DNA of 64,000 nt from Allorhizobium sonneratiae. GTDB taxonomy: Bacteria; Pseudomonadota; Alphaproteobacteria; Rhizobiales; Rhizobiaceae. The stretch is from positions 310,001 to 374,000 of the forward strand of contig NZ_JAMKOJ010000001.1 of the NCBI RefSeq assembly GCF_023700755.1. Reading direction: 5' to 3'. Of this stretch, positions 1 to 64,000 are shown piece by piece (position 1 is the first letter of the stretch; the number at the start of each line of letters is the position of its first letter). Both the position numbers and the translations under genes were made by a program. The notes beneath the pieces were generated by a model. The model saw only the letters and a list, made by a program, of their open reading frames with translations, was not told the DNA's origin and ran no database searches.

Positions 1-298
1 TGACCATCGGGATCAGCAGGGTTTGCGCGCCGATATCGAGCGCCTGCTTGATCAGCCAGCTTTCATTGACCGGCAGGCGGACAATGGGATGGGTGTCGAA
101 ACGGGCGATTACGGCAAGCTGGGCAGCCAGAAGTGGGATGTCGTTCGGCCCGTGTTCGGCATCGAGCAGCAGCCAGTCAAACCCGGAACCGGCACAAAGC
201 TCGGCCACATGCGCACTTGCCAGCGCCACCCAGAGACCGTGAAGACGTCGGCTCTGGTCTTTCAGCGCCTGTTTGAACCGATTGTGGGGAGCGGGCAC
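1..298 (-). CDS. HpcH/HpaI-family aldolase, partial (N-terminal 99 residues)
   Basis: Leftward gene cut by the window edge, so only about 99 N-terminal residues are visible. I translated it from the reverse strand, starting at a GTG (296-298) that follows an AGGAGG ribosome site with about six bases of spacing. The visible protein runs GLWVALASAHVAELCAGSGF, then DWLLLDAEHGPND and QTLLIPMV. These match the N-terminal barrel of the 4-hydroxy-2-oxoheptanedioate / 2-keto-3-deoxy-sugar acid aldolases (HpcH/HpaI), class II metal-dependent enzymes that cleave 2-keto acids to pyruvate plus an aldehyde. The conserved DAEH stretch belongs to the active-site region. It is divergent from the SorC-type regulator at 539, separated by a mosaic repeat. 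The exact substrate cannot be read from this fragment. Confidence 0.85.
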   Translation of the reverse strand, partial: MPAPHNRFKQALKDQSRRLHGLWVALASAHVAELCAGSGFDWLLLDAEHGPNDIPLLAAQLAVIARFDTHPIVRLPVNESWLIKQALDIGAQTLLIPMV

Positions 299-328
299 GG
301 GAAGCCTCCTGAGAATGATTGCTCTTTC

Positions 329-435
329 TAAAGCACATTGCGGCTTATCAGCCTCATGCAATGTGCTTTAAGTCTCTGAAGTGTCGCATGTACGTTATCG
401 TTTCATTGAAGACAATGAAACGCGACATGCTTTAG
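329..435. repeat. Mosaic palindromic repeat (modules M2 and M1)
   Basis: Two palindromes lie side by side. The first has perfect 13-base arms, TAAAGCACATTGC (329-341) and its complement (358-370), enclosing a ggcttatcagcct core. The second is CGTTTCATTG (399-408) facing CAATGAAACG (413-422), followed by CGACATGC. The same pair recurs at 3161 (in the order M1-M2), 33172 and 35398. It fills most of the gap between the divergent aldolase and SorC-type regulator genes. The arrangement resembles the rhizobial RIME-type intergenic mosaic elements; that family assignment is inference. Confidence 0.75.
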
Positions 436-538
436 CCTCCTCTGTGGCCAAAACTCAAGGCCATCTCTCTTGCCGGCAGGATCGCGCCTCTTGACGGAGG
501 GATTTCTTCGCGGCTACCTCTTCTTTCGGAGGCTGATC

Positions 539-1492
539 ATGGCGCGCAAGGCAGGGTTCAATTCACGGCTGGATGACGCCGCCCGTGCGGGCTGGCTCTA
601 CTATGTCGCGGGCCGCACCCAGGATGACATTGCCGCCGCCATGAATATTTCCCGCCAGAGCGCCCAGCGGCTGGTGTCGCTGGCCGTGTCGGAAAAACTG
701 GTCAAGGTCAGGATCGATCACCCGATTGCCGTCTGTCTGGAACTGGCCGAGGCGGTGAAGGAAAAATACGGTCTGAAACAGGTGGAGATCGTGCCGACCG
801 ATCCCGGCTCGGAAGCCGCCACCACCGGCATTGCCGAGGCGGGTGCCGAGGAGCTGGAGCGCTGGCTGAAACGGCCTGAGCCGCTGACGCTGGCCATGGG
901 CACGGGCCGCACGCTGCGCGCCGTCATCGACCAGTTGCCGCCGATGGAGTGTCCGCAGCACAAGATCGTCTCGCTCACCGGCAATATCAGCCCGGATGGG
1001 TCGGCGGCCTATTTCAACGTCATCTTTTCCATGGCCGATGCGGTGAAAGCACCGCATTTTCCCATGCCGCTGCCGGTCATCGTCTCGTCGCGGCAGGAGC
1101 GCGATCTTCTGCATCGCCAACCGCTTGTTGCCCCGACCATCGCCCTTGGCCGTACTGCCGACGCCGCCTTTGTCGGCATTGGCGAAATGACCATGGCGGG
1201 GCCGCTGGTGGAGGACGGCTTTCTCAGCAATGGCGAAATGCAGGCCCTGCTCGATGCTGGTGCCACCGGCGAAATCTGCGGCTGGATTTTCGATGGGCAC
1301 GGAAAGCTTCTCGACAATCCGGTCAATGAGCGCGTCGCCAGCCTGACCATTCCAGACCGCAGCACCGCCACTGTCATCGGCATGGCGCGTGGCAAGCGCA
1401 AACACGCCGCCATTCGCGCCGCCATCCTTGGCGGCCATATCAACGGTCTGATCACCGACGAACAAGCGGCCCATTTTCTTCTCACAGAATAA
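539..1492 (+). CDS. SorC/DeoR-type sugar-binding transcriptional regulator
   Basis: A 317-residue regulator. The ATG at 539 follows GGAGG at 528-532; an in-frame start at 470 would add 23 residues without a ribosome site. Residues about 25-47 (GRTQDDIAAAMNISRQSAQR) form a helix-turn-helix, and the rest is the phosphosugar-isomerase-like effector domain typical of SorC/DeoR-class regulators of polyol operons, including the stretch AMGTGRTLRAVIDQLP. It sits directly upstream of, and in the same direction as, the smoE-mtlK polyol operon. It is therefore the likely local regulator, binding a sugar or polyol (phosphate) and controlling that operon. In Sinorhizobium the equivalent position holds the smo regulator. 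Ligand and sign of regulation are inferred. Confidence 0.85.
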   Translation: MARKAGFNSRLDDAARAGWLYYVAGRTQDDIAAAMNISRQSAQRLVSLAVSEKLVKVRIDHPIAVCLELAEAVKEKYGLKQVEIVPTDPGSEAATTGIAEAGAEELERWLKRPEPLTLAMGTGRTLRAVIDQLPPMECPQHKIVSLTGNISPDGSAAYFNVIFSMADAVKAPHFPMPLPVIVSSRQERDLLHRQPLVAPTIALGRTADAAFVGIGEMTMAGPLVEDGFLSNGEMQALLDAGATGEICGWIFDGHGKLLDNPVNERVASLTIPDRSTATVIGMARGKRKHAAIRAAILGGHINGLITDEQAAHFLLTE

Positions 1493-1530
1493 GAACGCCC
1501 GCTCTCCTGCGTCTACCTGCTCTTGCTTGT

Positions 1531-1559
1531 GTCTGAACCTTCCTTGCCGGATTTCAGAC
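1531..1559. promoter_or_regulatory. Inverted repeat in the regulator-smoE gap
   Basis: GTCTGAA (1531-1537) faces TTCAGAC (1553-1559) across 15 bases, 40 bases past the regulator stop. It could be an operator for the SorC-type regulator or a weak terminator without a T-run. The rest of the 326-base gap (1493-1818) holds no gene that I can support and presumably carries the smoE promoter. Confidence 0.35.
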
Positions 1560-1818
1560 GAGAATGGTTACGTCTTTTTCCATTCATGAATAATATCTTA
1601 AACAGCATCTTTGCGATGCAGCAACGATTCCGGCTTGACAATCTGTGTATGAAAGTGAGTAATTGCCCACGAGCGAGGCGAATGCTCATTGTCGGGGAGT
1701 GATCCCCGGCAAGGAAACAGGTGGCGATGAGGATCGCCACTGACGGTATCTCGAACCGCATTCCGGGCTGGGGGCAGAGAGGCTTCTCCGGGATGACCAA
1801 TCTTCTGGGAGGAAGATG

Positions 1819-3138
1819 ATGACAATGAAGACCCTGTTGCTGGGCGCCGTTTCGGTGCTGGCGCTTTCCGGTATGGCGTCAGCGGAGACCCTGACCATTG
1901 CCACGGTCAATAATGGCGATATGATCCGTATGCAGAAGCTGACGGATGATTTCACCAAGGCCAATCCCGACATTCAGCTGAAATGGGTGACGCTGGAAGA
2001 AAATATCCTGCGTCAGAAGGTCACCACCGATGTCGCCACCAAGGGTGGCCAGTATGACATCATGACCATCGGCATTTACGAAGCGCCGATCTGGGGCAAG
2101 CAGGGCTGGCTGGTGCCGCTCGACAAGCTGACCGCCGACAAGAGCTATGACGCCAACGATCTTCTGCCGGCCATCCGCTCGGGGCTCACGGTCAACGGCA
2201 AGCTGTATGCTGCACCTTTTTATGGCGAAAGCTCTTTCGTCATGTATCGCAAGGACCTGTTCGAGAAGGCCGGGCTGAAAATGCCGGAAAAGCCGACCTG
2301 GGACTTCATCGCCGACGCTGCCCGCAAGATCACCGACAAGTCCAAGGAAGTCTATGGCATCTGCCTGCGCGGCAAGGCCGGCTGGGGCGAGAACATGGCG
2401 TTTCTCACCGCCATGTCCAATTCCTTCGGGGCGCGCTGGTTCAATGAAAAATGGCAGCCGCAGTTCAACACGCCGGAATGGAAAAAGACGCTCGACTTCT
2501 ATGTCAAGCTGATGAAGGATGCCGGTCCTCCGGGCGCGTCCTCCAACGGGTTCAACGAAAATCTGGCGCTGTTCCAGACCGGCAAATGCGGCATGTGGAT
2601 TGATGCCACCGTCGCCGCCTCCTTCGTGACCGATCCCAAGGCCTCGAAGGTTGCCAATGAGGTCGGCTTTGCCCTTGCCCCGGATAACGGGCTTGGCAAG
2701 CGCGGCAACTGGCTTTGGTCTTGGAACCTCGCCATTCCGGCAGGCTCGAAGAAGGTGGCTGCGGCAGAAAAATTCATCGAATGGGCCACCAGCAAGCATT
2801 ACACCGATCTGGTGGCGGAGAAAGACGGCTGGGCCAATGTGCCGCCGGGAACCCGTACGTCTCTTTATGACAATCCGAACTATCTGAAGGCTGCTCCCTT
2901 CGCCAAGATGACGCTGGAGAGCATCGATTCGGCCGATCCCAAGCATCCGACCGTCAAGCCCGTGCCATATGAGGGCGTGCAATATGTGGCGATCCCGGAA
3001 TTCCAGGCGATCGGCACCGCTGTCGGTCAGCAGTTTTCCGCAGCTCTTGCCGGTCAGGAAAGTGTCGATCAGGCGCTGAAGACTGCGCAGATGCTGACCG
3101 AACGCGAGATGAAGAAGGCCGGTTATCCGAAGAAGTAA
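1819..3138 (+). CDS. smoE: Sorbitol/mannitol ABC transporter substrate-binding protein
   Basis: Periplasmic solute-binding protein of extracellular solute-binding family 1, about 439 residues, matching SmoE of rhizobia and Rhodobacter. The N-terminus is a signal peptide (MKTLLLGAVSVLALSGMASA, cut before ETLTI). Three in-frame ATGs occur at 1816, 1819 and 1825. GGGAGGA at 1807-1813 gives the best spacing to 1819. It is the first structural gene of the operon, followed by two permeases, an ATPase, a sorbitol dehydrogenase and mannitol dehydrogenase. That order identifies the substrate class as sugar alcohols. The 269-base gap to smoF contains a mosaic palindrome that could terminate or stabilise transcripts so that the binding protein is made in excess; this is inference. 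Confidence 0.9.
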   Translation: MTMKTLLLGAVSVLALSGMASAETLTIATVNNGDMIRMQKLTDDFTKANPDIQLKWVTLEENILRQKVTTDVATKGGQYDIMTIGIYEAPIWGKQGWLVPLDKLTADKSYDANDLLPAIRSGLTVNGKLYAAPFYGESSFVMYRKDLFEKAGLKMPEKPTWDFIADAARKITDKSKEVYGICLRGKAGWGENMAFLTAMSNSFGARWFNEKWQPQFNTPEWKKTLDFYVKLMKDAGPPGASSNGFNENLALFQTGKCGMWIDATVAASFVTDPKASKVANEVGFALAPDNGLGKRGNWLWSWNLAIPAGSKKVAAAEKFIEWATSKHYTDLVAEKDGWANVPPGTRTSLYDNPNYLKAAPFAKMTLESIDSADPKHPTVKPVPYEGVQYVAIPEFQAIGTAVGQQFSAALAGQESVDQALKTAQMLTEREMKKAGYPKK

Positions 3139-3160
3139 AATGCTTCGGTGGGCCTGAGCC

Positions 3161-3315
3161 TAAAGCATGTCGCGTTTCATTGTCTTCAATGAAACGCGAC
3201 ATGCGAAAAAACACAGGCTTAGAACACGTTGACTGAGGCTGATAAGCCGCCACCTGCTTTAAATCTGCTGCATAATTTTCACCTTAAATCTCACCCGATC
3301 CAAGGAATTATGCAG
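3161..3315. repeat. Mosaic palindromic repeat (modules M1, M2, M3) inside the smo operon
   Basis: M1 has perfect 18-base arms, GCATGTCGCGTTTCATTG (3165-3182) and its complement (3187-3204), with a four-base loop. M2 (about 3214-3249) contains cacgttgactgaggctgata. M3 is CTGCATAATT (3268-3277) facing AATTATGCAG (3306-3315). The element lies between smoE and smoF, starting 22 bases after the smoE stop, a usual place for such repeats to modulate operon mRNA. Confidence 0.8.
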
Positions 3316-3407
3316 GAGGCGGCCCATCCCCTCTGCCCGGTAGGCTGAGGGGATAAGCTCTCACGTGACACATAAACGATAAACACCGTATCCAAGAGGC
3401 GGGCTCC

Positions 3408-4280
3408 ATGGCGACCACCCAGACCCACTCCGCAGCCAGAGCGATGATGGCCCCATCGGTCATCCTGTTGTTCATCTGGATGATCGTACCGCTTGGCATG
3501 ACCATCTATTTCTCCGTGCTCAACTATAATCTGCTGATGCCGGGGGCGCATGATTTCGTCGGTTTTCTCAACTATCAGTATTTTCTGACCGACCCGGCCT
3601 TTTTCGCGGCCATTGTCAACACGCTTCTGCTTGTGGGGGGCGTGCTCTTGATTTCCGTCATCGGTGGCATTCTGATGGCGCTTCTGCTCGACCAGCCGAT
3701 TTTCGGTCAGGGCATTGTCCGCATTCTGGTGATTTCGCCCTTCTTCATCATGCCGACGGTTGCCGCGCTGGTGTGGAAGAACATGCTGATGAACCCGGTG
3801 AATGGCTTGTTTGCCTGGGGTTTTCGCCTCCTCGGTCTGCAACCGGTGGATTTTCTCGCCACCATGCCGCTCACCTCGATCATCCTGATCGTTGCGTGGC
3901 AATGGCTGCCCTTTGCCACGCTCATCCTGCTCACTGCGCTGCAGTCGCTGGATGAAGAGCAGAAGGAAGCCGCCGAAATGGACGGGGCCGGGCCGATTGC
4001 GAAATTCATCTATATCATCCTGCCGCATATGGCGCGTGCCATCACCGTGGTGGTGTTGATCGAAACCATTTTCCTGCTTTCCGTTTTCGCCGAAATCCTT
4101 GTGACCACCAATGGCGGACCCGGAACGGACAGCACCAATCTGACCTATCTGGTCTATACCCAGGCGCTGTTGCAATTCGACGTGGGCGGTGCTTCCGCCG
4201 GTGGCATCGTTGCCGTGGTTCTGGCCAATATCGTCGCCCTTGTCCTCATCCGCCTCATCGGCAAGAACCTGGAGGCATAA
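3408..4280 (+). CDS. smoF: Polyol ABC transporter permease 1
   Basis: Inner-membrane permease of 290 residues, MalF-like class, with six or so hydrophobic segments beginning at about residue 12 (MMAPSVILLFIWMIVPLGMT). The ATPase-contact EAA loop is visible as EQKEAAEMDGAGPIAKFIYI, near residues 185-204. The start ATG at 3408 has GAGG nearby. The stop is five bases from the next permease, so the two are co-translated. It forms the membrane pore with SmoG for sorbitol/mannitol uptake. Confidence 0.9.
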   Translation: MATTQTHSAARAMMAPSVILLFIWMIVPLGMTIYFSVLNYNLLMPGAHDFVGFLNYQYFLTDPAFFAAIVNTLLLVGGVLLISVIGGILMALLLDQPIFGQGIVRILVISPFFIMPTVAALVWKNMLMNPVNGLFAWGFRLLGLQPVDFLATMPLTSIILIVAWQWLPFATLILLTALQSLDEEQKEAAEMDGAGPIAKFIYIILPHMARAITVVVLIETIFLLSVFAEILVTTNGGPGTDSTNLTYLVYTQALLQFDVGGASAGGIVAVVLANIVALVLIRLIGKNLEA

Positions 4281-4285
4281 GAGCC

Positions 4286-5116
4286 ATGGCCCGCGCCGTT
4301 TCCACCCAACGAAAACTGACTTTCACCGCCATCGCCTGGCTGATCGGGCTAATCATCTTCTTCCCGATTCTCTGGACCTTTCTCACCAGTTTCAAGACGG
4401 AAGGCGAAGCGATTGCCTCACCGCCATCCTTCCTGTTTTTCCACTGGACCACGGAAAACTATGCCGAGGTGCAAAGCCGCTCGGATTATCTCAGCCACTT
4501 CATGAATTCCGTGGCGATTTCCTTCGGCTCGACACTGCTCGGTCTTGCCATCGCCATTCCCGCCGCCTGGGCCATGGCCTTTTCGCCGACCAAGCGCACC
4601 AAGGATGTTTTGATGTGGATGCTCTCCACCAAAATGATGCCGCCAGTCGGCGCGCTGATCCCGATCTATCTGCTGTTCAAGAATTTCGGCCTTCTCGACA
4701 CCAGAAGCGGGCTGATTGTCGTGCTGATGCTGATGAACCTGCCGATCATCGTCTGGATGCTCTACACCTATTTCAAGGAGATCCCGGGCGAAATCCTTGA
4801 AGCGGCGCGCATGGACGGGGCAACGCTGATGAAGGAGATCGTCTATGTGCTCACCCCGATGGCGGTGCCGGGCATTGCCTCCACCGTGCTGCTCAACATC
4901 ATTCTGTCGTGGAACGAGGCTTTCTGGACGCTGAACCTCACCACGTCGAATGCCGCGCCGCTCACCACCTTCATCGCCTCCTATTCAAGCCCCGAAGGAC
5001 TGTTTTATGCCAAGCTTTCGGCGGCCTCGACCATGGCGATTGCGCCCATCGTCATTCTCGGCTGGTTCAGCCAGAAGCAGCTGGTGCGTGGTCTGACTTT
5101 TGGCGCGGTCAAGTAA
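4286..5116 (+). CDS. smoG: Polyol ABC transporter permease 2
   Basis: Second permease, 276 residues, MalG-like. Hydrophobic segments begin with FTAIAWLIGLIIFFPILWTF, and the EAA loop is EILEAARMDGATLMKEIVYV. It starts five bases after smoF, with GGAGG inside the smoF end. It pairs with SmoF in the transporter core. Its stop codon (5114-5116) touches the first copy of a tandem palindromic repeat that separates it from the ATPase gene. Confidence 0.9.
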   Translation: MARAVSTQRKLTFTAIAWLIGLIIFFPILWTFLTSFKTEGEAIASPPSFLFFHWTTENYAEVQSRSDYLSHFMNSVAISFGSTLLGLAIAIPAAWAMAFSPTKRTKDVLMWMLSTKMMPPVGALIPIYLLFKNFGLLDTRSGLIVVLMLMNLPIIVWMLYTYFKEIPGEILEAARMDGATLMKEIVYVLTPMAVPGIASTVLLNIILSWNEAFWTLNLTTSNAAPLTTFIASYSSPEGLFYAKLSAASTMAIAPIVILGWFSQKQLVRGLTFGAVK

Positions 5117-5226
5117 ACAAGCAATTCCAGCAAAAGTGGACGCCGGTTTTGCGTCCGGAATTGCGAAAAAAAACAAGCAATTCCAGCAAAAGTGGATGCC
5201 GGTTTTGCGTTCGGAATTGCGAAAAA
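5115..5226. repeat. Two tandem copies of a 56-base palindromic unit
   Basis: The unit at 5115-5170 is repeated at 5171-5226 with two base differences (cgcc/tgcc and gtcc/gttc). Each copy is itself an inverted repeat: GCAATTCC faces GGAATTGC, and GCAAAA faces TTTTGC inside it. The pair fills the smoG-smoK gap exactly and precedes the smoK ribosome site, so each transcript would carry two successive hairpins there. Confidence 0.9.
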
Positions 5227-5239
5227 AGGAATGTAACCC

Positions 5240-6238
5240 ATGGGCAGCATTACCCTCAAAAATGTCTCCAAGACTTTCGGCGAAGCCAAGGTCATTCCGA
5301 ATATCGATCTGGAGATCGACAATGGCGAGTTTGTCGTCTTTGTCGGTCCGTCCGGCTGCGGCAAATCCACGCTTTTGAGGCTGATTGCCGGGCTTGAGGA
5401 TGTCTCCGGCGGCAAAATCATGATCGATGGCGCCGATGCCACCGAGAAAAAGCCCTCCGAGCGCGGCCTTGCCATGGTGTTCCAGTCCTATGCGCTCTAT
5501 CCGCATATGAGCGTGCGCTCCAATATCGGCTTTCCCTTGAAAATGGCAGGCGTCGACAAGGCCGAGATCAACCGCAAGGTCGAGGATGCCGCCCGCATCC
5601 TGAACCTGACCGATTATCTGGAGCGCAAGCCGCGCGCACTGTCCGGCGGCCAGCGCCAGCGCGTCGCCATCGGTCGCGCCATCGTGCGTGCGCCGCGCTG
5701 CTTCCTCTTCGATGAGCCTTTGTCCAACCTCGATGCGGCACTGCGCGTCAATATGCGCCTCGAAATCTCCGAACTGCATCAGAAGCTCGGCGCAACCTCG
5801 ATCTATGTCACCCATGATCAGGTGGAAGCCATGACCATGGCCGACAAGATCGTTGTGCTCAATCGCGGCCATATCGAGCAGGTCGGCTCGCCGATGGAGC
5901 TTTACCGAAATCCGGCCAATCTTTTTGTTGCGGGCTTTATCGGCTCGCCGAAGATGAACCTGATTTCCGGCGAGACGGCAAAACGGCATGGTGGCCACAC
6001 CATCGGCATCCGTCCGGAACATGTGAAGCTCTCCACCACCGAAGGCGCGTGGAAGGGCCAGGTGGTGATTGCCGAACATCTGGGCTCCGACACCTTCCTG
6101 CATGTCGATGTCGATGGCATCGGCCAGATCACCGCCCGCACCGATGGCGACATTCCGGTTCGCCATGGCGAAACCGTGTTCATCACCCCGGATGAAAACC
6201 GACTCTACCGTTTCAACGAGAAGGGACTTGCCGCATGA
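5240..6238 (+). CDS. smoK: Polyol ABC transporter ATP-binding protein
   Basis: MalK/UgpC-type ATPase of 332 residues that energises the SmoEFG importer at the cytoplasmic face. Walker A is GPSGCGKST at residues 36-44. The signature LSGGQRQR and Walker B CFLFDEP follow near residues 135 and 155. The C-terminal 100 residues form the TOBE/OB regulatory domain usual in carbohydrate ATPases. The ATG at 5240 lies just past AAAAAGGAATG. The stop overlaps the smoS start by four bases (ATGA), indicating translational coupling. Confidence 0.92.
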
Positions 6239-7011
6239 GCCAGCGTCTTGACGGCAAATCGGCGCTGATCACCGGATCGGCGCGTGGCATTGGCCGGGCT
6301 TTCGCCGAAGCCTATGTGCGCGAGGGCGCAACCGTCGCCATTGCCGACATCAATCTGGAGCGCGCAGAGGAGACGGCACGCGAGATCGGCCCTCAGGCCT
6401 ATGCCGTGCCTCTCGACGTGACCCGACAGGAGAGCATCGATGCGGCCATCCGCATGGTTGAAGACAAGACCGGCGGGCTCGACATTCTGATCAACAACGC
6501 CGCTCTTTTCGATCTCGCTCCCATCGTCGAGATCACCCGCGAGAGCTATGACCGGCTGTTTTCCATCAATGTCGCCGGGTCTCTCTTCATGCTGCAGGCG
6601 GCGGCGAAAAGCATGATATCCCGCGGCAAGGGCGGCAAGATCATCAATATGGCGAGCCAGGCAGGCCGTCGTGGCGAGGCGCTGGTGGCGGTCTATTGCG
6701 CCACCAAGGCGGCGATCATTTCGCTGACCCAGTCGGCAGGCCTCGATCTGATCAAGCACGGCATCAATGTCAACGCCATAGCGCCGGGCGTGGTCGATGG
6801 CGAGCACTGGGACGGCGTCGATGCCCTGTTTGCCAGGCATGAAAACCGCCCTCTCGGTGAAAAGAAAAAGCTGGTTGGCGAAGCCGTGCCCTATGGCCGC
6901 ATGGGTCAGCCCCAAGACCTCACCGGCATGGCGATCTTCCTCGCCTCCGATGAAGCCGAATACATCGTCGCCCAGACCTACAATGTCGATGGCGGCAACT
7001 GGATGAGTTGA
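6235..7011 (+). CDS. smoS: Sorbitol dehydrogenase, short-chain dehydrogenase family
   Basis: NAD-dependent dehydrogenase of 258 residues, oxidising D-sorbitol (and probably galactitol) to a ketose after uptake. The nucleotide-binding motif TGSARGIG is at residues 13-20, NNAA is in the expected place, and the catalytic pair is Y154-x3-K158 (YCATK). Length is standard for the family. It overlaps smoK by four bases, and 72 bases separate it from mtlK. Substrate assignment rests on the operon context and on SmoS of Rhodobacter and Sinorhizobium. Confidence 0.88.
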
Positions 7012-7083
7012 TCATGGCACATGTTTCAGGCTGCCCTCTGCAACCCTCGCTGATTTCCCGAAATACTGTCAGGACATAATCCC

Positions 7084-8568
7084 ATGACCGTCAAACTATC
7101 GCTTGCCTCGCTCAAAGACGCCGCCGCGAAGGCCGCCATTCCCGCTTATGCGCGTGAAAGCCTCACGCCCGGCATCCTCCATTTCGGCGTCGGTAATTTT
7201 CACCGCGCCCATCAGGCGATCTATCTGCATGAACTGTTCAATCAGGGCAAGAATCTCGACTTTGCCATCATCGGGGCAGGCGTGCTGGCCTCTGACGCGA
7301 CGATGAAGCAAAAGCTTGCCGCGCAGGATTACCTGACCACGGTGGTCGAGCAGGATGTGGCGAAAAGTGCGGCCACCGTCACCGGGCCGATGGTGGATTT
7401 CATCGCGGCCCCCGATTTCGACGCTATCATCGCAAAGCTGGCCGATCCGGCGATCCGCATCGTGTCGATGACCATTACCGAAGGCGGCTATTTCATCGAT
7501 CCGGCCACCGGCAAGTTCGATCCGAAACATCCGGCCATTCTCGCCGATGCGAAAAACCCCGATCAGCCGAAAACCGTGTTCGGCCTGATCATTGCCGGGC
7601 TGAAGCGCCGCCGTGCTGCGGGGCATGCCCCCTTCACCGTGATGTGCTGCGACAATATTCCCGGCAATGGCGAGGTGACGGAGGCGACCGTGACCGGGCT
7701 TGCCGCACTTTTTGACCCGGATTTTGCCCACTGGATTCACGACAACGTCGCCTTTCCCAATGCGATGGTCGATCGCATCACGCCTGCCACCGGCGCACGC
7801 GAGATCGACATCACCCGCGACACCTATGGCATTGAGGATCAATGGCCGGTCTTCTGCGAGGAGTTCAAGCAATGGGTGCTGGAAGACAATTTCCCACTTG
7901 GCCGTCCGGCTTTCGAGGAGGTCGGCGTGACCTTCGTGCCGGATGTCGCGCCTTACGAACTGATGAAGCTGCGCATTCTCAATGGTGGCCATGCGGCAAT
8001 CGCCTATCCGGCGGCGCTGATGGATATTCATTACGTGCATGAGGCGATGGAAAACCCGCTGATCCGGGCCTTTCTCGCCAGGCTGACCCATGAGGAAATC
8101 ATTCCCGTGGTGCCGCCGGTGCCCGATACCAGCCTTGAGGACTATGCCACGCTGATCGAGGCGCGTTTCTCCAATCCGAAGATCGGCGACACGATCCCGC
8201 GTCTGGCGCAGGATGGCTCCAACCGTCAGCCGAAATTCATCCTGCCATCGACGGCGGACCGCTTGGCCAAGGGGCTCGATGTGGTGGGGCTGGCGCTGGT
8301 CTCGGCGCTGTGGTGCCGCTATTTCGAGGGCACGTCCGACAGCGGCAAGGAGATCATCTTCAACGATGCCAGTGCCGAACGGCTGCAAAAGGCAGCGCTC
8401 GAAAGCCGCAAAGACCCGCTGATCTTCCTGGACCTGGATGACATTTTCGGCGCGGTCGGGAAGAACAGGCTGTTCCGGCAGCGCTTTGGCGAGGCCTTGA
8501 CCGCGCTGCGCAGCCATGGCACGGCGGAAACATTGCAACGCTATCTCGATGGGGCGTTGGGCAACTGA
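7084..8568 (+). CDS. mtlK: Mannitol 2-dehydrogenase (long-chain family)
   Basis: 494-residue polyol dehydrogenase oxidising D-mannitol to D-fructose with NAD. The N-terminal FGVGNFHRAHQA is the dinucleotide-binding signature of the mannitol dehydrogenase family, and the C-terminal half carries the conserved KLRILNGGHA catalytic helix region. Length agrees with MtlK of rhizobia and Rhodobacter. It follows smoS after 72 bases and precedes the HAD gene by 14. It allows the same importer to feed both sorbitol and mannitol into fructose metabolism. Confidence 0.92.
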   Translation: MTVKLSLASLKDAAAKAAIPAYARESLTPGILHFGVGNFHRAHQAIYLHELFNQGKNLDFAIIGAGVLASDATMKQKLAAQDYLTTVVEQDVAKSAATVTGPMVDFIAAPDFDAIIAKLADPAIRIVSMTITEGGYFIDPATGKFDPKHPAILADAKNPDQPKTVFGLIIAGLKRRRAAGHAPFTVMCCDNIPGNGEVTEATVTGLAALFDPDFAHWIHDNVAFPNAMVDRITPATGAREIDITRDTYGIEDQWPVFCEEFKQWVLEDNFPLGRPAFEEVGVTFVPDVAPYELMKLRILNGGHAAIAYPAALMDIHYVHEAMENPLIRAFLARLTHEEIIPVVPPVPDTSLEDYATLIEARFSNPKIGDTIPRLAQDGSNRQPKFILPSTADRLAKGLDVVGLALVSALWCRYFEGTSDSGKEIIFNDASAERLQKAALESRKDPLIFLDLDDIFGAVGKNRLFRQRFGEALTALRSHGTAETLQRYLDGALGN

Positions 8569-8582
8569 ACAAAGGGGTGGCC

Positions 8583-9260
8583 ATGCACCAACCGGCAACA
8601 GGGCTGGTGATTTTCGATTGCGACGGCGTGCTGGTGGACAGCGAGCCGATGTCGGTCGAGGTTCTGGTGGCGGCCTTCAACAGGGCGGGTGTCGCAATCG
8701 ATGACGCCTATGTTTATGAAAATTTCCTCGGCCGCAGCATGGCGACCGTGGTGGAGACGGCAAGAGAGGAATTTGCCCTCACCATCGATGAACGCTTTCT
8801 GGATGCGATGCGTCAGGATCTTTATCAGCGCTTTCGCAGCGGTCTGCGCGCCATAGAGGGGCTTACCGCAGCGCTTGACGATCTTGAGCGGGCCGGAATT
8901 GCCTTTTGCGTGGCGTCTTCTTCCAATCCCGAACGGATTGTGCTGTCGCTGTCCGTTACCGGGCTTCTGCACCGTTTTGAGCCGCATATTTTCAGCGCCA
9001 CCATGGTGAAGAACGGCAAGCCCGCGCCGGATCTGTTTCTCCATGCGGCTGAGAGGATGGGGGTGGCGCCTGCTTGCTGTGCCGTGGTTGAGGACAGTCC
9101 TGCCGGTCTTGCCGCGGCAAAGGCTGCCGGAATGCGGGCTCTCGCCTTTTGCGGCGCCAGTCATGCCACCGGGCCACGCCATCATCAGGTCATTGACGCG
9201 CTTCGTCCGGATGTCAAATTCGATGCTATGGGTGATCTGCTTCACTGTCTGCGGGTTTGA
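8583..9260 (+). CDS. HAD-family hydrolase, beta-phosphoglucomutase-like
   Basis: 225-residue haloacid-dehalogenase phosphatase. The nucleophile motif is IFDCDGVLVDSE, with D12 and D14 as catalytic residues. VASSSNPERI (motif II) and GKPAPDLFLHAAERMG with VVEDSPAGLAAA (motifs III/IV) follow. I chose the ATG at 8583, set after AAAGGGG, over a GTG two codons upstream. As the last gene of the polyol operon, 14 bases after mtlK, it probably dephosphorylates a sugar phosphate, perhaps a dead-end phosphate arising from polyol catabolism. The precise substrate is unknown. Confidence 0.82.
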   Translation: MHQPATGLVIFDCDGVLVDSEPMSVEVLVAAFNRAGVAIDDAYVYENFLGRSMATVVETAREEFALTIDERFLDAMRQDLYQRFRSGLRAIEGLTAALDDLERAGIAFCVASSSNPERIVLSLSVTGLLHRFEPHIFSATMVKNGKPAPDLFLHAAERMGVAPACCAVVEDSPAGLAAAKAAGMRALAFCGASHATGPRHHQVIDALRPDVKFDAMGDLLHCLRV

Positions 9261-9272
9261 GCAGGCACGGCG

Positions 9273-9854
9273 TCAGAAGCGGTCCATCTTTCGTTGCACC
9301 TTATCGAGAAAGGCCTGCCGCGTCTCCTCGGTGCAATTGTTCATGTCGTAATGCGCCAGAAAGGTGACCGGCGCGCCCAGCCGGATCTGGGCGCGCAGCA
9401 CCCGTTTGACGATTTTTTTCGGCGGATCACCCGCCAGAAAGGCGCGAAGCGGGGTTGAACCGTAAGTGAAGACGGCGGCGAGCTTGCGGATATGGGAGAG
9501 TGTCGGTGTCAGCCGGCCATCCTCCAGCGCAAAACTCACGCCCGGCAGCCAGACCCGGTCGAAATAGCCTTTCAGCATGGCGGGAAAGCCGAAATTCCAG
9601 ATCGGCGTGACAATCACCAGCGCCTCTGCCGCCTTCAGCCGTGCCACATGGTCCTGCACGGGCAGGGTGTTTTCCGGATAATCGTGATAGATGCGCCGTT
9701 CCTCGGCACTCATCACCGGATTGAAGCCTTCAGCATAAAGATCGCAGCCATCGACCTGATGCCCCGCCGTCTCAAGCGCATTGCAGGTTGTGCGATAGAG
9801 CGCCCGCCCATAGCTTTCCTCGACCGGATGCGAATGGAGAACCAGAACGCGCAT
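9273..9854 (-). CDS. Flavodoxin-fold NAD(P)H:quinone reductase
   Basis: 193 residues of the MdaB/NQO1-like family of FMN/FAD-dependent quinone or nitro reductases. The N-terminus VLVLHSHPVEESYGRAL is the flavin-phosphate loop. VIVTPIWNFGFPAMLKGYFD, followed by RVW, is the conserved second loop. The ATG at 9854 follows GGAG. It is the last gene of a leftward operon, 19 bases after the FAD oxidoreductase, and its end faces the HAD gene 12 bases away. In this setting it may reoxidise or detoxify a quinone-like product, or serve as the electron acceptor of the oxidoreductase; both are inference. Confidence 0.82.
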   Translation of the reverse strand: MRVLVLHSHPVEESYGRALYRTTCNALETAGHQVDGCDLYAEGFNPVMSAEERRIYHDYPENTLPVQDHVARLKAAEALVIVTPIWNFGFPAMLKGYFDRVWLPGVSFALEDGRLTPTLSHIRKLAAVFTYGSTPLRAFLAGDPPKKIVKRVLRAQIRLGAPVTFLAHYDMNNCTEETRQAFLDKVQRKMDRF

Positions 9855-9873
9855 GGATGGGCTCCTTCTGTCG

Positions 9874-11277
9874 TCAACGCTCCGCAGCCATCAGCCCCGG
9901 AAACAGGTAATTCTTGCCCGCCTTGAAATCGAAATCGGGATTGTCCCAGGCGATCATCTTGCCGGGATTGAGCAGGCCCTTCGGATCGGTTTCTTTCTTG
10001 AAGGCGAGCTGTACTTCGTCCGTCTGCTTCATGCCGCCTTCTTCCAGCGTATACCGATGCGGGTTGAAGACCGGGCAGCCGTTTTCCTCGTGCAGACGGA
10101 TGATCTCTTCCAGCCGCTCCTTGCTGGTGAAGCGCACCAGCGGCAGGCCGGAGCACTGGATCTGGCCGTCGAATTTCAGAAATTCCAGATGGCCGATCAC
10201 CTCGTCGCCGAAGAGGCGGGTCATGGTGTCCACCTTGGCGACATGATCCGGGCCCGGATATTGCACCTGAAGATAGGTGATCGCCGGATCGACCTTCAGC
10301 GCCCGAAGCGTCGTGTGGTTCCAGGCCAGTTCATAGGCATGGGGAATGCCCTTCATGCTTTCCACCCGGTCGGAGCGGAAACGGATATCGCCTTTCATTT
10401 TTTCGGCATAGGCGACGAAGGGTTCCATGGAGTGTGGCGCCACCATCAGCACCACCACGGACTGGCCTTCTTTCAGGAAGGGCTTGTGCCGGGTGAAATA
10501 ATCATAGGGAATGGGGGCGGCAATCGGTGCCACTTCTTTCAGCAAAATGCCGTTGCGATGCGTCAGCCCGTCGGCAAAGCGCACCGCCTCCATGAATGTG
10601 TCATAGCCGACAATCACATCCACCCAGTCATAGGCAGGGGCAAGCGGCATTTCGATCTCGGTGATGATGCCATTGGTGCCATAGGCATGGCTGACCTTTT
10701 GCAGATCCCAGGCGGAAAGCTCGAGCACGCGCGGTTCCGCCTCCATGGTCACGACCCGGAGCCGCAGGATATTGCCGAGGTCGCGCAGGCCCCCCCAGGT
10801 GATCGAGCCGACACCGCCGGAACCACCGGCGATGAAGCCGCCCAGCGTTGCCGTCTGGGCGGTGGAGGGATGAAAGCGCAGCTCCTGACCGGAATGGGCC
10901 TTGGTCTGCCGGTCAAGCTCGGCCATGATGATGCCGGGTTCTGAAATCACCCGACCCGGCTTGATCTCCTTGATCCGGTTCATGTTGATCAGGTTCAGCA
11001 CGATGCCGCCGGAAAGCGGCATGGCCTGACCGTAATTGCCGGTGCCGCCGCCGCGCGCCGTCACCGGCACGCCATGGGCAAAGGCCACTTTCAGCGTGCG
11101 GATCACCTCTTCTTCATTGGCGGGCGAAACGACGAGATCGGCGCTGACATGATCGAGTTCGGCCTTCAGCAGCGGCGAATACCAGTAGAAGTCGCGGGAT
11201 TTCTGCTTGACCAGCGCCGGATGATCCTCGACGGCGATACCCTCCAGCTCTTGTTTGATTTTGGCGTAATCGGCCAT
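9874..11277 (-). CDS. FAD-binding oxidoreductase, GlcD/lactate dehydrogenase type
   Basis: 467-residue flavoprotein of the PCMH (VAO/GlcD-like) family that oxidises a 2-hydroxy acid or similar substrate. The FAD-binding domain is visible in VTARGGGTGNYGQAMPLSGG and GGFIAGGSGGVGS (residues about 80-170). The C-terminal part carries the typical cap domain and ends with FNPHRYTLEEG and LLNPGKMIAW. The ATG at 11277 with AAAGG upstream is preferred over an in-frame TTG at 11292. Spacing is 11 bases from the amidohydrolase and 19 to the quinone reductase, so all three are co-transcribed. The substrate is not identifiable from sequence. Confidence 0.85.
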   Translation of the reverse strand: MADYAKIKQELEGIAVEDHPALVKQKSRDFYWYSPLLKAELDHVSADLVVSPANEEEVIRTLKVAFAHGVPVTARGGGTGNYGQAMPLSGGIVLNLINMNRIKEIKPGRVISEPGIIMAELDRQTKAHSGQELRFHPSTAQTATLGGFIAGGSGGVGSITWGGLRDLGNILRLRVVTMEAEPRVLELSAWDLQKVSHAYGTNGIITEIEMPLAPAYDWVDVIVGYDTFMEAVRFADGLTHRNGILLKEVAPIAAPIPYDYFTRHKPFLKEGQSVVVLMVAPHSMEPFVAYAEKMKGDIRFRSDRVESMKGIPHAYELAWNHTTLRALKVDPAITYLQVQYPGPDHVAKVDTMTRLFGDEVIGHLEFLKFDGQIQCSGLPLVRFTSKERLEEIIRLHEENGCPVFNPHRYTLEEGGMKQTDEVQLAFKKETDPKGLLNPGKMIAWDNPDFDFKAGKNYLFPGLMAAER

Positions 11278-11288
11278 AGGATAACCTT

Positions 11289-12643
<1,355 letters not shown>

Positions 12644-12644
<1 letters not shown>

Positions 12645-13450
12645 CAGTTTTCTCGCTTCAGGCTGCTTTCATGCCAGCGATGCAGTGCTGCCCATGAGAG
12701 AAAGGAGGTGATGGCGAAAATCACCACGCCAAGACAGGAGAGCAGCACAAGGGCGGCAAAGAGGCGGGGAATGTTCAGCCGGTATTGTGCTTCAAGCAGC
12801 CGAAAGGCGAGCCCTGAGCCGGCGCCGGCGGAGCCTGCGGCAAATTCCGCCACCACGGCGGCAATCAGCGCCAGTCCGCCGCCGATACGAAGGCCGGTCA
12901 TGAAATAGGGCAGGGCGGCGGGAATTTTCAGATAGATCAGCGTTTGCCAGCGGCTGGCGCCATAAAGATCGTAGAGATTGAGCAGATTATGATCGACGCT
13001 TTTCAGCCCCTGCACCATGTTGGAGAGAATGGGAAAGAAGGCGACGAGAAAGGCGCAGATCAACAGAGCGATCTGGGTTGTTGGCGCATAGATCAGAATC
13101 AGCGGCGAAATGGCGACGATGGGTGTCACCTGCAGGATGACGGCAATCGGATAGAAGGCGATCTCGATCCATTTCGACTGGACAAGGAAAATCGCCAGCC
13201 CGACGCCGCCGACAAGCGCCAGCCCCAGCGCCATCAGGGTGATCTTCGTCGTCACCCAGAGCGCGGGGCCGAGAATGCCCCAATCCTCATAGAGCGATTT
13301 TGCCACTGCCAGGGGGCCGGGCAGAATATATTGCGGCACGCCGGAAACGGTGACGCCGATATGCCAGACCAGAACCATCGCGATGACGACGCCAATTGGC
13401 ACAACACTTCTGAGCAGCGTATCGCGCGAGACAAACAGCGGGCGGCTCAT
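12644..13450 (-). CDS. ABC transporter permease, SsuC/ThiX type
   Basis: 268-residue inner-membrane permease of the nitrate/sulfonate/taurine/pyrimidine class (BPD_transp_1). Hydrophobic segments include VVPIGVVIAMVLVWHIGVTV and LALVGGVGLAIFLVQ, with LLNLYDLYGASRWQTLIYLK as the ATPase-contact loop. Its start overlaps the ATPase stop by four bases (ATGA), and its stop overlaps the amidohydrolase start. Together with the ATPase and the THI5-like binding protein it makes a complete importer. Confidence 0.9.
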
Positions 13451-14271
13451 GCGTGTTCCTCCCCGCCCAGGGCCTCGATCAGACTGTTGGAGGTTTTTTC
13501 GCAGGCGCGACGATACTCCTCCGAGGTGCGGTAATGGGCGTCACGCGGGCGGGTGCGATCCAGGGTGAAATCGGCATGAACCCGGCCCGGCCGCGCCTTC
13601 ATCACCACGATGCGGGTGGAAAGGTAAGCCGCCTCGAACACGGAATGGGTGACGAAGACCACGGTGATGCCGCTATTCGCCCAGAGTTTGAGCACATCAT
13701 CATTGAGCTTTTGCCGGGTCATTTCGTCAAGAGCGGCGAAAGGCTCGTCCATCAGCAGCAGTTTTGGTCTGGTGACCAGCGCGCGGGCAATCGAGACCCG
13801 CATTTTCATGCCGCCGGACAGTTCACGCGGATAGGCCTTGGCGAAATCCTTGAGCCCCACCGTTTCCAGCGCGTCTTCGATGGAAGGCATTGCCTTGGGC
13901 TTTGCCATGCCTTGCAAACGCAAGGGCAGATAGACATTGCCCGCCACCGTCTGCCACGGCATCAGCGTCGGCTCCTGAAAGACGAAGCTGATATCGCCGT
14001 CCGGCAGGCCGCGGGCATTGATGCGCGAGCTTGGCCAGTCGATGCTGCCGGAGGAGGGCGCACCCAGTCCGGCTATGATCCGCAGCGCGGTGGACTTGCC
14101 GCAGCCGGAGGGGCCGAGCAGGCTGATGAATTCGCCCGGCTCCACCGTCATGGTCATGTCGGTCAGCGCCAGCGTGCCGGAAGAAAAGCTTTTCGATACG
14201 GATGAGAGCCGTACCAGCGGTCTCTGGCGGCTCTCATGATCGGCAGGCGAAGCGGAGGGCACAGCCGTCAT
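13447..14271 (-). CDS. ABC transporter ATP-binding protein, SsuB/TauB type
   Basis: 274-residue ATPase. Walker A is [11 protein letters not shown] near residues 52-60. The Q-loop is FQEPTLMPWQT, the signature is ELSGGMKMRVSIA, and Walker B is LLLMDEPFAALDE. It overlaps both neighbours by four bases (binding protein upstream, permease downstream), showing tight translational coupling of the three importer subunits. Confidence 0.92.
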   Translation of the reverse strand: MTAVPSASPADHESRQRPLVRLSSVSKSFSSGTLALTDMTMTVEPGEFISLLGPSGCGKSTALRIIAGLGAPSSGSIDWPSSRINARGLPDGDISFVFQEPTLMPWQTVAGNVYLPLRLQGMAKPKAMPSIEDALETVGLKDFAKAYPRELSGGMKMRVSIARALVTRPKLLLMDEPFAALDEMTRQKLNDDVLKLWANSGITVVFVTHSVFEAAYLSTRIVVMKARPGRVHADFTLDRTRPRDAHYRTSEEYRRACEKTSNSLIEALGGEEHA

Positions 14272-15263
14272 TTCGCCGCCGTCATGCCGACGCCCTTGCA
14301 GACGAATTGCGGCGTGAAGGCTTTTTTGTAATCGAGCTTAGCATCGACAATGCCGATGGAGACCATTTCCTTGAAGAATTTCTGATAATGCGATTCGGTC
14401 ATGCAGCCGATGCCCTTGTCCTTCGCCTCGCCGGAAACGACGATGCCATATTCCTTCATCTTGTCGATGGAATAGGCGATCTGCGCATCGGTCATTTCCG
14501 GGTTGTCTTTCTTGATCAAAGCATTGGCGGCTTTGTTGTCGCCGTAGAGATAGTGATACCAGCCTTCGATCGAGGCATTGACGAAACGTTGAACGACATC
14601 CGGTTTCTTGTCGATCATGCTCTCAGTGGTGGTGATCATCGTCGCATAGGGGCTGTAGCCATTATCGGCCAGCAGGAAGACCTTCGGCGTCCAGCCTGCC
14701 GCTTTTTCCACCGCGAAAGGCTCGGAGGTGACATAGCCCTGCTGGGCAGACGTCTTGTCGGCAATGAAGGGGGCCGGATTGAAGGTATAGGGCTTGTATT
14801 GTGCGTCGCTGAAGCCCTTGAAATTCTTCTTCATCCACTCGAAATAGGTGACGAAACCATCCTTGCCCATGAAAATGGTTTTTGCCTTGGCAAGATCGGC
14901 GAATCTATCGATACCCTGATCGGGATGGGCCATCAGCACCTGCGGGTCCTTCTGGAAAATTGCCGCGACATCAACCAGCGGAATGCCCTGCTTGACCGCA
15001 TCCAGTTCCTGCAGCGGGCTACCCATGTAGAAATCGACCTTGCCGGCCATCAGCAGCGCCTGATTGGCCGCGTTTGGCCCGCCCTGAACGATGGTCACGT
15101 CCAGCCCGTATTTCTTGTAGGTGCCGTCGGCCACGGCCTGATAGAAACCGCCATGCTCGGCCTGCGCCAGCCAGTTGGTACCATAGCTCACCTTGTCCAG
15201 CGCCATGGCCGGAGTGGAAAGTGCTGCGGCCAAGGCCGCCACCGTCAGAAATAAGCGTTTCAT
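14268..15263 (-). CDS. THI5/NMT1-like ABC substrate-binding protein
   Basis: 331-residue periplasmic binding protein. The signal peptide is MKRLFLTVAALAAALSTPAM, and mature DKVSYGTNWLAQAEHGGFYQ begins the NMT1/THI5-like fold used for thiamine precursors, riboflavin, sulfonates and other small heterocycles. The ATG at 15263 follows AGGGGAACAG; an in-frame start at 15302 would put 13 residues before the signal peptide. I see no TPP riboswitch in the 186 bases upstream, which argues against a simple thiamine-precursor role. Combined with the deaminase-like enzyme the ligand may be a pyrimidine- or creatinine-like ring compound. Confidence 0.85.
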   Translation of the reverse strand: MKRLFLTVAALAAALSTPAMALDKVSYGTNWLAQAEHGGFYQAVADGTYKKYGLDVTIVQGGPNAANQALLMAGKVDFYMGSPLQELDAVKQGIPLVDVAAIFQKDPQVLMAHPDQGIDRFADLAKAKTIFMGKDGFVTYFEWMKKNFKGFSDAQYKPYTFNPAPFIADKTSAQQGYVTSEPFAVEKAAGWTPKVFLLADNGYSPYATMITTTESMIDKKPDVVQRFVNASIEGWYHYLYGDNKAANALIKKDNPEMTDAQIAYSIDKMKEYGIVVSGEAKDKGIGCMTESHYQKFFKEMVSIGIVDAKLDYKKAFTPQFVCKGVGMTAAK

Positions 15264-15449
15264 CTGCTGTTCCCCTGTCGCCTCGGGCGCGGGCCCGATC
15301 ATTTTTGCCTATTTCAATCAAGCTGCCGAGGCTTTGAAAAGCCCTAAAATATCAAGGAGACAAAGTCTTTTCATCGTTATCGCCGATCTGCCGGAAGATT
15401 GACCGGCCTGCCTAAAAAGCGGACACCCTCTGCTCGGTTCCGGTGCAGA

Positions 15450-16250
15450 TCAGGCCGGAGAATAGAGCGCGGAAAGCGGGTAGGCCTTGATATCCTGCAA
15501 CAATTCGATGAAGGCGCTGACCTGATGGGCGCAGATTGCCTTGCCCTTGTCCGCCGTGCCTTTCGAGGCATCGCCGACCACGCCCGCCGGATTGAGATCA
15601 TGGGCAATCCAGGCCAGCGCATGGGGAGGCAGGGGTTGAAGAAACCGGCTGTGGTCGCTCATCCATTCTGCCCGCGAGACAAAATTGTCCGCCTTGTCCA
15701 TGCGCACCAGTTCGGGGCGGAAGTGGAGCATCAGCGAGGTCTCGACCTCGCCGCCGTGAATGCCGTATTTCGCCTCATGATCGGAAATCATGCCGACCGG
15801 ATGGCCGAAGCGGGCCCATTGCGTCGCCACCACCGCCATGTTGAAGCGCACCCTCAGTTCACGGGCGACGATGTTCATGATGTCGAGATTGCCGCCATGG
15901 GAATTGACGATCACCAGCTTGCGCAGCCCGGCCTCGGCGACTTTCTGGCCAATGGCCGTCCACATGGGAATGAGCAGGTCCGCGCCGAAGGAGAGCGTTC
16001 CCGGTCCATGAATATGTTCGTTGGCCTTGCCGATTTCCTGAAGCGGCAGCACGAGAATATCGAGATCGTCCGGGCAGGTCGCTTTCAGCTCGGCCAGCAT
16101 GCCCTGCGCGATGGCGACATCGGTGGCCACCGGCAGATGCGGCCCGTGCTGCTCGGTCGAGGCAATCGGCAGGATGGCAATGGTGGTCTCCGCTGACAAT
16201 GCGGCAAAGTCATGGGTGTTGAGCTCGTTCCAGTAAAAGGGTTTTGCCAT
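15450..16250 (-). CDS. Creatininase-family amidohydrolase
   Basis: 266-residue member of the creatinine amidohydrolase family, metal-dependent enzymes that open cyclic amides or remove formyl groups. Visible metal motifs are STEQHGPHLPVATDVAIA (E, H and D ligands), VIVNSHGGNLDI, and IHGGEVETSLML with its essential His and Glu. The ATG at 16250 follows GGAGAC. It is the first gene of the leftward set and is separated by 186 bases from the binding protein, so it may have its own promoter or share the transcript. The family also includes FAPy deformylases and mycofactocin peptidase, so the name does not prove creatinine as substrate. Confidence 0.85.
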   Translation of the reverse strand: MAKPFYWNELNTHDFAALSAETTIAILPIASTEQHGPHLPVATDVAIAQGMLAELKATCPDDLDILVLPLQEIGKANEHIHGPGTLSFGADLLIPMWTAIGQKVAEAGLRKLVIVNSHGGNLDIMNIVARELRVRFNMAVVATQWARFGHPVGMISDHEAKYGIHGGEVETSLMLHFRPELVRMDKADNFVSRAEWMSDHSRFLQPLPPHALAWIAHDLNPAGVVGDASKGTADKGKAICAHQVSAFIELLQDIKAYPLSALYSPA

Positions 16251-16280
16251 GATCGTCTCCGCTTGATCGCTGCATTGTCC

Positions 16281-16440
16281 GGCTTACTGCATCATTCCTG
16301 AAATCGGCTGAGAGTTTGAGCATTTCCGGATGGAAAACCGCTATGCACTTTTCTCGGAACAATGCTCTAACGTGGAAATTATGCAGCAGATTTAAAGTGT
16401 TGCAGCATCGTGCGTTTGATAAAACGCACGATGCTGCAAC
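16281..16440. repeat. Composite palindrome: M5 module inserted in M3, then an M4-like hairpin
   Basis: CTGCATCATT (16287-16296) and AATTATGCAG (16377-16386) are the two ends of an M3 palindrome. Between them lies a complete M5 unit, from GAGCATTTCC at 16318 to the AATGCTC ending at 16367. Immediately after M3 is a hairpin with perfect 19-base arms, GTTGCAGCATCGTGCGTTT (16399-16417) and its complement (16422-16440), loop GATA. The hairpin lies 43 bases beyond the stop of the EamA transporter on the minus strand and may end its mRNA. Confidence 0.8.
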
Positions 16441-16482
16441 ATGCAAGAATGATGCCGGATGGTGCAGAGATCACTTGCCCGA

Positions 16483-17379
16483 TCAGGACGCCGATGCCTG
16501 TTTCGGCTTGCCCTGTTCTGCCAAGGCAATGCCGCCCAGCACCAGTGCCAGTGCGATGAGGTGAAAGCCTTGCAGTTTTTCGCCGATGATGAGGACGGAC
16601 AAAAGCGTGCCGAAGACCGGTACGAGATTGATGAACAGGCCTGCCCGGTTGGCGCCGATGACGCTGACACCTTTGATATAGAAGGTCTGGGAGACCAGAG
16701 AGGGCAAAAGACCGCAATAGGCGATCAAGGCATAGCCGCGGGCATCTGGCCAGACAAGGCTTGCCGTTGAGGCTTCCCACAGTGTCAGAGGAATGGCGGC
16801 CAGTGTCGCGCCGAGCGACAGAATGGTCATCAGGCTTTGCCAGTGAATGTCCGGTTTGAAGCGCAGCGCCAGCGTATAGATGCCATAACAGGCCACAGCC
16901 AGCAGCATCAGCGCATCGCCGGAATTGACCTTCAGCGAGAAAAGGGCAGCAAGATCGCCGTGTCCGGCGGTGAGCGCCACGCCGAGAAAGCTGACGAGGA
17001 AGCCGGCGATCTGCACCGGTGTGACGGCAATGCGGAACAGGATATAGTTAAGGATGAAAATGAAGACCGGCACGCCGCCCTGTTCGATGACGGCGTTGAC
17101 GGTGGAGGTGTAATGCAGCGCCGAATAGAGGAAGCCGTTGAACAGGCTGAAACCGATGGCGCCCAGGCCGAGCAGCAGCGGCAGTTTCGGCCGGATTTTC
17201 GGCCAGTCGCGGCGCAGGGTCTCGCGCGACATCAGCGTCAGCACGATCACCGCCATGAACCAGCGGGAGAACGTCAGCAGCATCGGACTGATATGGCCGA
17301 CAGCCAGCTTGCCGGCGACCGCATTGCCACCCCAGAACAGCGTGGCCAGGGCAAGATAGACATAGGCTTTGGCGGACAA
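16483..17379 (-). CDS. DMT-superfamily transporter, EamA type
   Basis: 298-residue inner-membrane exporter with ten predicted helices in two EamA halves. The first half begins AYVYLALATLFWGGNAVAGK, the characteristic WGGN segment. The second half includes AYCGLLPSLVSQTFYIKGVS and ends with LALVLGGIALAEQ. The only start with a ribosome site is TTG at 17379, preceded by GGAGAC. Such proteins export amino acids, nucleobases or other metabolites; substrate unknown. It is divergent from purA, which starts 200 bases away. Confidence 0.85.
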   Translation of the reverse strand: MSAKAYVYLALATLFWGGNAVAGKLAVGHISPMLLTFSRWFMAVIVLTLMSRETLRRDWPKIRPKLPLLLGLGAIGFSLFNGFLYSALHYTSTVNAVIEQGGVPVFIFILNYILFRIAVTPVQIAGFLVSFLGVALTAGHGDLAALFSLKVNSGDALMLLAVACYGIYTLALRFKPDIHWQSLMTILSLGATLAAIPLTLWEASTASLVWPDARGYALIAYCGLLPSLVSQTFYIKGVSVIGANRAGLFINLVPVFGTLLSVLIIGEKLQGFHLIALALVLGGIALAEQGKPKQASAS

Positions 17380-17579
17380 GGCACGTCTCCTTTTGCGGGC
17401 ATCTGCGGGGCGACATAGGCCCGCATCCGGGTTTTGTCACGCAAAAACCCGGATGAGCTGCGCATAAAGGGTCGCTTTTAAGAAAACAACACAGTATAGA
17501 TGCGCGGGTTTGGGCAGCGTGGCCGTTTCCGCCGCGCCGCTTTTGTGCGTGAAAAACGCTTGCAGCACAGGATGTGGAA

Positions 17580-18884
17580 ATGACGAACGTCGTGGTGGTT
17601 GGCTCCCAATGGGGCGACGAAGGCAAGGGCAAGATCGTGGACTGGCTCTCCGAGCGCGCCGATATCGTGGTGCGCTTCCAGGGTGGACACAATGCCGGCC
17701 ATACCCTTGTGATCGATGGCGTTTCCTACAAATTGTCGCTGCTTCCCTCCGGCGTTGCCCGTCCGGGTAAAATGTCGGTGATCGGCAATGGTGTGGTGGT
17801 CGATCCCCATGCGCTGCTGGCGGAAATCGCCCGTCTCGGCGCGCAAGGTGTGCATGTCACGCCAGAGAATTTGCGTATCGCCGACAATGCCACGCTGATT
17901 CTGTCGCTGCACCGCGAGCTGGACGGCATGCGCGAGGACGATGCCGCCTCCAGCAACAGCGGTGCGAAAATCGGCACGACCCGGCGCGGCATCGGCCCGG
18001 CCTATGAAGACAAGGTCGGCCGTCGCGCGATCCGCCTGATGGATCTCGCTGACCCTGAAGGTCTTGCCGAAAAGGTGGCGCGCATTCTGCCGCATCACAA
18101 TGCGCTTCGCCGCGGCTTCGGCGCGCCCGAAGTCGAGCATCAGACGATCATGGACGAGCTTCTGTCGGTGGCCGACAAGGTTCTGCCCTTCCGCGAAACG
18201 GTCTGGCTGATGCTGGACAAGGCGCGCCGCAAGGGTTCGCGCATCTTGTTCGAAGGGGCGCAGGGCTCGCTGCTCGATATCGATCACGGCACCTATCCCT
18301 TTGTGACGTCTTCCAATACGGTTGCGGGGCAGGCTGCGGCCGGTTCCGGCATGGGGCCGGGCGCGCTCGGCTATATTCTTGGCATCACCAAGGCCTATAC
18401 GACCCGCGTTGGTGAAGGGCCGTTCCCGACGGAACTGACCGACGAGATTGGCCAGTTCCTCGGCGAAAAAGGCCATGAATTCGGCACTGTTACCGGGCGC
18501 AAGCGTCGCTGCGGCTGGTTCGATGCCGCTCTTGTGCGCCAGTCGGTCGCAACCAACGGCATTACCGGCATCGCATTGACCAAGCTCGACGTGCTTGACG
18601 GCCTTGATGAATTGAAAATCTGCGTTGGCTATAAGCTCGATGGCGAAGAGATTGATCATCTTCCGGCAAGCCAGGCGGCGCAAGCTCGCGTCGAGCCGGT
18701 TTACGTGACGCTGGAAGGCTGGAAGGAATCCACCGTCGGCGCGCGCAAATGGGCCGATCTGCCAGCGCAGGCAATCAAATATGTGCGGCAGGTGGAGGAG
18801 TTGATCGGCGCGCCCGTGGCCCTGTTGTCCACAAGCCCGGAACGCGACGATACCATACTTGTGACCGATCCCTTTGAGGATTAA
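17580..18884 (+). CDS. purA: Adenylosuccinate synthetase
   Basis: 434-residue enzyme joining IMP and aspartate with GTP to give adenylosuccinate, the first committed step to AMP. The N-terminus [20 protein letters not shown] contains the GDEGKGK loop with catalytic Asp and Lys. [12 protein letters not shown] supplies the catalytic His, [11 protein letters not shown] the IMP site, and [11 protein letters not shown] the C-terminal signature. The ATG at 17580 is preferred, but a GTG two codons upstream (17574) is also possible. It is monocistronic with a hairpin following. Confidence 0.97.
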
Positions 18885-18914
18885 GCTTGATGGTAAACAA
18901 ATCCTAAGCGATAT

Positions 18915-18939
18915 CGGCCCGCCGTGAGGCGACGGGCCG
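18915..18939 (+). terminator. Hairpin after purA
   Basis: CGGCCCG (18915-18921) faces CGGGCCG (18933-18939), 30 bases past the purA stop. The stem is GC-rich, but no T-run follows, so it is either a weak terminator or an mRNA 3' end stabiliser. Confidence 0.5.
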
Positions 18940-19030
18940 GGAACGGGCGGGAATAACAAGCTTTACGGTTATGGCGCCGATCGGTTCGATTGTCGCTTTA
19001 CCTATGGGCTGGTGACCACGAGAAAGTTGG

Positions 19031-21112
19031 ATGGCAGATTTCGTAGCAGTGATTCGGCGTGCCGTTGACGGTTTGTCGAACAATACCCCGGAAATGCGCG
19101 TAAAGGTCTATGAGAAGGCGCGCGGCGCGGTCACGCGGCAACTTCAGACCATGACGCCGAAACTCTCTGAGGACATGCTCAGCCGCCAGCTGGAAAAGCT
19201 TGAAGCGGCGATTGCCGAGGTCGAGTCGGATTATGCCGAGGCGCTGCCGCCCCTTGAGGAGGACGTGCCGCAGGACGTCTTTGCCGGTGCGCCGGAGCCA
19301 GAACCCGCAGCAGAGCCGGAGCGGGAACCCGAGCCAGAACCTGAAGCTGAGCCAGTGCATGAGCCGGTGCCACACGCGCCTGAGGCCTATGCGGGCGCAT
19401 CGTCTCAGAGCGAAGCCTATCATCATGAAACCCATGCTGATGAGGAGGTCGAGCACGAGGCTGAGAGCCATCAGACGCAGTCCTATGCGCCAGTTCATAC
19501 GCCTTTTGATGCGCCTTGGGCGGCCCCGGCATCGGAGCCTGAACACTATCGTGCCGATGAGCCGCATCATGCCACCCCGCTTCCTTTTCAGGACGAGCCT
19601 GAAGACCGGCATGATCCCCATGGCGATATCATGCCTGAACAGCCCCCTGTCGCTGCACCATGGATGCGGCATGAAGAGGTTCTGCATGCACCGGTTGAGG
19701 AGCCGGTTGTCTATGAGCCCTTATCGGAGCCGCAGGAGGAAAACGAGCCCCGCCATCCGATGGATGACTGGGTTCACAGCAATTTCGGTGCTGTAACACC
19801 GCCGCCGTCGCTGCGCCGGCCGGTCGATGACGAGGCCGCTGATGAGAGTGCCGGGTCTCGACAGGACGCGAACAGCGAAACGGATCTTCTGAGCGATTTC
19901 GATGCCTTCGTTCGCACCTCGACGGCGGACAAGGCTGAAGACCGTCGTGAGGCACGCTCCGAGACTGCGCATTGGGACAGCCCGATGCCAATGATCGAGC
20001 CCGGAAAACCGGGCGAACATGGCGGCGATCCGGCCTGGTTCAGCGATTTCTCCGGCGTGGCCGCAGCGTCCCAGCCAAAGCCGTCAGTTGATCCTGCACC
20101 CGATTTGCTTGCTGCCTCTGCGACGTTGCCGCCGCCCTTGCTGAAAAAAGGCCGTGGTCTTTCCGGCAAAAGGCCCTCTGCTGGTGCTTTGCGCCGGTAC
20201 GGGGTAAGCCTTGCTGTTCTGCTCATTCTTGTCGGGGCAGCTTTCTTTGCCTATCAGCAGCGTGACCGGATCGGTTCCATGGTCGGTAGCCTGACCAGCA
20301 CCGCCACCGATAAATCGGCGGCGACGACCAGCAAGGCACCAGCCCAGAGTCAGGCGGCAGCCGATGGCGCAGGTGCGGATGGTCAGAAATTTACCCAGCG
20401 TCTGATGCCGGACGGGTCTGAGGTCGATGCCGGTCAGGCACCGGCCAGTGCGGACACCGCCGAGGGTAAATCGGTCGCGCAGCAGAATGTCGCTGCCAAT
20501 GTGCCGGCGGCACCATCCTCTCAGGATGGCGCCAAGCCGGTGCCCTTCACCATTCCGGCCAATGGTCAGAAGGCCTATCTTTATGAAGAACAGGTGGGGC
20601 AGGCCACCCCGACAACGCTTCAGGGTTATGTGGTCTGGAGTGCCCAGACCGAGCATAGCGACGACGGCAAGAGCCAGCCTGTCATTCAGGGCAAGCTGAC
20701 CATTCCCGAACGGGGGCTGACGGCGCTGATTACCTTCAAGCGCAATACTGATCCGTCGCTTCCCGCCAGCCATCTGGCAGAACTGGTCTTTTCCGTGCCG
20801 AAGAGCTTTGATGGCGGCGGCATTGACAGCGTGCAGCGGATTGCAATGAAGGCGACCGAGCAGGATCGCGGCGACCCGATTGTGGCGGTTCCCGCCAAGA
20901 TCACCGACGACACCTTCATGATTGCCTTCAACGACTTCCCCGACGTGGTCAAGCGCAATATCGATATGCTGCGCCAGCGCCAGTGGATCGATATTCCGAT
21001 CAGCTATAACAACGGTCGCCGCGCTCTGATTACGCTCGATAAGGGCACGGTCGGTCAGCAGATTTTTGACAAGGTGATCAACGAGTGGGGTCCGATCCAG
21101 GACAAGAAGTAA
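19031..21112 (+). CDS. Large acidic single-pass membrane protein of unknown function
   Basis: 693 residues, ATG at 19031 after GAGAAAG. The first 70 residues are helical and conserved-looking (MADFVAVIRRAVDGLSNN, then EKLEAAIAEVESDYAEALPP). Residues about 75-240 are a low-complexity Glu/Pro/His-rich stretch with repeated EPEPE. One membrane segment follows near residues 393-413 (YGVSLAVLLILVGAAFFAYQ), then a Thr/Ala-rich linker and a folded C-terminal domain from about 510, which should be periplasmic. A similar protein follows purA in other Rhizobiaceae to my recollection. Function unknown; the topology suggests an envelope scaffold or anchoring role. Confidence 0.85.
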   Translation: MADFVAVIRRAVDGLSNNTPEMRVKVYEKARGAVTRQLQTMTPKLSEDMLSRQLEKLEAAIAEVESDYAEALPPLEEDVPQDVFAGAPEPEPAAEPEREPEPEPEAEPVHEPVPHAPEAYAGASSQSEAYHHETHADEEVEHEAESHQTQSYAPVHTPFDAPWAAPASEPEHYRADEPHHATPLPFQDEPEDRHDPHGDIMPEQPPVAAPWMRHEEVLHAPVEEPVVYEPLSEPQEENEPRHPMDDWVHSNFGAVTPPPSLRRPVDDEAADESAGSRQDANSETDLLSDFDAFVRTSTADKAEDRREARSETAHWDSPMPMIEPGKPGEHGGDPAWFSDFSGVAAASQPKPSVDPAPDLLAASATLPPPLLKKGRGLSGKRPSAGALRRYGVSLAVLLILVGAAFFAYQQRDRIGSMVGSLTSTATDKSAATTSKAPAQSQAAADGAGADGQKFTQRLMPDGSEVDAGQAPASADTAEGKSVAQQNVAANVPAAPSSQDGAKPVPFTIPANGQKAYLYEEQVGQATPTTLQGYVVWSAQTEHSDDGKSQPVIQGKLTIPERGLTALITFKRNTDPSLPASHLAELVFSVPKSFDGGGIDSVQRIAMKATEQDRGDPIVAVPAKITDDTFMIAFNDFPDVVKRNIDMLRQRQWIDIPISYNNGRRALITLDKGTVGQQIFDKVINEWGPIQDKK

Positions 21113-21138
21113 GCCGCAATTGATCGTCTTTGAAATGG

Positions 21139-21175
21139 ACCTGCCCGACGGAACTTGACCCGGGCAGGTTTTATT
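21139..21175 (+). terminator. Rho-independent terminator after the acidic membrane protein
   Basis: ACCTGCCCG (21139-21147) faces CGGGCAGGT (21161-21169) and is followed by TTTATTTTT. It ends the 19031-21112 transcript, 26 bases past its stop. Confidence 0.85.
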
Positions 21176-21186
21176 TTTGCCAGTAT

Positions 21187-21289
21187 ACAGCGACCTTTGT
21201 GCGCCAAATATGGCGCACAAAGGTCGCTGTAACACTTTTAATCTACTGCATAATTCCTGAAATCGATTCCGATTTAAGAAATTATGCAG
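21187..21289. repeat. Mosaic palindromic repeat (modules M4 and M3)
   Basis: M4 is a near-ideal 44-base palindrome with perfect 20-base arms (ACAGCGACCTTTGTGCGCCA, 21187-21206, complement 21211-21230) and loop AATA. M3 follows as CTGCATAATT (21246-21255) facing AATTATGCAG (21280-21289). The right arm of M3 supplies the stop codon of the leftward MFS gene. Further M4 copies occur near 26606, 46621 and, degenerated, 32706. Confidence 0.85.
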
Positions 21290-22535
21290 TGGCGGCTGTT
21301 GTCGTCGGGCTCTTGATCCGGTCTGGCCGTTCCGGCGCCACCTGCTTGCGGTTGATCAGGAACAACACGAGCGCCAGGGCGGCAACGCCGCCATGAACGA
21401 AATAGGCAAGCGAATAGCCGCCCTTTTCCGTCAGCCAGCCGGCAACGATATTGCTGGAAGATGCGCCGATACCCTGTATGGTCATCACGGCGGCAAGTCC
21501 CAGATTGAAGCGACCCGACCCATGCAGAATACGCTCGGCGGCAATGGGCGTGGCGATGCCGATCAGGCCAGCGCCGACACCATCGAGGATCTGCACCGGA
21601 TAAATCGCGGCAAAGCCTGAAAAACTGCCGGCGATCAGGCCGCGCAGCGGCAGTGCCACCAGCGCCACAACGAACATGGTGCTGAGACCGAAGCGTTTCA
21701 GAATAAAGGGTGACAGGGCTGCAACCGCAATCATCGACAATTGCGACACACCGGTGGTGATGGCGGTGGTCTTGAAGGGACTGTCCAGCTTGATGGAAAA
21801 ATCCTGGGCGATCAGACGGCTGATCGGCGCATTGCCGAAGTGAAAGATCATCAGCATGATGGCCAGAATAATCAGCCCGCGATTGTGGGTGAGGACGCTC
21901 AGATGCGACGGGGCGGGATGATGATTGCCGTCCGGGTTAAAACCGCGTGCGGCATCCTGATCGATATCGGCGGCCCGGATCGAGAGTGTCGCGGCAATGG
22001 TTGCCGCCGCCGCGACGATCATCAGCCCGACGACGCCCGACTGGCCGAACCGGTCAGTCAGGACAAAAACGCCGGCGAGGGCGCAGACATTTCCGGCATG
22101 GTTCCAGATTTCATTACGCGACACCTGGGCGGAAAAGGCCTTTTCGCCAACAAGGCCAAGGGTCAGACCCATCAGCGCAGGACCGATCACGGCCCCAACC
22201 AGAGCGGTGGCCGACTGACCGCCGAAAACGGAGGCCGCATCGGGACTGGCCAGCGTCCATAAGGCCATGGCGGTGACCAGCAGAACGGGCAGAATGATCA
22301 TGCTGCGCTTGTAGGGAAGGCTGTCGACAAGTGCACCGAACAACGGTGTGGCGATCATGCCGATCACCCCGCCAATGGTGGCGATCACGCCGAGTGTCAT
22401 CGGCGTCCAGCCATGGGTTGCCAGAAATCCATCGAGAAAAGGACCAAGCCCGTCCCGCGCATCCGCGAGAAAGAAATTCAAGATAGCGAGCGCAATGAGA
22501 GAGCGCCGACTTGCAACAGTCAATTGCGGCGACAT
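21282..22535 (-). CDS. Major facilitator superfamily transporter
   Basis: 417-residue permease with twelve predicted helices. FFLADARDGLGPFLDGFLAT begins the first helix pair, and GALVDSLPYKRSM is the loop 2-3 MFS motif. IKLDSPFKTTAITTGVSQLS marks the second half. The ATG at 22535 follows GGAATCAG; an in-frame TTG lies two codons upstream. The last codons and stop (GCA TAA) fall inside a mosaic palindrome, so the C-terminal Thr-Ala-Ala-Thr-Ala tail may have been set by repeat insertion. Substrate unknown. It is separated by 194 bases from the divergent ArsB-like gene. Confidence 0.83.
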   Translation of the reverse strand: MSPQLTVASRRSLIALAILNFFLADARDGLGPFLDGFLATHGWTPMTLGVIATIGGVIGMIATPLFGALVDSLPYKRSMIILPVLLVTAMALWTLASPDAASVFGGQSATALVGAVIGPALMGLTLGLVGEKAFSAQVSRNEIWNHAGNVCALAGVFVLTDRFGQSGVVGLMIVAAAATIAATLSIRAADIDQDAARGFNPDGNHHPAPSHLSVLTHNRGLIILAIMLMIFHFGNAPISRLIAQDFSIKLDSPFKTTAITTGVSQLSMIAVAALSPFILKRFGLSTMFVVALVALPLRGLIAGSFSGFAAIYPVQILDGVGAGLIGIATPIAAERILHGSGRFNLGLAAVMTIQGIGASSSNIVAGWLTEKGGYSLAYFVHGGVAALALVLFLINRKQVAPERPDRIKSPTTTAATA

Positions 22536-22729
22536 GGGCAATCTGATTCCAGAAATACATTATATTTTCCCTTAAATTCAGGGGGAATAAAATTGTTCCC
22601 TGAGGCTTGCGTTTATTTTTCCGCGGCCTACTTCCTCTCCCGGACCGGGGCGGGTAACGGTTGATCAGGTCATTTTTCCCTTGTGCGCAAGCCGACTTTT
22701 GAACAGGCCCAATTTTGACAGGAATGCCA

Positions 22730-23992
22730 ATGACATCGATTTATATCACCTGGGCTGTCGCGGTTCTGGCGGTGCTGGGGGTGATCATCCGGCCTTTCTC
22801 CTTACCGGAGGCGGTTTTTGCCGTGGCGGGGGCGCTCATTCTCATGCTGCTGGGGCGTATCGATCTTGCCGATGCGCTGGCAGGCGTGGAAAAGGGAACG
22901 GATGTCTATCTTTTTCTGATTGGCATGATGCTTTTGTCGGAGCTTGCCCGGCGTGAAGGGCTGTTCGACTGGCTGGCGGCGCTGGCGACGGCGCGGGCGA
23001 AAGGATCACCGGTACGGTTGTTTGGGCTGGTCTATCTGGTCGGCATTGTGGTGACGGCGTTGTTGTCCAATGATGCAACAGCTGTGGTGCTGACACCGGC
23101 GGTTTATGCGGCAACACGGGCGGCAAGACTGAAAAATCCGATGCCCTATCTTTTGATCTGCGCCTTTATCGCCAATGCCGCCAGTTTCGTTCTGCCGATT
23201 TCCAATCCGGCCAATCTGGTGATTTTCAGTGGCGGGGTCATGCCGCCGCTGCCCGCCTGGTTTGCCACCTTTGCCCTGCCGTCGCTGGTCGCGATTGTTG
23301 TGACCTATGCCGCCCTGTTTTTCGTCTGCCGCCACGAGATCCGCACGGAGACGCTGGCGCGTGACAGTGTTATGCCGCCATTGAGCCGCAGCGCCAGCCT
23401 GGCGGGTGCGGGCTTGCTGCTTACCGCCGTGATTTTGATGGCAGCCTCGGCGCTGGGGTTCGACCTTGGCCTGCCGACCTTTATCACCGGCACTTTGACC
23501 ACGCTTGTCGTGCTGCTACTGACCCGGCAAAGCCCGGTCGAAACGCTCAAAGGGGTGTCGTGGAGCGTCTTGCCGCTGGTTGCTGGCCTGTTCGTGCTGG
23601 TGGAGGCGCTGGACAAGACGGGTCTGACACAGATGCTGGCCGATGTGCTCAAGCAGCAGACGGTCGCGCATGGGACGCTCGCTCCATTTGGGGCCGGATT
23701 GGCCACCGGTTTTCTCGCCAATCTGGTCAATAATCTTCCGGCAGGGCTGGTGGCGGGCGCGACGGTGGCGGCGGCAAAGGCGGGTAGCGCTGTCTCCGGC
23801 GCGGTGCTGATCGGCATCGATCTGGGGCCGAACCTGTCGGTTACCGGCTCGCTCGCCACGATTTTATGGCTCACTGCGCTGCGCCGGGAAGGGCTGCATA
23901 TGGGGGCCTGGGCTTTCCTGAAAATCGGGGCGGTGGTGATGATCCCGGCGCTGGTGCTGTCGCTTGCAACGCTCGTTGCCATCAGCGGCTGA
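22730..23992 (+). CDS. ArsB/NhaD-family anion permease
   Basis: 420-residue ion-transporter-superfamily permease with about eleven helices. GRIDLADALAGVEKGTDVYL with FLIGMMLLSELARREG, and LLSNDATAVVLTPAVY, are the hallmark segments of ArsB-like proteins. The second copy is GFLANLVNNLPAGLV. Of three in-frame starts (22715, 22724, 22730), the ATG at 22730 has AGGA at the right distance. No arsR, arsC or other arsenic gene is adjacent, so arsenite export is unproven and another anion is possible. Confidence 0.82.
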   Translation: MTSIYITWAVAVLAVLGVIIRPFSLPEAVFAVAGALILMLLGRIDLADALAGVEKGTDVYLFLIGMMLLSELARREGLFDWLAALATARAKGSPVRLFGLVYLVGIVVTALLSNDATAVVLTPAVYAATRAARLKNPMPYLLICAFIANAASFVLPISNPANLVIFSGGVMPPLPAWFATFALPSLVAIVVTYAALFFVCRHEIRTETLARDSVMPPLSRSASLAGAGLLLTAVILMAASALGFDLGLPTFITGTLTTLVVLLLTRQSPVETLKGVSWSVLPLVAGLFVLVEALDKTGLTQMLADVLKQQTVAHGTLAPFGAGLATGFLANLVNNLPAGLVAGATVAAAKAGSAVSGAVLIGIDLGPNLSVTGSLATILWLTALRREGLHMGAWAFLKIGAVVMIPALVLSLATLVAISG

Positions 23993-23997
23993 GTGCC

Positions 23998-24049
23998 TAG
24001 AGAATTTCTAGGAAAACCGCTCTGCACTTTTCCGGGAAATGCTCTGGCA
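23998..24049. repeat. Single M5 repeat module
   Basis: An M5 copy with the shared core aaaaccgctctgcacttttc and end gggaaatgctctgg, directly after the ArsB-like stop. Related copies lie at 16318, 46668 and 55434. Confidence 0.65.
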
Positions 24050-24133
24050 ACAGGACACGCCAGATTTACGCAATGCAAAACAGCCGCAAACAGGGGTTGC
24101 GGCTGGCATGTTTCTGGATGGAATGACGTCTGA

Positions 24134-26110
24134 TCAGAACTCTTCCCAGCTTTCGGCCGGTGCGTTTGCGCCCATGGCCTTGGCCAGCTTATTGACCATG
24201 CGGCGGGCCGGGGAGGGCTGCTGCTTGTGTGAGGCTGCAGCGGCTGCGGGTTTCGCCGAGGCAGCTCTCATGGCGGGTGCAGAAGAGGCCACTGCGGAAG
24301 AGGCAGGCATCGAGGCATGGCGGGCGGCGCCATCGAAGCGGAACTGGCTGATCAATTGGCGCAACCGGTCGGATTCGCTGGCAAGTGTCGAGCTGGCGGC
24401 CGTGGCTTCTTCCACCATGGCGGCGTTCTGCTGGGTCACCTGATCCATCTGGTTGACGGCGGTGTTCACCTCGGCCAGACCGACCGATTGTTCGCGGGCG
24501 CTGGTGGCAATGGCATCGAGCTGGGTGTTGATCGACACAACATGGCTCTCGATGATTTTCAGCGCCTCACCGGTGGCGGTGACCAGCTTGACCCCGCCTT
24601 CGACTTCCTGAGCCGAATTGCGGATCAGGTCCTTGATCTCCTTGGCAGCCTGGGCCGAGCGCTGGGCCAGTTCACGCACTTCCTGCGCGACAACGGCAAA
24701 GCCCTTGCCGGCTTCCCCGGCGCGTGCGGCTTCGACACCGGCGTTCAGCGCCAGAAGGTTGGTCTGGAAGGCGATTTCATCAATCACGCCGATGATGTTG
24801 GAGATCTGGCTGGAGGATGCCTCGATCCGCTGCATGGCATCGATAGCCTTGGAGACGACCTCACCGGACTGGCGGGCGGAGGTGTTGGCTTCCATCGCCA
24901 CGGTGCGGGCCTCTTCCGTCCGCTTGGACGAGTTGGAGACATTGGTGGTGATCTGATCCAGCGCGGCTGCGGTTTCTTCCAGAGATGCCGCCTGCTGTTC
25001 TGTGCGTCTGGACAGATCGTTGGCGCTGCCGCTCAGTTCACGTGCACCGGAATCGATGGTTCCCGTGGCGTGGGAGACCTGCATCAGGGTTTCACGCAAG
25101 GTGTTGACGGTGGCGTTGAAATCGTTGCGAAGGCCTTCAAATTCCTGGGCGAACGGCTTGGAAAGGGTGAAAGTGAGATCGCCGTCGGACAATTGTTTCA
25201 AACCCTGAGCCAGACCGGATGTCGCCTCAGCCATATCCTCGGCGCGCTTGCGATCGATGTCGGCAATGCGGGCGCGTTCGCTTTCGTTCATCTGCCGGGT
25301 TTCGGCAGCCTGACGATCGCTTTCGATCTTGTCTATGGCCGTTTTGCGGAACACTTCCACACAGGCAGCCATTTCGCCCACTTCATCCTTGCGGCCCTGA
25401 CCGGGGATGGTGATGTCATTGCGGCCTGCAGCCAGATCGAGCATGGCGCCGGTGATGCCGCGCAGAGGGCTGACCAGAGCCCGGTTGAGCAGGAAAAGGC
25501 CGATGGCTGCCGTCAGCAGCATAACGATCCCGCCGACAATCGATGTCGTCACGGAGAGGCTGGCTGCATTGTCAGCATCTGTCTTGCGCACACCGAGCAG
25601 AGAGGATTCTGCCTCGATCATCTGCTTGACGATGCCGCGAATGCCGTCCATCGAGGTCTTGCCAGCGCCGGAAATCTCGATCTGGCGTGCTTTGTCCCAG
25701 GTGGCCTGATTTTCCATGAACTGCATTTCGGGTCTTACGACTTTATCGTGCCAGTTTTGCGCGAAAGCATCGATGTCATCGAGGCGTTTCTGCTCGGAAG
25801 GATTATCGGAGGTAAGCTGTTTCAGCGCATCCCAATTTGTCTTATAGGCCTTCTCGCCAGCAATCTGCGGCTCGAGAAACTTTTTGTCTCCTGCCAAAAG
25901 ATAGGCGCGCATGCCGGTTTCCTGGTCGACCATGGCCGCCATCATGGTATTGATATGGCCAATGACAAGATAGGTGTGATCGGTCCATCTGGAACTGTTG
26001 CTCTGAGTGGAGCTTGAGTTGTAGCTGACTGTCGAAACAATTAGGCTGACAGCAATCAGCACGCCCAGAATCAGTGATATTTTGGTAAGAGTTCGTGCAT
26101 TTTGGAACAT
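24134..26110 (-). CDS. Methyl-accepting chemotaxis protein with CHASE3-like sensor
   Basis: 658-residue chemoreceptor. It has a membrane helix at about residues 10-30, a periplasmic four-helix CHASE3-like domain ([20 protein letters not shown]), a second membrane helix near 190-210, and HAMP. The signalling domain hairpin is [20 protein letters not shown] with [20 protein letters not shown]. The C-terminus ends in ESWEEF, matching the xWxxF pentapeptide that tethers CheR/CheB, so the receptor is probably adapted by methylation. The ATG at 26110 gives a normal N-terminus; an upstream in-frame start at 26191 would add 27 residues before the helix. It is isolated from other chemotaxis genes, and its ligand is unknown. 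Confidence 0.92.
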
Positions 26111-26605
26111 GACTGCCTGCTTCCCTATGGTCGCCGGAGGGCTGATCCTCCGGATTTTCGCTTCGCTGTGTTTTGCCTGCCGGGTATTCATTTTGAATTT
26201 TCTATGTATCGTTAATTACAAATATAAATTCAATTTATTAAGAATTTACTCATGTTGTAAATCCTGTTGATTCTTGGCAGAAATGCAGTCATGGATTGTA
26301 AAGACTGCTATTCACGCGCGTTTTCAAAATAATTTATTTTAAGTTGTGGCGAATTTTACTTTTATTCTCCGCTTACCGGATCCTTAGTCTTAAGGATTCA
26401 TAAATCCTAATGGCTGTTGCGTTGATGGTTGTTACACTCAACGTTTGCTTGTGAACTTTATATAAATCACTAAATTATAAAATGTTCAAAAAATCCCTAG
26501 AATTTTAGGGTTGTATGTTTTTCTTCGAAAAAGAGGGGGAGAGACAGAGGTTTTGGGCAGATTTCAGCGGTTGCAATGCTGTTTTAGATGAAAACAAGGC
26601 CTTTG
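26111..26605. other. AT-rich non-coding region upstream of the chemoreceptor
   Basis: About 490 bases without a supportable gene and clearly more AT-rich than the surroundings. It includes the chemoreceptor promoter region. At 26390-26404 there is TTAA-N7-TAAA, one base off a CtrA box, overlapping a GATTC methylation-type site. No transposase, integrase or RNA gene was recognised. Confidence 0.5.
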
Positions 26606-26945
26606 CAGTGCCGTGCGCCATATATGGCGCGCGCAGGTCGCTGTACCCCTATAAATCTACTGGATAACTTTCACCTTAATCCATTCCGGTTTAAGGTGAA
26701 AGTTATGCAGTACGTTGTCGATTAAAGCATGTCGCGTTTTATTGTCCTCAATAAAACGATAAAGAACATGCTAAAAAACAAAGGCTTAAAGCACGTTGAC
26801 TGAGGATGATAAGCCCCAATGGGGTTGAGAGCGTTTCTGTGTTGAATGGAAACACAGAAACGCTCTCACTTTTTGTTATCAAATCGTATTTTTTCGAAAA
26901 CCGGTTCCCGCTTTTCGGCTGATGCTCTCAAAGCTGAAAGAGATT
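26606..26945. repeat. Five-to-six-module mosaic repeat downstream of rpoH
   Basis: In order: a degraded M4 (about 26606-26645, core gccatatatggcgc); M3 (about 26660-26710) with arms aactttcaccttaa and complement; M1 (26722-26771); M2 (about 26784-26818); M6 with perfect 17-base arms GAGAGCGTTTCTGTGTT (26827-26843) and complement (26851-26867); and M7 (about 26888-26930) with cgaaaaccggttcccgcttt. It is the longest mosaic in the window and lies just beyond the 3' end of rpoH. Confidence 0.8.
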
Positions 26946-26961
26946 TGCCGCTGTCTCGTTC

Positions 26962-27864
26962 TCAGGCATCCACCACGCGCAAGGCTTTTGCGCGTTCTTC
27001 CGCCTCTTTTTGAACGGCTTCCTGCACTTTTTCAAAGGCGCGAACCTCGATCTGGCGCACGCGCTCGCGGCTGATGTCGAATTCCGTTGAAAGATCCTCC
27101 AGCGTGACGGGGTCTTCTTTCAGGCGGCGCGCCTCGAAAATACGGCGCTCTCGATCATTCAGCACATCCAGGGCACGGGAGAGCATGGAACGGCGGGTTT
27201 CCAGTTCATCCTGTTCGATCAGGACCTCTTCCTGACTGTCATGCTCATCGACGAGCCAATCCTGCCACTGGCCGGATTCGCCTTCGCTTGCCCGAAGCGG
27301 GGCATTGAGAGAGGCGTCACCGGAGAGCCGCCGGTTCATCGATACGACTTCTTCCTCGCTGACATTCAGCTTGGTGGCGATTTCCTTCACCTGATCGGGT
27401 TTGAGATCGCCTTCGTCAATCGCCTGGATACGGCCCTTGAGGCGGCGCAGGTTGAAGAACAGCCGCTTCTGATTGGCGGTTGTGCCCATTTTAACCAATG
27501 ACCACGAACGCAGGATATATTCCTGAATGGAGGCCTTGATCCACCACATGGCATAGGTGGCAAGACGGAAACCGCGCTCGGGATCGAATTTCTTCACCGC
27601 CTGCATCAGGCCGACATTGCCTTCGGAGACGACTTCGCCGATCGGCAGACCATAGCCGCGATAGCCCATGGCGATTTTCGCCACCAGCCGCAAATGGCTT
27701 GTCACCAGCCGGTGCGCGGCATCGCGGTCGCCATGCTCGGCATAGCGTTTCGCCAGCATATATTCTTCCTGCGGCTCCAGCATCGGAAACTTGCGGATCT
27801 CATCGAGATAACGGTTGAGACCGGCTTCGCCAGCGGTAATGGTCGGTAATGTATTGCGGGCCAT
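26962..27864 (-). CDS. rpoH: RNA polymerase heat-shock sigma factor RpoH
   Basis: 300-residue sigma-70-family factor of the sigma-32 class. The RpoH box NQKRLFFNLRRLKGRIQAID, unique to heat-shock sigmas, lies near residues 130-149. Region 2 has VSEGNVGLMQAVKKFDPERG with FRLATYAMWWIKASIQEYIL. Region 4 ends ISRERVRQIEVRAFEKVQEA. The ATG at 27864 follows AAAGGGG. It directs transcription of chaperone and protease genes. Rhizobia often carry two rpoH copies, and which paralogue this is cannot be decided here. Confidence 0.96.
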   Translation of the reverse strand: MARNTLPTITAGEAGLNRYLDEIRKFPMLEPQEEYMLAKRYAEHGDRDAAHRLVTSHLRLVAKIAMGYRGYGLPIGEVVSEGNVGLMQAVKKFDPERGFRLATYAMWWIKASIQEYILRSWSLVKMGTTANQKRLFFNLRRLKGRIQAIDEGDLKPDQVKEIATKLNVSEEEVVSMNRRLSGDASLNAPLRASEGESGQWQDWLVDEHDSQEEVLIEQDELETRRSMLSRALDVLNDRERRIFEARRLKEDPVTLEDLSTEFDISRERVRQIEVRAFEKVQEAVQKEAEERAKALRVVDA

Positions 27865-27953
27865 TGAGCACCCCTTTCGTCGATGAACTCCCCTGGATCA
27901 AAAGGGCAAGTTCGCTCCTGCGGATCGCATGATCCCACACGAGTCCAGTTCAG

Positions 27954-27982
27954 AGATAAGAATGCTTTCGCCACAATTCAAG
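27954..27982 (-). promoter_or_regulatory. Candidate rpoH promoter
   Basis: Read on the minus strand, CTTGAA (27977-27982) and TTATCT (27954-27959) are separated by exactly 17 bases, about 90 bases upstream of the rpoH start. This fits a housekeeping or heat-shock-type promoter. A GAGTC site (27941-27945) lies just downstream. Confidence 0.45.
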
Positions 27983-28011
27983 CATTTCAACCGCCATGTG
28001 GCCATAGCAAA

Positions 28012-28027
28012 GGCTGCTTTTGCAGCC
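28012..28027 (-). terminator. Terminator-like hairpin after the pseudouridine synthase gene
   Basis: On the minus strand GGCTGC, loop AAAA, GCAGCC, then TTTG, 30 bases beyond the stop of the pseudouridine synthase gene. The stem is short (6 bp). Confidence 0.5.
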
Positions 28028-28057
28028 GCATGTCTGAAACAATGATCCTGTCTCGGC

Positions 28058-29092
28058 TTAGTTCCCGTCCATTGTCTGCAAGGCGTCGATGATCACCTGC
28101 ATATCCTCGGGCAGTGGCGCTTCGAAATGGAGCGTTTCGCCGGTTGAGGGATGCTCGAAGGCCAGAAGATAGGCGTGCAGCGCCTGGCGATGGAAATCCT
28201 TTACCAGGGTTTTTGCCGGTTCCGGCAGGCGGTTGGCCTTGGTCTTGAAGGCGGCGCCATAATCGGGATCGCCAAGGAGCGGATGGCCGATATGGGCCAT
28301 ATGCACGCGGATCTGGTGGGTGCGGCCGGTTTCCAGCCGGCATTCCACCAGCGAGGCAAGGCAGCTTGCATCGGGTTGCTGGCCGTAACGCTCCACCACC
28401 TCGTAATGGGTGATGGCCTCGCGGGCGTCGTCGCTGTCTTCATGTTTGACGGTGCGTTTGGTGCGGTCTCCGGCGCGGCCAAGGGCGGCGTCGATCGTGC
28501 CCCTCAGACTTTGTGGACGGCCCCAGACCACGGCCTGATAGGCGCGTTCCAGCGGGCCGGAGCGGCCATGATCGGCAAACTGCGCCGCCAGATGCCGGTG
28601 GGACAGATCATTCTTGGCCACGACCATGACACCGGAGGTTTCCTTGTCCAGCCGGTGGACGATGCCGGGACGGCGCACACCGCCAATGCCGGAGAGGCTG
28701 TCACCGCAATGATGGATCAGCGCATTGACCAGTGTGCCGGTCCAGTTGCCTGCACCCGGATGAACGACGAGGCCTGCGGGCTTGACGAGCACGATCAGAT
28801 CGTCATCCTCATAAAGCACGTCGAGCGGAATATCTTCCCCTTTGGGCTCCGGGTCTTCCGGCTCCGGCATGGCAATCAGCAGATGCTCGCCCGGCCTGAT
28901 CTTGCGCTTGGCCTCGTGCACCACCTGACCGTTGATCGAAATCGCGCCCTGTTCAATCAGGGCCTTGATGCGGCTGCGCGACAAGTCCCCCTCCAGCGTC
29001 AAAGCCAGCCAGGCATCGAGCCGCCCTTCGGCGTCATCGCCTGCAATCAGCTCTTTCCTCACTGCGTCGGCTTGTTTAAAGGGGGCAGTCAT
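28058..29092 (-). CDS. RluA-family 23S rRNA pseudouridine synthase, RluD-like
   Basis: 344 residues. An N-terminal S4 RNA-binding domain (SRSRIKALIEQGAISINGQV) is followed by the catalytic domain with GIVHRLDKETSGVMVVAKND, whose Asp (near residue 147) is the nucleophile. HQIRVHMAHIGHPLLGDPDY is the conserved second motif. It isomerises uridines, most likely in helix 69 of 23S rRNA if it is a true RluD. The ATG at 29092 follows CAGGA. It is divergent from the small membrane protein at 29211. Confidence 0.9.
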   Translation of the reverse strand: MTAPFKQADAVRKELIAGDDAEGRLDAWLALTLEGDLSRSRIKALIEQGAISINGQVVHEAKRKIRPGEHLLIAMPEPEDPEPKGEDIPLDVLYEDDDLIVLVKPAGLVVHPGAGNWTGTLVNALIHHCGDSLSGIGGVRRPGIVHRLDKETSGVMVVAKNDLSHRHLAAQFADHGRSGPLERAYQAVVWGRPQSLRGTIDAALGRAGDRTKRTVKHEDSDDAREAITHYEVVERYGQQPDASCLASLVECRLETGRTHQIRVHMAHIGHPLLGDPDYGAAFKTKANRLPEPAKTLVKDFHRQALHAYLLAFEHPSTGETLHFEAPLPEDMQVIIDALQTMDGN

Positions 29093-29210
29093 TGCGCGAT
29101 CCTGTCATTCGGCTTTGGAGCGCTGTTCGATATGAGATAATCAGATCGAAACGCAGTCCAACGCAAGCCCGAGGGGGCGGATATGCGCCCGATCAGGAAA
29201 GGTGAAGTCT

Positions 29211-29594
29211 ATGAGCCAATTCGACGCCGAGGACCAGCAGGAGGAAAAGCCTCTCGATCCTGTGCTCGAAAAAGTGCGACGCAAGATGGTGCGGTTGCAG
29301 CTTGTATCGGCGGGTGTGATGTTTGTCAGCCTTATGGCTGTCCTTGGCGCCGTTGTCTATAAGGTGCGGCATGTCTCCGCACCAGAAAAGCCGGAAATTG
29401 CCACGCCGTTTGCCGTGCCGTCCGATCAGCCTCTGGCGCTGACGGCGCAATTGCCGGACGGTTTTACCGTCACCTCGACCTCGCTATCAGGTGCTGAGAT
29501 CCTGTTTTACGGCAAGACAGCTGACGGACAGGCACAGGCGCTGGTCTATGATCTGAAGACTGGCCGGATGGTGGCCGTGGTCACGCTGCGCTAA
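29211..29594 (+). CDS. Small single-pass membrane protein, unknown function
   Basis: 127 residues. A charged cytoplasmic N-terminus (DAEDQQEEKPLDPVLEKVRR) leads to one membrane helix near residues 29-52 (LQLVSAGVMFVSLMAVLGAV) and a small periplasmic domain of about 75 residues rich in beta-type sequence. The ATG at 29211 is placed by AAAGG at 29197-29201; the in-frame GTG at 29202 is too close. It lies 9 bases before the TrmH-family gene, so the two are probably co-transcribed. I do not recognise the domain. Confidence 0.8.
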   Translation: MSQFDAEDQQEEKPLDPVLEKVRRKMVRLQLVSAGVMFVSLMAVLGAVVYKVRHVSAPEKPEIATPFAVPSDQPLALTAQLPDGFTVTSTSLSGAEILFYGKTADGQAQALVYDLKTGRMVAVVTLR

Positions 29595-29603
29595 GGATCG
29601 GCA

Positions 29604-30440
29604 GTGCCAGATTTTCTTCCCATCACCGATCCGGACGATCCGCGCGTGTCAGCCTTTCGCCATATCCGCGAAAAGGATCTGGTCGGACGTCAGGGCCGGT
29701 TCATCGCTGAAGGCACGGTGGTTCTGCGGATGCTGCTTGCCGCCCATCGGGCAGGGCGAGGCATTGAGGCCGAGGCGCTGCTGCTTCTGGAAAACCGGGT
29801 TTCCGGTCTGGCAGACCTTTTGCAAGACTGGCCGCCGGATCTGCCGGTCTATGTCGCCAGTGCCGCTGTCATCGATGCGATTGCCGGGTTTCATCTACAT
29901 CGCGGCGTACTGGCGCTGGGGCGGCGCAACAGCGCGGACACGCTTGAGGCGTTGATTTCCCGTCTGCCGGAAGATGCGCTCCTGCTCACCGGATGCGGCA
30001 TTTCCAATCACGACAATGTCGGTGCCATGTTTCGCAATGCCGCAGCCTTTGGCGCCGATGCGGTTCTGCTGGATGAGGCAAGCTGCGATCCCCTTTATCG
30101 CAAGGCGCTCAGGGTTTCGGTCGGTTCGGTGCTGACGACGCCCTATCTGCGCCAGGATGACGGATTGGCGCTGCTTGCAGCCCTTGACCGGGCCGGTTTT
30201 CTGATCGCCGCACTCAGCCCCTCCGGCAGGCTGGAGATCAGTGCGCTTGGCAAGATGATGGCGACACGCAGGCGCGTGGCGCTGGTTCTCGGCACGGAAG
30301 GCGAGGGATTGCCGCAGACAGTGCTTGAGCGATTTCTCAGCGTACGCATTGCCCAGTCGCCAGCTCTCGACAGTCTCAATCTTGGAACGGCCAGCGGCAT
30401 TGCGCTGCACAGTCTGGCCGTGGCCATGGGGCGGGTATAG
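29604..30440 (+). CDS. TrmH/SpoU-family RNA methyltransferase
   Basis: 278-residue S-adenosylmethionine-dependent 2'-O-ribose methyltransferase with the SPOUT knot. Motif 1 is GISNHDNVGAMFRNAAAFGA, motif 2 VALVLGTEGEGLP, and motif 3 SLNLGTASGIALHSLA. The N-terminal 110 residues are an L30e-like substrate-binding domain (RFIAEGTVVLRMLL). The start is GTG at 29604 with AAGGA. It modifies tRNA or rRNA; the target base cannot be told from sequence. Confidence 0.88.
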   Translation: MPDFLPITDPDDPRVSAFRHIREKDLVGRQGRFIAEGTVVLRMLLAAHRAGRGIEAEALLLLENRVSGLADLLQDWPPDLPVYVASAAVIDAIAGFHLHRGVLALGRRNSADTLEALISRLPEDALLLTGCGISNHDNVGAMFRNAAAFGADAVLLDEASCDPLYRKALRVSVGSVLTTPYLRQDDGLALLAALDRAGFLIAALSPSGRLEISALGKMMATRRRVALVLGTEGEGLPQTVLERFLSVRIAQSPALDSLNLGTASGIALHSLAVAMGRV

Positions 30441-30471
30441 CGGACGGTCAGGCTTTCCTGCCGATGCCGGC

Positions 30472-30771
30472 TTATGCCTTTTGCCTGAGCTTCTGCTGGA
30501 TAAGCCCTTCGGGGCGCGCCGCGTCTGCGGGCAGCTCGGTCCTGTCTGCCAGCAGCGAGGCTAGAGCGGCAGTCTCCTGCCTGTCACAGGCGGTATAGAT
30601 CAGCATGTCGGCGGCCAGATCGGCAATCGCCTCGCGCAGGCGGGCGCTTTCCGTGGGGTCGTCCAGCACCTGTCGGCTGCTGACCTTCAACTGTGTCTTG
30701 AGAGCGTTCGCCCGCTGCTGCAGGCTGTCCGTTGAGGGTGAGGTCCAAACGTCTCTGTCTCTGTCTGTCAC
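30472..30771 (-). CDS. Short conserved-looking protein, unknown
   Basis: 99 residues from a GTG at 30771 (AAAGAG upstream), converging on the methyltransferase gene. The composition is ordinary for the genome and mostly helical (RANALKTQLKVSSRQVLDDP, LREAIADLAADMLIYTACD), with no signal peptide or membrane segment. It lies 40 bases downstream of the eipA stop and in the same direction, so it could share that transcript. No domain recognised; moderate confidence that it is expressed. Confidence 0.55.
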   Translation of the reverse strand: MTDRDRDVWTSPSTDSLQQRANALKTQLKVSSRQVLDDPTESARLREAIADLAADMLIYTACDRQETAALASLLADRTELPADAARPEGLIQQKLRQKA

Positions 30772-30811
30772 GCTATGCTCTTTGGTTCGAGACCAGGATT
30801 GCCGGATGAGG

Positions 30812-31405
30812 TCAGAAGGGATTCCAGGTGGCTTGCGGGGTCAATTTCAGATAGCCGACATTGATGCCGAGACGGGCACCGATACCGGTGCGGATCGGGG
30901 CGATGACCATATTGTCGTTTTTCAGCACGGTCATGCCGAAACCCGCCACCACATAGGCTGAGCCGCTGACGCCGCCGAAACGGCTATAGAGACTATCCAC
31001 CGAGGGCAGGTTATAGACCAGCATCATGGTGCGGTTGCCATCACCGCCGTAATCAAGGCCAAGAGACGGCCCCTGCCAGAACACCGGATGCTGACCGGCA
31101 TTCTTGGTGTAAAGCGTACCCTCGCCATAGGTCAGCCCGGCGATGAAGGCGCCGGACCCTTCCTGACCCAGAATATAGCCGTTGGGAAGGCCGTATTGGG
31201 AAAAAGCCTTCTCGACCACTTTCGCCAGGGCGCCACTGGTTGAGCCAAAAAAGGAATGTCCTGCATCGACGACTTCCTGAATGGTGTATTGATCGTCCCG
31301 AGCCTGCTGGGCCTGAGCCGGAAGAACGGCGCCAAGGGTAACGGCCAGAACGGCCGCAATCATGATCCAGGCGCCTGAGAGGCCCCGATGAGCGGAAAAG
31401 CGCAT
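30812..31405 (-). CDS. eipA: EipA/DUF1134 envelope integrity protein
   Basis: 197-residue periplasmic protein of the DUF1134 family. After a signal peptide (GAWIMIAAVLAVTLGAVLPA, cut near AQA) the mature part contains VVDAGHSFFGSTSGALAKVV, EGSGAFIAGLTYGEG and FGGVSGSAYVVAGFG, a small beta-barrel fold. The ATG at 31405 is fixed by GAGGAGG; an in-frame start eight codons upstream lacks one. In Brucella the homologue EipA supports envelope integrity and its gene is controlled by CtrA. Here the gene is divergent from chpT, with a candidate CtrA box between them. Confidence 0.9.
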   Translation of the reverse strand: MRFSAHRGLSGAWIMIAAVLAVTLGAVLPAQAQQARDDQYTIQEVVDAGHSFFGSTSGALAKVVEKAFSQYGLPNGYILGQEGSGAFIAGLTYGEGTLYTKNAGQHPVFWQGPSLGLDYGGDGNRTMMLVYNLPSVDSLYSRFGGVSGSAYVVAGFGMTVLKNDNMVIAPIRTGIGARLGINVGYLKLTPQATWNPF

Positions 31406-31472
31406 TGTTTCCTCCTCGGAAATAAACAAACTGATGTTTTATAGACGTTGTCACTATCTTGATGGTTTGGTC

Positions 31473-31487
31473 TTAACAATCGGTTTA
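31473..31487. promoter_or_regulatory. Candidate CtrA box between eipA and chpT
   Basis: TTAA-caatcgg-TTTA, one base from the CtrA consensus TTAA-N7-TTAA. It is 68 bases upstream of the eipA start and 100 bases upstream of the chpT start, so it could serve either gene. Confidence 0.55.
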
Positions 31488-31586
31488 CCAAATATGGTGT
31501 CATTATGACGGAGACACAGGATGGTCAAAACCCGGCCAACCTGCCATAAGGCTGTTCGTGCGACTTTGCCGCCGAGGGAGACATCG

Positions 31587-32240
31587 ATGCTGAAAAACCC
31601 GAACCTGACGCTTGCTGGTCCTGATCTGGCGGCCTTGCTGTGCTCGCGTGTGTGCCATGATGTGATTTCTCCGGTGGGGGCCATCAATAACGGTCTTGAA
31701 CTGCTGGATGAAGGCGGCGCCGATGCCGACGCGATGGATCTGATCCGCACCAGCGCGCTCAATGCTTCTGTCCGGCTGAAATTCGCCCGTCTGGCTTTTG
31801 GCGCATCCGGCTCTGTCGGCGCTTCAATCGATACCGGCGAAGCAGAAAAAGCGGCCAAGGATTTTGCCATTGCCGAAAAGAAGACCGAGGTGAGCTGGAG
31901 CGGTCCGCGCGCCATCATCGCCAAAAACCGGGTCAAGCTGCTGCTCAACCTGTTTCTTGTGGCCTATGGCGCCATTCCGCGTGGCGGTTCGCTGGATGTG
32001 ACGCTGGAAAATCCGGAATTCGAAGCGAAATTCTCCATCGTCGCCAAGGGCCGGATGCTGCGCCTGCCGCAGAAATATGCCGAAATCCTCAATGGACATA
32101 TGGAAGAGGCCGTCGATGCCCATTCCATCCAGCCCTATTATACCGTGTTGCTGGCCGAGGAATCCGGTATGGTGCTCAAATATGCCGTCAATGAAAACGA
32201 CATCGTATTCACGGCAGAGACGTTGGACGCCGGGGCATAA
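31587..32240 (+). CDS. chpT: ChpT histidine phosphotransferase
   Basis: 217-residue dimeric phosphotransfer protein that passes phosphate from hybrid kinase CckA to CtrA and CpdR. The phospho-accepting His is H24 in SRVCHDVISPVGAINNGLEL, which matches the ChpT DHp helix. The C-terminal half is a degenerate Bergerat-type domain lacking ATP motifs, as expected. The ATG at 31587 follows GGGAGA; an upstream in-frame start at 31521 would add 22 residues. It sits about 1.2 kb from ctrA, its target. Confidence 0.92.
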   Translation: MLKNPNLTLAGPDLAALLCSRVCHDVISPVGAINNGLELLDEGGADADAMDLIRTSALNASVRLKFARLAFGASGSVGASIDTGEAEKAAKDFAIAEKKTEVSWSGPRAIIAKNRVKLLLNLFLVAYGAIPRGGSLDVTLENPEFEAKFSIVAKGRMLRLPQKYAEILNGHMEEAVDAHSIQPYYTVLLAEESGMVLKYAVNENDIVFTAETLDAGA

Positions 32241-32599
32241 TCCTTTTGCCCGCACTGTCGTGGGGTATAGGCTCAAGCGAAGCAATGCCCCCTGACCCTT
32301 TGTCCAGCGTGTGCCATTTGCGCCGGTAATGCTTCATTAGGCTTCTTGTTTTACGCTTGTGGCAAGGGTCTGGGTGGTTTTGTGGCTGATTACGCGGCGT
32401 TGTTTGCCGTTGACTGTGCGTGGTTTGATCCGCTGGAATGAGATCGGTAGTCGCAGTCTTTGAATGAACGCATATCGTTATCGCAAACTGCTCCAAACTT
32501 CCTATGCTGATGCTTCCCTGTCTCAGGACATATCCTGCCTGACACCGGGGATGTAATGACCTTTTGGGCAGTATGCATCTGAACGGAGTTTGAGGCGCT

Positions 32600-32755
32600 G
32601 CATGGCGTTGTCGTTTCATTACGCACTATGGAACGCGACAGGAGTGGATGCATAATGTCTTGAGGCGGGATCGATTCAAGATAAAATTATGTAGAAGATT
32701 GAGAATGTTACAGCGTCCAAACTATGTTTTTTAAAAACGCGGGCGCTGTCGGGAG
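32600..32755. repeat. Degenerate mosaic repeats in the chpT-receiver gap
   Basis: Decayed copies of M1 (gtcgtttcattacgcactat), M3 (gcataatgtc facing aaattatgta) and M4 (ttacagcgtcc and gggcgctgt) lie in order. The gap is 567 bases (32241-32807); before the repeats I see no gene in it. Confidence 0.55.
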
Positions 32756-32807
32756 ATGATGATGATCATGCACCTCCCGTGTGTGCCTATTGTGAGAGGA
32801 GATGAGC

Positions 32808-33173
32808 ATGAAGCGACTTTTGATTGCGGATTCCTCGGACATTGTCCGGAAAGTCGGCCGCAAGATTCTCTCCGAACTGGGCTATGACATCAGCGAAGCG
32901 GCGGATGCCCGTGCTGCGCTTGTAAGTTGTGAAACAAGTCTGCCGAATTTCATGATCGTCGATTCCGGCCTTGATGGTGCGCTCGACCTGATCACCAATG
33001 TGCGAGCTATGCCGGATGGCAAGACCGTCCGGATTTTTTACTGCGTCATTGAGGCAGATCTGAAAACCATGATGCTTGGCAAGAGGGCAGGGGCCAGCGA
33101 CTTTCTCCTCAAACCCTTTGATCGCAAGACCTTGACGGCTGCTTTCAGCAAGTCGGAAGGGGCGGCTGCCTAA
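32808..33173 (+). CDS. Single-domain response regulator
   Basis: 121-residue stand-alone receiver. AGAGGAG (32795-32801) places the start at the ATG of 32808 rather than the ATG at 32802. The phospho-acceptor is D52 (FMIVDSGLDGA) and the conserved Lys is K102 (DFLLKPFD). The acidic pocket has D8 within LLIADSSD. The usual switch Thr/Ser is replaced by Val80 (IFYCVIEADL), so conformational output may be atypical. It lies between chpT and ctrA, an arrangement I recall from other Rhizobiaceae. It may take phosphate from ChpT or act as a phosphate sink; it has no DNA-binding domain. Confidence 0.88.
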   Translation: MKRLLIADSSDIVRKVGRKILSELGYDISEAADARAALVSCETSLPNFMIVDSGLDGALDLITNVRAMPDGKTVRIFYCVIEADLKTMMLGKRAGASDFLLKPFDRKTLTAAFSKSEGAAA

Positions 33174-33280
33174 AGCATGTCGCGTTTCATTGTCCTCAAT
33201 GAAACGATAACGTTCATAAGAAAAATCAAAGACTTAAAGCGCGTTGCATAGGGCTGATAAGCCGCAGCATCCTTTAAACA
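33172..33280. repeat. Mosaic palindromic repeat (M1 and M2)
   Basis: TAAAGCATGTCGCGTTTCAT begins M1, which begins at the stop codon of the receiver gene (TAA at 33171-33173). M2 follows (aaagcgcgttgcatagggct and gataagccgc). Together with the bidirectional hairpin at 33295 it fills the gap to ctrA. Confidence 0.75.
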
Positions 33281-33294
33281 AACAATACAAAAAC

Positions 33295-33332
33295 CGGCAG
33301 GACCGCGCCTATCTCTTGGCGTGATCCTGCCG
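33295..33332. terminator. Bidirectional terminator between the receiver gene and ctrA
   Basis: CGGCAGGA (33295-33302) faces TCCTGCCG (33325-33332), with an inner CGCC/GGCG pair. On the minus strand it is followed by GGTTTTTG, fitting a terminator for ctrA. On the plus strand ATTTATTG follows. Confidence 0.75.
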
Positions 33333-33410
33333 ATTTATTGAATTTATAATCTGGACCTTGTGGCCGCACTGGATGATACGGCCAATCAGTATCCTCAAGC
33401 CTGCTTGCGA

Positions 33411-34112
33411 TCAGGCCGTTTCCATATATTCGCTACCATCCGGCTCGCGCAGCACATAGCCGCGGCCCCAGACGGTTTCGATGTAATTGGCGCCGCCAGC
33501 CGCATTGGCCAGTTTTTTGCGCAATTTGCAGATGAAAACGTCAATGATCTTCAGTTCCGGCTCGTCCATGCCGCCATAGAGATGGTTGAGGAACATTTCC
33601 TTGGTCAATGTCGTGCCTTTGCGCAGCGACAATAGCTCAAGCATCTGATATTCCTTGCCTGTCAGATGCACACGCGTGCCGCCAACCTCAACCGTCTTGG
33701 CATCGAGATTGACGATCAGTTCGCCGGTGACGATGATCGACTGGGCATGCCCCTTGGAACGGCGTACGATCGCATGAATACGGGCAACGAGCTCGTCCTT
33801 GTGGAACGGCTTTGTCATGTAATCGTCAGCGCCGAAGCCGAGGCCGCGGACCTTGTCCTCGATGCCGGCCATGCCGGACAGAATGAGGATCGGAGTTTTC
33901 ACCTTCGACAGGCGCAGGGTGCGCAGAACCTCATAACCCGACATGTCGGGCAGGTTCAGGTCGAGGAGAATGATATCATAGTCATAAAGCTTGCCGAGAT
34001 CGACGCCTTCTTCGCCAAGATCCGTAGTGTAGACATTAAAGCTCTCGGACTTGAGCATCAACTCGATGCTCTGCGCCGTCGCGCTGTCGTCTTCGATGAG
34101 TAGAACCCGCAT
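33411..34112 (-). CDS. ctrA: Cell-cycle master response regulator CtrA
   Basis: 233-residue OmpR-type regulator. The receiver has the acidic pair D8/D9, phosphorylated D51 ([20 protein letters not shown]) and KPF. The C-terminal winged helix has [20 protein letters not shown] and [10 protein letters not shown], the near-invariant CtrA DNA-recognition region. It ends in ...META, a small-residue tail like those used for ClpXP turnover. In alphaproteobacteria CtrA controls division, flagella and envelope genes, and is fed by CckA-ChpT. The upstream region carries GAnTC methylation sites and a CtrA-like box, in line with autoregulation and CcrM control. Confidence 0.97.
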
Positions 34113-34217
34113 AATTATCCCCTTTACCGCCGCCGAAAGGTCAAGATGGCCCCCTACGCGATACGGATCCAGTCGTTGCCTGATTTGAAGGCTGCCATCA
34201 AATGGTTAACAAATTCT

Positions 34218-34488
34218 GATTCCCTCTGGCAAGGTCTATCGAATCTATTAAGTTTCATGGTGAACCTCCTGCTTCACTCTTTGGTTTCTCATCGCCACAG
34301 ATGAATTCTTACGGAAAAAAGCCCCGGTAAGTGATTCATTTGACTTATCATTGTCGAAGTCCACGTTTTTGGACCCTGGCATTTACCGACCCTTAAATGA
34401 TCCTCCTTATCATTAACGATGCCCGTAAACGAAAGGTTACCAAAGGTAGTTTTTTGTTAACGTCCTCAAGATTTTTTCGGGGTGATTC
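34218..34488. promoter_or_regulatory. Four GAnTC (CcrM) sites in the ctrA upstream region
   Basis: GATTC at 34218-34222, GAATC at 34241-34245, GATTC at 34333-34337 and GATTC at 34484-34488. CcrM methylates GAnTC, and methylation of ctrA promoters is established in Caulobacter and rhizobial relatives. The same 446-base gap also serves the FliJ-like gene. Confidence 0.6.
34382..34396. promoter_or_regulatory. Candidate CtrA box upstream of ctrA and the FliJ-like gene
   Basis: TTTA-ccgaccc-TTAA, which on the other strand reads TTAA-N7-TAAA, one base from consensus. It lies 270 bases upstream of the ctrA start and 163 bases upstream of the FliJ-like gene. Confidence 0.5.
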
Positions 34489-34558
34489 GTTTTAATGTCC
34501 GCGGGCGATGTCATTTTTAAGTGAAAGCGGGGCGTCTCGCATCACGGGAGTATTGCGT

Positions 34559-34909
34559 ATGAAGTCGCGTGAGAGCCTGGTTCGCCTGAAGGCATTTCAG
34601 GTAACTGAGAAACGCCGTCAATTGCAGCAGTTGCAATTGATGATGGGCGAGTTTGAAAAAATGGCAAAAGAGCTGGAAAACCAGATTTTGCTGGAAGAGA
34701 AAAAAGCAGGGATTACCGATCCCGGCCATTTTGCCTATCCGACCTTTGCCAAGGCGGCGAGACAGCGCGCTGACAATCTTCAGACCTCCATCCGGGAACT
34801 GAAGATTCAACAGGACGCCGCCGAACTGGCCCTGGAGGAGGCGGTTGCCGATCACGCCAAGGCCGCAGCGCTTGAAGAGCGGGATGGCCAGCAGCGTCAA
34901 CGGGCATGA
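34559..34909 (+). CDS. FliJ-like coiled-coil protein
   Basis: 116 residues, almost entirely coiled coil (KRRQLQQLQLMMGEFEKMAK, then ENQILLEEKKAG and RQRADNLQTSIRELKIQQDA). The ATG at 34559 follows GGGAG; an upstream in-frame ATG at 34508 is unlikely. The length and pattern match FliJ-type chaperones of the flagellar export ATPase, which in Rhizobiaceae lie divergently beside ctrA. It would escort export substrates or link FliI to FlhA. Similarity to FliJ is structural rather than by fixed motif, so function is probable, not certain. Confidence 0.72.
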   Translation: MKSRESLVRLKAFQVTEKRRQLQQLQLMMGEFEKMAKELENQILLEEKKAGITDPGHFAYPTFAKAARQRADNLQTSIRELKIQQDAAELALEEAVADHAKAAALEERDGQQRQRA

Positions 34910-35397
34910 GCCCTCAGGATTTTTAAGGTCTGCTGGATGATTTTGACCTGAGAGCGCGTTTCGATCAGATATGATCGGACCGGCGCGTTTGGCTTTTCTG
35001 TTTCAACGCAGGTCGTTATGGAAACCAACCCTAACAGTCTTGAAGACCAGGCTTTGTATTCAGAACGACCTACCGCATCTCTTCTCTATTTTATAAATCG
35101 TCTGATGCTGTAAAACTTATCGCGCAAACCTTATGAACGGGTTTGCCGTAAAGACATGTGACAAAACATGGACTGAAAGCACTATGATGGCGGCTGAGGA
35201 GTCAGAGCGCTTCTATACGAAGAAGACCGCCAGCATAGGATTGTGTTTTAAGCGAAATTCTGCTGGGCAGTGGGTGAGATAAGTTGCGCTGCGGTATCGG
35301 CAGATTGGATAAGTTTGGCACTCCAACAGCCTGACCGATGCAAAAAGGGGAGGGGCAGGGCTTCGATCCGACAAATACCGTTCGCTTATGAAAATCT
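34910..35397. other. Gene-free stretch after the FliJ-like gene
   Basis: About 490 bases with no open frame of ordinary composition and no recognisable RNA gene. Only decayed fragments resembling the repeat modules are visible. I see nothing else in it. Confidence 0.5.
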
Positions 35398-35520
35398 ATA
35401 AGGCTAAAGTACGCTGTGGTTTGTCAGCCTGATGCACGGTGCTTTAAATCTTTGATGTGTCGCATGTACGGTATCGTTTCATTGAGGGCAATGAAACGCA
35501 ACGTGCTTTGGTGGTTTGAT
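35398..35520. repeat. Mosaic palindromic repeat (M2 and M1)
   Basis: M2 (about 35404-35445, gtttgtcagcctgatgcac) and M1 (ATCGTTTCATTG facing CAATGAAACGCA) in the same order and spacing as at 329-435, including the shared spacer containing tgtgtcgcatgtacg. Beyond it, near 35675, is a fragment of M5 (gagcattgtcccgataaaag), shared with 46670. The remainder to sciP has no gene that I can support. Confidence 0.7.
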
Positions 35521-35745
35521 TATGAGATTTGCTAATCCATTTGCGGAACGCTGGAGAGCAATGTCAGGATCATGAAAGCCACGAGCAACTTTATGATGAT
35601 TGTGGAATTCAAAGAATTCGATATTTGAGTGCGGCGCCTGAGGAAACCGGGACTCAATTGTTAAAGTCATTCTACAAGAGCATTGTCCCGATAAAAGCTC
35701 TCATGGCGACCGCCAGACCAGCGATCGCCTTCGTTTTTCGTCAGA

Positions 35746-36021
35746 TCAATGACGATATTGCTGAATACGTGTTGTTCTGAGACCCGGCAGGCCATGGTCG
35801 TTAATCGAGGATTGCCATGAGAGAAATTCCTCGACTGTCAGCGTATAGCGCTCACAGGCTTCTTCAAGGCTGAGCAGGCCGCCGCGAACGGCAGCAACCA
35901 CTTCAGCCTTGCGGCGAATGACCCAGCGGCGGGTATTGGCAGGCGGCAAATCAGCAATTGTCAAAGGGCTGCCATCGGGGCCGATGACATATTTTACACG
36001 CGGACGAATTGTTTCGGTCAT
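35746..36021 (-). CDS. sciP: CtrA inhibitor SciP (DUF1153)
   Basis: 91-residue small helix-turn-helix protein, the same size as Caulobacter SciP. Conserved segments are RVKYVIGPDGSPLTIADLPP, RRWVIRRKAEVVAAVRGGLL and EEACERYTLTVEEFLSWQ. SciP binds CtrA and blocks its recruitment of RNA polymerase, limiting CtrA activity to the right cell-cycle window. The ATG at 36021 follows GAGAG; an in-frame start 18 codons upstream adds a Cys-rich tail foreign to the family. A GACTC site and a CtrA-like box lie in its upstream region, consistent with feedback. Confidence 0.92.
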   Translation of the reverse strand: MTETIRPRVKYVIGPDGSPLTIADLPPANTRRWVIRRKAEVVAAVRGGLLSLEEACERYTLTVEEFLSWQSSINDHGLPGLRTTRIQQYRH

Positions 36022-36075
36022 TGGACTCTCTAATACATACTCAAGACCACAGACCCGAAATCTAACGCGGCACAT

Positions 36076-36090
36076 TTAAAAATTACCTAA
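36076..36090. promoter_or_regulatory. Candidate CtrA box upstream of sciP
   Basis: TTAA-aaattac-CTAA, one base from consensus, 55 bases upstream of the sciP start. A GACTC site follows at 36025-36029. In Caulobacter sciP is itself activated by CtrA. Confidence 0.45.
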
Positions 36091-36283
36091 GCCCCAAGTA
36101 AGAATTTGATAAGAATTTTAGCTATTTGCCCCCGAAAACAAATTTTTTGCATGAAGCCGCCATTTTTATCGTCCTGCTCAGACGCTTCGGTGTGGGGTCT
36201 TTTCGAAAACCGGGCGCTTTATAGGCATTCCAGGAAAAATACGTAGCGATGATCGGCTAGAAATTCGTAAAAACAATAAATTA

Positions 36284-36665
36284 GTGCATCGTGCGATCAA
36301 TGTGATGCATTCTGTTTGCTGAAACTTGCCGTCCCACAAGGCGGATGGCTGAGCGCGATGCTTTTGTCATCGGGCACGCCATCCAACGTAGTGGGGGGCA
36401 AGTTTCAGCAAACCCGAAGGGCCGCATGTCTTTACGTCCTGATCAAGATTTTTCCCTCGGACGTACCAAGCGGTATGCCCTTCAGCAAAAATCTTGATCA
36501 GCCCATAAATTCATTACGGCGGAATGCGTCATATTGATCGCACGGTGCTCTAAAGTCTTTCACTGTTTCCGTGAGTGCGGAAAGGCTTTTGAGTATGGTC
36601 TCAGTTTTTGTTGACGCATCGGATATATCCGAAAACCGGTTCACGCTTTTGGGCCGACGCTTTAG
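36284..36665. repeat. Nested palindromic element, plus an M7 module
   Basis: Outer arms: GTGCGATCAATGTGATGCAT (36291-36310) faces GGAATGCGTCATATTGATCG (36521-36540) with two mismatches. Inside are two further inverted repeats: GTTTGCTGAAACTTGCC (36314-36330) facing its complement (36397-36413), with outlying matching GGATGGC/GCCATCC; and TGATCAAGATTTTT (36440-36453) facing AAAAATCTTGATCA (36487-36500). An M7 copy with tccgaaaaccggttcacgct follows at about 36627-36665. It lies between sciP and the sugar transferase. There is no gene in the 719-base gap. Confidence 0.75.
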
Positions 36666-36740
36666 AAAAGTGTGTAGCGTTTCCTGTGAAGGCAATAAAA
36701 ACAATAGCTTGAGATGCTGGCGGGACAATGACAGGGCTAT

Positions 36741-37421
36741 TCAAAATCCCTTGCCATGCATCAACTCGGATTTGATTGTTCCGAACAGAATCTGCAGGTC
36801 GAGCCAGATGGAAAATGTCTCGATATAAAGAAGATCGTGATCAATTCTGGCTCTTGCCGTGACCGCATCATGGGTCGGACCGCGCAACCCATGCATTTGC
36901 GCAAGGCCGGTTAGGCCCGGTCGCATGCTGTGCCGGGCATGGTAATCGGGCACGAGTTGCTCATATTCTATGCCGCCAGCGAGCATACCAATGGCATGGC
37001 AGCGCGGGCCAATCAATGACATATCACCCCGTAAGACATTGAAAAGCTGCGGCAATTCATCGATATTACTACGGCGTAGCACTGCACCGACCGCGGTAAT
37101 GCGCGGGTCTGAGGGAATGGTTTGCCGCACACCGCTTTCATCGCAGCTGTGAGAATACATGGTGCGAAACTTCAAGATCCGGATTTTCCGCTGATTTTTT
37201 CCCCAGCGTGTCTGGCGAAACAGCACGGGTCCGGGTGTTTCCAGTCTGATCAGCGCCGCTACGGCCAGCAGGAAAGGCAGAAGCATGACAAGTGTAGACG
37301 CTGCCAGAACGATATCCATGGCTCTCTTGAGCATCAGGTGCAGACGCCTTCTGCCATAGTCTGTCCGCTTTGTGCGCACGGTTGATGAAGTCGGATATTC
37401 ATTCATTCGAAACATACCCAT
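36741..37421 (-). CDS. ExoY-like undecaprenyl-phosphate sugar transferase
   Basis: 226-residue bacterial sugar transferase (PF02397) that loads the first sugar phosphate onto undecaprenyl phosphate at the inner membrane, priming a polysaccharide repeat unit. It has one N-terminal hydrophobic helix (DIVLAASTLVMLLPFLLAVA), then ILKFRTMYSHS, IDELPQLFNVLRGDMSLIGP and RPGLTGLAQMHG, the catalytic family blocks. The ATG at 37421 with GAGGA is preferred; 37415 is also possible. It stands alone without glycosyltransferases or polymerase genes. A perfect CtrA box lies 173 bases upstream, suggesting cell-cycle-timed surface polysaccharide, for example adhesin or holdfast-like material. Confidence 0.88.
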   Translation of the reverse strand: MGMFRMNEYPTSSTVRTKRTDYGRRRLHLMLKRAMDIVLAASTLVMLLPFLLAVAALIRLETPGPVLFRQTRWGKNQRKIRILKFRTMYSHSCDESGVRQTIPSDPRITAVGAVLRRSNIDELPQLFNVLRGDMSLIGPRCHAIGMLAGGIEYEQLVPDYHARHSMRPGLTGLAQMHGLRGPTHDAVTARARIDHDLLYIETFSIWLDLQILFGTIKSELMHGKGF

Positions 37422-37593
37422 TCCATCCTCGCAGATGTTAAGGCCATGACGATCCCGTTTTTCGAGAGCAAGGACCGGTGCGATATGCGTGATGCGGAAG
37501 CAACGGCAGAGCTGCCTTTACTCTCGAGCCGGTCTCAGAGCCTATTTATGGACGCTTATGTAACGGTTATTTTGGCGAACGTCATTGTTTAAC

Positions 37594-37608
37594 TTAATAA
37601 ATGGTTAA
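37594..37608. promoter_or_regulatory. Perfect CtrA box upstream of the ExoY-like gene
   Basis: TTAA-taaatgg-TTAA matches the CtrA consensus at all eight fixed positions. It is in the 278-base gap between the ExoY-like gene (start 37421) and the 3' end of the DUF2793 gene, so the sugar transferase is the only gene it can plausibly regulate. Confidence 0.6.
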
Positions 37609-37699
37609 GGTCCCGGAATGAAATGCTTCGTTATGGGAGATTGTTCTGTAACTGTTGTGTTTGGAATGTTTTGAAACAGTTTTTTCTCTATATTGAACG

Positions 37700-38737
37700 T
37701 CAAAGCCGGATCATCACCAAGCGTGCGCAGAGACTGCTATATCCAAAGCTTGCCGAACCGCTGTGTATTATCATCACTTCATCACCGGCGGTGAGTGAGC
37801 TTAGGCTGCTCTGTTCACTGGAGGTAAAGGAACTGACCGTGCCGAAAAACTGCCCTAGAAGCCCGCTACCATCGCTTTTAATCAGCTTGAGGCTGTAATT
37901 GCTGGAATTGGTAATGCGGATGTTCAGGGAAATAAGGTAGATGCCGCTTGCTGGAATTTTGATGGTGCTGCCATAGCCATTGGTGAGTGCCGTTGAGAGG
38001 GCGAAATTGCCCTGATTGAGATTGATCACATTGAAGCCTGTGGTCGTGCCCTCTGAAACGTTAAAGGTGGGAACGTTATACGATATTTGCGCATATGGTC
38101 TTTGCGGCTGGTCGATGATGCCGTCCGTCGAAATTTGCAGGGCAGATGTCCAGTTGCTGCCGTCGCCGCTGACCTTGATGCCCAGGCTGTCGCTGCCGGA
38201 AAGACCGATTTCGGCCCGGCCTGACCAGTTGGTCTGATAAAGCAGGGATGCGGTATCGGTTACGGCAGATTTGTTCAGTTTGAGTTGACACCCGTTGCCA
38301 GCATGATTGAACAAGGCTGCGTCCGACGAAACGGAGAAACGATTGGTGCTGTCAGGGCTGGCATTGACGCCGAGGGTGGAAAAAAGGCCTTCGGCGGGCA
38401 GCGGCAAATCAGACCATCTGCTGCCGTCAAAAACCAAAAATTTTCCACTGCTGGCCAGATAGGCACGCCAGCCAGTCAGAGGTTTGAGATAAGCCCAGGC
38501 GCCGTCTTGGTACACGGCGATCTTGCCATCTTGATTGACCCACTCTCCCGTTGCGCCTGACAGGACGCCGTAACAGGCGCCATCGACCGCAGAGGCTGGC
38601 GGCGCCGTGAGGGTCTCCGCCAAAACCAGTTGGGTCACGGCGTCCAGAACCTGCAGAGCCTCGTTGTGGGTCACATGTTTCTGGGCCTGCGATGGCAGGA
38701 TGTAGGGAAGGGACAGTTTTGGTGTCGTGTCGCTCAT
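37700..38737 (-). CDS. DUF2793-domain protein with C-terminal beta-sandwich
   Basis: 345 residues. Residues 1-115 are the DUF2793 domain common in alphaproteobacterial phage-tail or gene-transfer-agent-like proteins (LPYILPSQAQKHVTHNEALQ, then GDWVNQDG-like GEWVNQDGKIAVYQDGAWAY). The middle is Ser/Asn-rich. The last 125 residues (FNVINLNQGNFALSTALTNG, GSTIKIPASGIYLISLNIRI) look like a C1q/TNF-type jelly roll. The ATG at 38737 follows GGAGAC. No other phage genes are nearby. A surface-exposed or fibre-tip role is likely. The jelly-roll call is from sequence pattern only. Confidence 0.75.
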   Translation of the reverse strand: MSDTTPKLSLPYILPSQAQKHVTHNEALQVLDAVTQLVLAETLTAPPASAVDGACYGVLSGATGEWVNQDGKIAVYQDGAWAYLKPLTGWRAYLASSGKFLVFDGSRWSDLPLPAEGLFSTLGVNASPDSTNRFSVSSDAALFNHAGNGCQLKLNKSAVTDTASLLYQTNWSGRAEIGLSGSDSLGIKVSGDGSNWTSALQISTDGIIDQPQRPYAQISYNVPTFNVSEGTTTGFNVINLNQGNFALSTALTNGYGSTIKIPASGIYLISLNIRITNSSNYSLKLIKSDGSGLLGQFFGTVSSFTSSEQSSLSSLTAGDEVMIIHSGSASFGYSSLCARLVMIRL

Positions 38738-38867
38738 CGGTGTCTCCATCGGGTTGAGATGGAAGTATCGCCGATGGCGGCAGCAGGGGAAAAACACCAG
38801 TCAATTTTGTTGTAAACATGGAGAAAAAGGCGATTTTTCTTCACAGGATCCAGGTGTTTTCCCGTGT

Positions 38868-39650
38868 TCAGGCAGCCTGTTCGCCCCATGCGATAAAGAA
38901 GGGGTTGGCAAAATCGCTGTCATGCGGCTGGTTGCGCTTGCCATAAAGCAGAGGTGTGCCTTCTATGGTTTCGGTCATGCCGCCGGCAGCGCGCAAAACC
39001 GCATCACCGGCTGCCGTATCCCATTCCATGGTGCGGCCAAACCGAGGGTAAACATCGGCATTTCCTTCTGCAATCAGGCAGAATTTCAGGGATGATCCGA
39101 CAGACCGCGTATCGGTTATGCCTTTTTGCCTGAGAAAATCCTCTGTCTGCGGGCTCATATGCGAGCGGCTGGCAACGGCGACGGGTTCGCTTGTCTGACT
39201 GCGGACATGAATGGGTTGGCGATCTGTGACTGTAAAGGTGTTGTCAATGCTGAGCCGCATCGCCCCCGTTTCCGACCCGATATAGGCCTGTCCGCGGGCA
39301 GGGGCATAGACAATGCCCATCACCGGAGCACCATTGCGCACGAGGGCGATATTGACGGTAAAATCCTCACTCTTGCGGATAAATTCCTTGGTTCCATCCA
39401 GCGGATCGACAAGTATGAAGGGTTCGTCGGTGGTTGTCGGTATATTGCCTGCGGCAACGGCTTCTTCGGCAACGACCGGAATGTCGGGAAAGGCTTCCTT
39501 CAGCAGGGCGAGAATAATTTTTTCCGCCTGTTCATCCGCTTCGGTTACGGGAGAAAGGTCTTCCTTGGTGCGAATGTTTGGCCCCGAATGGTAAATTTTC
39601 ATGATTTCGCGGCCTGCCAAAAGCGCGGCCTGTTCAAAAACAGCAATCAC
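38868..39650 (-). CDS. cysQ: 3'(2'),5'-bisphosphate nucleotidase
   Basis: 260-residue inositol-monophosphatase-fold enzyme that hydrolyses 3'-phosphoadenosine 5'-phosphate, the by-product of sulfate transfer. Metal motifs are VAEEA, ILVDPLDGTKEFIRKS and GRTMEWDTAAGDAVLRAAGG. The start is GTG at 39650 with GAAAGGA upstream. It follows cysC in the same direction with a 160-base gap, in line with a joint role in sulfate activation. Confidence 0.92.
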   Translation of the reverse strand: MIAVFEQAALLAGREIMKIYHSGPNIRTKEDLSPVTEADEQAEKIILALLKEAFPDIPVVAEEAVAAGNIPTTTDEPFILVDPLDGTKEFIRKSEDFTVNIALVRNGAPVMGIVYAPARGQAYIGSETGAMRLSIDNTFTVTDRQPIHVRSQTSEPVAVASRSHMSPQTEDFLRQKGITDTRSVGSSLKFCLIAEGNADVYPRFGRTMEWDTAAGDAVLRAAGGMTETIEGTPLLYGKRNQPHDSDFANPFFIAWGEQAA

Positions 39651-39810
39651 GCATCACGTCCTTTCCCATTCTTTGCCCGATTAAGGCACGGATATGGTAA
39701 AAGGATGAAGAATTTTATCGTCCTGGCTCGTCATTTTATCGTGAACCCGTTGGTTTTTTTGCCGGACTGAAGGCATCGGCCTGGTGATGCAAACAGGCTT
39801 GTGTTTGGGT

Positions 39811-40434
39811 TCAGGAGAGCTTGATGCCCATATGATGGGCAATCCTGGTTGCCATGTCATAGGCTGTTCCTTCTTCGGTGCGAAGATGGACTTCCGGTGC
39901 AAGTGGCATCTCATAGCTTGAGCTGATACCGGTAAATTTCTTGATCTCTCCGGCAAGTGCCTTGCGGTAAAGACCTTTTGGATCGCGCCGGATACATTCC
40001 TTGAGCGAAGTGTCGATGAAGACCTCGATAAATTCCCCGGGGCTCATCATCTTGCGCGCCATATCGCGATCGGCGCGAAAGGGGGAAATGAAGGAAACGA
40101 TGACAATCAGGCCGGCATCGGCCATCAGTTTTGCCACCTCTGCCACCCGGCGGATATTTTCAACGCGGTCTTGGTCGGAAAAGCCCAGATCACTGTTCAG
40201 TCCGTGGCGGATATTGTCACCATCAAGGATATAGGTGTGGTAGCCAGCTTGGTGAAGCTGGGCTTCCAGGGCATTGGCGATGGTGGATTTTCCCGCACCC
40301 GAAAGTCCCGTCAGCCAGATGACACGCGGGCGCTGACCTTTGATGCTGGCGCGTTCCTGACGTGAAATCTGAAAGTCCTGCAGAACGATATTGTTGTTTT
40401 GCACGGCGCCTGCCAGTTCACTCGCATCGGGCAT
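39811..40434 (-). CDS. cysC: Adenylylsulfate (APS) kinase
   Basis: 207-residue kinase phosphorylating APS to PAPS. Walker A is LTGLSGAGKST near residues 42-52. LDGDNIRHGLNSDLGFSDQD is the APS-binding signature, and FIDTSLKECIRRDPKGLYRK follows. It is a stand-alone kinase, not fused to CysN; no cysDN is in the window. The ATG at 40434 lacks an obvious ribosome site. Making PAPS here, beside cysQ and close to a polysaccharide-priming enzyme, is compatible with sulfated surface polymers as well as with cysteine synthesis. Confidence 0.92.
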   Translation of the reverse strand: MPDASELAGAVQNNNIVLQDFQISRQERASIKGQRPRVIWLTGLSGAGKSTIANALEAQLHQAGYHTYILDGDNIRHGLNSDLGFSDQDRVENIRRVAEVAKLMADAGLIVIVSFISPFRADRDMARKMMSPGEFIEVFIDTSLKECIRRDPKGLYRKALAGEIKKFTGISSSYEMPLAPEVHLRTEEGTAYDMATRIAHHMGIKLS

Positions 40435-40503
40435 GGTGTGTGATCCGGTTGTCGCCGTCGAATCGGCGGATGTCGATAATATTGTTGTTCAACATAATGT
40501 GTA

Positions 40504-40533
40504 ATGACGCATGTGCAAGCCTGTATGCGTCAT
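40504..40533. promoter_or_regulatory. Inverted repeat upstream of cysC
   Basis: ATGACGCAT (40504-40512) faces ATGCGTCAT (40525-40533), 70-100 bases upstream of cysC. It could be an operator. The rest of the 386-base gap to livH holds no gene that I can support; it must contain the divergent cysC and livH promoters. Confidence 0.4.
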
Positions 40534-40820
40534 GATGCTTACTTGTGATTGTCCATCCCCAGACTTTTTTCGTTCTCCGGGTGGACGCGCCCATCAGCGC
40601 AGACATGGCGTTCTTGCATAGCGTTTACGCAATCTTCTGCCGAAAATCGCGAAATAAGCACAGAAACTGCTCATGAAATATGCTTCTGGTAGAAAAATGT
40701 CCGCTGCAAAACTTTTGTGCTTCACATTTTTGCCGAAAACGATATCAATCGCCACAACACGAAGAACCCGAACGGGACAAGACAAGGAAGACACCAAAGG
40801 CGATCTTCCAGGGGATATAT

Positions 40821-41723
40821 ATGATATATTTCATCCAGCAACTTATAAACGGGCTGACGCTCGGTTCCATCTATGGTCTGATCGCGATTGGCTATACCAT
40901 GGTGTATGGCATTATCGGCATGATCAACTTTGCCCATGGCGATGTGTTCATGCTTGGTATTTTCGCGGCCCTGATCGTGTATCTGCTTCTGATCAGTCTG
41001 TTTGCCGGTATTCCGGCGGCCATTGCGCTCTTCATCATGATGGTTGTCGCCATGCTGATGACCGGATTGTGGAACTGGGTCATCGAGCGTATCGCATACC
41101 GGCCTTTGCGTGGTTCTTTTCGCCTTGCGCCTTTGATTACGGCGATCGGCATGTCGATCACGCTGGAAAATTTCATTCAGGTGGCACAGGGTCCGCGTAC
41201 CAAGTCCATCCCCGACCTGGTGAAGTCGCTTTACACCTTTGATAACATTACTATTTCATTGAAGCAGATCATCATCGCCGTGGTGACCATGGTTCTGCTG
41301 GCCGTCTTCTGGTATATCGTCAACAAGACACCGCTCGGTCGCGCCCAACGGGCGACGGAACAGGATCGCAAGATGGCGGCTCTGCTTGGCATCGACGTCG
41401 ACCGCACCATTTCGATCACCTTCGTCATGGGGGCGGCGCTTGCTGCCGTGGCCGGAACGCTCTATCTGATGTATTATGGCAGCACCACTTTTATGGATGG
41501 CTTCATACCCGGTGTGAAGGCCTTTACCGCAGCCGTCCTTGGCGGCATCGGTTCGCTTCCGGGGGCTGTTATCGGTGGTGTATTGATCGGTCTGATCGAA
41601 TCGCTCTGGTCGGCCTATTTCACCCTTGCCTACAAAGATGTCGCGACCTTCTCTCTCCTGGCCTTCGTGCTGATTTTCAAGCCGACCGGTCTTTTGGGCC
41701 GTCCCGAAGTCGAGAAGGTGTGA
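40821..41723 (+). CDS. livH: Branched-chain amino acid ABC permease LivH
   Basis: 300-residue membrane subunit of a high-affinity branched-chain amino acid importer. The N-terminus IQQLINGLTLGSIYGLIAIG is diagnostic, and GMINFAHGDVFMLG and AAVLGGIGSLPGAVIGG follow. The ATG at 40821 has AGGGGA; frames extending to 40680 lack support. It begins the livHMGF operon and ends three bases before livM. Confidence 0.93.
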   Translation: MIYFIQQLINGLTLGSIYGLIAIGYTMVYGIIGMINFAHGDVFMLGIFAALIVYLLLISLFAGIPAAIALFIMMVVAMLMTGLWNWVIERIAYRPLRGSFRLAPLITAIGMSITLENFIQVAQGPRTKSIPDLVKSLYTFDNITISLKQIIIAVVTMVLLAVFWYIVNKTPLGRAQRATEQDRKMAALLGIDVDRTISITFVMGAALAAVAGTLYLMYYGSTTFMDGFIPGVKAFTAAVLGGIGSLPGAVIGGVLIGLIESLWSAYFTLAYKDVATFSLLAFVLIFKPTGLLGRPEVEKV

Positions 41724-41726
41724 TCC

Positions 41727-43142
41727 ATGTCCGCAAGCAGTAAGTCTTCGACAGCAGACACCGGAACGTTTGCCCGCGCGCTTCGGGAAGGTATTTTCGC
41801 TGGTCTCGCCGCTCTTGGCATGTTCATCCTGTTCATCGGCATCAAGACCGATCAGGATATCAACAATCAGTTGATCTGGTTGCCGCGATTCGGGCTTCTG
41901 GCGATTTTCGTCGCCATTGCCGCAGTCGGCCGTTTTGCCATCGTTGCCTTTTATGGGCCGTGGGTGAAGGCACGAAAGGAAAAGGCGTCTGCTGTTCCCG
42001 TTCATGAGATCGAGGCGTCGCCCTCCTTCTTCAAACGGAATTTTCCGAAAATCGCCATCGTCTTTCTGATTTTCTATCCGGTGATTGTTCTGGCGTTGAT
42101 GTATGCATCGAGCGGTACGCTGCGTGGTGCGTTGCAGGGCTCGCTGAAATATGTCGATAATTTTGGCATTCAGATCCTGATTTATGTGATGCTGGGCTGG
42201 GGTCTGAATATCGTTGTCGGCCTGGCCGGCCTTCTCGATCTCGGCTATGTCGCCTTTTATGCGGTCGGGGCCTATTCCTATGCGCTTCTGTCGCAGGATT
42301 TTGGTCTGTCCTTCTGGGAACTGTTGCCGGTGTCGGGCATTCTGGCCGCGCTTTGGGGCATTATTCTCGGTTTTCCGGTCCTGCGTCTGCGCGGTGACTA
42401 TCTGGCCATCGTTACGCTGGCCTTCGGCGAAATCATCCGTTTGGTGTTGATCAACTGGTCGGATGTGACGCGCGGCACCTTCGGTGTTTCGGGTATTCCC
42501 AAGGCAACGCTCTTCGGCATGGAATTCGATGCCTCTGCGCATGGCTTTGCCAAGACCTTTGGCCTGCCTATGTCTTCGGCCTATTACAAGATCTTCCTGT
42601 TCTATCTGATCCTGGCGCTCTGCCTTTTGACCGCCTATGTGACGATCCGGCTGCGCCGCATGCCGATCGGACGGGCCTGGGAAGCACTGCGCGAGGATGA
42701 GATCGCTTGCCGGTCGCTGGGTATCAATACGGTGGCAACGAAGCTGACGGCTTTTGCCACGGGTGCGATGTTTGCCGGCTTTGCCGGGTCGTTCTTCGCC
42801 GTACGTCAGGGCTTTGTCTCGCCGGAAAGCTTCGTTTTTCTCGAATCGGCGATTATCCTGGCCATCGTCGTTCTCGGCGGCATGGGTTCGCTGACGGGGA
42901 TCGCGATTGCAGCGGTCGTGATGATCGGCGGAACGGAACTGTTGCGCGATATGGACTTCCTCAAGGTGATCTTCGGTCCCGATTTCACCCCGGAACTCTA
43001 TCGTATGCTGATTTTCGGCCTTGCCATGGTGATCGTCATGCTGTTCAAGCCGCGCGGTTTTGTCGGCAGCCGTGAACCCACCGCCTTCCTCAAGGAACGC
43101 AAGGCCGTTTCGGGCAGCTTTACCAAGGAGGGTCATGGCTGA
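41727..43142 (+). CDS. livM: Branched-chain amino acid ABC permease LivM
   Basis: 471-residue second membrane subunit. The N-terminal 130 residues form the extra membrane segment typical of LivM, followed by the conserved [40 protein letters not shown] and [20 protein letters not shown]. It starts three bases after livH and overlaps the livG start by one base. Confidence 0.93.
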
Positions 43143-44017
43143 TGACCTCCGGAACCAACACGATGAACAAAGATGCAATCCTGAAGGTCGATCACCTGTC
43201 GATGAAATTCGGCGGCCTGATGGCGATCAACGATTTCTCCTTCGAGGCTGTCCGCGGCGAGATTACCGCTCTGATCGGTCCGAACGGAGCCGGAAAAACC
43301 ACAGTGTTCAACTGCATCACCGGCTTTTACAAGCCGACCATGGGCATGTTGACACTGACGCAGAAGTCGGGAAAGCCGTATCTTCTCGAACGGCTTTCCG
43401 ATTTCGAGATCAACAAGAAGGCCAAGGTCGCCCGCACCTTCCAGAATATCCGGCTGTTTTCCGGCCTGACCGTACTGGAAAACCTGCTGGTGGCCCAGCA
43501 CAACATGCTGATGCAGGCCTCCGGCTATACGATCCTCGGACTTCTGGGGTTGCCTGGTTACAAACGGGCGGCGGAAGAGGCGATCGAAAAGGCAAAAGTC
43601 TGGCTGGAAAAGGCGGACCTGATCGAGCGCGCCGACGATCCGGCCGGCGACCTGCCTTATGGTGCGCAAAGACGGCTGGAAATTGCCCGCGCCATGTGCA
43701 CGGGCCCAGAGCTTCTGTGTCTCGATGAACCGGCGGCGGGTCTCAATCCGCGAGAATCGCTGGCGCTCAACACTTTGCTGAGAAACATTCGAGAGGAAAC
43801 CGGGACGTCTATCCTGCTGATCGAACACGATATGTCGGTGGTTATGGAAATTTCCGACCATGTCGTGGTTCTTGAATATGGTCAGAAGATTTCCGATGGC
43901 ACTCCGGATCATGTGAAGAACGACCCGAAGGTCATTGCGGCCTATCTCGGGGTTGAGGATGAAGAATTGAGTGAGGCGATTTCCGACGTGGAAGCGGTTG
44001 CCGGAGGCAATGTCTGA
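43142..44017 (+). CDS. livG: Branched-chain amino acid ABC ATPase LivG
   Basis: 291-residue ATPase. Walker A is GPNGAGKTT, the signature region is DLPYGAQRRLEIARAM, and Walker B is LLCLDEPAAGLNP, the LivG form. GGAGG lies near the end of livM; the ATG at 43142 is used, though one seven codons later is possible. Its stop overlaps livF (TGATG). Confidence 0.93.
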   Translation: MTSGTNTMNKDAILKVDHLSMKFGGLMAINDFSFEAVRGEITALIGPNGAGKTTVFNCITGFYKPTMGMLTLTQKSGKPYLLERLSDFEINKKAKVARTFQNIRLFSGLTVLENLLVAQHNMLMQASGYTILGLLGLPGYKRAAEEAIEKAKVWLEKADLIERADDPAGDLPYGAQRRLEIARAMCTGPELLCLDEPAAGLNPRESLALNTLLRNIREETGTSILLIEHDMSVVMEISDHVVVLEYGQKISDGTPDHVKNDPKVIAAYLGVEDEELSEAISDVEAVAGGNV

Positions 44018-44745
44018 TGGCTGGTGAAACGCTTTTGACAGTTGATGCCGTTGAAACCTATTACGGCAATATCCGGGCGCTGGCAGGCGTCAGTGTTGAG
44101 GTCAAGAAGGGTGAGATCGTCAGTCTGATCGGCGCCAACGGGGCTGGAAAATCCACCCTGATGATGACAATCTGCGGCAGCCCGCAAGCCCGACACGGCA
44201 AGGTTATCTTCGAGGGAGAGGATATTACCCGGCTTCCAACCCATCTGATCGCGCGCAAGCGCATTGCCCAGTCGCCTGAAGGCCGGCGGATTTTCCCACG
44301 CATGACCGTGCTAGAAAACCTGCAGATGGGAGCCGCCCTCGACAACCTGAAATATTTCCACGAGGATCTGGAAAAGATCTACACCATGTTTCCGCGCCTG
44401 AAGGAGCGGCAGAACCAGCGCGGCGGCACACTGTCGGGCGGTGAGCAGCAGATGTTGTCGATCGGTCGCGCGCTGATGGCGCGTCCCAAGCTGCTTCTGC
44501 TGGATGAGCCGTCGCTGGGACTTGCGCCTTTGATCGTCAAGGGCATTTTCGAGGCGATCAAGAAGCTTAACCAGGAAGAGGGGCTCACCGTATTTCTGGT
44601 CGAGCAGAATGCTTTTGCCGCCCTGAAACTGTCGGACCGGGCCTATGTCATGGTCAACGGGCAGGTGACGATGAGCGGTTCGGGCAAGGAATTGCTGGCC
44701 GATCCGCAGGTACGTGCGGCCTATCTCGAAGGCGGACGGCATTAA
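44017..44745 (+). CDS. livF: Branched-chain amino acid ABC ATPase LivF
   Basis: 242-residue ATPase partner of LivG. Walker A is GANGAGKST, the signature is TLSGGEQQMLSIGRALM, and Walker B is LLLLDEPSLGLAP. EGRRIFPRMTVLENLQMGA is typical of LivF. It is coupled to livG by a one-base overlap and lies 10 bases before a small membrane-protein gene. Confidence 0.94.
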   Translation: MAGETLLTVDAVETYYGNIRALAGVSVEVKKGEIVSLIGANGAGKSTLMMTICGSPQARHGKVIFEGEDITRLPTHLIARKRIAQSPEGRRIFPRMTVLENLQMGAALDNLKYFHEDLEKIYTMFPRLKERQNQRGGTLSGGEQQMLSIGRALMARPKLLLLDEPSLGLAPLIVKGIFEAIKKLNQEEGLTVFLVEQNAFAALKLSDRAYVMVNGQVTMSGSGKELLADPQVRAAYLEGGRH

Positions 44746-44755
44746 GGGGAGCGCC

Positions 44756-45109
44756 ATGCAGGGACTTTTTTTCGATACTGATACCGAGGTCAGGATTGTT
44801 CTGCGCGTTTTGGTGATGCTGATCGGCTTCTGGACGGCCTGGCGCACCGGTCGCGCTGTGGCGGAAGGCTGGCAGACCTATTCCCGCGTTGTGGTCTACA
44901 CGCTGTTGATTGCTGCTGGTATGCAGTTTCTCCACCATGCATTGTTCAATGGCAATGCCATCGATCCAGGGCTCTATCTGCTTGATCTGGTGACGCTGCT
45001 TGTGTTTTCCAGCCTTGGTTTCCGGCTCCGGCGCACGCAGCAGATGGTGACGAGCTACTATTGGCTTTATCAGCAGACTTCGCCTGTTTCGTGGAAGACA
45101 AAAGATTGA
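44756..45109 (+). CDS. Small membrane protein in the liv operon (DUF6867-like)
   Basis: 117 residues with about three membrane helices (RIVLRVLVMLIGFWTAWRTG, VVVYTLLIAAGMQFLHHALF, LDLVTLLVFSSLGFRL). The ATG at 44756 follows AGGGGAG and the gene is 10 bases after livF, so it is co-translated with the importer. Rhizobiaceae liv operons carry a protein of this type at the same place, which I believe is the DUF6867 family. It might be an accessory or regulatory subunit of the transporter; no function is established to my knowledge. Confidence 0.8.
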   Translation: MQGLFFDTDTEVRIVLRVLVMLIGFWTAWRTGRAVAEGWQTYSRVVVYTLLIAAGMQFLHHALFNGNAIDPGLYLLDLVTLLVFSSLGFRLRRTQQMVTSYYWLYQQTSPVSWKTKD

Positions 45110-45334
45110 CATCAAGGCTGTGCCCGCCGCAGATTATGATGAAAACAGCGGGATGGACCGTGAGATGATTTTCATGCGGCAAGTCTGAGGCCTGTGTCAA
45201 ATGAAGGGTTGAAGAGTGCCTGTTGAGAGCGTCGAGGACAGGCAGATCTTTCAAAACGTTTCCGGCGTGTTCCTGGTGGGTGATGCGCGGGGGCTCACAA
45301 TAAGGACCCACCCTCAAAAATTGGGAGTTACAGA

Positions 45335-46453
45335 ATGAAGAAGTCGCTTCTTTCGGCTGTGGCGATTGCCGCCATGGTCGCTTTCAGCGGCAATGCATAT
45401 GCCGATGTTCTCATCGGTATTGCAGGCCCGCTGACCGGCCCGAACGCTGCCTTCGGTGCGCAGCTGCAGAAGGGTGCCGAGCAGGCTGCCAAGGACATCA
45501 ACGCCGCTGGCGGCATGAACGGCGAAAAGATCAAGACCGAGCTTGGCGACGACGTTTCGGATGCCAAGCAGGGCGTGTCGGTTGCCAACAACTTCGTGGC
45601 TGACGGCGTGCAATTCGTGGTGGGTCACTTCAACTCTGGCGTTTCCATCCCGGCTTCCGACGTGTATGCCGAAAATGGCATTCTGCAGATTACGCCGGCT
45701 TCGACCAACCCCAATTTCACCGAGCGCGGCCTGTGGAACACCTTCCGTACCTGTGGTCGCGACGACCAGCAGGGCGCTGTGGCCGGCAAATATATTGCCG
45801 ATCATTTCAAGGGTGTGAAAGTTGCCATCGTGCACGACAAGACGCCTTACGGTAAGGGTCTTGCCGATGCCACCAAGGCAGTCATGAACAAGCTTGGTGT
45901 CAAGGAAGTCGTTTATGAAGGCATCGATCCGGGCCAGAAGGACTATTCGACGCTGATTTCCAAGATGAAACAGGCTGGCGTTGGCATGGTCTATTTCGGT
46001 GGTCTGCATCCGGAAGCTGGCCTGATCCTGCGTCAGATGAAGGATCAGGGCCTGAAGGCGACGATGATGTCCGGTGACGGCATCACCTCGAACGAACTGG
46101 CTACGATTGCCGGTGACGCTGTCGACGGCACTCTGATGACCTTCCCGCCGGATCCGCGCAACAACCCGAACGCCAAGGAAGTGGTCGCCAAGTTCCGCGC
46201 CGCCGGTTTCGAGCCGGAAGCCTACACGCTCTACTCCTATGCCGCCATGCAGATCATTGCCGATGGTGCCAAGGCTGCCCATAGCAACGACCCGCAGAAG
46301 GTTGCTGCGGCTCTCAAGGCCCATGGTCCGTTCAAGACCGTGATCGGTGATATTGGCTTTGATTCCAAGGGTGACATCACCCGCCCGGACTATGTCATGT
46401 ACAAGTGGCAGAAGGGCCCGGACGGCAAATATACCTATCTCGAGATCAAGTAA
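45335..46453 (+). CDS. livJ: Branched-chain amino acid-binding protein
   Basis: 372-residue periplasmic Leu/Ile/Val-binding protein. The signal peptide is [20 protein letters not shown], followed by [20 protein letters not shown], the family N-terminus. [20 protein letters not shown] and [20 protein letters not shown] are further conserved blocks. GGGAG places the ATG at 45335. A 225-base gap separates it from the permease genes, and a strong terminator follows, so it may be transcribed alone at a higher level. Confidence 0.94.
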
Positions 46454-46474
46454 TCTCTCGTTATATCCTGTGAG

Positions 46475-46500
46475 AAAGCCCGGCCTTTGCGCCGGGCTTT
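46475..46500 (+). terminator. Rho-independent terminator of livJ
   Basis: AAAGCCCGGC (46475-46484) faces GCCGGGCTTT (46491-46500) with a six-base loop, followed by TGTTTTG, 21 bases past the stop. Confidence 0.92.
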
Positions 46501-46561
46501 TGTTTTGCCACGCTTTTGTTTCGTGGTGTGTCGGTTGCCGTTCGTGGCAGGCCGTCGGTTC

Positions 46562-46832
46562 TACTGCATCATTCCTGAAATCGGGAGAGATTGAAGGTGA
46601 AAATGATGCAGCAGATGAAACGTGTTACAGCGACCTTTGTGTGCGATATTGGTCGCATGGCGCTATAGAGCATTGTCCCGAGAAAAGGGCATAGCGGTTT
46701 TCCCTGCGGAAATGCGTAAAAATGGTGAGTTAAAGCATCTCATTGTTTCCGTGAACCGATAACGTCCATGCGACACATCAAAGACTGAGAGCACCGTGCG
46801 ATCAATATGACGCATGAGGCTGATAAGCGCGC
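46562..46832. repeat. Five-module mosaic repeat between livJ and minC
   Basis: In order: M3 (CTGCATCATT at 46564 facing AATGATGCAG ending at 46611), M4 (46621-46668, decayed right arm), M5 (about 46668-46717), a variant M1 (about 46732-46776), and a variant M2 containing caccgtgcgatcaatatgac (46793-46812). The last motif also forms the outer arms of the nested palindrome at 36284. Confidence 0.75.
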
Positions 46833-46930
46833 GACATGCTGTATGGATCAGAATTTGCTGTTGCAGTGCAAAAGTCGCAAGCTTCACGTAACGTCTTATC
46901 GTTAACGTATTGATAGGCTTTGATGCTGCG

Positions 46931-46945
46931 TTAACCATTTGTTAA
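46931..46945. promoter_or_regulatory. Perfect CtrA box upstream of minC
   Basis: TTAA-ccatttg-TTAA matches the CtrA consensus at all eight fixed positions, 42 bases upstream of the minC ATG. It overlaps an alternative in-frame TTG at 46939, arguing that translation starts downstream. CtrA control of minCDE has been reported in Sinorhizobium meliloti. Confidence 0.75.
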
Positions 46946-46986
46946 CCAAATCAGCCCTAAATGATCTCAACGATTTGTTTACACAG

Positions 46987-47757
46987 ATGACCGAAGTGCT
47001 AACAGAACCACGCTCCATCAGGATCAAAGGCCGCTCTTTTCTGGCCGTCGTTTTGTCGCCGGACCTGCCGCTGGACCAATGGCTGGCGCGGCTCGACGAT
47101 CTGGCCTCGCGCTCGGCCGGCTTTTTTCTTGGCCGTCCGGTCGTGCTCGATGTGCACGATCTGCCGCTCAATCGGGAGGAGTTGAAGGGCCTTATTGCCG
47201 AACTTGCCACGCGCAATGTCAGCATTATGGGGCTGGAAGGTGCAAAGCCCTCAATGGTCGAACGCGGTATGCCGCCCATTCTCAAGGGTGGCAAGCCGGT
47301 TGCAGATATTGATGTGCCGAAGACGGAAGTGGCGGCTGGGCCTGCCGAGGCGGCGGAAACGCCGGAGGAAGAGGCTGACGGTGTGCCTGTGCTGAAGGCA
47401 GCACCCGCGCCGGAAGCCCGTCCGGGCGTGAATTCGCTGGTGGTGGCGGAGCCGGTTCGCTCCGGTCAGTCGGTGGTGTTTACCGAAGGCGACGTGACGG
47501 TGATCGGCTCGGTCGCGTCCGGTGCTGAAATTATTGCCGGAGGTTCGGTCCATATTTACGGCGCCCTGCGTGGTCGTGTCATGGCGGGCTGTCTCGGCAA
47601 TATGTCGGCGCGCATCTTCTGCCGCAAGCTGGAGGCGGAGCTGCTCGCCATAGATGGGATCTACAAGATGGCAGAGGATATCGAGCCGGATATGCTGGGT
47701 CATCCGGCACAGTTCTGGCTGGAAGACGATGCCATCCATGCGGAAAAGATTGCCTGA
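46987..47757 (+). CDS. minC: Septum site-determining protein MinC
   Basis: 256-residue inhibitor of FtsZ ring assembly, acting with MinD at the membrane. The N-terminal domain has RIKGRSFLAVVLSPDLPLDQ. A Pro/Glu/Ala-rich linker spans about residues 110-160. The C-terminal beta-helix has TVIGSVASGAEIIAGGSVHI with YGALRGRVMAGCLG, the conserved MinD-binding face. No good ribosome site precedes the ATG at 46987. The in-frame TTG at 46939 is less likely because it lies in the CtrA box. First gene of minCDE. Confidence 0.93.
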   Translation: MTEVLTEPRSIRIKGRSFLAVVLSPDLPLDQWLARLDDLASRSAGFFLGRPVVLDVHDLPLNREELKGLIAELATRNVSIMGLEGAKPSMVERGMPPILKGGKPVADIDVPKTEVAAGPAEAAETPEEEADGVPVLKAAPAPEARPGVNSLVVAEPVRSGQSVVFTEGDVTVIGSVASGAEIIAGGSVHIYGALRGRVMAGCLGNMSARIFCRKLEAELLAIDGIYKMAEDIEPDMLGHPAQFWLEDDAIHAEKIA

Positions 47758-47856
47758 CCGAACCAGGCCGATGACATCAGACGGTTCCTGATGGGGCCGT
47801 GTGCACAAGAATAAAAGTTAAAATGCGCCGCTGCAGGCCAGAAACAGGAGATGAAC

Positions 47857-48672
47857 ATGGGGAAGGTTATCGTCGTAACCTCAGGTAAAGGTGGGGTGGG
47901 CAAGACCACATCTACCGCTGCTTTGGGCGCGGCCCTGGCCCAGCGGAACGAGAAGGTTGTCGTCGTGGATTTCGATGTCGGCCTGCGCAATCTGGACCTC
48001 GTCATGGGGGCAGAGCGCCGCGTGGTCTATGATATCGTCAATGTCATCCAGGGTGACGCCAAGCTGCCGCAGGCGCTGATCCGCGACAAGCGCATTGATA
48101 CGCTGTTCCTGCTGCCCGCTTCCCAGACGCGCGACAAGGACGCCCTGACGCCGGAAGGTGTGCAATGGGTGATCACCGAGCTGAAGCGGCATTTCGACTG
48201 GGTTATCTGCGACAGCCCCGCCGGCATTGAGCGTGGTGCAACGCTGGCCATGCGCCATGCGGATGTGGCCGTGGTTGTCACCAATCCGGAAGTCTCTTCG
48301 GTGCGCGACAGCGACCGGATCATCGGTCTTCTCGATTCCAAGACCGTCAAGGCCGAGCGCGGCGAGCGCATGGAAAAGCATCTGCTGCTCACCCGCTATG
48401 ACAATGCCCGCGCCGAGCGCGGCGACATGCTCAAGGTCGAGGATGTGCTGGAAATCCTGTCGATCCCGCTGATCGGTATCATTCCGGAAAGTCAGGATGT
48501 GCTCAAGGCCTCGAATGTCGGTGCACCGGTGACCTTGGCCGACCCGAAAAGCACGCCCGCCCAGGCCTATTTCGAGGCCTCGCGACGTCTGGCCGGAGAA
48601 AACCTGCCGGTCTCTGTTCCTGAAGAAAAACGCAGCCTGTTGGGCAAGATCTTCTCACGGAGGGCCGCATGA
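47857..48672 (+). CDS. minD: Septum site-determining ATPase MinD
   Basis: 271-residue ParA/MinD ATPase that recruits MinC to the membrane. It has the deviant Walker [17 protein letters not shown], then [20 protein letters not shown] and [13 protein letters not shown]. The C-terminal amphipathic helix ([15 protein letters not shown]) is the membrane anchor. AGGAG at 47845-47849 favours the ATG at 47857 over the one at 47851. It is coupled to minE by a four-base overlap. Confidence 0.96.
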
Positions 48673-48929
48673 GCATATTCGACCTTTTCCGCAAACAGCA
48701 ATCCGCGCCGACGGCGCGGGAGCGGCTTCAGGTGCTGCTCGCGCATGAGCGGGCGACGCTGGACAACGATCTGGTGATCGTGCTGCGCGAGGAAATTCTC
48801 GCCGTGCTCGCCCGCCATGTCGAAATCGACAGCGACAAGGTGCGCATCACCGTCGATCGCGACGACCGGGTCTCGATCCTTGAAATCGACGTGGAAATTC
48901 CCCGCGATAACGAGCTGAAAGCAGCCTGA
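48669..48929 (+). CDS. minE: Cell division topological specificity factor MinE
   Basis: 86 residues. The N-terminal anti-MinCD helix ([20 protein letters not shown]) and [10 protein letters not shown] are typical, and the C-terminal topological domain follows ([20 protein letters not shown]). It overlaps minD by four bases and completes the minCDE operon that sets the division site. Confidence 0.95.
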
Positions 48930-48950
48930 AGCCAGCCTGTTATTCAAAAA

Positions 48951-48980
48951 AAAGCGCGGGATGGCAACATTCCGCGCTTT
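48951..48980 (+). terminator. Rho-independent terminator of minCDE
   Basis: AAAGCGCGG (48951-48959) faces CCGCGCTTT (48972-48980), with further ATG/CAT pairing, followed by TTATAT. The plus-strand hairpin also reads as a terminator for the leftward GFA gene. Confidence 0.88.
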
Positions 48981-48995
48981 TTATATGGGATTTGC

Positions 48996-49421
48996 TCAAT
49001 TGGCCGGTTCAAACCTCAAGATGCCGGCCACGCGTGAGGTGCCGCCGGTGTCGTTGGGATGGGATACGCCATCCATCACCTTGATTTCAGTGAGATCAAA
49101 GGGGCTTTTGCCCTCGATACAGGCGAGATTGATGCCGAATTGCTGAGGGTTGGAGCGGCGCTGGTGATGGGTATAGATGCCGCAAGTCTTGCAGAAATAA
49201 TGTTTCGCCGTGCCGGTATTGAACTGGTAGAGCGTCAGATTGTCTTCACCCTCGATGAACTCGATATCGGACAGACTGGCGGAAACGGCAACGGCTCCGC
49301 GCATCCGGCAATAAGAACAGGTGCAGCGCCGCGCCGTGTTCAATTCATCACTCAGCCGGACACGGAATTTCACCGCGCCACAATGGCAGGCGGCGTTATG
49401 CTGTGGTCTTGTCTCGGTCAT
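48996..49421 (-). CDS. GFA/CENP-V-family zinc protein
   Basis: 141-residue protein of the glutathione-dependent formaldehyde-activating-enzyme-like family. Zinc-binding cysteines are in ACHCGAVKF, CTCSYCRMRG and YFCKTCGIYTHH. The ATG at 49421 follows AGGAAGAG. Few members have proven activity, and many are small-molecule carbon-sulfur lyases or unknown. It is convergent with minCDE. Confidence 0.85.
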   Translation of the reverse strand: MTETRPQHNAACHCGAVKFRVRLSDELNTARRCTCSYCRMRGAVAVSASLSDIEFIEGEDNLTLYQFNTGTAKHYFCKTCGIYTHHQRRSNPQQFGINLACIEGKSPFDLTEIKVMDGVSHPNDTGGTSRVAGILRFEPAN

Positions 49422-49535
49422 GATCGCTCTTCCTTGATTGTTCTCAAAAGGAGTAGCAAGGATCAAAGATGGCGGCAATCGGTGCTGGTAGCCGAATGTT
49501 TGTTAGTCTTTAAACGCGATGTTGAGGTTCTTGGG

Positions 49536-49886
49536 ATGCTGGATATTGCTCTGCCGGTTCAGAAACAGCTTGAGGCTTATAATGCCCGTGACATTGACGC
49601 CTTCATGCCGTGGTGGGCCGATGATTGCCACTATTATGCGTTTCCGTGCACCTTACTGGCAAAAGGCGCGGCAGAGATCAGGGAGCGCCATGTCGAGCGC
49701 TTTCGGGAACCCGATCTTCATGGAAGGCTTTTAACAAGGATCGTCGTTGACAATGTCGTCATCGATCATGAAACGGTAACGCGCACTTTTCCGGAGGGAA
49801 AAGGCGAAATTGATGTCGTCTGTTTCTACGAAATCGAAAATGGCAAGATCGCCAGAGCATGGTTGGGAGAAAGGCGGATTTTTTGA
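49536..49886 (+). CDS. SnoaL/NTF2-like protein
   Basis: 116 residues with the NTF2 cone fold pattern: VQKQLEAYNARDIDAFMPWW then DDCHYYAFPCTLLAKGAAEI and a C-terminal VVCFYEIENGKIARAWLGER. Many relatives are steroid-isomerase-like or polyketide cyclase enzymes, others are unknown. The ATG at 49536 has only a weak ribosome site. It lies between divergent and convergent neighbours, without clear operon partners. Confidence 0.72.
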   Translation: MLDIALPVQKQLEAYNARDIDAFMPWWADDCHYYAFPCTLLAKGAAEIRERHVERFREPDLHGRLLTRIVVDNVVIDHETVTRTFPEGKGEIDVVCFYEIENGKIARAWLGERRIF

Positions 49887-49895
49887 AGAAAAGCC

Positions 49896-50816
49896 TCACC
49901 CCTCGTGTAGAACTGCCGCAGCCTTGACCGCTGCTGACGCCCTGTTTTCCACCCCGAGTTTCACATAGATCTGTTCCAGATGTTTGTTCACCGTGCGGGC
50001 TGAGAGGCCGAGAATCTCGGCGATGTCGCGGTTGGCCTTGCCGCGGGCGATCCACAGTAGCACTTCCGCCTCGCGATTGGTCAGGTTGAAGGCATGGCGC
50101 AGCGCCTCGTCCTCACGCCGTGTGCTGGCGCTCATCAGGCGGAAGAGGATTTCGTCCGTGCCCATAGCGCCGAGATAGGTGATCTGCAGGCTGGGGGCGG
50201 TTTCGGGAAAGCTGAAAACAGCGCCATGGGTCATGCCTTGTTCGGCTTTGGCCGCCATCCAGCCGGAAATGGCGTGGGTGAGGCTTTCCGGTCCGTTTTC
50301 GGCGCCAAGCGTGTTCATCACCAGTCGGCTGGCCTGCGGCGTGGACCAGAGCAGGCTGCCATCAGCTCTGAGCGCCATCAAATGGCGACCTGCCGCGTCC
50401 AGCGCCACGCGGGCACTTTGGGCGTTGCGGGCATTGGTGAGATGCACGCGGATTCGGGCGCGCAATTCGTCGAGATTGATCGGTTTGGTCAGATAATCGA
50501 CGCCACCCGCGCCCAGCGCATGGACCACATGTTCGGTTTCGGTCAGCCCGGTCATGAAGATCACCGGCACCTGCGTCACGCTGGCCTGTGTTTTCAACTG
50601 GCGGCAGGTGTCGAAACCGTCCATCTCCGGCATCACCGCATCAAGCAGGATGAGGTCGGGCGTGATGCGCTCGACAATGCCGAGGGCAGCCTTGCCCGAG
50701 GTGGCAACCAGCACCGCATAGCCGGATTGCTCCAGCGCATCGGTGAGAAAACCCAGCGTTTCCGGGCTGTCGTCGATGATCAGCAGCATGTCGCGCGGTT
50801 GCGCCAGTTCAGCCAT
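49896..50816 (-). CDS. LuxR-family response regulator partner of the NCS1-kinase
   Basis: 306 residues. The receiver is at residues 1-125, with acidic DD (LLIIDDSPETLGFLTDALEQ), phospho-acceptor ILLDAVMPEMDGFD and VDYLTKPINLDE. A middle PAS-like segment (AAGRHLMALRADGSLLWSTP) follows. The C-terminal LuxR helix-turn-helix is NLTNREAEVLLWIARGKANR with ILGLSARTVNKHLEQIYVKL. The gene overlaps the end of the upstream hybrid kinase by eight bases, so the two are a cognate pair. Its targets may include the urt operon or other nitrogen genes nearby; that is inference. Confidence 0.9.
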   Translation of the reverse strand: MAELAQPRDMLLIIDDSPETLGFLTDALEQSGYAVLVATSGKAALGIVERITPDLILLDAVMPEMDGFDTCRQLKTQASVTQVPVIFMTGLTETEHVVHALGAGGVDYLTKPINLDELRARIRVHLTNARNAQSARVALDAAGRHLMALRADGSLLWSTPQASRLVMNTLGAENGPESLTHAISGWMAAKAEQGMTHGAVFSFPETAPSLQITYLGAMGTDEILFRLMSASTRREDEALRHAFNLTNREAEVLLWIARGKANRDIAEILGLSARTVNKHLEQIYVKLGVENRASAAVKAAAVLHEG

Positions 50817-53800
50817 TGTCAGCCCTATCTCCCATGACGGTGTGCAGCTTTTGGATCAGCCCGGCCATATCGAAAGACTGGATATAAGGCCGCAGCATTT
50901 CGGTAAAGGCCAGATAGGCCGGGTCGCGGGCAAGTCCGGCAAGCTTGCTGTCGATGCCGCGAATATAGCCGATTTCCGCCAGCCCCTTGAGATCGGCAAG
51001 ATCGGCAGCGGGCGGTATGACAAGCCCAGGCGGGGCTGGAGGGGGAGGCGGCGCTTCGTCGGCATAGCGCCAGACGAGTTTCAGATGCCGGGCCAGCTTG
51101 TCGCGCAGCACCTTCACATCGACAGGCTTGGCAATGGCGTCGTTATGGCCGCTCGATCCCGGCTCGCGCACAGCACCGTCACCGAGATTGGCCGAGAGCA
51201 TCAGGATCGGTGCGCTCTGGCCGAGATTGCGCAGCCGCTCCACCAACTGCCAGCCATTCATCACCGGCATGGAAATGTCGACGAGGAAGAGGTCCGGTTC
51301 GACACCCTCAATCAGCGTCAGGCATTCCGGGCCGCTGGCCGCTGTCAGCACGATGAAGTCGAGGGGCGTGAGTGCTTCGCGCATCAGATCACGGTGATCC
51401 TCATTGTCATCCACCACGACAAGGGTGCGGCGCGGGCCGTCATAGCCGGCAATGCGCCGCTCCGGCGTTGGTGCGGTGCTGGGCCGGTCGACGGTAGAGA
51501 GCATCAGACGCACGCGAAACACCGTGCCCTTGCCCTTTTCGCTGGTGACGGCAATGTCGCCGCCGAGCGTATTGGTCAAAAGCCGGGTAATGGTCAGGCC
51601 GAGACCGAGGCCGGGTAGCGGGCGAATGCTGTCGGCCTCGCCGCGCTGGAACGGTTCGAAAATCCGGGTGAGATCCTTTTCGGCAATGCCGCGCCCTGTA
51701 TCGGCGATGGTGAAGCTTGCCACCTGGCTGCGATAGGTCAGGGTAAAGCTGACGGACCCCTCATCGGTGAATTTGACCGCGTTGGAGAGGATGTTGACCA
51801 ATATCTGTCTCAGTCGCCGCTCATCGGTACGGACATAATGCGGCAGGTTTTCAGGACGTTCATGCAGAAAGCGCAACCCCTTGGCTTCGGCCTGCGGACG
51901 AATCATGGCGACGATCTGGTCGAGAAAATCGGCAAGCGCCAGTTCCGCCGGAAAGACCTGAAGCCGGCCCGCCTCGATCTTGGAAATGTCGAGCAGCCCG
52001 TCGATCAGGCCGGAGAGATGGTCGGCAGAGCGGCGAATGACCTTGATCGCCGCCTGGCGGGGAGCGGGAATGGTCTCGTCATGTTCGAGCAGTTGCGCAT
52101 AGCCGAGCACAGCATTGAGCGGCGTGCGCAATTCATGGGTCAGCCCGACGACATAGCGGCTCTTGGCCCGGTTGGCGGCTTCAGCGGCCTCCTTGGCGGC
52201 CTGAAGTGCAGCATCGGTCTTCTTGTGGGCGGCGATTTCCTTGAGCAGCAGGCTGTTCTGGCGGGAGGATTCCTCTTCCGCCACCACCCGGCTGTCATGG
52301 GCCAGCACATAGAACCAGGCGGCAATGCAGGCGGTGATGGAAAAGACGAAGAAAACGATCAGGATCGCGCCATTCACCGCCGTTGAGGTTTCAGGCTTCA
52401 CGGCAGCGACCTGATGGGCAATCAGCCCGAGAACAAGGCCGATCAGCGAGACGGCGGCAAGGCTGGTCAGGCCGTAGCGGCCAAGGCGGCTTGCCAGCGC
52501 ATCGGTCAGCCGATCCGGCAGGAGGTGCCGTGCCACGGTGGCGACCTGACTGTTGAGCGCCGCATGCGGTTTACACATGTCGTGGCAGCGGCTGTCCAGC
52601 GAGCAGCAGAGCGAGCAGATCGGCGCGGCATAGGCCGGGCACCAGGCCATGTCTTCCGGCTCGAACGGATGTTCGCAGATCGAGCAGGTGATGGCGTTCA
52701 GATTTTTCCAGCTGTGGCGCGGCTTGCGGGCCAGATAATAGCGGCCTTTTGTGGCGGCGGCGAGGGCAGGGGCTATGACGAAGGCCGAAAGCGTGACGAA
52801 GGTGGAGAGTGCCGTGAGGCTTGCGCCGAAAAGCCCCGCATGGGCGGCAATCGCCAGACCAGAGGATAAAACCAGCGTGCCGCAACCGACCGGATTGACG
52901 TCGTAGAGATGAGCGCGCTTGAACTCAATGCCCGGCGGCGACAGGCCAAGGCGTTTGTTGATGAAAAGATCGGCGGAGATGGTGCAGAGCCAGGCCATGG
53001 CGATGATGGAGAAGATGCCGAGCGTTTCCTCTAGCAGCCGGTAGATACCGAGCTCCATCAAAAGCAATGCGATGGCGACATTGAACACCAGCCAAACCAC
53101 CCGGCCCGGATGGCTGTGGGTGAGGCGGGAAAAGAAATTCGACCAGGCCAGAGACCCGGCATAGGCATTCATCACATTGATCTTCAATTGCGAGACCATG
53201 ACGAAGGCCACCATCAGCACCAAGGGCATCACAGGGCCAGGCGCGATATAGCTGAAGGCGGTGAGATACATATGGGCGGGATCGGCGGCGCGCTCGATGG
53301 CCACGCCCTCGGAGAGGGTCAGCACGGCGAGAAAGGAACCGGCCAGAAGCTTCGGCACGCCGAGCGCCACCCAGCCGGAACCGGCGAGAAATACGGCAAG
53401 GCGGTGGCGCTTCTTCTGCGCGCCTTCCGGCGGCAGGAAGCGGAGAAAGTCAACCTGCTCGCCAATTTGCGGCATCAGCGCCAGAATGACGGCGCAGGCG
53501 CCGCCGAAATCGGCCAGCCGGAAGGCGGCAGTCTGGCCGGAAATGAGGCCGGGAAAGGCGCGCCAGAGGTCGAATTTCGACCAGTCGGTGAGCGCGATGA
53601 ACAGGAAAGGCGCAATGTTCAGCACGATCCAGACCGGCTGGGTCAGAAGCTGGAAGCGCGAGATCAGCCTGACCCCGTAGGTGACCAGCGGAATGACCAC
53701 CACGGCGGACACGATATAGCCGATCGCCGGAGGCAGGGAAAAGGCAAGCTCGAGCGCCCCGGTCATGATCGAGGCTTCGATGGCAAACAGCATGAAGGTG

Positions 53801-54174
53801 AAGCTGGCATAGATCAGCGAGGTCACGGTGGAGCCGATATAGCCAAAGCCCGCGCCGCGGGTGAGAAGATCGATATCCACGCCTTCGCGGATGGCGTAGC
53901 GGCTGATCGGCAGGCCGATCAACAACATCAGGATGGCAGCGGTTAAAATGGCGAAAAAGGCGTTGACCGTGCCATAGGAGAGCGTGATGGCGCCGCCGAT
54001 TGCCTCCAGCGCCAGAAAAGAGATCGCGCCAATCGCTGTTTGCGAAATCCGGCTGGAGGAAAAGCGCCGTGCGCTTTTGGCGGTAAAGCGCAGGGCATAA
54101 TCTTCCAGCGTCTGGTCGGCGACCCAGCGGTTATACTGGCGTCTTACGGGAATGATGCGTTGGCGTGCGGCCAT
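50809..54174 (-). CDS. NCS1 permease-hybrid histidine kinase fusion
   Basis: 1121-residue transporter-sensor. Residues about 30-480 are a complete NCS1 (purine-cytosine permease-type) module with about twelve helices (ISFLALEAIGGAITLSYGTV, LLTRGAGFGYIGSTVTSLIY). Residues about 495-540 are a Cys-rich cluster, ITCSICEHPFEPEDMAWC followed by ICSLCCSLDSRCHDMC, likely a zinc site. Two further helices, a coiled coil, a HisKA domain with H near 680 (LTHELRTPLNAVLGYAQLL), an HATPase domain (NILSNAVKFT, DTGRGIAEKDL, GLGLGLTI) and a receiver with its Asp near 966 (LFLVDISMPVMNG) follow. Its start is the ATG at 54174. It probably senses an imported nitrogenous compound and signals to the overlapping LuxR regulator. 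Confidence 0.88.
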   Translation of the reverse strand: MAARQRIIPVRRQYNRWVADQTLEDYALRFTAKSARRFSSSRISQTAIGAISFLALEAIGGAITLSYGTVNAFFAILTAAILMLLIGLPISRYAIREGVDIDLLTRGAGFGYIGSTVTSLIYASFTFMLFAIEASIMTGALELAFSLPPAIGYIVSAVVVIPLVTYGVRLISRFQLLTQPVWIVLNIAPFLFIALTDWSKFDLWRAFPGLISGQTAAFRLADFGGACAVILALMPQIGEQVDFLRFLPPEGAQKKRHRLAVFLAGSGWVALGVPKLLAGSFLAVLTLSEGVAIERAADPAHMYLTAFSYIAPGPVMPLVLMVAFVMVSQLKINVMNAYAGSLAWSNFFSRLTHSHPGRVVWLVFNVAIALLLMELGIYRLLEETLGIFSIIAMAWLCTISADLFINKRLGLSPPGIEFKRAHLYDVNPVGCGTLVLSSGLAIAAHAGLFGASLTALSTFVTLSAFVIAPALAAATKGRYYLARKPRHSWKNLNAITCSICEHPFEPEDMAWCPAYAAPICSLCCSLDSRCHDMCKPHAALNSQVATVARHLLPDRLTDALASRLGRYGLTSLAAVSLIGLVLGLIAHQVAAVKPETSTAVNGAILIVFFVFSITACIAAWFYVLAHDSRVVAEEESSRQNSLLLKEIAAHKKTDAALQAAKEAAEAANRAKSRYVVGLTHELRTPLNAVLGYAQLLEHDETIPAPRQAAIKVIRRSADHLSGLIDGLLDISKIEAGRLQVFPAELALADFLDQIVAMIRPQAEAKGLRFLHERPENLPHYVRTDERRLRQILVNILSNAVKFTDEGSVSFTLTYRSQVASFTIADTGRGIAEKDLTRIFEPFQRGEADSIRPLPGLGLGLTITRLLTNTLGGDIAVTSEKGKGTVFRVRLMLSTVDRPSTAPTPERRIAGYDGPRRTLVVVDDNEDHRDLMREALTPLDFIVLTAASGPECLTLIEGVEPDLFLVDISMPVMNGWQLVERLRNLGQSAPILMLSANLGDGAVREPGSSGHNDAIAKPVDVKVLRDKLARHLKLVWRYADEAPPPPPAPPGLVIPPAADLADLKGLAEIGYIRGIDSKLAGLARDPAYLAFTEMLRPYIQSFDMAGLIQKLHTVMGDRADNG

Positions 54175-54531
54175 TCGGTTTTCTTGAAGGTTGGCGCGGT
54201 GTGGTGCCGTCAGATTTGACGGTTTCTTGGCTTTTGGCAAGAGCAGTTGGCGGAAGGAGATTAATGAAGTGACGGAAGTGGATAAGGATCACGATTTCTC
54301 TTTCATCCTGCCGGTTTTGTCGTAATTTATCCTTAATGGTGACGAAACGATTGTGCTTCGACAGTGTTGGAAGCGATGACGGTTCGCTGACCGCAGACCA
54401 TGATAACGAATATGTGTGAGATCAGTGGCGTTAAGGCCTTGGCATGGCTGACCGCTGCTCTTGATCCTGATAAAAGAAAACCCAGTTCCATCGGGTGGGA
54501 TACGACCCGGGCAGAATAGAAAGTAACGGCC
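54175..54531. other. Divergent promoter region, NCS1-kinase and lpxO-like
   Basis: 357 bases with no supportable gene. GTAA-tttatcc-TTAA (54322-54336) is one base from a CtrA box but could be chance. Nothing else was recognised. Confidence 0.4.
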
Positions 54532-55362
54532 ATGGATACGACAGGACTAGCAACGGCTCAGGCGCAGAACCAGGGACAGGATTTTGGTACGCAGGGCATC
54601 GCGCCGATGGATCGACCGAGCCGGATCACCCGGTTTTTCATGGGCATCGTCTCCTGGGCGGAGCGGCTGAATTTCAAATATGCCAAGCTTGGCAATCCGC
54701 CGGTCTATGACAATGCCACCTTTCCCTGGGTGGCAGAGGTGGAAAAGGCCTATCCGGCCATTCGCGCCGAGCTTGACACAATCCTGAAGCGCAAGGATGA
54801 GCTGCCAAGCTTTCAGGACATTTCCACCGATGTGAAGACCATCTCCAGCGACAACAACTGGAAGACCTTCTTCCTGCTCGGTTTCGGGGTGAAGTCCGAG
54901 GCCAATATCAAGGCCTGCCCGGAAACCTGGAAGGCCATGCAGAATATCCCGGGTCTGACCACGGTGATGTTCTCGATTTTTGAGCCGGGCAAGCATCTTC
55001 CGGCCCATCGCGGTCCTTATAACGGCGTGCTTCGCCTGCATCTCGGCATGATCGTGCCGGAGCCGCGTGAAAAGATCGCCATTCGCGTCAAGGACCAGAT
55101 CTGCCATTGGGACGAAGGCAAGGTGCTGATCTTCGACGATGCCTATGAGCATGAGGCCTGGAACCATTCCGACAAGACCCGCGTCGTTCTCTTCGTCGAT
55201 TTCGTCAAGCCGTTGAAGTTCCCGGCGCGGCTGGTCAACTGGTGCCTGATGAATCTGGCAATCTTCACGCCCTTCATTCGCGAGGGGCTGGACAACCATA
55301 ATGAGTGGGAAAAGAAGTTCTACGCCGAAGCGGAAAAGCTCAGAAACAGCAAGCCGGCCTGA
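54532..55362 (+). CDS. LpxO-like aspartyl/asparaginyl beta-hydroxylase-family protein
   Basis: 276 residues of the Fe(II)/2-oxoglutarate dioxygenase family that includes lipid A hydroxylase LpxO. Iron-ligand regions are LPAHRGPYNGVLRLHLGMIV and DDAYEHEAWNHSDKTRVVLF, each with a conserved His. A hydrophobic stretch near residues 228-246 and the membrane-tending N-terminus match LpxO, which 2-hydroxylates a lipid A acyl chain. The ATG at 54532 has AAAG. The lipid A role is inferred from family resemblance; peptide hydroxylation is an alternative. Confidence 0.82.
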   Translation: MDTTGLATAQAQNQGQDFGTQGIAPMDRPSRITRFFMGIVSWAERLNFKYAKLGNPPVYDNATFPWVAEVEKAYPAIRAELDTILKRKDELPSFQDISTDVKTISSDNNWKTFFLLGFGVKSEANIKACPETWKAMQNIPGLTTVMFSIFEPGKHLPAHRGPYNGVLRLHLGMIVPEPREKIAIRVKDQICHWDEGKVLIFDDAYEHEAWNHSDKTRVVLFVDFVKPLKFPARLVNWCLMNLAIFTPFIREGLDNHNEWEKKFYAEAEKLRNSKPA

Positions 55363-55381
55363 GGGCCTGCTGCCAACCGTT

Positions 55382-55487
55382 AGAGCTTTTCAATGTTTCA
55401 CGAAAACACTGAAAAGCTCTAACCCTTTGTTCTCCCGCATTTTCAGACGGAAAACCTCTACGCACTCTTCCTGAAAATGCTCTAGGC
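55382..55487. repeat. M6 and M5 repeat modules between the lpxO-like gene and bphP
   Basis: M6-like: TTAGAGCTTTTCA... faces ...TGAAAAGCTCTAA (about 55381-55423). M5 follows (about 55434-55485), ending in gaaaatgctctag. Both flank the convergent ends of the lpxO-like gene and bphP and could terminate either transcript. Confidence 0.75.
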
Positions 55488-55495
55488 CTGTTCGT

Positions 55496-58090
55496 TCAGG
55501 CCTTTTCGTTCAGGGCGGTTTTGATCGCGCCGATCAGGCTTGACGGATCATAGGGCTTGTTGACGATGGCGATCGCGGAAAAATGCGGTGGAATGGTATT
55601 GCGCTCGGCATAGCCGGTGGCAAAGACGAAGGGAATGCCACGCCGGTAAAGCTCTTCGGCCACCGGCAGCGATGTGTGATCGCCGAGATTGATGTCGACA
55701 ATGGCCACTGTCGGTCGGCGAGGTCCAAGCTTGTGCAGCGCTTCCGCCGCCGAGCGGGCGGTGATGACATCGCTAAAACCGGCATCGTTGAGCATCATTT
55801 CGGCATCCATGGCAATCAGCATCTGATCTTCGACGATGAGCACCGTTCCCGACACATCGAGCGGACGTGCCTGCATTTGCGGTGGGCGGGGAACGGGCTT
55901 CTGGCTTTGAAGGTGCTTTTCCATCGGCTTGCCGGAGATGAACCGGCCAGGAATGAGCAATTCCGCCGTCAGGCCATCGGCATCGTAGTGCAGGCTGCTC
56001 TTTCCAGAGAGATCGTAGGGAATGCTGCGCTCGATCAGCGCCGAACCGAAGCCGCGTCTGCCGGGCGGTTTGACGGGTGGTCCACCGCGTTCGGCCCAGA
56101 TGATTGCGCAATCATTCGTTTCTGTCCACGCCCATGTCACTGAAAGCTGTCCACCGGGCCGTGACAGGGCGCCATATTTGGCGGCATTGGTGGACAGTTC
56201 ATGGATAACGAGCGCGGTCACTGCATAGGCCCGGCTTTCCAGCACCATCAAAGGTCCGTCCAGCGTGATCATGGTGTTTTCGCTGCGATAGGGGCTGAGT
56301 TCGGCCTCCAGCAGATCGGTGATCAGGCCGGTGCCGCTGCCGCGAATGACCTGATCATGGGCAAAGGCCAGCGCCTGTATGCGGCCCTTGAGCGTGGTGA
56401 CGTAATCGACGATGCTGTCGCTGGGAGCGGACGGCACGCCGACCAGAGACTTGATCACCGAGAGGATGTTCTTCACCCGATGGTTGAGTTCCTCATTCAG
56501 CAGGCGCTGACGCAGATCGGCCTTGGCCCGTTCTTCCTGCATCAGTTCGTTGTGACGCAGGATGATTTCCACGGTCACGGCGCGCATGGCTTCGGCAATG
56601 TCGAGATCGCTGTCGCTCCAGGCCTCGGCTTCGCAGCGCACGGTCTCCTTCCAGATGGAAAAACTCTTGCGCGGGGTCAGCCGGTCGCCCAGAGGCCCGG
56701 TTTCATAGGATTTTTCCGGATTTCCTGCCCAGTTGAGCGTTTGCAGCCGCTCCTTGCGGAACACCAGAAGATAGTCATTGGGGATTTGCGACAAAGGAAT
56801 GGCCATGACGCCGGAGACCGCCTCGACATAGGCTGTTGCCGGGGCAAAATCCCGGGAAAGCTGGTGTGTTGACCAGATGCGTCCATCCGCAACCGAGGGG
56901 ATAAAGCGCAAAAGCGGCTCGACTGCCTCATCGGGCGGGACGGAACCGGAGGCAGTCCACACGCCATTCATCCACAGGCCCAGTCCCTCACAGGCAAAGA
57001 GCTGGCGAAATTCCGGCAGGGAGGCGGTAAACAGCTCTTCGAGATTGGCATAATGGGCAGATTGATGCAGAAACCGGTCCAGTGAGCGGCGCGCGTCATT
57101 GGCCAGTTCCAGCTTGCGTTTCTGCTTCAGCGCCAGAAGATGAAGCGAAAAGAATTCGCCAAACAGTTCGGCGGCCATGCGCTCGGTCAGTGACAGGGTT
57201 TTCGGCTCATAATGATGGCAGGCGATCAGACCCCAGAGCGCATCATTGTTGAGCACGGAAATCGACATCGAGGCGGCAACGCCCATATTGCGCAGATATT
57301 CCAGATGAATGGGCGAGACGCTGCGCAGATGGGCAAAGGAGAGATCGATCGGCTCTTTGGCCTCATCGTCTACGGGAACAAGCGGTACACGCGCGCCACG
57401 CGCATCGGAAATCACCCGGATCGGATTTTGCAGATAAAGCCTGCGGGCCTGTTCGGGAATGTCGCTTGCGGGAAAGTACTGGCCGAGAAAGCTTTCGAGA
57501 TCGCCGCGCCTGGCTTCCGCCACCACCTTGCCTGCACCGTCATGCTCCAGCCGGTAGATCATCACCCGGTCATAGCCGAGAACCGCACGCACCAGTTTCG
57601 CTGTACTGGCGATCAGATGGTCGACGTCATTGATGTCCTTGATGCGGCCGATCATCTCGCGGGCCATCAGCAGAGGCTGCAAGCTGCCTTTCGAGGGCTC
57701 AAGTTCGACGATGACGACACCGTTATGGCTGTGCACGGCAATATCGCAAACCTCACCCGAGGCAAGCGTGGTATGGGTAACCACGCCGGACCGGGTGGGG
57801 TTGCTCGATAAAGACAGCGCGTTGCGCAGATCATGGGTGACGGCGGCGCCAAGAAGATCGGCCAGCGACTTTCCCGCAAGAGTTTGGCCCGCAAGAGTTT
57901 GGCCAGCAAGAGTGTGACCAGCAAGCCCGTCTTCGATCCCGAGAAAGGCTGCTGCATTGGCCGAATGACGCAGAATGGTCGTCATGGCGGCATCGGTGAC
58001 CAGAAGACAGCCATGCGGTTGGATGCTTCCGGGAATATGGATCGGCTCGCGGTCGCAATTGCTCAGGTCAACAGGCTGGGGTGGAGACAT
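55496..58090 (-). CDS. bphP: Bacteriophytochrome, PAS-GAF-PHY-HWE kinase-receiver (Agp2-type)
   Basis: 864-residue red/far-red photoreceptor kinase. The biliverdin-binding Cys is C12 (LSNCDREPIHIPGSIQPHG). GAF has the PASDIP motif (QYFPASDIPEQARRLYLQN) and SPIHLEYLRNMGV. The PHY tongue carries PRKSFSIWKETV. The kinase is of the HWE class, with phospho-His in LLNEELNHRVKNILSVIKSL. A C-terminal receiver (TVAIVDINLGDHTSLPVAEE) completes the Agrobacterium Agp2 layout. Residues 56-78 hold a tandem Leu-Ala-Gly repeat absent from the usual PAS domain. Start ATG at 58090 overlaps bphO by 23 bases, so pigment synthase and photoreceptor are made together. Confidence 0.93.
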   Translation of the reverse strand: MSPPQPVDLSNCDREPIHIPGSIQPHGCLLVTDAAMTTILRHSANAAAFLGIEDGLAGHTLAGQTLAGQTLAGKSLADLLGAAVTHDLRNALSLSSNPTRSGVVTHTTLASGEVCDIAVHSHNGVVIVELEPSKGSLQPLLMAREMIGRIKDINDVDHLIASTAKLVRAVLGYDRVMIYRLEHDGAGKVVAEARRGDLESFLGQYFPASDIPEQARRLYLQNPIRVISDARGARVPLVPVDDEAKEPIDLSFAHLRSVSPIHLEYLRNMGVAASMSISVLNNDALWGLIACHHYEPKTLSLTERMAAELFGEFFSLHLLALKQKRKLELANDARRSLDRFLHQSAHYANLEELFTASLPEFRQLFACEGLGLWMNGVWTASGSVPPDEAVEPLLRFIPSVADGRIWSTHQLSRDFAPATAYVEAVSGVMAIPLSQIPNDYLLVFRKERLQTLNWAGNPEKSYETGPLGDRLTPRKSFSIWKETVRCEAEAWSDSDLDIAEAMRAVTVEIILRHNELMQEERAKADLRQRLLNEELNHRVKNILSVIKSLVGVPSAPSDSIVDYVTTLKGRIQALAFAHDQVIRGSGTGLITDLLEAELSPYRSENTMITLDGPLMVLESRAYAVTALVIHELSTNAAKYGALSRPGGQLSVTWAWTETNDCAIIWAERGGPPVKPPGRRGFGSALIERSIPYDLSGKSSLHYDADGLTAELLIPGRFISGKPMEKHLQSQKPVPRPPQMQARPLDVSGTVLIVEDQMLIAMDAEMMLNDAGFSDVITARSAAEALHKLGPRRPTVAIVDINLGDHTSLPVAEELYRRGIPFVFATGYAERNTIPPHFSAIAIVNKPYDPSSLIGAIKTALNEKA
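57876..57920. repeat. 15-base tandem repeat within bphP
   Basis: Three units of 15 bases (GCAAGAGTTTGGCCC, GCAAGAGTTTGGCCA, GCAAGAGTGTGACCA) plus a partial fourth. They encode LAG(H/Q)T pentapeptides in the PAS domain, a copy-number expansion that preserves the reading frame. Confidence 0.9.
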
Positions 58091-58622
58091 TCGATGCGCT
58101 TTCAAAAGCTGCTTGGGCCAGGGCGAAGGTTGCCTTTGCCGAGGCGATCATAGGCCGTTCATCGATCTCCTCCGCCTGTTCGAGGAGGGCTCCCAACCGA
58201 TGCCAATTGGAGAGACTGTCAGTTTGGCGATGAAGATGGGCAGCGCCGGTTTCGGCTGTCAGGCCAAGGGTTGCGGCGCGGCGCACGAGCAATCTTGCCC
58301 CAAGGCAGGCACCCTCCAGCACATAGCCCATGCCAAGCCAGCCTGCGCGGCTGACCGGTGCTGCCATCACAGGAAACGCGCCAATCTCGGCGGACAGCGC
58401 TACAAGATCGCGCCCGAGATCCTGACCGAGTAAGGTGGGGCGCCAGTCCTGCAGCCGGTTCACGCGCCACAGGCTTTCCGCGCTAAGGCGAAACCGCGCC
58501 ATGCCGATGACATAGCGCTGATAGCTTTCGCGACAATCAAAATTCCCGACGAGCCTGTCCAGCTCGGAATGAATGGTGGCTGTCTGTTCTCTCAAACGCC
58601 ACCTGCGTGGTGAATGGTTCAT
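58068..58622 (-). CDS. bphO: Biliverdin-producing heme oxygenase
   Basis: 184-residue bacterial heme oxygenase that converts heme to biliverdin, the chromophore of the adjoining phytochrome. The proximal heme-ligand His sits in LREQTATIHSELDRLVGNFD, near residue 18, and GWLGMGYVLEGACLGARLLV is the distal helix with its Gly motif. The ATG at 58622 follows AGGAC. It precedes and overlaps bphP in the same direction, the usual bphO-bphP arrangement. Confidence 0.88.
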   Translation of the reverse strand: MNHSPRRWRLREQTATIHSELDRLVGNFDCRESYQRYVIGMARFRLSAESLWRVNRLQDWRPTLLGQDLGRDLVALSAEIGAFPVMAAPVSRAGWLGMGYVLEGACLGARLLVRRAATLGLTAETGAAHLHRQTDSLSNWHRLGALLEQAEEIDERPMIASAKATFALAQAAFESASNVSTPAC

Positions 58623-58797
58623 CAAGGTCCTGTTCGGATATCCCCATTCCCCGAGACACGGAGCCCATCCGTCTCTCACCTACCCGAAACAATACATAGA
58701 ATTAGGTTTTGAAATTTGCAATCATCAAAAACGTTCTAATTTTATGATGTTGCCATACGCGCAAGCGCTTAGCGCGGCGCTCTTGATGATGTCTCTC

Positions 58798-58813
58798 TAC
58801 GTCAATTGACGTA
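58798..58813. promoter_or_regulatory. 16-base perfect palindrome upstream of urtA
   Basis: TACGTCAATTGACGTA is fully palindromic, ending 74 bases before the urtA start. It is a strong operator candidate for urea-operon control. I see no clear sigma-54 promoter in the 265-base gap (58623-58887). Confidence 0.6.
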
Positions 58814-58887
58814 TACGATTTCGCGGCGCAGCACGCCATAGTCCCCTCCATAGCTGACTTGTACCATAAAAGAGGGGTTCGGATCAC

Positions 58888-60177
58888 ATGAGATTGAAAA
58901 CGCAGCTCGTTTCGGCGCTGATGGGCGCCATGCTGTCCACCACGGCTTTCCACGGGGCCTTTGCCGCCGACGATACGATCAAGGTCGGCATTCTGCATTC
59001 GCTCTCCGGCACCATGGCGATTTCGGAAACCACGCTGAAAGACGCCATGCTGATGCTGATCGACGAGCAGAACAAGAAGGGCGGCCTGCTCGGCAAGAAG
59101 CTCGAGCCGGTCGTGGTCGATCCGGCCTCCAACTGGCCGCTTTTTGCCGAAAAGGCCCGCGAACTGATCTCCAAGGACAAGGTCGCCGCGGTTTTCGGCT
59201 GCTGGACCTCGGTATCGCGCAAGTCGGTGCTGCCGGTGTTCAAGGAGCTTGACTCCATCCTGTTCTATCCGGTGCAGTTCGAAGGTGAGGAAAGCGAGCG
59301 CAACGTCTTCTATACCGGGGCGGCCCCCAACCAGCAGGCCATCCCCGCTGTCGATTATCTGATGAAGAATGAAGGTGTTGAGCGTTTCGTGCTGGAAGGC
59401 ACCGATTACGTCTATCCGCGCACGACCAACAAGATCCTCGAAGCCTATCTGAAGTCCAAGGGTGTCAAGGCTGAGGACATCATGGTCAATTACACGCCTT
59501 TCGGCTTCTCCGACTGGCAGACGGAAGTGGCGAAGATCAAGAAATTCGGCTCTTCCGGCAAGAAGACCGCCGTCATCTCCACCATCAATGGCGATGCCAA
59601 CGTGCCCTTCTACAAGGAGCTCGGCAATCAGGGCGTCAAGGCCGAGGATATTCCGGTCATCGCCTTCTCCGTTGGCGAAGAGGAACTGGCCGGTATCGAT
59701 ACCAAGCCGCTGGTCGGCCATCTTGCCGCCTGGAACTATTTCGAAAGCGTTGATACACCCGCCAATGCCGAATTCATCAAGGAATGGCACGCCTTCACCA
59801 AGAGCGACAAGCGTGTGACCAACGACCCGATGGAAGCTGCCTATATCGGCTTCAACATGTGGGTGAAGGCGGTTGAAAAGGCCGGCACCACCGATCAGGA
59901 CAAGGTGATCAACGCGCTGGTCGGCGTGACCGTGCCGAACCTCACCGGCGGTTATGCCACCATGATGCCGAACCATTACATCACCAAGCCGGTGCTGATC
60001 GGCGAAATCCAGGAAAACGGCCAGTTCGACGTCGTTTCCCAGACGCCGGAAGTGGTGGGCGATGCCTGGTCCGATTATCTGCCGGACAGCAAGGATCTGA
60101 TCGCCGATTGGCGCATGCCGATGAATTGCGGCAACTTCAACGTCAAGACCGGCAAGTGCGGCGGCAAGGGTAACTGA
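58888..60177 (+). CDS. urtA: Urea ABC transporter substrate-binding protein
   Basis: 429-residue periplasmic urea-binding protein of the branched-chain-like (FmdD/UrtA) family. The signal peptide ends HGAFAADD. KVGILHSLSGTMAISETTLK, GLLGKKLEPVVVDPASNWPL, VFGCWTSVSRKSVLPVFKEL and LFYPVQFEGEESERNVFYTG are urea-type signature blocks. The ATG at 58888 has AGAGGGG at a rather long distance. It is the first gene of urtABCDE. Confidence 0.95.
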   Translation: MRLKTQLVSALMGAMLSTTAFHGAFAADDTIKVGILHSLSGTMAISETTLKDAMLMLIDEQNKKGGLLGKKLEPVVVDPASNWPLFAEKARELISKDKVAAVFGCWTSVSRKSVLPVFKELDSILFYPVQFEGEESERNVFYTGAAPNQQAIPAVDYLMKNEGVERFVLEGTDYVYPRTTNKILEAYLKSKGVKAEDIMVNYTPFGFSDWQTEVAKIKKFGSSGKKTAVISTINGDANVPFYKELGNQGVKAEDIPVIAFSVGEEELAGIDTKPLVGHLAAWNYFESVDTPANAEFIKEWHAFTKSDKRVTNDPMEAAYIGFNMWVKAVEKAGTTDQDKVINALVGVTVPNLTGGYATMMPNHYITKPVLIGEIQENGQFDVVSQTPEVVGDAWSDYLPDSKDLIADWRMPMNCGNFNVKTGKCGGKGN

Positions 60178-60193
60178 GTTCCCCAACCTGAGG

Positions 60194-60223
60194 CCGTGAT
60201 GCCGGGCACGTCCCGCATCACGG
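60194..60223 (+). promoter_or_regulatory. Intra-operon hairpin between urtA and urtB
   Basis: CCGTGATGC (60194-60202) faces GCATCACGG (60215-60223) and is followed by CTGTCTTTTTCG. This resembles a leaky terminator that lets urtA be made in excess over urtB-E. Alternatively it protects the 3' end of the urtA segment. Confidence 0.65.
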
Positions 60224-60262
60224 CTGTCTTTTTCGTTGCCCCTGAAGAGGGGGGAGACAAGC

Positions 60263-61951
60263 ATGTTTCGATCCCGCAGCCCATGGCTTTGCCGTTTCGC
60301 CGCCGACCTTTGCCTGGCCCTTGGTCTGGCCTTTGCGGCGGGTTGTCTGGTGATGCCCGCTCAAACGCGGGCAGCCGACAGCTCGGCGCAGCAGCCAGTT
60401 CAATCACCAGCCGAATCGCCAGCCCAGTTGATTGCCGCTCTGGCCAAAGCCAGTTTTCCCGAAGCCGCAAAGATCGTCGATCAGCTTGGCCAGACCGGGG
60501 ATATCCGGCTGGTACCGGTGCTTGAGGCGCTCGGCAATGGCGATCTTTATTCCCGCAAGAGCGATGGCGCGGTGTTCATCGTCAAATCCAAGGGCGCAAA
60601 ACTGACGCTGCTCGATCCCATCACCGGCAAGCCTGCCGGGGAAGAGGCGAAGGCGACGATGGAGCGCATTCGCATCAACAACAGTGTGCGCCGCGCCATC
60701 CGCTCAGCTGAAGGCGGGCTGACACTGAAAAGCCCGAACCGCGATGTGCGCCGCGAAGCGGTGGCCGCGCTGTTGAAATCACCGTCCGAAGATAATCTCG
60801 AGCTGATCGACAAGGCGCTTGCGACGGAGAAGGATGGCGATATCCGCCATCTGCTCGACGAAGCGCAGGCCGTGTCGATCCTTGCCTCGAACCAGGGGCT
60901 GGAGAGCAAACGGGCCGCGGTGAAAACCATCCGCGCCATGGGCGGACAGGAGGCGCTGTCCATTCTGTTGACGGCCAGCTACAGCGCCGATCCGGCGTTG
61001 AAGGGCGAGATCCAGTCTGCCATCGCCGCCATCCAGCATGAGCTGGCGCTCTGGAGCATGGCGCAGAATATTGCCTATGGCCTGTCGCTCGGCTCGGTGC
61101 TGCTTCTGGCGGCCATCGGCCTTGCCATCACCTTCGGGGTGATGGGCATCATCAACATGGCGCATGGCGAAATGGTCATGCTCGGGGCCTATTCCACCTT
61201 CGTCGTGCAGCAGGTGATCCGTCACCATGCGCCCTTTCTGTTCGAATGGTCGCTGGCGATTGCGCTGCCGGTTGCTTTCCTGGTCACGGCGGCGGTCGGG
61301 CTGGTGATCGAGCGCGGCGTCATCCGCCATCTTTATGGCCGCCCGCTGGAAACGCTGCTTGCCACATTTGGCATTTCGCTGATCCTGCAACAGGCGGTGC
61401 GCTCGCTGTTCGGCCCGACCAATCAGGATGTCGCCAATCCGGTGTGGATGTCGGGCGCATTTCAGGCAGGCGGGCTGACCATCACCTGGAACCGGCTGTG
61501 GATTCTCATCTTTTCGCTCACCGTCTTCTTTGCCCTTTTGACACTGTTGAAGCGCTCTTCCTTCGGCTTGCAGATGCGGGCGGTGACGCAGAACCGGCGC
61601 ATGGCCGCTTCCATGGGCATTCGCACGCCCTTCGTCGATGCCTTCACCTTTGCGCTTGGCTCCGGCATTGCCGGCATGGCCGGGGTGGCGCTCTCGCAGA
61701 TCGATAATGTCTCGCCCAATCTTGGCCAGAGCTACATTATCGACAGTTTCATGGTGGTGGTGTTCGGCGGTGTCGGCAATCTCTGGGGTACGCTGGTCGG
61801 TGCCTTTTCGCTCGGCATCGTCAATAAGCTGCTGGAGCCCTATGCGGGGGCGGTCATGGGCAAGATCCTCGTTCTCGTGCTGATCGTGCTGTTCATCCAG
61901 AAGCGGCCGCGCGGTCTCTTCGCACTCAAGGGAAGGGCGGTGGACGCATGA
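60263..61951 (+). CDS. urtB: Urea ABC transporter permease UrtB
   Basis: 562 residues. A signal-like N-terminus and about 240 residues of helical repeat-like periplasmic domain (REAVAALLKSPSEDNLELID) precede the LivH-type permease, which begins near residue 265 (AQNIAYGLSLGSVLLLAAIG) and contains GIINMAHGEMVMLGAYS. The extension is normal for proteobacterial UrtB. The ATG at 60263 follows GGGGGAG; an in-frame TTG at 60236 is unlikely. It overlaps urtC by four bases. Confidence 0.94.
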   Translation: MFRSRSPWLCRFAADLCLALGLAFAAGCLVMPAQTRAADSSAQQPVQSPAESPAQLIAALAKASFPEAAKIVDQLGQTGDIRLVPVLEALGNGDLYSRKSDGAVFIVKSKGAKLTLLDPITGKPAGEEAKATMERIRINNSVRRAIRSAEGGLTLKSPNRDVRREAVAALLKSPSEDNLELIDKALATEKDGDIRHLLDEAQAVSILASNQGLESKRAAVKTIRAMGGQEALSILLTASYSADPALKGEIQSAIAAIQHELALWSMAQNIAYGLSLGSVLLLAAIGLAITFGVMGIINMAHGEMVMLGAYSTFVVQQVIRHHAPFLFEWSLAIALPVAFLVTAAVGLVIERGVIRHLYGRPLETLLATFGISLILQQAVRSLFGPTNQDVANPVWMSGAFQAGGLTITWNRLWILIFSLTVFFALLTLLKRSSFGLQMRAVTQNRRMAASMGIRTPFVDAFTFALGSGIAGMAGVALSQIDNVSPNLGQSYIIDSFMVVVFGGVGNLWGTLVGAFSLGIVNKLLEPYAGAVMGKILVLVLIVLFIQKRPRGLFALKGRAVDA

Positions 61952-63096
61952 TCTCCTCCTGGTTACTCCGTGGTTTCGACAGAAAAACGCTGATCACGCT
62001 CGCCCTTCTGGCCTTGGCGGCGGTGGCGGTGCCGGTCATGAACCTTGTCGTGCCGGCGGGCAGCGCCCTGCATATCCCCAATTACATGGTGGCGCTTCTC
62101 GGCAAATATCTCTGCTATGCCATGCTGGCGCTGGCGCTTGATCTGGTCTGGGGCTTTTGCGGCATTCTCTCGCTTGGCCATGGTGCATTTTTTGCGCTCG
62201 GCGGCTATGCCATGGGCATGTATCTGATGCGCCAGATCGGCCCGCGCGGCGTCTATGGCGATCCGATCCTGCCGGATTTCATGGTGTTTCTCAACTGGAA
62301 GCAATTGCCGTGGTTCTGGCATGGCTTCGACATGTTCTGGTTCGCCGCGCTGATGGCGCTTGCCGTGCCGGGTGTGCTGGCCTTCATCTTCGGCTGGTTT
62401 GCCTTCCGTTCGCGTGTTAACGGCGTTTATCTGTCGATCATCACCCAGGCGCTGACCTATGCGCTGATGCTGGCCTTTTTCCGCAATGACATGGGCTTTG
62501 GCGGCAATAACGGGCTGACCGATTTCAAGGATATTCTCGGCTTCGACATTCAGGCCGATGCGACGCGGGTGGTGCTGTTTTCCATCACCGCCGTCATGCT
62601 GGGGCTGATGCTGGTGATTGCCTCGGCGATCATCCGTTCAAAATACGGCAAGGTGCTGATCGGCGTGCGTGACGCCGAAAGCCGCACCCGCTTTCTCGGC
62701 TACCGGGTGGAAAACATGAAGCTCTTCGCCTTCACCGTTTCGGCGATGATGGCGGGTGTGGCAGGCGCGCTCTATGTGCCGCTGATCGGCATCATCAATC
62801 CCGGCGAATTTGCCCCGGCCAATTCCATCGAAGTGGTGATCTGGACGGCGGTGGGTGGGCGCGCCACGCTGATCGGCCCGATTCTTGGCGCGGTGCTGGT
62901 CAATGGCGGCAAGACGGTGTTCACCGGGGCCTTTCCCGATCAATGGCTGTTTGCGCTGGGCGGTCTCTTCGTCGCCGTCACTCTGTTTTTGCCCAAGGGC
63001 ATTGTCGGCACGATCGGGCAAAAACTCGGCGAGCGAAAAGAGCGTCAGGCGCTGAGACGCAATGGCGCGGACAACACCATTCAGGCGGCGGAGTAA
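61948..63096 (+). CDS. urtC: Urea ABC transporter permease UrtC
   Basis: 382-residue LivM-type permease. It has GKYLCYAMLALALDLVWGFC with GILSLGHGAFFALGGYAMGM, and WTAVGGRATLIGPILGAVLV near the end. It overlaps urtB (ATGA) and lies three bases before urtD. Confidence 0.94.
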   Translation: MISSWLLRGFDRKTLITLALLALAAVAVPVMNLVVPAGSALHIPNYMVALLGKYLCYAMLALALDLVWGFCGILSLGHGAFFALGGYAMGMYLMRQIGPRGVYGDPILPDFMVFLNWKQLPWFWHGFDMFWFAALMALAVPGVLAFIFGWFAFRSRVNGVYLSIITQALTYALMLAFFRNDMGFGGNNGLTDFKDILGFDIQADATRVVLFSITAVMLGLMLVIASAIIRSKYGKVLIGVRDAESRTRFLGYRVENMKLFAFTVSAMMAGVAGALYVPLIGIINPGEFAPANSIEVVIWTAVGGRATLIGPILGAVLVNGGKTVFTGAFPDQWLFALGGLFVAVTLFLPKGIVGTIGQKLGERKERQALRRNGADNTIQAAE

Positions 63097-63099
63097 GAG

Positions 63100-63855
63100 A
63101 TGAGCGAGAAAACCACCAGCAGTCTCTTGTATCTGAGCGGCGTAACCGTCTCCTTCGACGGGTTCAGGGCGCTGAATTCGCTGTCCTTCATCGTCGAGCC
63201 GGGCGAGCTTCGCGCCATTATCGGCCCGAATGGCGCCGGCAAGACGACGATGATGGACATCATCACCGGCAAGACCCGGCCGGATGCAGGCGAGGTGTTC
63301 TTCGACGGCGGCAAGATCGACCTGACGAAGAAGGACGAGGCGGAGATTGCTCAGCTCGGCATTGGCCGCAAGTTTCAAAAGCCGACCGTGTTTGAAAGCC
63401 ATACGGTCTGGGACAATCTGGAACTCGCCCTGAACCGGCCGCGCGGGGTGTTCTCCACGCTGTTCTACCGGCTGACGGCAGAAGACCGGGAGCGGATCGA
63501 GACCATTCTGGAGACGGTGCGGCTGAGTGCGAGAAAAGACGATCTTGCCGCCAGTCTCTCCCACGGGCAGAAGCAATGGCTGGAAATCGGCATGTTGCTG
63601 GCGCAGGAGCCGAAACTGCTGCTGGTCGATGAGCCGGTGGCGGGCATGACCGATGCGGAAACCACTGAGACGGCAGTGCTTTTGAAAGAGATTGCAAAGA
63701 CCCGTTCCGTCGTGGTGGTGGAACACGATATGGGCTTCATCCGCGATCTCGGGGTTAAAGTCACCTGTCTGGCGGAAGGATCGGTGCTGGCGGAAGGTTC
63801 GATCGACTTCGTCTCTTCCGATCCGAAGGTCATTGAAAACTATCTGGGGCGCTGA
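63100..63855 (+). CDS. urtD: Urea ABC transporter ATPase UrtD
   Basis: 251-residue ATPase. Walker A is GPNGAGKTT, LGIGRKFQKPTVFESHTVWD is typical of UrtD, the signature is SLSHGQKQWLEIGMLLAQEP, and Walker B is LLLVDEPVAGMTD. It starts three bases after urtC and ends two bases before urtE. Confidence 0.95.
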   Translation: MSEKTTSSLLYLSGVTVSFDGFRALNSLSFIVEPGELRAIIGPNGAGKTTMMDIITGKTRPDAGEVFFDGGKIDLTKKDEAEIAQLGIGRKFQKPTVFESHTVWDNLELALNRPRGVFSTLFYRLTAEDRERIETILETVRLSARKDDLAASLSHGQKQWLEIGMLLAQEPKLLLVDEPVAGMTDAETTETAVLLKEIAKTRSVVVVEHDMGFIRDLGVKVTCLAEGSVLAEGSIDFVSSDPKVIENYLGR

Positions 63856-63857
63856 TC

Positions 63858-64000
63858 ATGCTGACTGTTGAAAACCTCAATCTGCATTATGGCGCCGCCC
63901 AGGCGCTCCGGGGCGTGAGCCTGACGGCGCCGATGGGGAAAATCACCTGTGTTCTGGGGCGAAATGGCGTGGGCAAGACCTCGCTACTGCGCGCCGTCAC
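63858..64000 (+). CDS. urtE: Urea ABC transporter ATPase UrtE, partial
   Basis: First 47 codons of the second urea ATPase, cut by the window end. MLTVENLNLHYGAAQALRGV is followed by Walker A GRNGVGKTS, the UrtE form. The ATG at 63858 is two bases after the urtD stop. Confidence 0.9.
   Translation, partial: MLTVENLNLHYGAAQALRGVSLTAPMGKITCVLGRNGVGKTSLLRAV

Follow-up and report, generated by a model that had tools for sequence, protein, structure and literature searches.

A few transporter-kinases are known. As far as the accessible parts of the reports tell, the SLC5/STAC kinases CbrA, CrbS and RpuS consist of a full transporter, a cytoplasmic coupling segment and the histidine kinase of a nutrient system (PMC13022988, PMC5715377, PMC9100948), the ammonium sensor kinase Ks-Amt5 is a nitrogen-source transporter turned sensor and fused to a kinase (PMC5764959), and in EupR/Csal869 the proposed partner of a NarL/FixJ regulator is a hybrid kinase with a transporter-like sensor (PMC2964678). 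For Ectopseudomonas guguanensis G3, the available part of one report gives a urtABCDE operon next to genes for LuxR-type regulators, an fmdA with a locus number neighboring the urt operon and, in a figure legend, a hybrid kinase (PMC13296017); uptake of formamide by an fmd-linked urt system is suggested in an excerpt of another (PMC13209695). Among the matches listed in the open-access literature we found no description of a kinase of the NCS1 type.

The locus described here lies in a stretch of 64,000 nucleotides of Allorhizobium sonneratiae, referred to as the window, and its features are collected in Table 1. Our preferred explanation, to which we give a probability of roughly 0.7 on comparisons of sequences and gene order, is that kinase and regulator form a transporter-derived two-component system which would sense urea (and, in many of its relatives, formamide and other short-chain amides) and would activate urtABCDE.

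Table 1. Features of the locus, in window positions.
Feature	Position	Strand	Basis
NarL/FixJ-type response regulator, receiver (D59) + LuxR-type HTH	49896..50816	-	Pfam; alignment of 46
NCS1-like transporter/hybrid histidine kinase fusion, 1121 aa	50809..54174	-	ORF, Pfam, alignment, profile comparison
Receiver domain (D966)	51094..51420	-	Pfam; D966 conservation
HisKA (H680) + HATPase_c	51499..52164	-	Pfam; H680, N794, N798 invariant
Two further helices, residues 568-586 + 603-623	52306..52473	-	hydropathy
Eight-cysteine segment, residues 497-534	52573..52686	-	cysteines invariant in 55/55; predicted cytoplasmic
NCS1-like permease module, ~residues 47-470	52765..54036	-	hydropathy, hhalign to NCS1-like permeases
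Candidate operator TACGTCAATTGACGTA upstream of urtA	58798..58813	.	comparative genomics; perfect palindrome copy
-10-like hexamer CATAGT, 31 bases after palindrome centre	58837..58842	+	read from sequence
urtA, proposed target	58888..60177	+	NCBIfam TIGR03407, 554 bits, cut-off 493
Three ORFs after urtA, read as urtB, urtC, urtD	60236..63855	+	ORF list; names inferred from gene order

Architecture of the kinase and relatives of its permease half

The sequence-only reading had joined a permease, a cysteine cluster, two helices, a histidine kinase and a receiver in one frame, and the ORF, Pfam and hydropathy bear this out: a single frame on the minus strand runs from an ATG at 54174 to a stop at 50809. 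The domain search of the full protein which that reading had proposed was only partly successful, since HisKA (residues 671-736), HATPase_c (783-892) and Response_reg (919-1027) were found and no Pfam NCS1 model was matched. All three domains possess their active-site residues, which makes the protein a hybrid histidine kinase; D966 is present in 96% of 55 sequences, the remainder being gaps. Residues 47-470 form nine hydrophobic stretches in a hydropathy profile averaged over 51 relatives, three of which could each hold two helices, and this is consistent with twelve helices in the permease half. They are followed by a polar stretch rich in Lys and Arg and then by the two further helices. The AlphaFold2 model of the sensor, built from an input alignment of near relatives only, reached a pLDDT of 46. 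The kinase was carried by all of the 23 same-genus genomes searched (two copies are cut at contig ends), therefore the fusion is not a product of chance. Its neighbor, which possesses a receiver with the phospho-acceptor D59 and a LuxR-type HTH, starts at 50816 and so overlaps the end of the kinase gene by 8 bp, as had been read. Two shorter relatives of the kinase without the receiver (L165, 8163-10847, 894 aa; L166, 7999-10656, 885 aa) adjoin other regulator-like genes and fmdA.

The relation of the permease half to NCS1 permeases comes from profile-profile comparison and from intermediates, not from Pfam: PF02133 was matched neither by the window protein, nor by any of the 51 sensor regions, nor anywhere in the host genome. 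When the 51 sensors were compared by hhalign with six distant, free NCS1-like permeases, which had themselves been found by similarity to the sensor, the E-value was 4.1e-38 over 440 columns, and with one of these permeases singly (L160) it was 1.7e-32. Five of the six were scanned with PF02133; L160 and L142 pass, L161 stays below the cut-off and two have no match. By these comparisons the permease half appears related to NCS1 permeases over its whole length, and the earlier claim of an NCS1-like and not an SSS-like transporter holds, with E 4e-38 against E 0.48 for a single SSS transporter of the host. This last value, together with the absence of PF00474 from the Pfam scan of the window protein at E up to 1, led us to reject an SSS (SLC5) identity. 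The same scan, the only comparison made for STAC, gave no STAC match. Look-ups of solved structures with the sensor, the sensor profile, L160 and L142 returned no NCS1 entry, and a scan of viral contigs found no relatives.

An alignment of five sensors with eight closer free permeases has 95 identical columns, and 90 of these precede the cysteine segment, which indicates that the sensor retains the conserved permease core. A loss of transport and ligand residues, which would have counted against the sequence-only reading, was not seen at the level of these conserved columns. The same 90 columns speak for a variant of the preferred explanation, namely that the sensor is a true transceptor which also imports urea or amides and signals by flux and not by occupancy. 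It is in favor of this variant that the transporter domain of CbrA can mediate histidine uptake, too little for growth, according to the available part of the report (PMC13022988), but Ks-Amt5 has, in the accessible text, lost transport on becoming a sensor (PMC5764959) and genes for an ABC importer of the presumed solute lie nearby; we consider a transceptor possible, with the odds against it. In a tree of 29 sensors, eight free permeases and three outgroup rows the permeases formed one clade (98). Because of the long outgroup branches the root is unsure, and the tree does not tell whether a transporter became a sensor or the reverse.

The eight-cysteine segment and the free permeases

The cysteine cluster is present where it had been noticed, with eight cysteines and not about nine, at residues 497, 500, 512, 520, 523, 524, 530 and 534 (C-x2-C-x11-C-x7-C-x2-CC-x5-C-x3-C). 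All eight, together with H680, are invariant in the 55 aligned sequences, the window included. The positive-inside rule, applied to the Lys/Arg-rich stretch and the layout of the helices, places the segment in the cytoplasm. Its profile gave 57 strong matches (at least 82 bits) and eight weak ones (at most 21 bits) in 398 genomes of the phylum, and all of the strong matches coincide in position, as compared by eye, with the 57 places where the kinase itself was strong. Free permeases found outside this sample likewise carry versions of the segment at their ends. All eight cysteines are kept in Methylovirgula, five in Streptomyces, a CxxC...CxxC arrangement in Klebsiella, Acinetobacter and Moraxella, and the first cysteine alone in Tsukamurella and two Arthrobacter, so that between three and seven cysteines are missing from seven of the eight free permeases. 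The segment is therefore a tail of this clade of permeases, left intact in the kinases, and not a foreign insert; its position between transporter and kinase stands as first read, and the idea of a simple insertion does not.

Many of the top Foldseek matches of the segment's model (pLDDT 63) were RING, LIM, PHD and FYVE domains, the best at E 0.27 and none below E 0.001, so that this weak model gives a hint of such a fold. The segment may well bind zinc. Cysteines that are invariant in all 55 sensors and mostly lost in the free permeases would also suit a metal or redox sensor, in which the segment is the main input and the permease half a membrane scaffold, and it is known that urease needs nickel. 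However, the permease core is strongly conserved as well, and no urease genes are found near 41 of the 54 kinases surveyed below, where formamidase is commoner, and we find such an input unlikely.

Close free permeases, 39-48% identical to the window sensor, were found on plasmid records of Streptomyces, Tsukamurella, Arthrobacter, Klebsiella, Acinetobacter, Moraxella and Methylovirgula. When eight of them were scanned, only the Klebsiella protein L235 (39% identical to the window sensor) passed PF02133, with 37.7 bits at a cut-off of 23.5, and the other seven had no match. Neighborhoods were covered for 14 of the best 18 free-permease records, one place each. Nine of these loci lie beside genes for urease (L235, L236, L241, L245, L246), formamidase (L232, L237) or aliphatic amidase (L238, L240); no such genes were found within 5 kb in L239, L242, L243 and L244 or within 9 kb in L231. 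The number of independent cases is smaller, since one protein accession is shared by L236 and L241, and L235 and L245 represent a single locus from two strains of Klebsiella. The Methylovirgula free permease directly follows a kinase/regulator pair of the same family, near an amidase, and the distant permease L160 lies beside a nitrilase-type amidase and a UrtA-like protein, both below their family cut-offs.

The Klebsiella and Acinetobacter genes that lie directly beside urease genes (L235, 4941-6548; L236, 4944-6551) are annotated as cytosine or allantoin permease, and by their position they are candidate urea permeases. On the Moraxella osloensis plasmid an AAC(3)-I acetyltransferase gene (L237, 7717-8193) and IS elements are found near the fmdA-permease pair. 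We would put at even odds the proposal that urea and short-chain amides are handled by the whole clade of NCS1-like proteins now labeled allantoin/cytosine permease or hypothetical. If it is true, the free members are importers that have gone unrecognised in gene clusters for urease, formamidase and amidase, and the kinase-fused members are dedicated urea/amide membrane receptors with a family-specific cysteine-rich coupling domain.

Gene neighborhoods and the candidate operator

In a scan of named genomes the best 80 of 529 encoding stretches were kept; to judge by their titles nearly all of them are from Rhizobiaceae, with Allorhizobium and Agrobacterium vitis nearest. The sensor was strong in 25 of 385 genomes of the class sample, which also held one interrupted copy and one distant permease, and in 52 of 398 genomes of the phylum sample (E < 1e-150), our own genome being counted in both. 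From these two samples 60 stretches were taken, some of them shortened by contig ends, 54 with a kinase and six with distant permeases. In the survey of nitrogen genes around homologues that the sequence-only reading had called for, 51 of the 54 kinase loci, across Proteobacteria, lie close to genes for a urea/amide importer, a formamidase, an amidase or a urease, and three (L135-L137) have no importer, amide or urease genes within about 9 kb. Within this distance of the 54 kinases we counted a UrtA-like binding protein in 41 loci, FmdA in 31, an FmdB-type zinc ribbon in 21, urease genes in 13 and an aliphatic amidase in 10. From the clusters of binding proteins, FmdA, zinc ribbons, amidases and long UrtB a single member apiece was checked against family models; other ABC components and urease subunits were named by eye, and for UreC, UreG and UreD representatives were subsequently found to match urease genes with annotation. 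Two congeners have a second kinase, of about 54% identity, next to an fmd operon. When the sensor tree was labeled by urease/urt against fmd neighbors, six changes were needed against a mean of 17.7 for shuffled labels, and none of 500 shuffles was as low, five unlabeled rows being left out and near relatives inflating the contrast; by this count the type of neighbor follows the sensor tree.

A fmd-operon binding protein (L199, 7033-8331) passes the UrtA model with 540 bits, and the binding proteins of fmd operons are only about 37-42% identical to the window urtA product, therefore "urea transporter" labels in such operons may denote amide importers. Klebsiella plasmid records that match the sensor number 342 (e.g. 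L233), and at least two of them are the free permease; the Klebsiella matches among those listed (24 rows) are full-length at 47-48%. In one Klebsiella plasmid kinase record the kinase is divergent from urtABCDE-annotated genes, which are followed by a formamidase-annotated gene.

The described substrates of NCS1 permeases are of the nucleobase, hydantoin and allantoin class, and free relatives of the sensor are annotated as allantoin or cytosine permeases. The sensor could accordingly keep such ligands, its link to urt being one of general nitrogen control. The neighbors of both kinases and free permeases are nevertheless formamidase, amidase, urease and urea/amide importer genes, and no cluster for nucleobase or allantoin catabolism was noticed among them in incidental reading, made without a targeted search. 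Mainly because of the free-permease neighbors we prefer urea and short-chain amides, and a retained nucleobase-type ligand seems to us improbable. The nitrogenous ligand of the sequence-only reading is thus supported, its list (nucleobase, allantoin, hydantoin or urea) being narrowed by the neighborhoods to urea and short-chain amides. In this host urea is the likeliest ligand, since a urease is encoded about 20 kb past the window and no FmdA match was found in the genome (94% complete). The urea importer that had been placed 4.7 kb from the kinase is confirmed by the TIGR03407 match of urtA, which starts at 58888, the kinase starting at 54174; urtE would lie past the window end. The binding-protein gene, where present, is divergent from and adjacent to the kinase in 35 of 41 loci. 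Its presence near the kinase in 41 of the 54 loci would also agree with a kinase that reads loaded periplasmic UrtA or the activity of the importer and not the free solute, but hydropathy averaged over 51 relatives predicts no large periplasmic domain in the kinase, and seven of the 13 urease-linked loci have no binding protein in the stretch examined, so we give this little credence.

Three further genes lie between the kinase and urtA. OlsC, an ornithine-lipid hydroxylase, is at 54532-55362 (NCBIfam NF052565, 529 bits), a phytochrome-type protein with HWE kinase and receiver at 55496-58105 (Pfam), and just upstream of the latter a 203-aa ORF at 58068-58679, which by its position looks like a heme oxygenase. 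The phytochrome-type gene and the 203-aa ORF occur as a pair between kinase and urtA in many Rhizobiaceae loci.

A candidate operator for the regulator was found upstream of urtA by comparative genomics. The 79 upstreams compared were that of the window and those of 78 of the 80 kept loci (best 80 of 529), two loci having given no urtA match. TACG-N8-CGTA is present in all 79, where 0.27 are expected from first-order shuffles, and three control palindromes were found in 0, 0 and 3 of them. Its first half is usually TACGTCA and the palindrome typically TACGTCA-N2-TGACGTA, with the centre mostly 101-104 bp before the urtA ATG, and in 67 of the 79 upstreams [TG]ATAGT follows, starting exactly 31 bp past the centre. 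NarL-type regulators are known to recognize 7-2-7 sites, and half-sites with TAC/GTA ends and a spacing of two bases fit this arrangement. The strict site is carried by 22 of 35 divergent kinase/binding-protein junctions, with 150 bp added on either side (0.08 expected), and the junction DNA of these loci, 20 kb in all, has 25 sites against nine in 632 kb elsewhere. The remaining 13 loci are without the strict palindrome, their best matches having one to three mismatches, and near the second kinase copies L227 and L228 no palindrome was found even at one mismatch. Two palindromes each in the kinase/importer region of L170, L172 and L176, and one more at fmdA in L170 and L172, suggest several operators at these loci.

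We also searched 30 further genomes, 18 of which have a close UrtA. The strict site is present in both kinase-bearing urtA genomes and in none of the 16 kinase-lacking ones, from 11 genera, where one looser match was seen. On pSymB of Sinorhizobium meliloti T073 the palindrome lies about 100 bp before urtA, and the kinase gene is found there too, at a distance from urtA of less than 10 kb. The host genome holds ten strict palindromes against 152 for a reversed control pattern, and the sole perfect copy is the one at urtA. A wider host regulon is not supported, since no obvious nitrogen gene was seen at the three other sites, out of six taken, that were inspected. A near-perfect palindrome, TACGTCATCTGACGTA, lies at C12:152932 of the host (L218, ~2433) between genes without an evident role in nitrogen metabolism.

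Proposed signaling route and comparison with known systems

In the preferred explanation, a urea/amide-sensing system that activates urtABCDE, the NCS1-like module would bind the ligand and a conformational change would pass through the cytoplasmic eight-cysteine segment and helices 13-14 to the kinase. H680 would then be phosphorylated and, as the conserved residues suggest, the phosphoryl group would be passed to D966 of the fused receiver and from there, perhaps by way of an HPt protein encoded separately, to the regulator's D59. The regulator would bind TACGTCA-N2-TGACGTA, a site put forward by comparative genomics, and would activate urtABCDE from a centre near -43. In other Proteobacteria, to judge from the neighborhoods, the same pair probably controls amide importer/formamidase or urease genes.

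The SLC5/STAC kinases have an SSS transporter, and the window sensor showed no similarity to the one SSS protein used for comparison; on this ground the kinase is placed outside that family. Their STAC is, in the portion of the report available, a four-helix bundle (PMC13022988), whereas the coupling segment in the window is cysteine-rich and followed by two helices, and the proposed urea/amide class of ligand would set the window sensor further apart. The Amt module of Ks-Amt5 joins the kinase directly, no linker domain being present, and a fused receiver is not mentioned in the accessible part of the paper (PMC5764959). EupR/Csal869 differs in its SSF and PAS sensor, in its connection to ectoine uptake and in a kinase that lies three genes from the regulator, as given in the excerpt (PMC2964678). 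The hybrid kinase of E. guguanensis G3 may, we infer, belong to the same family as ours, but the available text of that report holds annotation alone and no sensor analysis, operator or mechanism (PMC13296017).

With this locus the small number of known transporter-kinases would gain a further class of transporter. It proposes a specific urea/amide membrane sensor in nitrogen-cycling soil bacteria, with a defined candidate operator, as well as a clade of urea/amide permeases, perhaps overlooked until now, within urease operons. With the NCS1 permeases (PF02133/TIGR00800) the sensor appears to share a relation over the whole length, and one free permease of its own clade passes PF02133; it differs from them in its fusion to a kinase, and the sensors fall below Pfam detection. 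Sensor and free permease, at about 40% identity, form a natural pair in which the step from transporter to receptor could be studied.
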